Origin: a virus
Length of the DNA: 22,895 nucleotides
IMG/VR virus record: IMGVR_UViG_3300006920_000267
Location: 1-22,895 of that record
Direction: 5' to 3' (one strand)
The position numbers and the translations under genes are program-made. Numbering within the stretch: position 1 is the first letter of the stretch; every line of letters begins with the position of its first letter. Below are positions 1 to 22,895 of this stretch, piece after piece. The notes beneath the pieces are model-generated. The model was not told the DNA's origin. It saw only the letters and a list, made by a program, of their open reading frames with translations, and did not search any database.

Positions 1-842
1 ACTTTCAAGTGGGTCGTCTTTTCTTGACCATGCATTCTTGTTGGGCCATGAGCAATTAAGCTACGACTGACTAAAGTTGTATCCCAAGTAGTATCAATAT
101 CACCGTTATCAGCAATGATAAGATCAACGTTAACACCACTTTGTATTGGGTTTTCTTCTGTTCCGATAAGCAAAGTGCCAGTGGTATCCACAAACATAGT
201 ATCGAAAATCATCTTGGAGTCCACATCAGGAGAGAAAGTTAATACACCGTTAACAAGAACCAGAAATAAACGTGCATCAGAAACATTATCATAAGTGACA
301 GTGATACCATCTTTAATTAATACTTGTGCATTATCTCCAGGTACTTCACCCTCAGCCCAAGTGTTTGTATCAAACCAAGAGCCGTTATTGGTAGCTTGGT
401 GTGTTACACTCTCAAGCAAAAATAAACTCAATACAGCAGCATGTTCATCATGCTTAGCAGTTCCAGAAGTATGTGGATTAGTTGGGTCCGGTGTTGGTGT
501 AGGATCTGGGGTTGCAACAGGCGTTGGTGTCGGGGATGGTGTTGAAACAGGGTTTAATAGATAGTCGCAATGCTTACGCCATTGTGATGGGTTGCCAAAA
601 ACCGCACTATTGCAAGCAATAGAGTCATCCACTTGTAGGTAGAAGTAGTTATTACCAGACCCGTAGCGAACTAATGAGGGAGCAGGGACAATACAGACTT
701 GCTCACCGCGTGAACAGAAAACCCAATCCTCTTCAGGGGGAGTGGTCTGGGCATATGAGACACTAGTAACGGCAAGAATTGAAAAAGGAAGTAGCCAATA
801 AAGGGCTTTGTTTAAAAATTGTCTGGTTCGGGGAGCTATCAT
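1..842 (-). CDS. Secreted G8-domain protein with N-terminal cysteine module (3' end off window)
   Basis: Read directly from the minus strand: ATG at 842, then 280 open codons to the window edge, so the C-terminus is missing. Residues 1-31 are a clear signal peptide (Arg/Lys start, hydrophobic stretch 14-28, cleavage after S-Y-A31). Residues 40-94 hold four cysteines (C43, C50, C77, C92) with VRYG (58-61), VFGNP (81-85) and K90-H-C-D-Y94, a pattern I recall from secreted carbohydrate-active bacterial proteins. Residues 98-123 are a Pro/Thr linker. From about 150 the pattern is a G8 domain: GSW (154-156), TW (161-162), VPG (167-169), VTYD (182-185), NGVLTF (198-203), IGTEENPI (226-233), then HG(266) and HGQEKT (271-276). 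G8 domains (CEMIP, TMEM2, PKHD1 families) are predicted extracellular ligand or glycan binders. The Shine-Dalgarno is weak (GGAAA, 9 bases before ATG). I infer export by the host cell, not packaging. Exact function is unknown. Confidence 0.85.
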   Translation of the reverse strand, partial: MIAPRTRQFLNKALYWLLPFSILAVTSVSYAQTTPPEEDWVFCSRGEQVCIVPAPSLVRYGSGNNYFYLQVDDSIACNSAVFGNPSQWRKHCDYLLNPVSTPSPTPTPVATPDPTPTPDPTNPHTSGTAKHDEHAAVLSLFLLESVTHQATNNGSWFDTNTWAEGEVPGDNAQVLIKDGITVTYDNVSDARLFLVLVNGVLTFSPDVDSKMIFDTMFVDTTGTLLIGTEENPIQSGVNVDLIIADNGDIDTTWDTTLVSRSLIAHGPTRMHGQEKTTHLK

Positions 843-974
843 GGATATAAGTTTCCGTGTGTTTGGTAATAAACTAGGTATCTATATTAATAGCGAGCTG
901 TTAACAGGCTACCTGATCTCGGGTCTTAGGTGGTGTTTAGTTACCGGCCATTGTTGTTTCTCTTGTTATGTTCC

Positions 975-1003
975 ATTATATCCAGCAGGTATAGCGTAGT
1001 TAA
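975..1003 (-). promoter_or_regulatory. Candidate sigma70 promoter for the G8 gene
   Basis: On the minus strand TTAACT (998-1003) and a perfect TATAAT (975-980) are separated by exactly 17 bases. Transcription would start near 968 and give a leader of about 125 nt before the ATG at 842. Most other genes in the window overlap or lie within about 30 bases of the next, so an own promoter at this gap fits an independently expressed cargo gene. The 843-965 leader has no strong hairpin, only the short palindrome CTGTTAACAG at 898-907. The motif also lies in the possible -1-frame tail of the preceding gene. This is a prediction by eye. Confidence 0.5.
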
Positions 1004-1027
1004 CTAGTGGGTCTTGCCAAGGTACAC

Positions 1028-1696
1028 TTAAGAAAATCCGGTAGGAGGCCCATATTGCCAACTCCCAGGCTGAGTTAGTGTTACCCGCCTTTTACCAAGC
1101 TCTGCTGTTTGTGCCATGCTAACTGCAATATAGTATTCACTGTTATTATTCACAAAATTACCAGGAGCTTTCATGTTGTAACCACCCGTCCCAGTAGAGG
1201 GGTCGCCACCAAAATGGCCACCCCAATTTTCATTTACCCCGAACCACACCCAATCAATGCTAGTATCTATTGCTATTTTAATAACGTCACCAGCTACTAT
1301 GACGTTGGGTGGGAATATTTGCCAACCAGTACCACCGTTTGGTTGAAAATCAGCCCTGTTTACGAACGCCCACCTGGACGTGTAAAGATCGGAGTGGGTT
1401 CCAGAAGGCGTACTTAGAGCATCCAAAGAAGGTAAGTAACCATGAATCCCAAAATAGACATATTGCTCCGTAGAGGGTGGTGATGTTATTAAATTAAGAT
1501 CCACTTTCATTTCAAAGTAGTACTTACCTGTAGGTATCTTACCTGAGCTTCTAAGCCTTCCTAAATTAGTAGCCGAAGAAGCCTCTACAGTGGTTCCATT
1601 ATTAGTTAAAGAGTAACCAGTTGCCACAGAAGTTGGTACTAGCCTTCGGAATGCTGGAAGCAATTCCCCACCCATACAACCAGAAAATATATGCAT
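1028..1696 (-). CDS. SPRY-domain (concanavalin-like) phage protein, apparently truncated by a frameshift
   Basis: The frame opens further upstream, but the first 31 codons only shadow Rz1. The ATG at 1696, one base after the Rz1 stop and behind AGGG, is preferred and gives 222 residues. The core is SPRY-like: a 'GKYYFEMKVD' strand (57-66), YVYFGIHG (79-86), AGDVIKIAID (135-144) and WFGVNENW (151-158), then YYIAVSM (188-194) and PPTGF (217-221). The 'GDVI.IA.D....WFG.N..W' and final 'PPTGF' are usual in phage tail-associated SPRY proteins, where several more residues normally follow PPTGF. Here a stop follows after one residue, while the -1 frame continues for 22 residues to 966. No signal peptide is evident. 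A glycan- or surface-binding role is inferred from fold only. Confidence 0.72.
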   Translation of the reverse strand: MHIFSGCMGGELLPAFRRLVPTSVATGYSLTNNGTTVEASSATNLGRLRSSGKIPTGKYYFEMKVDLNLITSPPSTEQYVYFGIHGYLPSLDALSTPSGTHSDLYTSRWAFVNRADFQPNGGTGWQIFPPNVIVAGDVIKIAIDTSIDWVWFGVNENWGGHFGGDPSTGTGGYNMKAPGNFVNNNSEYYIAVSMAQTAELGKRRVTLTQPGSWQYGPPTGFS

Positions 1697-1697
1697 A

Positions 1698-2009
1698 CTA
1701 ATTAACCCTGTCTTCCTGTTTATCGTTATACCACTCAACCCAGCTATTATGCATGTAAAAGCACTCCTTGAACCTGTTATGGTTCTCAATGTTAGTTTTG
1801 GCCAGTGCCTCCATGGTTGGTGCTTCTATTCCAACCTCTTCCTCACATAGTCCTAAGAACCCTGGAGGAGTGTATTGTTCTATCAGTTTTATCTTTTCCC
1901 GTATAACTTCAACTTGCTCAGGGAGTGGGGTTTGAATAGAGTTGCTTGTACAACTGGTAATAGCTATCACTAAGGTCAGTGCAAGTAGTGGTTTTGTTAA
2001 GGGCTTCAT
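1698..2009 (-). CDS. Rz1: Rz1-like outer-membrane spanin lipoprotein
   Basis: This 103-residue lipoprotein has a basic N-terminus, a hydrophobic stretch (8-17) and a lipobox I17-T18-S19-C20, so the mature protein would start at C20 and be anchored in the inner leaflet of the outer membrane. A proline-containing segment (PLPEQ, then YTPPG) follows. The ATG at 2009 lies inside the Rz gene in another frame behind a good AGGAAG Shine-Dalgarno, and the two genes share 92 bases. o-Spanins work with the inner-membrane i-spanin to fuse the two membranes in the last step of lysis. At 103 residues it is longer than the lambda protein. The lipobox and overlapping position make the call firm; sequence similarity was not tested. 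Confidence 0.85.
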   Translation of the reverse strand: MKPLTKPLLALTLVIAITSCTSNSIQTPLPEQVEVIREKIKLIEQYTPPGFLGLCEEEVGIEAPTMEALAKTNIENHNRFKECFYMHNSWVEWYNDKQEDRVN

Positions 2010-2289
2010 CTAATGCTTCCTGTAGGGATATTTTGCTTTTATTTATGTCATTGTACTTCTGGTCTAGTTGCCTGATCTTCTCCATACCTTTCTGCTGCAC
2101 TTCCATAGCAGCTTGAAGTTCTTCATTAGCCCTGGTAAGCGACTCTTCAAGCTTTATGTCGAAGGCTGTCTTGTACTTTAGCTCCATCTCTGAAGTGGCT
2201 GAAGAGTGGCCGACATTATACGTGTAATAATAAGAGTAGGAGAAGAGGGCGGCTATTACGAGATAACCGTAATATTTTAATGGTATCAT
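1918..2289 (-). CDS. Rz: Rz-like inner-membrane spanin
   Basis: The 123-residue protein has a single N-terminal membrane segment (about 7-24, rich in Tyr, Ala and Leu) with a short cytoplasmic head, followed by a charged, heptad-like coiled coil from about 35 to 100. This is the standard i-spanin plan. The start codon shares its A with the stop of the upstream holin candidate (TAATG). The 3' third overlaps the start of the Rz1-like gene in a different frame, the classic overlapping spanin arrangement. Its periplasmic coiled coil should meet the o-spanin across the murein gap after the wall is degraded. Confidence 0.85.
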   Translation of the reverse strand: MIPLKYYGYLVIAALFSYSYYYTYNVGHSSATSEMELKYKTAFDIKLEESLTRANEELQAAMEVQQKGMEKIRQLDQKYNDINKSKISLQEALDEALNKTTTCTDLSDSYYQLYKQLYSNPTP

Positions 2290-2558
2290 TACTTTATTCC
2301 TCTTTTACCTATCATATCAGCTACACTATTACTCATGTACCCAACAATAAAAGCTGTTGATGCTGAAAGCTGTGCTGTGTCTTGTAAGTATATAAAACCA
2401 ACAACACAACCAAGGACACTAATAAGTGATTGGTAAGGGTTTCCCATCCAGTACTGAATAGGAGTTGGCCGCTTCTTAGTCTCTATTGATATCCTTATCA
2501 TATCTTTCATAAAGTGTATCAATAGACCGGCTACTGCCATAATTATAAGACTAGTCAT
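2289..2558 (-). CDS. Holin candidate (small multi-span membrane protein)
   Basis: This 89-residue protein has hydrophobic stretches at about 3-17, 43-58 and, more weakly, 64-78, with a basic patch between the first two (KKRP, 28-31) and a basic C-terminus (GKRGIK). Size, two to three membrane spans, and position directly before Rz/Rz1 support a holin, which would trigger lysis by forming inner-membrane lesions. The central 'P.QYW..NP' followed by a hydrophobic span and 'GYMSNSVADMIGKR' resembles small membrane proteins found in many phage lysis regions. It overlaps the upstream gene by 8 bases. It could instead be an antiholin or another lysis accessory protein. Confidence 0.62.
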   Translation of the reverse strand: MTSLIIMAVAGLLIHFMKDMIRISIETKKRPTPIQYWMGNPYQSLISVLGCVVGFIYLQDTAQLSASTAFIVGYMSNSVADMIGKRGIK

Positions 2559-3075
2559 TTTCTCGCCTACCTTCTGATTTAAGTTGGCCCTTGATTAAAC
2601 TCAGGTCGTTGCTTAGTTGTCTCATTATATCTGATAACTGATTCAACCCTGTCCAAACTTCCCTTGTTATCTCTGTTGCAGTCTCTTTCAACTCCTTGTT
2701 TATGTCCTTGGTGACTTCCCTCACCTCTCGTTCCAATAGTTTCAAACTATCTTCTATAGGGCGTACACGATCCGTTAGTAGAGACTTAACCTCTTCCTTT
2801 GTAATCTGCTGGTGTTCAAGGTATCTTACCCTTTTTTCAATATCCTTGTACTCCTCTTGGATACTCTTTATCCTGTCCTCTGCCCTAGCCTCAAGTTCAG
2901 ATAAAGATTTCTCAGAGCCCTTATGCACATTCTCAATTGCATCTGAAAATAGTTGTCGCTCCTCTTTTACTTGCTTTTCTCGCCTATTTACATTAAATAT
3001 AACATAAGTCAAAAGTAGACCTATTACACTCGCTATAACACTTACATATGCCAGCACTACTGATTGAACATCCAT
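2551..3075 (-). CDS. Membrane-anchored long coiled-coil protein of unknown function
   Basis: The 174-residue protein has one N-terminal hydrophobic segment (about 8-28) followed by an almost uninterrupted charged, Glu/Lys-rich helical region (about 30-170) with heptad-like spacing and no cysteine. The topology resembles an enlarged i-spanin or a membrane-anchored stalk. It sits between the tail fibre gene and the holin candidate, sharing one base with the former and eight with the latter, so it should be co-translated with the lysis genes. Possible roles are a lysis regulator, a second spanin-like protein or a superinfection factor. None can be fixed from sequence. No enzymatic motif is seen. 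Confidence 0.6.
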   Translation of the reverse strand: MDVQSVVLAYVSVIASVIGLLLTYVIFNVNRREKQVKEERQLFSDAIENVHKGSEKSLSELEARAEDRIKSIQEEYKDIEKRVRYLEHQQITKEEVKSLLTDRVRPIEDSLKLLEREVREVTKDINKELKETATEITREVWTGLNQLSDIMRQLSNDLSLIKGQLKSEGRREND

Positions 3076-3740
3076 TAATATTTCCCTATGGCTATCCAGT
3101 TTGCTCTGACAGTATCCGAACCAGAACGGCTAGTTCTTATTGTACTGGCTTTGAATTGACTTAAACTGACATACCATGGGCGTACATCAAGTTCGACATT
3201 AAAATAAGGTGTCGAATTACCTGTAGCACCACTCCAACCATCCCTCTTGCACTGCGGGGTTACTATTAGTATAGGCTCATTGGCATTGGTAAGTCCACTA
3301 GCAAATGCTACCGGAAATGTAGTAACAATATCCCTACTCTCAGTGTAGTAATCAGTTACACCAAACTGTATCATTATACGATTTAAGCCAAATATGAAGG
3401 TGGGGAACTGTATATAGTTTTTAGATGATGTTGTGAGTACACTAGATGTAAATGTACCATTAGGTAGCCTAGCATTAGGTGTTGTTCCACTAGCCAGATT
3501 ACTAGCGTTAACGAAGTAGTCTGAGCTATTTCCTTGAAGAAAGTTTGCATTCAATCCGCTAGAGTTTGTGTCTAAAGTTTGCACCATAGCCATAATATCG
3601 GCAGCAGTTATGCCGCTCCTTATGAGGGTTCCTAATTGGTCTATAGTTGCCCTGTAGTCTGTAGTACCTTGCTTAGTAGCTATTAGATCAGTAGTTACCA
3701 ATCCTGGTGTTGCTGGTAATTCACTTATTTGCTTAGTCAC
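3075..3740 (-). CDS. Tail fibre protein (gp53-like C-terminal domain)
   Basis: The N-terminus has the common fibre opening 'ISELPATPGLVTTDLIATKQG', in which a short head region probably attaches to the baseplate. The middle (about 60-95) reads LNANFLQGNSSDYFVNASN then SGTTPNARLPNGTF, a repeat style typical of fibre shafts. The C-terminal part (about 107-221) has FPVAFASG and ends in WIAIGKY, the pattern of gp53-like fibre receptor-binding tips ('FP.aF...P.i......W.AIG'). The 221-residue length makes it a short fibre. Start and stop both overlap the neighbouring genes by one base. No fibre assembly chaperone follows. Receptor is unknown. Confidence 0.8.
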   Translation of the reverse strand: MTKQISELPATPGLVTTDLIATKQGTTDYRATIDQLGTLIRSGITAADIMAMVQTLDTNSSGLNANFLQGNSSDYFVNASNLASGTTPNARLPNGTFTSSVLTTSSKNYIQFPTFIFGLNRIMIQFGVTDYYTESRDIVTTFPVAFASGLTNANEPILIVTPQCKRDGWSGATGNSTPYFNVELDVRPWYVSLSQFKASTIRTSRSGSDTVRANWIAIGKY

Positions 3741-4093
3741 TACACTGTCCTTTCAAATACTTGGTAAGTTTGGCCTGCTATGGTGTCAGTTCCCCGATCT
3801 ACCCATGTGTTGTTGAACCTAGCTTCAACAGTCGCCAGAGATGTACCTGCAACAAATAACTTTACATCACCAACCTCACCCTCGTGGGTGTAGGTTAACC
3901 ATATACCTAATGCATTTATGATGTAGTTATAATATTGTCTAGCGAGTGGGGCTCTGGCCCTGAACCCGCTAGTCTTTGCACTTGTTGAGGGCTCTGCCTT
4001 GTTAGTAACAAGAACAGACTCGCCTAAGTTGTTACTGACGTATTCGGCCACAGTACCCGTGGCCCAGTTATAATCTTCTACTGGTTTGGTCAT
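3740..4093 (-). CDS. Small tail protein, possible fibre adaptor
   Basis: This 117-residue protein lies between a baseplate gene and the fibre gene with one-base overlaps on both sides. Residues 45-66 (RARAPLARQYYNYIINALGIWL) resemble the 'R.Y.N..ln.i..W' helix often found near the N-terminus of phage tail fibre and adaptor proteins. The C-terminal half (75-117) is beta-rich and ends in YQVFERTV. Context suggests it links the fibre to the baseplate, but I do not recognise a named family. Confidence 0.55.
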   Translation of the reverse strand: MTKPVEDYNWATGTVAEYVSNNLGESVLVTNKAEPSTSAKTSGFRARAPLARQYYNYIINALGIWLTYTHEGEVGDVKLFVAGTSLATVEARFNNTWVDRGTDTIAGQTYQVFERTV

Positions 4094-4860
4094 TAGCTTA
4101 TCTCTGTGACTATTATTCTATTGTTGTTGTTATCTACTACAAAGTTCCCATAACTGTCAAGCAGATATGAGTTGTACGTAGAGTAACCTATTACTACTAG
4201 TTCAGCCATTGGTGTCCACTCAGTGTCAAACAACTCAGCCATCTCGTCTCCAGATGTAACTAACACTTCTCCCAGAGGAGCGCTGATTGTAAGTAAATGA
4301 GTGACAGCATCAACCACCACTTCGTAGTCGTCTCCACCACCGGTTACTAGCGTATTGTCTATAGTGACTACTTCACTAGGCACCATGGAGTCGAACTGGT
4401 TATCTACTAGAAGCCTTACGTGAACACCCACTGGAGCTATTCTTCGTATTTCCTTTATTAAGCTGTTGTTAAACCCATCCCCAGCCACGGCGTAGACAGT
4501 TGCTGGGAAGTACTCATAAAAGGTAACGTAAGTTGTTCTACAGAGCGTCCTCATACCAGATAGAAATTTCTCAGTTGTGCCGTCAGCTCCTTCCAATAAA
4601 CCTCTGGCTAGGATTCCTAACCTGTACTCAGAGTCTACTCTACCCTCCCTATACACCCCTAACCATTCTCCGACTATATCTAACATAACACCAGAGGCTG
4701 TGGATACTCCGTTAGCAGCCATAAATCCTTGCAGGTCGTCTTCTAGTCCCTGCACTGGTTGTAACCAACTTGATAATATCTCTCTGACTACAGGGGAGCT
4801 GTCAAACTCACTGAGCATAAGAGCTTTTGCTGTTTCCGTATGGTCTACTGTAGTCACCAT
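4093..4860 (-). CDS. Baseplate protein, DUF2612-like (gpI-equivalent)
   Basis: The 255-residue protein follows the J-like wedge gene, where P2 has gpI and many Mu/Pam3-type phages have a DUF2612 protein. Residues 57-95 carry the family hallmark 'GVMLDIVGEWLGV.R' followed by DSEYRLGILARG and a Gly-Thr turn (GADGT, 91-95). These proteins bridge the baseplate wedge and the fibre network. Residues 155-255 form an acidic beta-rich tail, with a DSYGNFVVDNNNN segment close to the end. GAGG lies 7 bases before the ATG, inside the 3' end of the previous gene. Confidence 0.75.
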   Translation of the reverse strand: MVTTVDHTETAKALMLSEFDSSPVVREILSSWLQPVQGLEDDLQGFMAANGVSTASGVMLDIVGEWLGVYREGRVDSEYRLGILARGLLEGADGTTEKFLSGMRTLCRTTYVTFYEYFPATVYAVAGDGFNNSLIKEIRRIAPVGVHVRLLVDNQFDSMVPSEVVTIDNTLVTGGGDDYEVVVDAVTHLLTISAPLGEVLVTSGDEMAELFDTEWTPMAELVVIGYSTYNSYLLDSYGNFVVDNNNNRIIVTEIS

Positions 4861-4862
4861 AA

Positions 4863-6314
4863 TTAAACCTCAGCTATATATACGTCTATCGTTTCTATAA
4901 AGGCATACTCAGCAGCAGCAATTGCTATTGGTGTAGTTACCCAACTCCCACCACCAGGGGCGTCACCTGATGTGGCTATCACCTGAACTTCTACCGTTAT
5001 CTGCTCCATACCCTCAGCGGCTGTGTAGATTGGGCCATACATTCTTGATGGTATAACGTCTTTACCTAGTGGTAGTGAGGTTATGTGGTTAACCACAGCA
5101 GCTACTACTAAATCCTCACCGTTGGTTGGGAATATTTCTTCACTATATAGGGTGTACGTTATGTTGACAGCGAAGCTTATCTTAGCTGGTCTGCTGTAGT
5201 CAATCGACCTAGAGACATTAGATGAATCCGTTATGACTGTCGTCGTGTTCCCGAACAATTCTATACCTATGGGCTTAGTGTTCCAGATTGATGTGGCTAC
5301 ATCATCATCTGTCCCACCAACAACCAAACACTCGTAACTATGTATAGGACGTCCATCACCATCTACGGGAGAGGTGTCTGTATTCTCTACAACGTCCACC
5401 ACACTAACACCTGGAACAGCCTCTAAGGCACCTTTAACGCTAAGGAGTGTACCTGTGCACCCGTCATTACTACCCTCTTGTATCCTTACCCGAAGTTCAG
5501 CGTCAGTCTCTAACGCTACACCGAACGTATAGTCGGAGTCGTTATTGGTTTCTATTAAACCAACAACAGGAGTTTGAACAGAATCCATAGTGTTGGCTGG
5601 TAAGCTTAGTGCTCCGAGCCCGACAGATTCTGCATAGAAATACACCTTAACTTCTGTGATATCTAGTAATGACGTTGCAATACTTACTGACAGCTCTGTA
5701 TCTACATCAGCAATTAATTCTATGTAAGTGGCTTCTTCTACGTATGTAAAAGTCCTAGTAACGTCTGCATCTATTTCTGCTAATATGCCAGCTATAATCT
5801 CAGCTTCCGTAGCACTTGCATCTGAGACGTAAGTATAACCTACAGAATTTATAGTTATAGTGTAGCTGGTTGAGTCACTGACAACTTTAACAACAAACCG
5901 GACACTATTACACTCTGTGGCATCGCCTGTTATAGCTGCTGTGTTAACCGCTGTACTAGATAACGTTGATGATTTAAACACTGTCCCAGAAGGGACTACT
6001 CTACCTTCCTCTAACCACACGTATTGAGTGGATGTTGACGATGGTAGTGCGGGCTGTCTATATACGCCCCGCAATAAACCAAGCTCCTCTAGGTGTCTCC
6101 CCTCAGCTCTTGAGAGTTTAACACTGTCAAATGCAGCTTCAATAAGATCTGCTAGGGAGGCTGCTTGGAGGGAGTATACAGAGTTTAATTGGTGGATTAG
6201 TTTGTTATTTTGGTACTTAAACTTCTTAGCTACATTAGCTATTTGATAGTCTTGTATGTTCGCTATTATTTCAGGAGAGCGAGGAACCACTAAACCGTTT
6301 TCATCAAAAGCCAT
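4863..6314 (-). CDS. Baseplate wedge protein J-like (Mu gp47 / gp6 family)
   Basis: The 483-residue length and position after the gp46-like gene fit the J-like family, which forms the baseplate wedge. Residues 35-90 have the typical N-terminal helices (SVYSLQAASLADLIEAAFDS, then EGRHLEELGLLRGVYR). A strand pair with GRVVPSGTVF (104-113) opens the beta domain. Residues about 145-225 form an inserted beta domain with SYTITINSVGYTY and a following SDASATEAEI helix, also seen in the sheath protein of this phage. The C-terminal third has the conserved wedge core, including DAELRVRIQEG and GALEAVPGVS. The start overlaps the upstream stop by one base. Confidence 0.85.
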   Translation of the reverse strand: MAFDENGLVVPRSPEIIANIQDYQIANVAKKFKYQNNKLIHQLNSVYSLQAASLADLIEAAFDSVKLSRAEGRHLEELGLLRGVYRQPALPSSTSTQYVWLEEGRVVPSGTVFKSSTLSSTAVNTAAITGDATECNSVRFVVKVVSDSTSYTITINSVGYTYVSDASATEAEIIAGILAEIDADVTRTFTYVEEATYIELIADVDTELSVSIATSLLDITEVKVYFYAESVGLGALSLPANTMDSVQTPVVGLIETNNDSDYTFGVALETDAELRVRIQEGSNDGCTGTLLSVKGALEAVPGVSVVDVVENTDTSPVDGDGRPIHSYECLVVGGTDDDVATSIWNTKPIGIELFGNTTTVITDSSNVSRSIDYSRPAKISFAVNITYTLYSEEIFPTNGEDLVVAAVVNHITSLPLGKDVIPSRMYGPIYTAAEGMEQITVEVQVIATSGDAPGGGSWVTTPIAIAAAEYAFIETIDVYIAEV

Positions 6315-6691
6315 TAGGAAACCTCTTCACTGATTGTTATAGACCCATCTAGAATTTCCAACTTAGTATCAATTGTAATCTTACCTGTAAACTGGTCTAG
6401 TGTGCTGGTGTACGAGATTATTGAAAGTATCTCTTCATTTGACAGTATTGCCTCTCTGATGTATGAATCAAATACAGCTTTGGGTGTTTTACCTAAAATG
6501 GCGACACTGTTGTTGTCGTTCTCCACCCAGGGAACCCCATAGTTTATATCTTTAAACCACTCACCCCTGAACGCCCTCATAGTCATAACAACAGCTTGCC
6601 TAGCTAGGAGGGCATTAGTGTCTATAAAGACCAGATCCCCGTCCTCTATGGCTAAGTCCCAAGTATCATAATCTAAATATAAATCACTCAT
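6314..6691 (-). CDS. Baseplate wedge protein, gp46/gp25-like
   Basis: The 125-residue protein starts with the family's Asp-rich beta hairpin (DLAIEDGDLVFIDTNA), continues with RQAVVMTMRAFRGEWF and DINYGVPW, and ends with a short beta region. These are the hallmarks of the gp25/gpW-like wedge proteins (Mu gp46), which join the sheath to the J-like wedge. The order spike, gp46-like, J-like is conserved in contractile tails. AGGG lies about 9 bases before the ATG at 6691, in the end of the spike gene region. Confidence 0.85.
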   Translation of the reverse strand: MSDLYLDYDTWDLAIEDGDLVFIDTNALLARQAVVMTMRAFRGEWFKDINYGVPWVENDNNSVAILGKTPKAVFDSYIREAILSNEEILSIISYTSTLDQFTGKITIDTKLEILDGSITISEEVS

Positions 6692-6702
6692 TAATTAATG
6701 CC

Positions 6703-7542
6703 CTATGCTGTAGGAATAGGAATGGTGGCAACACCTGTGCTATTCGCTTTATCGTGTATGTGTTGGTTGTAAGCTGAGAACAATGCGTCTAAGTCTGACC
6801 CAGAAGCTGTTGTAACGTTACCAGATACACTTACAATGCACCCATTAAGATCCCAACTACCGCCAGCGGATAATGTACCATCACCGCTTGCATTGGTTAT
6901 AACCACAGATCCGTTTGGGTTCTGAGTAATTGAGCAGTTAGCGTTGCTTGAAGTTATAGTTCCATCTGGTGATTTAACTGTTGTACCACTTCCATTGGTA
7001 GTAGTTATAGTCCCATCTTCTAGTATCTCTATGTAGTTATTATCGCCCGATTGTGCCTTTATAGCATTAGTGGATGTTAGGGTTATCTGACAGTTCCTGT
7101 ACTTCCAAAAGGCATCATCCAAGCTTACAGGGAGGTCTAGTCCAGCTTGACCGTAGTAGCCAAGAACAACAACATCTGTACTACCAAACACGCGTTTATC
7201 AATGGGTAAGTACTGGTCAGCAGTGCTGCCGTAAGTGAATTCTTCGATGCTCCTCTTAGCATAACCAATAAGAACCTTATCACCAACCTTCAGGGGAAAG
7301 GAGAAAACACCCTCTTGTGTTGCTTGGAGAATAACTGGACAATTGTAGATATTATCTGGGACTATAATATCCCCATCACTCTGCTTTTCCATAATCAGTG
7401 GTAGGACGTCAACAACTCTATTAGCTTCATAGTCGGACACAGAGATAATAACTGCTGGGGCTACGGTTTCTATATTCTCTATGGCCCATTTTGAGGTTAC
7501 GTTCTCAAATACTTTTCTAGGGTTTTTATAAGCACCACTCAT
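6703..7542 (-). CDS. Baseplate central spike, Gp138/Mu gp45-like
   Basis: Residues about 20-130 match the Gp138-type N-terminal OB-fold domain of membrane-piercing spikes: VDVLPLI (44-50), NCPVILQ (67-73), LKVGDKVLIGYAKRSIEEF (84-102) and DKRVFGSTDVVVLG (115-128). Residues 140-245 are short Ser/Thr/Gly/Asn-rich strands (DGTITTTNG, PDGTITSSN, PNGSVVITN) typical of a triple-stranded beta helix. The tip contains H261-I-H263, which in P2 gpV and Mu gp45 spikes coordinates a metal ion. Total length is 279. It would form the trimeric needle below the hub encoded by the preceding gene. Confidence 0.85.
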   Translation of the reverse strand: MSGAYKNPRKVFENVTSKWAIENIETVAPAVIISVSDYEANRVVDVLPLIMEKQSDGDIIVPDNIYNCPVILQATQEGVFSFPLKVGDKVLIGYAKRSIEEFTYGSTADQYLPIDKRVFGSTDVVVLGYYGQAGLDLPVSLDDAFWKYRNCQITLTSTNAIKAQSGDNNYIEILEDGTITTTNGSGTTVKSPDGTITSSNANCSITQNPNGSVVITNASGDGTLSAGGSWDLNGCIVSVSGNVTTASGSDLDALFSAYNQHIHDKANSTGVATIPIPTA

Positions 7543-8642
7543 TACAGTTTCCTTAATGTTACTTCTGTATCCCAGGCATTTCCCCTGAAGTCTAGGTTAT
7601 GAATTACGCTTGTTATCTCATAATCACCATTGTACTCTAACTCAGAGAAGCCTCTTAGCCGCATAACCCTGTCCGTACTTATCCTACCGTCAAGGTATGT
7701 GGTTAGTTTCAGACTAGTCTTATCAACACCATCGTTGGCATTGGAGGCTGTACCAGAGTTGTCATCCATTGGTTGGATAGTATTCTTTACATTCTCTGGA
7801 GTTACTGTGAAAATTACTGCGCTTTTTGATAACGGGGTTTTTACTATTGTAGTATTACTAGAGTCTGTGGAAACCTTTAAAAGGGTGTCCTTTATGGATA
7901 CCGTTTTCAATGGCTCTACATAAAGCTTACCAAGCGCTGTGTAAGCCCTCATTTCTAAGCTCGCACAGAACCTGTCTATCTCATCGAACAAGTTCCCCTT
8001 AGCTGTGTAGCCAGAGAGGAAGGAACTGTTAATTATAGCTAACCCATTACTGCCTTCCTCTGGCAACCTGATACTTCCTATTGGCACCCCTTGAGTCTTG
8101 GCTAAGTCCAGCAGATCTCTAAGGACAGCAAGCCTTCTAGTATCTGGGCCGTAGGATTTGCTAATCTTGCTGTTCTTCTTTGTTGTTACACTATCACCAC
8201 ATAAAATGCTAGTGACTTTATCTGACCCTGAGAATGCAGTTGACACTCTTATAACTTGACCAACCATTATGTTTGGTTGTTGATCGTCTTCAATTAGACT
8301 TTGATTTTGTAAGTAATCTCCAGATGTTTGCCTGTACCCAGCTCGAAGGATAATAGTATCATCCTTCTTTATCCTTTTAATACTATCATCAGAGATGTTA
8401 GTTATAGTTATTTCATTAACTGGTGACTGGTCTTTAGTTTGACCTATCTTAGCTGTTATCTGGAAGTCCCTAAACACCATAAAGTTTGCAGGAACACTGT
8501 TGAAGTCCTGTGCCGGTACTCCTACGCTGTTAGTTCCTTTTGAGATTAATCTGGCCCCTCCCACTTTAGGGATTATTTTATCCTTTAGTGGGGTGGCCCT
8601 CCCTATCAGAAGCTCGTACTCTTTACCAAACCTAATAGCCAT
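7542..8642 (-). CDS. Baseplate hub protein (gp27 / Mu gp44-like)
   Basis: The 366-residue protein directly precedes the spike gene, the usual place of the hub (gpD, gp44 or gp27 family). Features agree with a hub built of beta barrels: NEITITNISDD (about 77-87), DDTIILRAGY, VGQVIRVSTAFSGSDKVTSI, then an interdomain region AVLRDLLDLAKTQGVP and a C-terminal domain ending in MRLRGFSELEYNGDYEIT. The last strands (AWDTEVTLRKL) are typical of hub C-termini. It abuts the plug gene with no gap and shares one base with the spike gene. No lysozyme or peptidase domain is fused. Confidence 0.72.
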   Translation of the reverse strand: MAIRFGKEYELLIGRATPLKDKIIPKVGGARLISKGTNSVGVPAQDFNSVPANFMVFRDFQITAKIGQTKDQSPVNEITITNISDDSIKRIKKDDTIILRAGYRQTSGDYLQNQSLIEDDQQPNIMVGQVIRVSTAFSGSDKVTSILCGDSVTTKKNSKISKSYGPDTRRLAVLRDLLDLAKTQGVPIGSIRLPEEGSNGLAIINSSFLSGYTAKGNLFDEIDRFCASLEMRAYTALGKLYVEPLKTVSIKDTLLKVSTDSSNTTIVKTPLSKSAVIFTVTPENVKNTIQPMDDNSGTASNANDGVDKTSLKLTTYLDGRISTDRVMRLRGFSELEYNGDYEITSVIHNLDFRGNAWDTEVTLRKL

Positions 8643-8975
8643 TTAACTCACCAGTTCAGAATAAGAGGAATACACCAACTCATACTCCTTGTTGACACCG
8701 AGGTTGTTTCTTCCAGCTACTTCATCAGTTGAGTTAGATGGGAACACGAACAACATTCCTTTACTAAAGTCACCAAGTGTTAGGTGAGCTGTTGGGGAGA
8801 AGTTCTCTATTAAGCTAAGGCCATTAACAACAGCAGTACCATCCGATAATGAAATGTCTAACTTCCACCTACCAGTTCTGCTGTTAAATCTGTAAGTGAA
8901 TAGGTAGCCGTTTCCTGATAAGGATATTTCAGTAGTGTTGTGTGACTCTTTTGGGATTGGTATTCTTGATGGCAT
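8643..8975 (-). CDS. Baseplate plug protein, DUF6983 / Pam3 gp18-like
   Basis: The 110-residue protein shows the family pattern as I recall it: YRFNSRTGRWKLDISLSDG (28-46), a short NGLSLIENF stretch, GMLFVFPSN and a closing LGVNKEYELVY. In cyanophage Pam3 the corresponding small protein plugs the tail tube end in the simple baseplate. Position between the Dit-like gene and the hub gene is as expected. The Shine-Dalgarno is GAGAGA-like, just upstream of the ATG at 8975. Confidence 0.72.
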   Translation of the reverse strand: MPSRIPIPKESHNTTEISLSGNGYLFTYRFNSRTGRWKLDISLSDGTAVVNGLSLIENFSPTAHLTLGDFSKGMLFVFPSNSTDEVAGRNNLGVNKEYELVYSSYSELVS

Positions 8976-8988
8976 GTATTTCTCTCTC

Positions 8989-9612
8989 TTACAGGTTACC
9001 TGTAACGGCTGTATTGAGAAGTTTTCTGGTTAGAACAGCAGCGTCAGTCGCCTTATCGAACACAGTCTTCTCTTTTTCCTTCTGTGCATCGGTGTCATCG
9101 AAAGCTGATGTGGATGCAGACTTGTCCTTTTTAACTTGTTCTTGGTCAACATATAATGGATCTATGTCTACAAGTGTATCCACACCCTGAGAGTATAATA
9201 CCTTCTGCAACACCATACGTATCTTTGCGGATTGCACTACACCAGTGCCAGAACCACCACCGTAACCATTAGTGTTATCTTGGTCAGTATCAAATGATGT
9301 TATGTACCAGCCCTTATCTTCTTCGAGGTCTAGCCGATACTTTAGCGTTATAGGGACTTTAGCAATCCTTGCTGCTTTTAGTCCGTCTATATAATCAGAA
9401 AAACTTTTGGCTTTACTGTTACTTGTGGGGTTTTTAATATCAGAAATAACACCGCTTAGGGAGCACGTAGGAGCGTCGTTGACATAATTGTCTGACGCTG
9501 TTTTCCTGTCTTCCGTTGGGTGCGATGAGAGGGTTGATCTAAGGCTTATGTTTATATCTGTAGTTGCATCTAGGAAATAGAATACATCACCGACCTTCAG
9601 GTAGTAAGACAT
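8989..9612 (-). CDS. Dit-like baseplate/tail protein
   Basis: The 207-residue protein follows the tape measure gene with a one-base TAATG overlap. Its N-terminus has the Dit-like pattern: ISLRSTLSSHPTEDRKTASD (22-41), then NDAPTCSLSGVISDI, and later a 'VPITLKYRLDLEED.GWYIT' block (86-105). Such proteins cap the tail tube and start the baseplate in Mu/Pam3-type phages. A Gly-rich loop (YGGGSGTG) precedes the strand 'VQSAKIRMVLQKV', and the last 40 residues are charged and probably helical. Confidence 0.72.
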   Translation of the reverse strand: MSYYLKVGDVFYFLDATTDINISLRSTLSSHPTEDRKTASDNYVNDAPTCSLSGVISDIKNPTSNSKAKSFSDYIDGLKAARIAKVPITLKYRLDLEEDKGWYITSFDTDQDNTNGYGGGSGTGVVQSAKIRMVLQKVLYSQGVDTLVDIDPLYVDQEQVKKDKSASTSAFDDTDAQKEKEKTVFDKATDAAVLTRKLLNTAVTGNL

Positions 9613-11396
9613 TATTGATCCACCATTTCAAGTAGTGTTCCGATCTCGTTAGTAACACCCATCGTGTCATTAGCTTTTATATTGAAAGTGTTAGTGACAT
9701 TTTTTGTGGTATTGTTGGCTGCTTTCCTTCTTGTTGTAGCGCTCTGAGTTTGGATAGCACTACTAACACCAGCCCTTGAAGCCTCCCTTCCAGCTTGCCT
9801 TGCAGCAACCACTACACCAGCCGTACTATCTCTTGACATAACATTATCTAACAACTCGATAGCAGATAATAATACATATATACCAGTCACTACTGACATA
9901 ACTCCAGCAGCTATTCCGAAGAACACCCTCATCAACAACCCTGCCTTCTTAGTAGTCCCGTCCATGGCTTCTGCGGAAAACCCTAACACACTGGCTAGCT
10001 GATAAACTACATCAACCAGCAGCTCAATGGCCTTGCTTGCAACTACAATTACCACAGTGAAGGCTGGCGCTATGCTTTGTATAAACTTAGTAAGTTTAGA
10101 GAATATCTCACTCAAGCTTTTGGCAGTTCCTTTGTTAAAAGCATCACTGATAATAAATTTAAGGCTGTTCTTGAATCTACCAAACGAGGCATTAACCTTC
10201 TTCAATGAGGCTGCATAAGCTCCATTCTCCCTAACCATTCTCCTAATCTCCCTGGCAAAAGGAAGCATAAAATCTTTTGACATCAACTTACCAGCAGAGA
10301 CTAATTCCATAACCTCTCCCTGCGTCATGTTCATAGCACTTGCAGCGGCTTGCATGGTGATGGGTAGGTTCTCGCCTAGCTGCCTTGAAAGCTCCTCCAT
10401 ACTTACCTTACCTTTACTCATTATCTGAGAAAAGGCCAGCATAACTAGTCCCTGTCTTTGCGTATCTAACCCGAATGTAGTGGAGGCTTCGGCAGCAGAT
10501 AAAAATATCTCTCTCGACTCTGCTGTTGAGAGTCCAGCTCCTCTTGCAGCTACGGCCAATCGGTTAAACGCACCAACACCTGTCTCTATGTCTGTACCAA
10601 GAGTCATGGAAGATTTCTTAAGAAACTCGAAATTACTTTGAGCCTCTTCAGCACTACCTGACGCAGCTAGTAACCCAGCTTGCATCGAGTCCATATTCTT
10701 ACCAATTTTAAATACGGCACTAGCTCCAGAGACTACAGCATAGAAGCTAACCATCTGCAACCCTGCATGTTTAAGGCTAGAACTGAACTTATTGGTAACG
10801 GCGTTGCCTTTTCTCATGGATCTGTTGAACTTTTCTTGTTGTCGGGTTATGCCGTTAATCTCTTTCTTAACATCAGAGAAGGCAGACCTAAGCTCTCGTA
10901 CCTGTTTTGTAGTTTTAGCTACTTTAAGCTTAGCTGAGATGTCTGTAAGTTTACCTGTACTCGATGACAGTCTGTTCCTGAGTGACGGATCGGTAACGTT
11001 ATGAACCCTATTTTTAGCCGAAGCAAGGTCAACACCTAGCTGCTCAGCTCCACCGACTTGCCTGTTGGCACGTATGCTCCTGGAGATACCAATATCAGCG
11101 TTGGCCAGAACATCTGCCCTGTTAGATCTTATCCTCTGCTTGTGCCGATCACTTATACGTACACCAGCCTGTTCAGCCCTTTGTATCTTACTTTGTAATC
11201 TTTCTTGCTGTCTTTGGATACCTATAGTTCGCATCCGTTCTGCATTAGATTTTCTTAATAAAGTCGCTTCCTGCTTAAAGGCAACATTTTGTCTGGCTTG
11301 TGCTTTGTTTAACTTAGCAAAGACTTTAGGGTAATCCCTTTCCAGTGTCTTGGCATCTAATTTAAGTCTTAGGATGTAATCACTTACTTTATCCAA
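9612..11396 (-). CDS. Tape measure protein
   Basis: The 594-residue protein has an N-terminal charged helical region (1-200), a tape measure domain at about 222-420 (FKIGKNMDSMQAGLLAASGS, GVGAFNRLAVAARG, MSKGKVSMEELSRQLGENLP) and two hydrophobic stretches (442-472 and 485-515). The hydrophobic parts could contact the host membrane during DNA injection. The start is TTG at 11396, chosen because AAAGGAGG lies 6 bases upstream, the best Shine-Dalgarno in the window. By the usual ~1.5 angstroms per residue, the tail would be about 90 nm. No lysozyme domain is visible. It follows the chaperone pair, as is standard. Confidence 0.92.
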   Translation of the reverse strand: MDKVSDYILRLKLDAKTLERDYPKVFAKLNKAQARQNVAFKQEATLLRKSNAERMRTIGIQRQQERLQSKIQRAEQAGVRISDRHKQRIRSNRADVLANADIGISRSIRANRQVGGAEQLGVDLASAKNRVHNVTDPSLRNRLSSSTGKLTDISAKLKVAKTTKQVRELRSAFSDVKKEINGITRQQEKFNRSMRKGNAVTNKFSSSLKHAGLQMVSFYAVVSGASAVFKIGKNMDSMQAGLLAASGSAEEAQSNFEFLKKSSMTLGTDIETGVGAFNRLAVAARGAGLSTAESREIFLSAAEASTTFGLDTQRQGLVMLAFSQIMSKGKVSMEELSRQLGENLPITMQAAASAMNMTQGEVMELVSAGKLMSKDFMLPFAREIRRMVRENGAYAASLKKVNASFGRFKNSLKFIISDAFNKGTAKSLSEIFSKLTKFIQSIAPAFTVVIVVASKAIELLVDVVYQLASVLGFSAEAMDGTTKKAGLLMRVFFGIAAGVMSVVTGIYVLLSAIELLDNVMSRDSTAGVVVAARQAGREASRAGVSSAIQTQSATTRRKAANNTTKNVTNTFNIKANDTMGVTNEIGTLLEMVDQ

Positions 11397-11423
11397 CAGA
11401 CACCTCCTTTAAGTGTGGAAGTC

Positions 11424-11720
11424 TTACGACTTATTTTTAATCTCTTGGTCTTTATTAACAGCGTATTCTATTGCCTCTTTTATATGAGTCATTTCTTTCA
11501 TTTTAAACAACTCATCAACAGACATAGCCCATAACTCAAAGTAACTACAAGGGCAGTGCTTACTCAGTGCCAATGAACTTATAAGCAACTCAAAATGATC
11601 TATGTCTGGGGCATTGGCTTCTATTTTAGCCCTAACTAATCTTTCTGTTGGCCCGATAGGCCGCTCATCACTGACTGAAGGGAGGTAACTATTCCGACAA
11701 AACCCTTCTCCTCCAGCCAT
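11424..11720 (-). CDS. Tail assembly chaperone, -1 frameshift extension (GT-type)
   Basis: This frame overlaps the end of the preceding gene by 85 bases in the -1 frame. Its nominal ATG (11720) lies inside the upstream coding sequence, and residues before the slippery site look like frame shadow. The unit is better read as residues added after the shift at 11699, beginning with Cys-8 of this frame (CRNSYLP). That yields a 157 + 91 = 248-residue fusion. The added part (SDERPIGPTERLVRAKIEAN, IDHFELLISSLALS, FELWAMSVDELFKM) looks like the T domain of tail chaperones. Independent translation from the ATG cannot be excluded. Confidence 0.78.
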   Translation of the reverse strand: MAGGEGFCRNSYLPSVSDERPIGPTERLVRAKIEANAPDIDHFELLISSLALSKHCPCSYFELWAMSVDELFKMKEMTHIKEAIEYAVNKDQEIKNKS

Positions 11721-12169
11721 CGAACGAAAGGGATTGACAGGTTCTCCTTGAAAGCCACTTCAATTATAAACAATTGGTCATCAAGCCTTCCACGAAACTC
11801 TTCATCAAAGTCAAAAGTTTGTTCATTTTTTGTTAACCCTTCAAGAAGAAGATCCATTAGCTCTTGAAACTCTGGCCGATCTATTTGTTGACTCAGTACA
11901 ACAGAAAACTCAAAGAAGCTTAAGTCAAATTTGTCAGGGACTACTCCAGCCTCTAGGTCTTCTTTGGCCCGTTCTACAGAGGAGGTGTAATCATTGTATG
12001 TGTCCACAGACGTGGAGAGGACTGGGCCAAGTAAGGAGATAGCTTTAGCAAACGCTAGTCTAGCTTTGCTGGCTGGGAGGAGTTTTAGCTGGTATTCATC
12101 TTTTGGTCTGCTTCGGAAGACTATTTTCCGAATCCCCATATCGTAGAGGATTTTTGATGTGTTGTCCAT
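11636..12169 (-). CDS. Tail assembly chaperone, G-type
   Basis: The 177-residue protein lies between the tube and the tape measure genes, where tail chaperones are nearly always found. It is mostly helical and acidic (SSVERAKEDLEAGVVPD, FRGRLDDQLFIIEVAFKEN). It ends in frame 0 shortly after the slippery site (LQSVMSGLSGQQKD). Together with the -1 product it should coat the tape measure protein and recruit tube subunits. In lambda the G and GT products are both needed in a fixed ratio. Start ATG at 12169 has AGG about 6-7 bases upstream. A hairpin lies in the gap to the tube gene. Confidence 0.78.
   Translation of the reverse strand: MDNTSKILYDMGIRKIVFRSRPKDEYQLKLLPASKARLAFAKAISLLGPVLSTSVDTYNDYTSSVERAKEDLEAGVVPDKFDLSFFEFSVVLSQQIDRPEFQELMDLLLEGLTKNEQTFDFDEEFRGRLDDQLFIIEVAFKENLSIPFVRWLEEKGFVGIVTSLQSVMSGLSGQQKD
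11699..11705 (-). other. Programmed -1 frameshift site G_GGU_UUU
   Basis: In the frame of the upstream chaperone the codons read AAG GGT TTT, so the heptamer GGGTTTT fits X_XXY_YYZ with X = G and Y = T, and both tRNAs can re-pair after slipping. The shift joins residue 157 of the upstream frame to the downstream frame. A Shine-Dalgarno-like GGAGGAG sits just upstream (11708-11714), and a 4-5 bp GGCC hairpin lies about 30-40 bases downstream. This matches tail chaperone pairs in many phages. Confidence 0.78.
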
Positions 12170-12195
12170 AGTTTACCTGTTACTCTTAAGAAGAT

Positions 12196-12216
12196 AGCCC
12201 TGCATTGCACAGGGCT
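12196..12216 (-). terminator. Hairpin between tail tube and chaperone genes
   Basis: AGCCCTG and CAGGGCT pair in a 7 bp perfect stem with a 7-base loop, inside a 67-base gap that stands out among near-zero gaps. On the minus strand it is followed by ATCTTCTT, only a loose T tract, so it would be a weak terminator or a processing site. It would lower expression of chaperones and tape measure relative to the abundant tube protein. Confidence 0.55.
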
Positions 12217-12236
12217 CATTATTATTCAGATGACTC

Positions 12237-12752
12237 TTAGAATACGTAACGTGTTTCTAAGGTAGCCTCTATTGATCCAGTTATTTCTGCAACAACATCA
12301 GCATTAAATGTAAAGCCATCAGCATCCTTCTCTTTCAATTCTGAGCAGTAGAAGACCCAAGTGTTTGTGGCAGTTGCCATATCCTCACTCTTAGTCTCTG
12401 TAGGACGGGCTTTAATGTAACATCCAGCCAACTCATACAAATACAACGTTCCAGCACCATCAATAGAAATGTTAGCAATAGTTTTAGTGTTGTTGTTAAA
12501 GTCATCACGAACAATACGTGATAAAGCTGTGTTTGCTACAGATTGAGCTTGTAGCTGAATCGTTATAGTAGCTGAACGGTCGCTCATAAGAGAGATACTA
12601 GTAGCGAAGCTGCCTGCATCTTGGCTCTCGGAAGTTAGTTCAGAGTTTGGGGCAATCTCAATATAAGAGTCTTTAGAGAGAGCACCAGTTAGGTTTATAG
12701 CACCAAACGCAATATTGTTTAATCTGGCTGCGTGAATAGGTTCAAAATACAT
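12237..12752 (-). CDS. Tail tube protein (DUF3277-like)
   Basis: The 171-residue protein follows the sheath gene by 3 bases, the usual sheath-tube pair. It shows the tube pattern: an opening 'FGAINLTGALSKDSYIEIAP', then a 'SLMSDRSATITIQLQAQSVA' strand-loop, NTALSRIVRDDF and a later 'LYELAGCYIKARPTETKS' region. The end is beta-rich (GSIEATLETRYVF). It would form the inner tube through which DNA passes. GAGGG sits 7 bases before the ATG, overlapping the sheath stop region. Confidence 0.82.
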   Translation of the reverse strand: MYFEPIHAARLNNIAFGAINLTGALSKDSYIEIAPNSELTSESQDAGSFATSISLMSDRSATITIQLQAQSVANTALSRIVRDDFNNNTKTIANISIDGAGTLYLYELAGCYIKARPTETKSEDMATATNTWVFYCSELKEKDADGFTFNADVVAEITGSIEATLETRYVF

Positions 12753-12755
12753 TTA

Positions 12756-14144
12756 TTAACCCTCTGCTGGATCGCGGTATGTTAGTGTCATGTTTAGTAC
12801 TGTACTGTCAATAGATGCGTCTAAGTAGCAGGTTACTGAACCATTTATGTTACCGTCTGTGCGGTCTTCAAGAGAGATGTCTTTTTCTTTAGGGAGTGTG
12901 ATCACATAGGGCTTAACTGGATCAAGCGCCTGAGTACCAGAGGCACCACTAACATTTGAATCTAGGAAAGTAGCCCAAACGTTACGCATTAGGTTAAGGT
13001 CAGCGTCGTTCATGCCGAGTTTACGCTTACGGAGGAACAAGGTGTCAACCTTACGCTTCAGCTCTTGTCTGAAGTAATTAAGAACAGCAATAGCTTCAAT
13101 TCGTATACCGGTTGATACTCGGTTTCCTGCAACAACTGCAACACCACCAAGGGATATTACTGTGGATGCATACACCTGATCCAAGTTGTATAACTCATTA
13201 CCATTCAAAGCGCGGCTGAGATCAAGTACTTGAGCAATACCAAAACCACTCAAAGATTTATAATTAAAGTCATCTCGTCCAGGCTTAACATCTGTAAACT
13301 GAGTAATACGAACACACTCTGGGTAGTTAGCCGCTAAGTGGTGGTACATGCAGTGACCGAAGTTGTTGACACTCTCTTTAAGTCTAGCAGGAACATTGTT
13401 AGCATCTGGTGTGCTGATACCATCCCAAGCAGCATAAGCTTCAGCAAGTGCAGTAGAAGTAACATACAGTTTCTGGTAGAGGGCTCCTTGAGCTGCCATA
13501 GACATCTGGTACGTTGGTGTATGGTCAGTAGCGGCTATGTAAGTCCAGTCAGTATTTATCTCTCGGATAGCTGTAATAGTATCAGCAGCAGTTTCTGTTG
13601 CAGAAGAAGTGATAGTTATGTTGGCAGTTGCACTCTCAATAGAGAAGTCATCAGTTCCAGCGACTAGCGAGATAGTTAGAACAGCGTCAGCTCCAGCCCC
13701 AACAACAGTGGCAGTGACATGATCTGTAATATCTGTAACAGCGTCTATGGCAGCTTTCCACCCGATAGCCACTTCTTCGGCTGTATCAGTAACTAATGCA
13801 GTATGAGATACTGCTAAGGTCGCACCATCGGCTACGGTGACAGTGAAGTCGTAAACTGCGTCTAGCACAACACCAGTTGGTGTTAATGTTGCAGTACCTT
13901 TAGAGCGGCCAACAACAACCTTAGCAGGAGCAGCAGATGAGCTAAAAGCACTATCTAGGGCTCTTCGTAAAGGGGTTCCAGATGGGACTACAGAAGAGTA
14001 TCCATCTATGCTTGTATAGACTGTAGCTCTAGTAGTTGCGTCCAGATGGTTGCAATCAACAATCAATAATGTTGAATAGTCAATTGCAGCAGCAGCAGTC
14101 AGCTCCAAGCTAGCGTTGACAACGTTAATATTTTGTAGTGGCAC
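12756..14144 (-). CDS. Tail sheath protein (DUF3383-like)
   Basis: The start is GTG at 14144 (no ATG fits), with GGAG 7 bases upstream. The 462-residue protein fits DUF3383 sheaths: an N-terminal AAAAIDYSTLLIVDCNH, an inserted beta domain at about 97-182 (YDFTVTVADG, then SIESATANITITSS), INTDWTYIAATDHTPTYQMS, and a C-terminal core with VAVVAGNRVSTGIRIEAIAV and TLFLRKRKLGMNDADLNLMR. The closing strand is NMTLTYRDPAEG. It contracts around the tube to drive penetration. It precedes the tube gene directly, and lies 19 bases after the neck gene. Confidence 0.88.
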   Translation of the reverse strand: MPLQNINVVNASLELTAAAAIDYSTLLIVDCNHLDATTRATVYTSIDGYSSVVPSGTPLRRALDSAFSSSAAPAKVVVGRSKGTATLTPTGVVLDAVYDFTVTVADGATLAVSHTALVTDTAEEVAIGWKAAIDAVTDITDHVTATVVGAGADAVLTISLVAGTDDFSIESATANITITSSATETAADTITAIREINTDWTYIAATDHTPTYQMSMAAQGALYQKLYVTSTALAEAYAAWDGISTPDANNVPARLKESVNNFGHCMYHHLAANYPECVRITQFTDVKPGRDDFNYKSLSGFGIAQVLDLSRALNGNELYNLDQVYASTVISLGGVAVVAGNRVSTGIRIEAIAVLNYFRQELKRKVDTLFLRKRKLGMNDADLNLMRNVWATFLDSNVSGASGTQALDPVKPYVITLPKEKDISLEDRTDGNINGSVTCYLDASIDSTVLNMTLTYRDPAEG

Positions 14145-14163
14145 TATATTTCTCCAAATCAGT

Positions 14164-14742
14164 TTATGGTGCAGTAATTGTTATTGGTGCGGAGACAAGG
14201 TTGTCATCGCTATCGGGTTGTCTCAGGTTTAAATCAGCGTTGACAGTCAACACCTCATCTACTGACTCTATTACTCTATCAACAGCAGTAATTTTAACAA
14301 TAAAAGAAGCGAAGTCTTTATACTCGTTATCAACTATTGTTGTTGTTGAAGTTATGGGGAATGTTTCAGCTACGTTAGCGAAGTCATCTGTGTTAAATAT
14401 TAACTGAATGTCTTCCCTGACAAACGAGGCATCTAGCTCTCCTGCTATCTCTAGTGCTTTATCTCCATACACGGCGTATGTAATGAAGTAATCGTAGATT
14501 ATCTCTGTAACCTTATCACCACTAGTATCGTAGTATTTAAAAGTTGTAGCAGCCCCTTGGGCTCTCCTAGTAGCTACGTCTACTATTATAAGTGGGTACT
14601 TACCAGTCGGCCTCTTACTCTTACTTTTGTAAACAGCGCCAACAGCGCCAACACCTGTCTTGGTGGTCTGGTGCAGATAGGAACCAACACCCAACCTAGC
14701 CGCTGCTATACACCTGCTATAAACATCGTTAAGTGCTATCAC
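14164..14742 (-). CDS. Neck terminator protein (gp12-like, LIC_12616-type)
   Basis: The start is GTG at 14742, sharing four bases (GTGA) with the upstream stop. The 192-residue protein has a family-like layout: helical N-terminus with LNDVYSRCIAAARLG, then KRPTGKYPLIIVDVATRRAQ, DYFITYAVYGDKALEIAGEL and a C-terminal strand set (DFASFIVKITAVDR). It would cap the tail tube and bind the head connector. It lies immediately before the sheath gene, as expected for a tail terminator. Confidence 0.72.
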   Translation of the reverse strand: MIALNDVYSRCIAAARLGVGSYLHQTTKTGVGAVGAVYKSKSKRPTGKYPLIIVDVATRRAQGAATTFKYYDTSGDKVTEIIYDYFITYAVYGDKALEIAGELDASFVREDIQLIFNTDDFANVAETFPITSTTTIVDNEYKDFASFIVKITAVDRVIESVDEVLTVNADLNLRQPDSDDNLVSAPITITAP

Positions 14743-15134
14743 GCTATATCTCCGGTATCTGGTACAGCTTGCAGTACAAGTACGTAGTCCCTGTAGTCAG
14801 TATCTAGGACGCTACCTGTCCAGTCCAAGACTGAAGACACGAAGTACTTTCTAATACCTATGGTTGTAGTGTCAGCAGAGGTTGGCGTGTAGTCGTCCAC
14901 TGTACGCAGGGTGTCCTTGGTGGAGAACAGTTTTGCATCTTTTAGGGTAAACCCTTGTGGGGCGTTGATCTGTTGTGCAGCTTGTTTAGTGTATGGTTGC
15001 AAATCCCCTACCACAGTTATTGGTATATCCGCTAACTCTACCCAATTGTCATCAGCATCTATAAACCCACTTCCAGCTACTTTCCTACTTATGGTTAGAG
15101 TAGTTGTATCGAATAAACTTTTATACTTCCTCAT
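14739..15134 (-). CDS. Head-tail connector protein, unnamed family
   Basis: This 131-residue protein lies in the neck cluster with four-base overlaps on both sides. It is beta-rich, with DTTTLTISRKVAGSGFIDAD at the start and a 'TVVGDLQPYTKQAAQ' segment typical of small head-closure or stopper-type proteins, and ends in DYRDYVLVLQAVPD. Position between the gp10-like protein and the terminator protein suggests a stopper or head completion protein. I cannot assign a specific family. Confidence 0.62.
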   Translation of the reverse strand: MRKYKSLFDTTTLTISRKVAGSGFIDADDNWVELADIPITVVGDLQPYTKQAAQQINAPQGFTLKDAKLFSTKDTLRTVDDYTPTSADTTTIGIRKYFVSSVLDWTGSVLDTDYRDYVLVLQAVPDTGDIA

Positions 15135-15601
15135 AGAACCCCTTTCTTAACTACCTTAGCTGTGCTCGTCTTTCTAGCTGTGTGGTCTCTCAGCTCGCCA
15201 GTGTCTACGAGAGGATCTGGGTTTCCGTCGTGGGCATGAAGTCTAGCGTCACCGAATAAGCTAACTATCCTCTTTACTTGTACCTTTCCTAGGGAATCTA
15301 GTAGCCCCTCTAAGTTGTAATCACCACTCCCTGTAAGCCACGCCCCTAGTACCTTAAGTATCTCGGCGTCTTTACCAGCGGGATACACTGCATTAGTTAG
15401 TGCCAACACATCTCTTGGTGTCACTCCGTTTTGTCCAGTGGCGTGGTATTTGGCTAGCTCTGGGTAAGTCATGCCAGCAGTAGGGTGTTGCCCTTGTGAT
15501 TGGAACCAACCCATATCAACATACTTTCCATCAACCTTGGCTATGTCTTTCATGTCTTGTTGGAAGGTCTTACCAACAGCAATAAGTTTTCCGGTTATCA
15601 T
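15131..15601 (-). CDS. HK97 gp10-like / virion morphogenesis neck protein
   Basis: The 156-residue protein has the gp10/gpS-like C-terminal signature 'NPDPLVDTGELRDHTA' (about 127-142), which in such proteins reads 'N.PL.DTG.LR.S'. The N-terminal half contains VDGKYVDMGWFQSQG and YPELAKYHATGQNGVTPRD, where a YPEL-A.YH.fG-type segment is also usual for this family. These act in tail completion or head-tail joining. The start is 3 bases from the upstream stop and the end overlaps the next gene by four bases. Confidence 0.75.
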   Translation of the reverse strand: MITGKLIAVGKTFQQDMKDIAKVDGKYVDMGWFQSQGQHPTAGMTYPELAKYHATGQNGVTPRDVLALTNAVYPAGKDAEILKVLGAWLTGSGDYNLEGLLDSLGKVQVKRIVSLFGDARLHAHDGNPDPLVDTGELRDHTARKTSTAKVVKKGVL

Positions 15602-15604
15602 GGC

Positions 15605-16021
15605 TTACTCTTCGTATATTTCAGGAACTGTAACTAGATCCCCGACATTCCCGTATAGTCCGAAAGCGTTGTTAGCTTTTAGGTTGTACCCGCCGTTTGG
15701 CAGTAGTGGGCAAAGATCAGCTAGGCTGTCCACATACCTGTCCCATAATTCATCAGCAGAGTGGTCGAAGAATTCTATCTCTCTTCCATGGCTCTTCTCC
15801 CTTCTTACTGAACCACCGGAGATGGCTGCTTTGGCTTTGTTAGCTAAGGCGCACACACGAAGTGTTTTGCATACCACCTCGTCGTAGTACACATCGTCAT
15901 CACCAACTTTAGAAATTACACTCTCATATTGACGTACTATCTGTGACTCTGTTAAGATATTCTCATCTGGTAAGTAGAGATAAATATCATCAAGCAGGTC
16001 TGATCTGTTAATAACTGCCAT
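15605..16021 (-). CDS. Head-tail adaptor (gp6/DUF4054-like)
   Basis: The 138-residue protein is the first gene after the capsid terminator. It is mostly helical with a loop, as expected of adaptors that bind the portal: NRSDLLDDIYLYLPDENILT (5-24), a 'DEVVCKTLRVCALANKAKAA' helix, then SHGREIEFFDHSADELWDRY with the familiar '.E......W..Y...L' adaptor style. The C-terminus is Gly/Asn-rich. AGGAAA lies about 8 bases before the ATG at 16021. Confidence 0.6.
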   Translation of the reverse strand: MAVINRSDLLDDIYLYLPDENILTESQIVRQYESVISKVGDDDVYYDEVVCKTLRVCALANKAKAAISGGSVRREKSHGREIEFFDHSADELWDRYVDSLADLCPLLPNGGYNLKANNAFGLYGNVGDLVTVPEIYEE

Positions 16022-16054
16022 TGTTTTTCCTAGTCAAATATAATTTCCAAAATT

Positions 16055-16080
16055 GATAAGCAGGGTTTCCCCTGCCTATC
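16055..16080 (-). terminator. Hairpin terminator after the major capsid gene
   Basis: On the minus strand GATAGGCAGGG pairs with CCCTGCTTATC (11 bp including one G-U pair) around a GAAA tetraloop, followed by AATTTTGG. The GNRA loop and long GC-rich stem make it one of the strongest hairpins here, placed 9 bases after the capsid stop codon. The T-tract is short, so read-through into the neck and tail genes is likely and would give a capsid-biased expression ratio. Confidence 0.72.
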
Positions 16081-16088
16081 GTCTTCTA

Positions 16089-17177
16089 TTAGGTAGAAGA
16101 AGTAAATTCAACAATAAGTTCTGGGTTACGGTTTAGATATAAGCGGTTAGACTCAATCTCGGTTGTAACACCAGTACGAATACCAGCTTCGGTGAACATA
16201 TACATTGCCTCAGCTTCGGTGTTTACGATACCACGAACCATGGCAGGAGCCAGTTCGATAGTGAAGGTATTACTAACACCAACTGGGAACATATAACCAT
16301 CGTCATCACCGATCATCTTAGAACCACCGATGATAGTAGCTCCGTAGTTGATGATAGTTATGCCAGCTTCAGAGTCGAAGTTATCATATCGGAATGCACC
16401 GTCAGTGATAGTTGGCAAAGCCATAGATGCCAAGTCAAGGCTGTTCATCAAAGGACGACCTAAACCAAGGTTAGCTTGTAGCTCCCACAATTTACCGAAC
16501 AGTACATCACCACAGACGAGGACAATACCAGAAGCATCTTTACCAGCTTCGCCAAGTTTCTGTTCAATAAGCTTACGCTTAGCTGCTAAGGTTGTACGAG
16601 TTTCGAGAATGTCCTTAGTAGCCAACAAGAGGTCAGTTGCTGCTGGACGCGAACTACCAGTAAGAACTGTAGAATAGTCGTAAGCAGTGAATGGGCCACC
16701 AGCTAAATAGTTAGCATCAGACACAAGTAGAGTAGCCATACCAACTTCATTCAAAAGATCGAAAGCGTCCAGAGCTTTCCCTTGCTGCAAACCAACAACA
16801 TAGTCCTCAGTCATTAACTCACTAGTGCCACCGTTTGGAACACGCTTACCATCGTAATCTTGTGGTAATACGTTGTACACAAGACCAAATGATGGGATTG
16901 CAAATGCCTCTTGGTGTGGCTTATCCTTCTTGAGGTCAGGGCCACGCTCTGAGTAACTTTTACCGCCAGGGATCTGAGCAGTAACAGGAACAACGTCATA
17001 CAAGAAACTACGGGTACGGTGCGTATTAACAGCAGGGGTCATCAGGGAGGTCAATAAACGGGGCTTATTGATAAATTTAAAATCACCCTCTACACGATCA
17101 GTTAGAGTGAAGTTATGTCCACCAGACAGCTCTTTAAAGAGCTGGGCGGAGCTTGAGTTGATAGATAATTTATTCAT
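16089..17177 (-). CDS. Major capsid protein (lambda gpE-like)
   Basis: The 362-residue protein has the size and layout of gpE-type capsid proteins with an HK97 fold: an N-terminal arm with FINKPRLLTSLMTPAVNTHR, VPVTAQIPGGKSYSERGPDL, then the spine helix region LLLATKDILETRTTLAAKRK, and the beta core 'GIVLVCGDVLFGKLWEL'. The C-terminus has APAMVRGIVNTEAEAMYMFT and ends with RLYLNRNPELIVEF. It sits after the scaffold/protease and decoration genes and is followed by two stops (TAA TAG) and a terminator. Its Shine-Dalgarno AAGGA lies 11 bases before the ATG, overlapping the upstream stop. Confidence 0.85.
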   Translation of the reverse strand: MNKLSINSSSAQLFKELSGGHNFTLTDRVEGDFKFINKPRLLTSLMTPAVNTHRTRSFLYDVVPVTAQIPGGKSYSERGPDLKKDKPHQEAFAIPSFGLVYNVLPQDYDGKRVPNGGTSELMTEDYVVGLQQGKALDAFDLLNEVGMATLLVSDANYLAGGPFTAYDYSTVLTGSSRPAATDLLLATKDILETRTTLAAKRKLIEQKLGEAGKDASGIVLVCGDVLFGKLWELQANLGLGRPLMNSLDLASMALPTITDGAFRYDNFDSEAGITIINYGATIIGGSKMIGDDDGYMFPVGVSNTFTIELAPAMVRGIVNTEAEAMYMFTEAGIRTGVTTEIESNRLYLNRNPELIVEFTSST

Positions 17178-17191
17178 TATTTACGTAGTCC

Positions 17192-17701
17192 TTAAGAAAC
17201 GAAAGTTGGAGTTACAACAGTAGCGTCAACGATGCCAGCGATACCTTGTTTCTCTAGTTGTAGTAAGAAAGCTGCTTTCTGTGCAGTAAGTGCAGCAGTT
17301 ACAGAAGAAGCGCCATCAACATCAGTTACAGCCCAGTCAATTTGGTCTGTCTTAACAGAGGCGGGGCCACGAAACATAACAGTTAACTCGATACCACCAG
17401 AGCCAACAGTAACATCGTCTACGCTCTCACCGAAACCAGCACGACTACCAACAACAATACCGACAGCAGCACCATCAGGGGCATTTGAATCAGTAGTCAA
17501 AGCAGAGATTAGAGTGGTGTTCGTATAGAAGATAAAAGCATCCGAGTCGTTCCAGATTACAGGTAGTCCGATAGGATCGAAAACTGCATCAGTGGCATTC
17601 TCTACAGTAAGACGAGCACAGGAGAACTGCACTCCGTGAACGTCAGTGAAACCACCAACGTAGTCGCTTACCATTTTTCGTGAAGTGTCTAAAGTAGGCA
17701 T
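17192..17701 (-). CDS. Head decoration protein candidate (gpD-position)
   Basis: The 169-residue protein lies between the scaffold/protease gene and the capsid gene, the position of lambda gpD-like decoration proteins. It is beta-rich and low in charge: VIWNDSDAFIFYTNTTLIS, NAPDGAAVGIVVGSRAGFGE, GGIELTVMFRGPASV, with a C-terminal helix (AALTAQKAAFLLQLEKQG). I do not recognise a named family. Its gap to the capsid gene is 14 bases, and it ends just before the capsid Shine-Dalgarno. A capsid-stabilising role is inferred from position. Confidence 0.6.
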   Translation of the reverse strand: MPTLDTSRKMVSDYVGGFTDVHGVQFSCARLTVENATDAVFDPIGLPVIWNDSDAFIFYTNTTLISALTTDSNAPDGAAVGIVVGSRAGFGESVDDVTVGSGGIELTVMFRGPASVKTDQIDWAVTDVDGASSVTAALTAQKAAFLLQLEKQGIAGIVDATVVTPTFVS

Positions 17702-17707
17702 TATTAA

Positions 17708-19144
17708 TTATTCCTTGATGGTCTTGTTACGGTTTGATTGACGTTGGGCTAGAGTACCCTCTTCAACTTTAGCTGGTTCAACAGGATCTGCGGAGCCGTG
17801 CTCTTTTTGAAGTTGCTTAGCTAACTCATTCTCTACAACAGCTTCTTTACCTTCTAGCGACTTCTCTAGGGCAGACTTAGCAGCTTCAACCTCAGTTACC
17901 TTAGCTTCGTAGGCTTCTACAAGAGAGTCTAATGCTTTAGTTACAGAGGTTACAGCTTCGTCAGAAAGCTCTACAAGAGTAGATGTAAGACTGTCTATAG
18001 TTTCGTCAGCCAAGCCATATTTAGCTAGTTGTTTTTCTAGTTCAGTAGTTTTACCTACGTTGGCTAGTTTCTTTTCAAGATCTGCGATTTTCTGTAATAG
18101 TTCATCAGACATATCGGTTTCTTTTCCTTTGTTTAAGTTTTCATTATCTACCCCTGAAATAACTTCCTCTGATTTTTCAGAGGTAGATGGGGTCGGTTCA
18201 CTTACACCCTCAGATAGTTTCTTATCTAGGGGTACAAATTCTTCTTCAAGATCTTCTAACAGATCTTCTTGTTCTTTGTTTAAGGTATTCATCGTAAGAC
18301 CTTTTACTAAATAGAACTCATTTTTCAAGGAGGCCGCACCACCTACAGATGGGTCTGTATAGGCTAAGTGGCTCTTCTTTGCTAAGAAGCTGAAGTTCTT
18401 TATTAGGCGTTTAGCTTTAGCCTTTCCTTTAAGCTCTTCAAACTCACTTTTAACAAACTCAACCTCACCATCAGCTCCGATAGAGACACCAGATAAACGT
18501 CCCTCTACACGTGCCTTGAAGACTTTAGGACTATTGAACTTAATTTCAACTAGCGGCTGGAGAGCTGGAACTTTAGAATCCCCAAGCATACCTTCCTTCT
18601 CATTAACCCACGCTTTAACTATAGAGAATGATTTGGTTTTATGTTTGTGGAAAAGAGATGGTTGAATAATTCCTTTCTCGTTACCTTCGTTAAAAGCTTT
18701 AACTAGGTTGTGGACAGCCTGCTCATCTTTGTAGGCGTCACCATGACCATCAACTTCACCGTAGGCTATATACAGAGGTTCTATAACTGTATTGGCTTCC
18801 TCATCAAACTGCTTGATAATATGCTCTTCCAACACACCAGATGTGTCTCCAAAAAAGAAATCTAACACATCGGATAATTTCTTCTCAACAGCACTACGTT
18901 CTGGGGCAGGGGAATAGACAGTTTCTTTTAGAACCTCTTCCTTACTCTCTGTGTCTATAACGATCTTGCCGCCAGTCATAGAGTACTTAAATCTGTAGTT
19001 CTCTACACCATCTTCTTCCCAATTCCTGACGTACAGGTATTCGTCATCGTAGTTAACTACGCTTCCATTACCAAGTGATTCAGAGTACGAGAGATCTTCC
19101 AATTGGTTTCGGAAATCATTGGCCGTTTGTTTAGTTAGCTTCAT
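17708..19144 (-). CDS. XkdF-type prohead protease fused to a coiled-coil scaffold
   Basis: The 478-residue protein has two parts. Residues about 122-270 resemble the XkdF serine protease family: GEVDGHGDAY (129-138) near the N-terminus, LFHKHKT (164-170) with histidines H166 and H168, and LSGVSIG (217-223) with Ser-221 as the likely nucleophile. Residues 285-478 are Glu/Lys-rich, with coiled-coil helices (SDELLQKIADLEKKLANVG, VTEVEAAKSALEKSLEGKE), as in head scaffolds. The in-frame ATG at 18292 (M285) has AAAGG 7 bases upstream and could start a separate scaffold, as lambda Nu3 does within gpC. The start and portal stop share four bases (ATGA). Residues 1-121 are acidic with no recognised domain. 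Confidence 0.78.
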   Translation of the reverse strand: MKLTKQTANDFRNQLEDLSYSESLGNGSVVNYDDEYLYVRNWEEDGVENYRFKYSMTGGKIVIDTESKEEVLKETVYSPAPERSAVEKKLSDVLDFFFGDTSGVLEEHIIKQFDEEANTVIEPLYIAYGEVDGHGDAYKDEQAVHNLVKAFNEGNEKGIIQPSLFHKHKTKSFSIVKAWVNEKEGMLGDSKVPALQPLVEIKFNSPKVFKARVEGRLSGVSIGADGEVEFVKSEFEELKGKAKAKRLIKNFSFLAKKSHLAYTDPSVGGAASLKNEFYLVKGLTMNTLNKEQEDLLEDLEEEFVPLDKKLSEGVSEPTPSTSEKSEEVISGVDNENLNKGKETDMSDELLQKIADLEKKLANVGKTTELEKQLAKYGLADETIDSLTSTLVELSDEAVTSVTKALDSLVEAYEAKVTEVEAAKSALEKSLEGKEAVVENELAKQLQKEHGSADPVEPAKVEEGTLAQRQSNRNKTIKE

Positions 19145-20793
19145 TTATCTACCTTGTCTTTTAATACCACTTCTTTAGTGGCCGTGTCGTAAAGAACATC
19201 TTGATCTTTGTGAGTATCAACAACCACATAATTTTTAATTACATCACCTTCAGCCAGTTGCTTGTTCTCAACATTAACTGTAGAGGCTGCACCACCTTGT
19301 TGACTACCTCCAGTGCCGCTAGTACCACCAGATTCCCCTGCCCTGCTTTGATCCTCTCCACTAAAGTCTAAGTCATCCAAACCATCAAGTGGAAGGCCGC
19401 ACCACTTATACACTTGCTCAGTGGCTTCTTTGGTGAGTCCACCAACGCTTTTAGCTCTTTGTATGAACTTCCCAGCTTCATCTAAGGATAATTGGTCAGG
19501 ATCTTTATAGACAAACTTTGGCAAGTCTTTGTAAGACCAGTCAATATTGTTAGCTGCCAAAAGTGCAGGAACTAACCTGTTCTCAAGTACGCTAACCTTA
19601 CTTAAGATGGCTTTCTCAATGATAAAGCTGTGTACAGTCCTGCCAGTTGTTGATAGGTTATAAGATGATGTTGTGTCACCTTGTCCTAGTATTAGGTATC
19701 CAGCACCAAATGCATTGTATATCTCTGTAGTCTTGTCTTTAATAATAGAGGAAGTGTCAAACTGCTTACCACTACCATCAATCCCAAGTAACTTAATATC
19801 ATACTCAAACTGAGTTGTGCTCCCCTCAGCTAAGTCCGAACTTAGTATGAAGTAGCTCTGCTTACCAGCGTGCATATTGGCTAACTGGTCTTGGTAAGCT
19901 GCATACTCCAGCTCATCTTGTGGGTATAAGTGGTCAGGGTCATTAGCCCTACGCATAAGCTCAGAAGGAACTCTTGCAATCGGGATACCACCAAAGTCTC
20001 TTGTAATACCAATTACTTGATACTGCGAGATAATCTCTTTTTCTTTCCAAGGACTAAAACAAGCAACAAGCGGTGACTTACCTTGTGGGTTGTTGTTAGT
20101 TGAGTTGTATGTGAAGTGTAATAAACTAGAAGCAGGTATAATCGGATACTTAGTAGAGTCTGTGCTATATCCGTGAAGCGCTTGCAGGTCTGTTATACTA
20201 CCAAGGTATGGTTTATCTCTTGGTTGGATTAAATAGTTAGTAGTCTTTAAGGGCTTCTGAACAACATGTGTCATGTTCCGTTGATCTTTGTCCCACATCC
20301 AAGCATAAACACTCTTCTGTGATCGTGGGCCTATTTGATCTATTACGTAACTACCTTTAAACTGTCCTGTAGTTGCTTTACGTATTGTCAGCTCACTTAG
20401 TGAGAAACCATACTTAATATCTGTATTAAAGTTCTCTACAGCACTAAGCCAAGTCTGCCCACGCATGTTGTTGATTGCGTAATTCATATACTCAGCTATA
20501 ACTTTACTTTTACGTGTGCCGCTGCTTACAAAACTCCCTTGAGCTAAAGCCAAAGTAACTAAAGTTTGTGTAAGGAACAGCGGGTTATACACACAAGGGT
20601 CTTGTTCCATTTGATCAAATGTGTCAAATATTTTAGGAACTTTCAACTCCTCTTTCTTTAGTTCATCGACAAAAGAAGAGGCAAGTTTTAGTTGTGGTTG
20701 GCCCACTGGAACAGTCGATGGTATTGCAGGGTTTGGCAGACTGTCAGTTTTCTCCAACTTCTGCTTAACACTATTTGTTTTCTTTGTAGTCAT
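19141..20793 (-). CDS. Portal protein (DUF935/Mu gp29-like)
   Basis: The 550-residue protein has the portal order: DPCVYNPLFLTQTLVTLALA (65-84), the core 'FNTDIKYGFSLSELTIRKA' (122-140), FKGSYVIDQIGPRSQKSV and 'FGAGYLILGQGD' with the following long helix. It ends in a Gly/Ser/Gln-rich tail (about 475-500), then VVVDTHKDQDVLY. The Shine-Dalgarno AGGA lies 6 bases before the ATG. Portals form the dodecameric DNA gateway and bind terminase. The terminase genes are not in the window and presumably lie to the right. It overlaps the protease gene by four bases. Confidence 0.85.
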   Translation of the reverse strand: MTTKKTNSVKQKLEKTDSLPNPAIPSTVPVGQPQLKLASSFVDELKKEELKVPKIFDTFDQMEQDPCVYNPLFLTQTLVTLALAQGSFVSSGTRKSKVIAEYMNYAINNMRGQTWLSAVENFNTDIKYGFSLSELTIRKATTGQFKGSYVIDQIGPRSQKSVYAWMWDKDQRNMTHVVQKPLKTTNYLIQPRDKPYLGSITDLQALHGYSTDSTKYPIIPASSLLHFTYNSTNNNPQGKSPLVACFSPWKEKEIISQYQVIGITRDFGGIPIARVPSELMRRANDPDHLYPQDELEYAAYQDQLANMHAGKQSYFILSSDLAEGSTTQFEYDIKLLGIDGSGKQFDTSSIIKDKTTEIYNAFGAGYLILGQGDTTSSYNLSTTGRTVHSFIIEKAILSKVSVLENRLVPALLAANNIDWSYKDLPKFVYKDPDQLSLDEAGKFIQRAKSVGGLTKEATEQVYKWCGLPLDGLDDLDFSGEDQSRAGESGGTSGTGGSQQGGAASTVNVENKQLAEGDVIKNYVVVDTHKDQDVLYDTATKEVVLKDKVDK

Positions 20794-20821
20794 TCTAATT
20801 CCTAGTGATTAGGGTTTGTTA

Positions 20822-21160
20822 TTAACAACTAAAAACAGTGAATGTTAAAGACCCAATGATTTTATTCTGACCTGCTGGAGTTAGGGAATTAAGACAAGCG
20901 TGGAACACACCAGAACCCTCTATATCACCCTTAGCTAACTCGTACTCAACGTACTCATTTATTACATAATCTACTGGGCCAGAGCCATCTTCATTATCCA
21001 AGGTCTTGTTTGTGGCACCAAGTACTAGGCCATCTGCCGCAGTGACAACTAGAATTGGAGTTAACCGGCCATCCCTGTAAACGTAAATAGAATTAGTGTT
21101 TAACGATATATCCTCGTTAGCAGTAATCCTAATGTAATTACCATATTCACCGTCTATCAT
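20822..21160 (-). CDS. Small beta-rich phage protein, unknown
   Basis: The 112-residue protein shares four bases (ATGA) with the repeat-protein gene and ends 28 bases before the portal start. It is beta-rich: YGNYIRITANEDISLNTNSI, then YVYRDGRLTPILVV, and NEYVEYELAKGDIEGSGV, with a C-terminal SLTFTVFSC. It has neither signal peptide nor membrane segment. Position before the portal suggests a virion or decoration accessory. No family is recognised. Confidence 0.55.
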   Translation of the reverse strand: MIDGEYGNYIRITANEDISLNTNSIYVYRDGRLTPILVVTAADGLVLGATNKTLDNEDGSGPVDYVINEYVEYELAKGDIEGSGVFHACLNSLTPAGQNKIIGSLTFTVFSC

Positions 21161-21375
21161 AGTTCACCTGAAAAGTTTAAATCTGAAAGTGTAGAGACAC
21201 CTGAAAAGTTTAAGTCTGAAAGTGCATGTATACCTGAGAAATTTAAGTCAGGTAGTAAGAACCCACCTGAGAAATTTAAATCCTCACCAACAATAATTAG
21301 TGAAGGGGCGCTTGTATAATCAACAAAAACGCCTTTTATTAAATAAGAATGACCTTCTGTGTAAATGTTGTACAT
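21157..21375 (-). CDS. Small protein with C-terminal 11-residue repeats
   Basis: The 72-residue protein has an unremarkable N-terminus (1-31) and then four copies of an 11-residue repeat at 32, 43, 54 and 65. Each begins DLNFSG and the last copy stops at EL. The copies are in frame and share one 33-base DNA unit. ATG at 21375 has AGG 6 bases upstream. It lies between the large fibre-like gene and the 112-residue protein and is probably co-translated with both. Function is unknown; the repeats could form a small beta solenoid or a binding array. Confidence 0.62.
   Translation of the reverse strand: MYNIYTEGHSYLIKGVFVDYTSAPSLIIVGEDLNFSGGFLLPDLNFSGIHALSDLNFSGVSTLSDLNFSGEL
21167..21282 (-). repeat. 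Four 33-base tandem repeats in the small repeat gene
   Basis: Four copies of a 17-base core CCTGARAARTTTAARTC (plus strand) start at 21167, 21200, 21234-21233 and 21266, that is at a constant spacing of 33 bases. Differences are mostly third-position changes, so the encoded DLNFSG is unchanged while the intervening five residues vary. Purifying selection on the hexapeptide is the simplest reading. Confidence 0.8.
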
Positions 21376-21384
21376 TGCGACCTA

Positions 21385-22895
21385 CTATTGTACTGTCTTG
21401 AATGTGACCCACCTATCATTGGCAGTGGCTGAACTGAAGCGCCATGTGATAACATCCCCGTTTGTATCCGCTGCTAGTCCATCAAACTTATACAGACCGT
21501 TGCTGACTTCAGTAATAGTGCCAGACACAGCTATAAAAGAACCACCATCTACGGATCGTTGGCCTGTCACTGTGAGCCCAGGGGCTGGGCTTTTATCGTC
21601 AGAGGATAGAACCATAAGGAACTCAAAATTACTGAATACCTCGTTCTTGGCTATACCTTGCTCCCTCAAGAGTCCTGGGAGTGTAGTACCAACCGCAGTG
21701 ATAACAGTGTCTATACCAGCCTGTGCAGTTGCTAAGGCTCCTGCTGTTGCTAAGCTGGCACTGGTAATAGCTGAGGCACACTGCGAGTTTATCTGCAAGG
21801 CTGAAACCTTACCACCATCAACCACAGTTACAGAACCACCGGAGTTATCTGTTAAAGTGAAGTTGCCGTATACCGTTAATACTCCGCCTGTGCAGTTTGC
21901 ATCTAACGTGATATTCCCACCATCTCCGTGTATCTGGGCTGTACTTGTTGCTGCCAATCGCTTTATATATATATCTGTACTAACCCTAGTACATATAAGG
22001 TCTATACTGGTAAGCAGTGCAAAATCGAAGGTTGGCGGTGTGGCGCTTACAGGTCTTGGTATATCTACTGTATACGTATTACTAGCTTGGGCAAATACAA
22101 CGTCACCACCAAAAGAGCAATCTGTAGAGAAGAAGTCACCTAGCGTGTTCCCGTCGAACCTACAATTATCATAGAACGTCCTTTGGGCATTCGACCCGTC
22201 GTCATCTCCTTGTATACGCATTCTATTAAACAAGGTGGAAGACATAGATTGGCCACCTAAATTAACCAACGCCCCTGTACCCATATTAACAACTTCGTAA
22301 CCATCTAGACCAAAAGGCATAACGCCTAGGTTTGACCCAGACTGTACTCTAAGCTTGTTTAGGTTATTTGCATCAGCAATAGTCTTTGCATCTGTAATGT
22401 TATCTGAGGGTGAGCTGGCAAACCCAACCCCTTGACCTGTTCCAGCCACACCATTTACAGTATCAATCCACACAGCATTATCGAGGAATCCTCTTGACAC
22501 TGTTGTATTAACAGAGGAGATTATAAATTGATCTATAAATAATCGGGGAGATGTCTGTGCAGTGCATCTAAAGTTTATATACGTCCAACCCAGATCTTCA
22601 CCAACCGTACCTGTATGCTTGGACAGTAAGCTGATCGGTTGATTAATATTACCAGCATTGGGTTGACCGTCTACTATAAAATCTGGGTTGACTGGCCATG
22701 CGGAACTAGGGAAATCGTAGACCCGTATTTCCACTTTGTCGTTACTTCCCAACAGATACCCAGCAAAAAATGCAGATATTGCTTGGAGAGTAACACCAGA
22801 GAAGTAACCAAGTACATATTCGATATTATTGTCAGCGTGTAGTACATCAACGTAGATGCCGTTATTTGACTCTGTGTCTGCTACAACCCCCGTAG
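21385..22895 (-). CDS. Large fibre- or decoration-like structural protein (5' end off window)
   Basis: The frame is open to the right edge. A TTG at 22752 is not a convincing start, because 47 more open codons precede it and read as protein (NGIYVDVLHADNNIEYVLGY). At least 502 residues are present. The N-terminal region is beta-rich (KVEIRVYDFPSSAWP, WTYINFRCTAQ). The centre shows short Asp/Gly/Thr/Ser-rich strands (GGNITLDANCTGGVLTVYGN) like a beta helix. A helix-rich hinge (SALQINSQCASAITSASLAT) precedes a C-terminal Ig-like module with SVDGGSFIAVSGTITEVSNG and LYKFDGLAADTNGDVITWRF. Such modules occur in phage structural proteins. Position upstream of the portal suggests a head decoration or head fibre. 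It ends 9 bases before the repeat gene. Confidence 0.68.
   Translation of the reverse strand, partial: TGVVADTESNNGIYVDVLHADNNIEYVLGYFSGVTLQAISAFFAGYLLGSNDKVEIRVYDFPSSAWPVNPDFIVDGQPNAGNINQPISLLSKHTGTVGEDLGWTYINFRCTAQTSPRLFIDQFIISSVNTTVSRGFLDNAVWIDTVNGVAGTGQGVGFASSPSDNITDAKTIADANNLNKLRVQSGSNLGVMPFGLDGYEVVNMGTGALVNLGGQSMSSTLFNRMRIQGDDDGSNAQRTFYDNCRFDGNTLGDFFSTDCSFGGDVVFAQASNTYTVDIPRPVSATPPTFDFALLTSIDLICTRVSTDIYIKRLAATSTAQIHGDGGNITLDANCTGGVLTVYGNFTLTDNSGGSVTVVDGGKVSALQINSQCASAITSASLATAGALATAQAGIDTVITAVGTTLPGLLREQGIAKNEVFSNFEFLMVLSSDDKSPAPGLTVTGQRSVDGGSFIAVSGTITEVSNGLYKFDGLAADTNGDVITWRFSSATANDRWVTFKTVQ

Follow-up and report, generated by a model that had tools for sequence, protein, structure and literature searches.

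A predicted programmed -1 frameshift in a phage tail assembly chaperone gene probably uses an in-phase heptamer 27 nt upstream of the obvious one

The 22,895-base virus record analyzed here, which we call the window, carries a phage structural module on its minus strand (Table 1). In this module we identified a tail assembly chaperone gene, TAC-N, whose product belongs to Pfam family PF21822 (Phage_TAC_15; 33.7 bits over residues 25-148, against a cut-off of 22) and also matches phrog_1613 and phrog_3840, both named tail assembly chaperone. TAC-N adjoins the tape measure gene, as in the gene order of G/GT-type chaperones, and shares with that type an overlapping -1 frame together with an in-phase slippery heptamer; its own 0-frame stop codon lies at 11638-11636 (minus). 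From its gene position, we take the phrog_280 protein to be the tail tube. The TAC protein is identical in two more contigs (L001 and L002), and the TAC-N of a more distant contig, L003, is 51% identical to that of the window.

Table 1. Coordinates of the genes and signals at the chaperone locus.
Feature	Coordinates	Strand	Remarks
Tape measure gene	9612-11396	minus	TMP_3, 88.3 bits
-1 ORF	11424-11720	minus	98 aa from the nominal ATG; overlaps the TAC-N 3' end
TAC-C	11424-11726	minus	-1 extension as read after a slip at the upstream heptamer, 100 codons and stop; conserved, open frame
TAC-N	11636-12169	minus	tail assembly chaperone, 177 aa, 0 frame; PF21822, phrog_1613, phrog_3840
Predicted hairpin	11672-11719	minus	10-bp outer stem, 11719-11710 with 11681-11672; starts 6 nt after C_CCU_UUC
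G_GGU_UUU	11705-11699	minus	heptamer of the earlier note; in phase, inside the hairpin
Nominal ATG of the -1 frame	11720-11718	minus	no Shine-Dalgarno (+1.5 kcal/mol); probably not used
C_CCU_UUC	11732-11726	minus	proposed slip heptamer; in phase, at the family position
AAGGAG	11749-11744	minus	Shine-Dalgarno-like; ends 11 nt before C_CCU_UUC; predicted -8.0 kcal/mol with the anti-SD
phrog_280 protein	12237-12752	minus	'virion structural protein'; between TAC-N and the sheath
Tail sheath	12756-14144	minus	phrog_205; on the other side of TAC-N from the tape measure gene

An earlier note on this DNA had named a single slip heptamer, G_GGU_UUU; it is indeed in phase, but a second in-phase heptamer, C_CCU_UUC, sits 27 nt upstream in the same overlap and had been missed. 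Counting X_XXY_YYZ heptamers with Y = A/T, both of these included, we found 16 in phase in the 7,049 codons of 28 minus-strand ORFs taken as genes; the chance of one within 40 codons is 8.7% and that of two 0.4%. A single heptamer is weak evidence for frameshifting. Heptamer pairs recur in the overlaps of related loci: C_CCT_TTT and G_GGT_TTT in L003, C_CCT_TTA and G_GGT_TTC in both L022 and L058, and T_TTT_TTT followed 21 nt on by G_GGA_AAA in L021. Frames, heptamers and their conservation are all read directly from the letters.

Over 94 aa, the -1 product shares 45.7% identity with that of L003 (E 3e-25); its matches to those of L021 (E 2e-4) and L047 (E 5e-6) are weak. Across 22 chaperone loci, a count which omits DSS3P8 (L111), whose 7-nt overlap has a different layout, and L047, whose contig begins inside the chaperone gene, the -1 frame stays open for 47-86 codons beyond the 0-frame stop in every case. 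Since the extension is conserved in this way, the case for a frameshift goes beyond chance, and comparison of the frames supports well a programmed -1 shift that joins the two chaperone frames, as the earlier note had proposed; its placement of the slip at G_GGU_UUU did not find such support. That the -1 frame might be a chance ORF or the product of a sequencing error is scarcely credible, given the identical TAC protein in L001 and L002 and the conserved -1 protein in divergent relatives.

The second frame could also encode a separate protein, started at an internal ATG, GTG or TTG or by re-initiation after the 0-frame stop, and short separate ORFs are indeed annotated in the -1 region of some loci, PT11-V22 among them. 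In 4/22 loci, a later start codon of the -1 frame has an SD-like match at least as strong as -5 kcal/mol (L003, L021, PaoP5 and LSL4, the last with a strong match of -11.1 kcal/mol); these same four loci also carry a slippery run. Against this, the four candidate starts in the window score only +1.5, +0.4, -2.2 and -2.2 kcal/mol, the first of these being the nominal ATG, compared with -3.8 kcal/mol at the start of TAC-N itself, which agrees with the earlier proposal that this ATG is probably unused. Moreover, no ATG, GTG or TTG that would yield at least 30 aa in the -1 frame exists in three of the 22 loci (L022, L058 and Vibrio phage 1.170.O), and in the upstream direction this frame runs without a stop across the family heptamer in 21 loci and, in the remaining one, barba, across a different heptamer. 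We looked for a locus whose second gene is separate, has a Shine-Dalgarno of its own and lacks a slippery run, and found none among the 22. We therefore regard a separately started protein as very improbable.

Aligning the loci placed the slip site more closely. An in-phase heptamer is present in 19 of the 22 and a GTT_TTT run in the other three (PaoP5, LSL4 and Acba_22), and in 18 loci the slippery run occupies the same two alignment columns as C_CCT_TTC of the window (15 heptamers, 13 of them T_TTT_TTY, and the three GTT_TTT runs). The heptamer lies one codon earlier in L022, L058 and eugene 12A10, and barba carries G_GGA_AAG seven columns after the family position. G_GGT_TTY is confined to 4/22 loci (the window, L003, L022 and L058), and the partial locus L047, outside the count, has GGT_TAC in its place. 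Five close loci have three or four residues in common just after the slip codons, residues which are absent from the other 17 and which coincide with the 5' half of the hairpin described below. The GTTTTT reported as invariant in the TAC genes of Vandenendeviridae and Andersonviridae was not found in the window, where this codon pair is C_CCT_TTC.

For each heptamer, we took the strongest anti-SD match whose end lies 6-15 nt upstream and ranked it against gene segments. For the upstream heptamer, the match was equalled by 5.1, 4.3, 2.3, 8.3 and 2.7% of segments in the window, L003, L022, L058 and L021, respectively (the same order is used throughout), the match in the window being AAGGAG; for the downstream heptamer, the values were 24, 52, 50, 41 and 63%. 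No SD-like element was found 6-15 nt before G_GGU_UUU of the window, and a GGAGGAG located 2 nt ahead of this heptamer is not suitably spaced. SD elements that stimulate -1 shifts are spaced 9-14 nt from the site and those that stimulate +1 shifts 3 nt, according to the accessible part of PMC5009743; the window's spacing of 11 nt falls within the former range, as in dnaX-like signals, and that of L022 (8 nt) just outside it. Among ten other loci, V5, BPS15Q2 and eugene ranked at 2-3.4% and PT11-V22 at 11.6%, and the remaining six, at 29-92%, showed no SD-like element before the heptamer.

A stem-loop of -18.0 kcal/mol is predicted to start 6 nt after C_CCU_UUC, within the 4-10 nt of dnaX-like signals. 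Predicted hairpins start 6-8 nt after the upstream heptamer in all five loci (-18.0, -15.6, -17.7, -19.3 and -13.1 kcal/mol). Of 150 positions drawn at random from the same sequence, 2.7, 7.3, 0.7, 0 and 26% were as stable, so that the hairpin of L021 is unremarkable for its own sequence; structure after the downstream heptamer was equalled at 57, 59, 100, 49 and 100%. The L003 value belongs to a longer fold, different from the window's stem; the stem homologous to the latter reaches -13.2 to -14.0 kcal/mol, with 17% of sequence windows as stable in a plainer test. Dinucleotide shuffles gave z = -1.96 for positions 11660-11725 of the window (9/200 as good) and z = +1.13 for the 60 nt after G_GGU_UUU. 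In ten other loci, no comparable hairpin was found after the heptamer (12-70% of random positions as stable), and Rfam gave no match within 11400-12250 of the window.

With the register set by hand from the folds, as a MAFFT alignment of the DNA signal misplaced the 3' arm, the outer stem pairs at 10/10 positions in the window, L003, L022 and L058 each, though arms swapped between groups retain 7-9 of 10 pairs, a control not far below the real stems. Between the window and L022, two pairs are changed on both sides and four on one. The GGG of G_GGU_UUU falls within the predicted hairpin, where two or three of these G pair in the inner stem; its conservation thus has a reason other than slipping.

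Synonymous codon use in L022 and L058, a pair chosen after the fact, was compared at conserved residues only, M and W excluded. Codons were identical at 53/101 residues before the upstream heptamer, at 8/8 between the two heptamers and at 15/15 beginning with the downstream one. The contrast has P = 0.008 when only the intervening stretch is considered and P = 3e-6 overall. Synonymous changes end at gene position 393, and the upstream heptamer begins at 398. The overlap and the hairpin, each of them a feature of the upstream site, could both cause this constraint. Repeated between the window and L003, the test was not significant (12/18 vs 33/69, P = 0.12).

Computed from the frames, the products are 177 residues and, after a slip at either site, a predicted fusion of 248 residues, both as the earlier note had stated. 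The two possible fusions differ at nine positions: a slip at the upstream heptamer would give the junction ..ENLSIPF|RSMAGGEGFCRNS, and one at the downstream heptamer ..IPFVRWLEEKGF|CRNS. The sites thus predict different peptides, which makes the question of the site directly testable. The peptide across F157-C that had been suggested as a test does not separate them, since G-F-C is present in both fusions (the -1 frame also reads G-F-C there), and it would discriminate only if it reached further upstream.

Taken together, these data suggest that the slip site had been misassigned, and that slipping probably occurs at C_CCU_UUC, which is favored by its family position, the SD-like element, the hairpin and the onset of synonymous conservation. 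We give a probability of roughly 0.78 to the full reading, in which one gene yields two products by a slip at C_CCU_UUC, with the SD-like element behind it and the hairpin ahead, the longer product being a 248-aa TAC-NC. Most ribosomes would translate TAC-N and terminate at its stop codon, and a minority would be held over C_CCU_UUC by AAGGAG pairing with 16S rRNA behind and the hairpin in front, both of them computed predictions. The tRNA in the P site would then re-pair from CCU to CCC and that in the A site from UUC to UUU, after which translation would continue in the -1 frame to position 11424, with G_GGU_UUU serving mainly as a part of the hairpin. By analogy with lambda gpG/gpGT, TAC-N may coat the tape measure protein and the added domain may recruit tail tube subunits; that slipping occurs, at whatever level, and that the products play these roles is what we infer from the arrangement. 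Under this reading, the nominal ATG, which the earlier note had placed before the slip, is upstream of G_GGU_UUU and yet lies after the slip itself.

A slip at G_GGU_UUU, after the nominal ATG, is quite unlikely by comparison. R_RR.U_UU.Y is shift-prone in E. coli, and the rules in the accessible part of PMC4066793, as we interpret them, make both C_CC.U_UU.C and G_GG.U_UU.U shift-prone; G_GGT_TTY is moreover kept in four loci, two of which, L022 and L058, carry at the upstream site C_CCU_UUA, a weaker heptamer with a weak A-site motif which, lying one codon early, also counts against that site: in E. coli, U_UUA tetramers exceed background by only 1.8- to 3.6-fold when a strong stimulator is present (PMC4066793, same part). 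G_GGU_UUU is, however, off the family slip position, lacks both an SD-like element at the proper distance and a stable hairpin after it, lies downstream of where synonymous conservation begins, and has its GGG accounted for by the stem. It may nonetheless contribute to slipping, perhaps more so in L022 and L058. Two working sites for one -1 frame, with the hairpin heptamer slipping too to give equal-length isoforms that differ at about nine residues, and with the upstream C_CCU_UUA of L022 and L058 decaying as the downstream site takes over, are conceivable though unlikely; if true, a frameshift site would hop along its gene while the fusion is retained. Under the preferred slip at C_CCU_UUC, the locus illustrates that an obvious heptamer can misplace a slip site even where the call of a frameshift is right, and that a neighboring heptamer can be part of a stimulatory hairpin.

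Frameshifts of the G/GT type make two products, the long one minor and both absent from the virion; the lambda gpG/gpGT case is reportedly that of Xu 2004. Such frameshifts in tail chaperones have long been known, and the window resembles lambda, with its low-level -1 shift, in having the site near the end of the chaperone gene and a second domain joined on (PMC5009743, accessible part). The heptamer of the window differs from that of lambda. E. coli dnaX, a gene unrelated to the window's chaperone, likewise combines an SD-like element, a heptamer and a stem-loop (11 bp, against 10 bp in the window), but its A_AAA_AAG shifts about 50% of ribosomes to an early stop, whereas the shift in the window extends the protein (PMC5009743, same part). 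In an HK97-like chaperone cluster, two genes frameshift at 6% and 7% (PMC3711429, accessible part).

Closest to the window are the Vandenendeviridae (56 alleles, 159 genomes) and Andersonviridae (231), for which a TAC -1 frameshift at the invariant GTTTTT has been proposed in the part of PMC12846349 (Pseudomonas phage Adele) available to us. The window chaperone belongs to the same family by weak similarity (PaoP5, BPS15Q2), and likewise has its place before the tape measure gene, a -1 extension and a slippery run at the same codon pair; unlike those genes, it has ATCCCTTTCG there, along with an SD-like element and a hairpin. In the openly licensed literature, we found no tandem slippery sites in phage; the matches listed for CCCTTTC with frameshift concern people or animals, and those listed for CCCUUU with ribosomal frameshift have no phage in the title. 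The accessible parts of PMC10885494 and PMC3711429 hold nothing on the window's arrangement of heptamer, SD-like element and hairpin. The kind of frameshift is thus known, and what may be new, on weak evidence of novelty, is C_CCU_UUY with an SD-like element and a hairpin within the GTTTTT family. The arrangement suggests a lineage of tail chaperones whose usual U-run slip site was exchanged for that combination.

Relatives were sought in several ways. Scans of viral contigs with TAC, sheath, tape measure and tube queries (single proteins or two-row alignments) returned only contigs identical or nearly identical to the window and the contig of L003, a genome contig scan with the tape measure alignment confirmed 0/63 candidates, and tblastn with the probable tube protein and with the L022 chaperone found no phage record. 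The tape measure DNA pattern K-G-K-V-S-M-E-E gave 87 stretches, with a whole related TAC locus in L021, L022 and L058 and part of one in L047. With the pattern D-W-V-F-Y-C-E, 5 stretches were obtained, of which L102 and L103 were new, as well as 2 in genome contigs (L104 and L105); these four were dropped, having no match at E 0.01.

Several further observations were made along the way. Short hypothetical proteins annotated in L005 (3507-3626), L107 (2799-2993), L115 (2004-2159) and L120 (2043-2156) correspond to portions of the -1 extension, and are probably misannotated pieces of a fusion. The window gene at 7542-8642 (minus) has an in-phase G_GGA_AAT 40 nt before its stop, with a -1 frame that runs on for 293 codons, into the gene that follows; in L015, L022 and L047, the last 150 nt of this gene hold no in-phase heptamer, and we rejected GGGAAAT as a slip site, its occurrence being probably due to chance. 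Some relatives have extra genes around the chaperone: Vibrio phage 424E50-1 encodes a putative GIY-YIG endonuclease ahead of its tape measure gene (L106 2002-3114), eugene 12A10 has a 1.2-kb hypothetical ORF before the chaperone (L107 826-2064), and Rheinheimera phage barba_10-9C has a putative DNA-binding protein on the reverse strand (L112 2249-2926). Records OK283618, MG065661 and OR850254, named as Listeria, Campylobacter and Staphylococcus phages, match chaperone or tape measure genes typical of enterobacterial phages, and their names or contents may have been mixed up. Elsewhere in the window, a 269-aa ORF at 21365-22174 (plus) lies opposite a 455-aa ORF (21385-22752) and is probably a shadow ORF, and a 72-aa ORF at 21157-21375 (minus) contains four copies of the six-residue unit DLNFSG.
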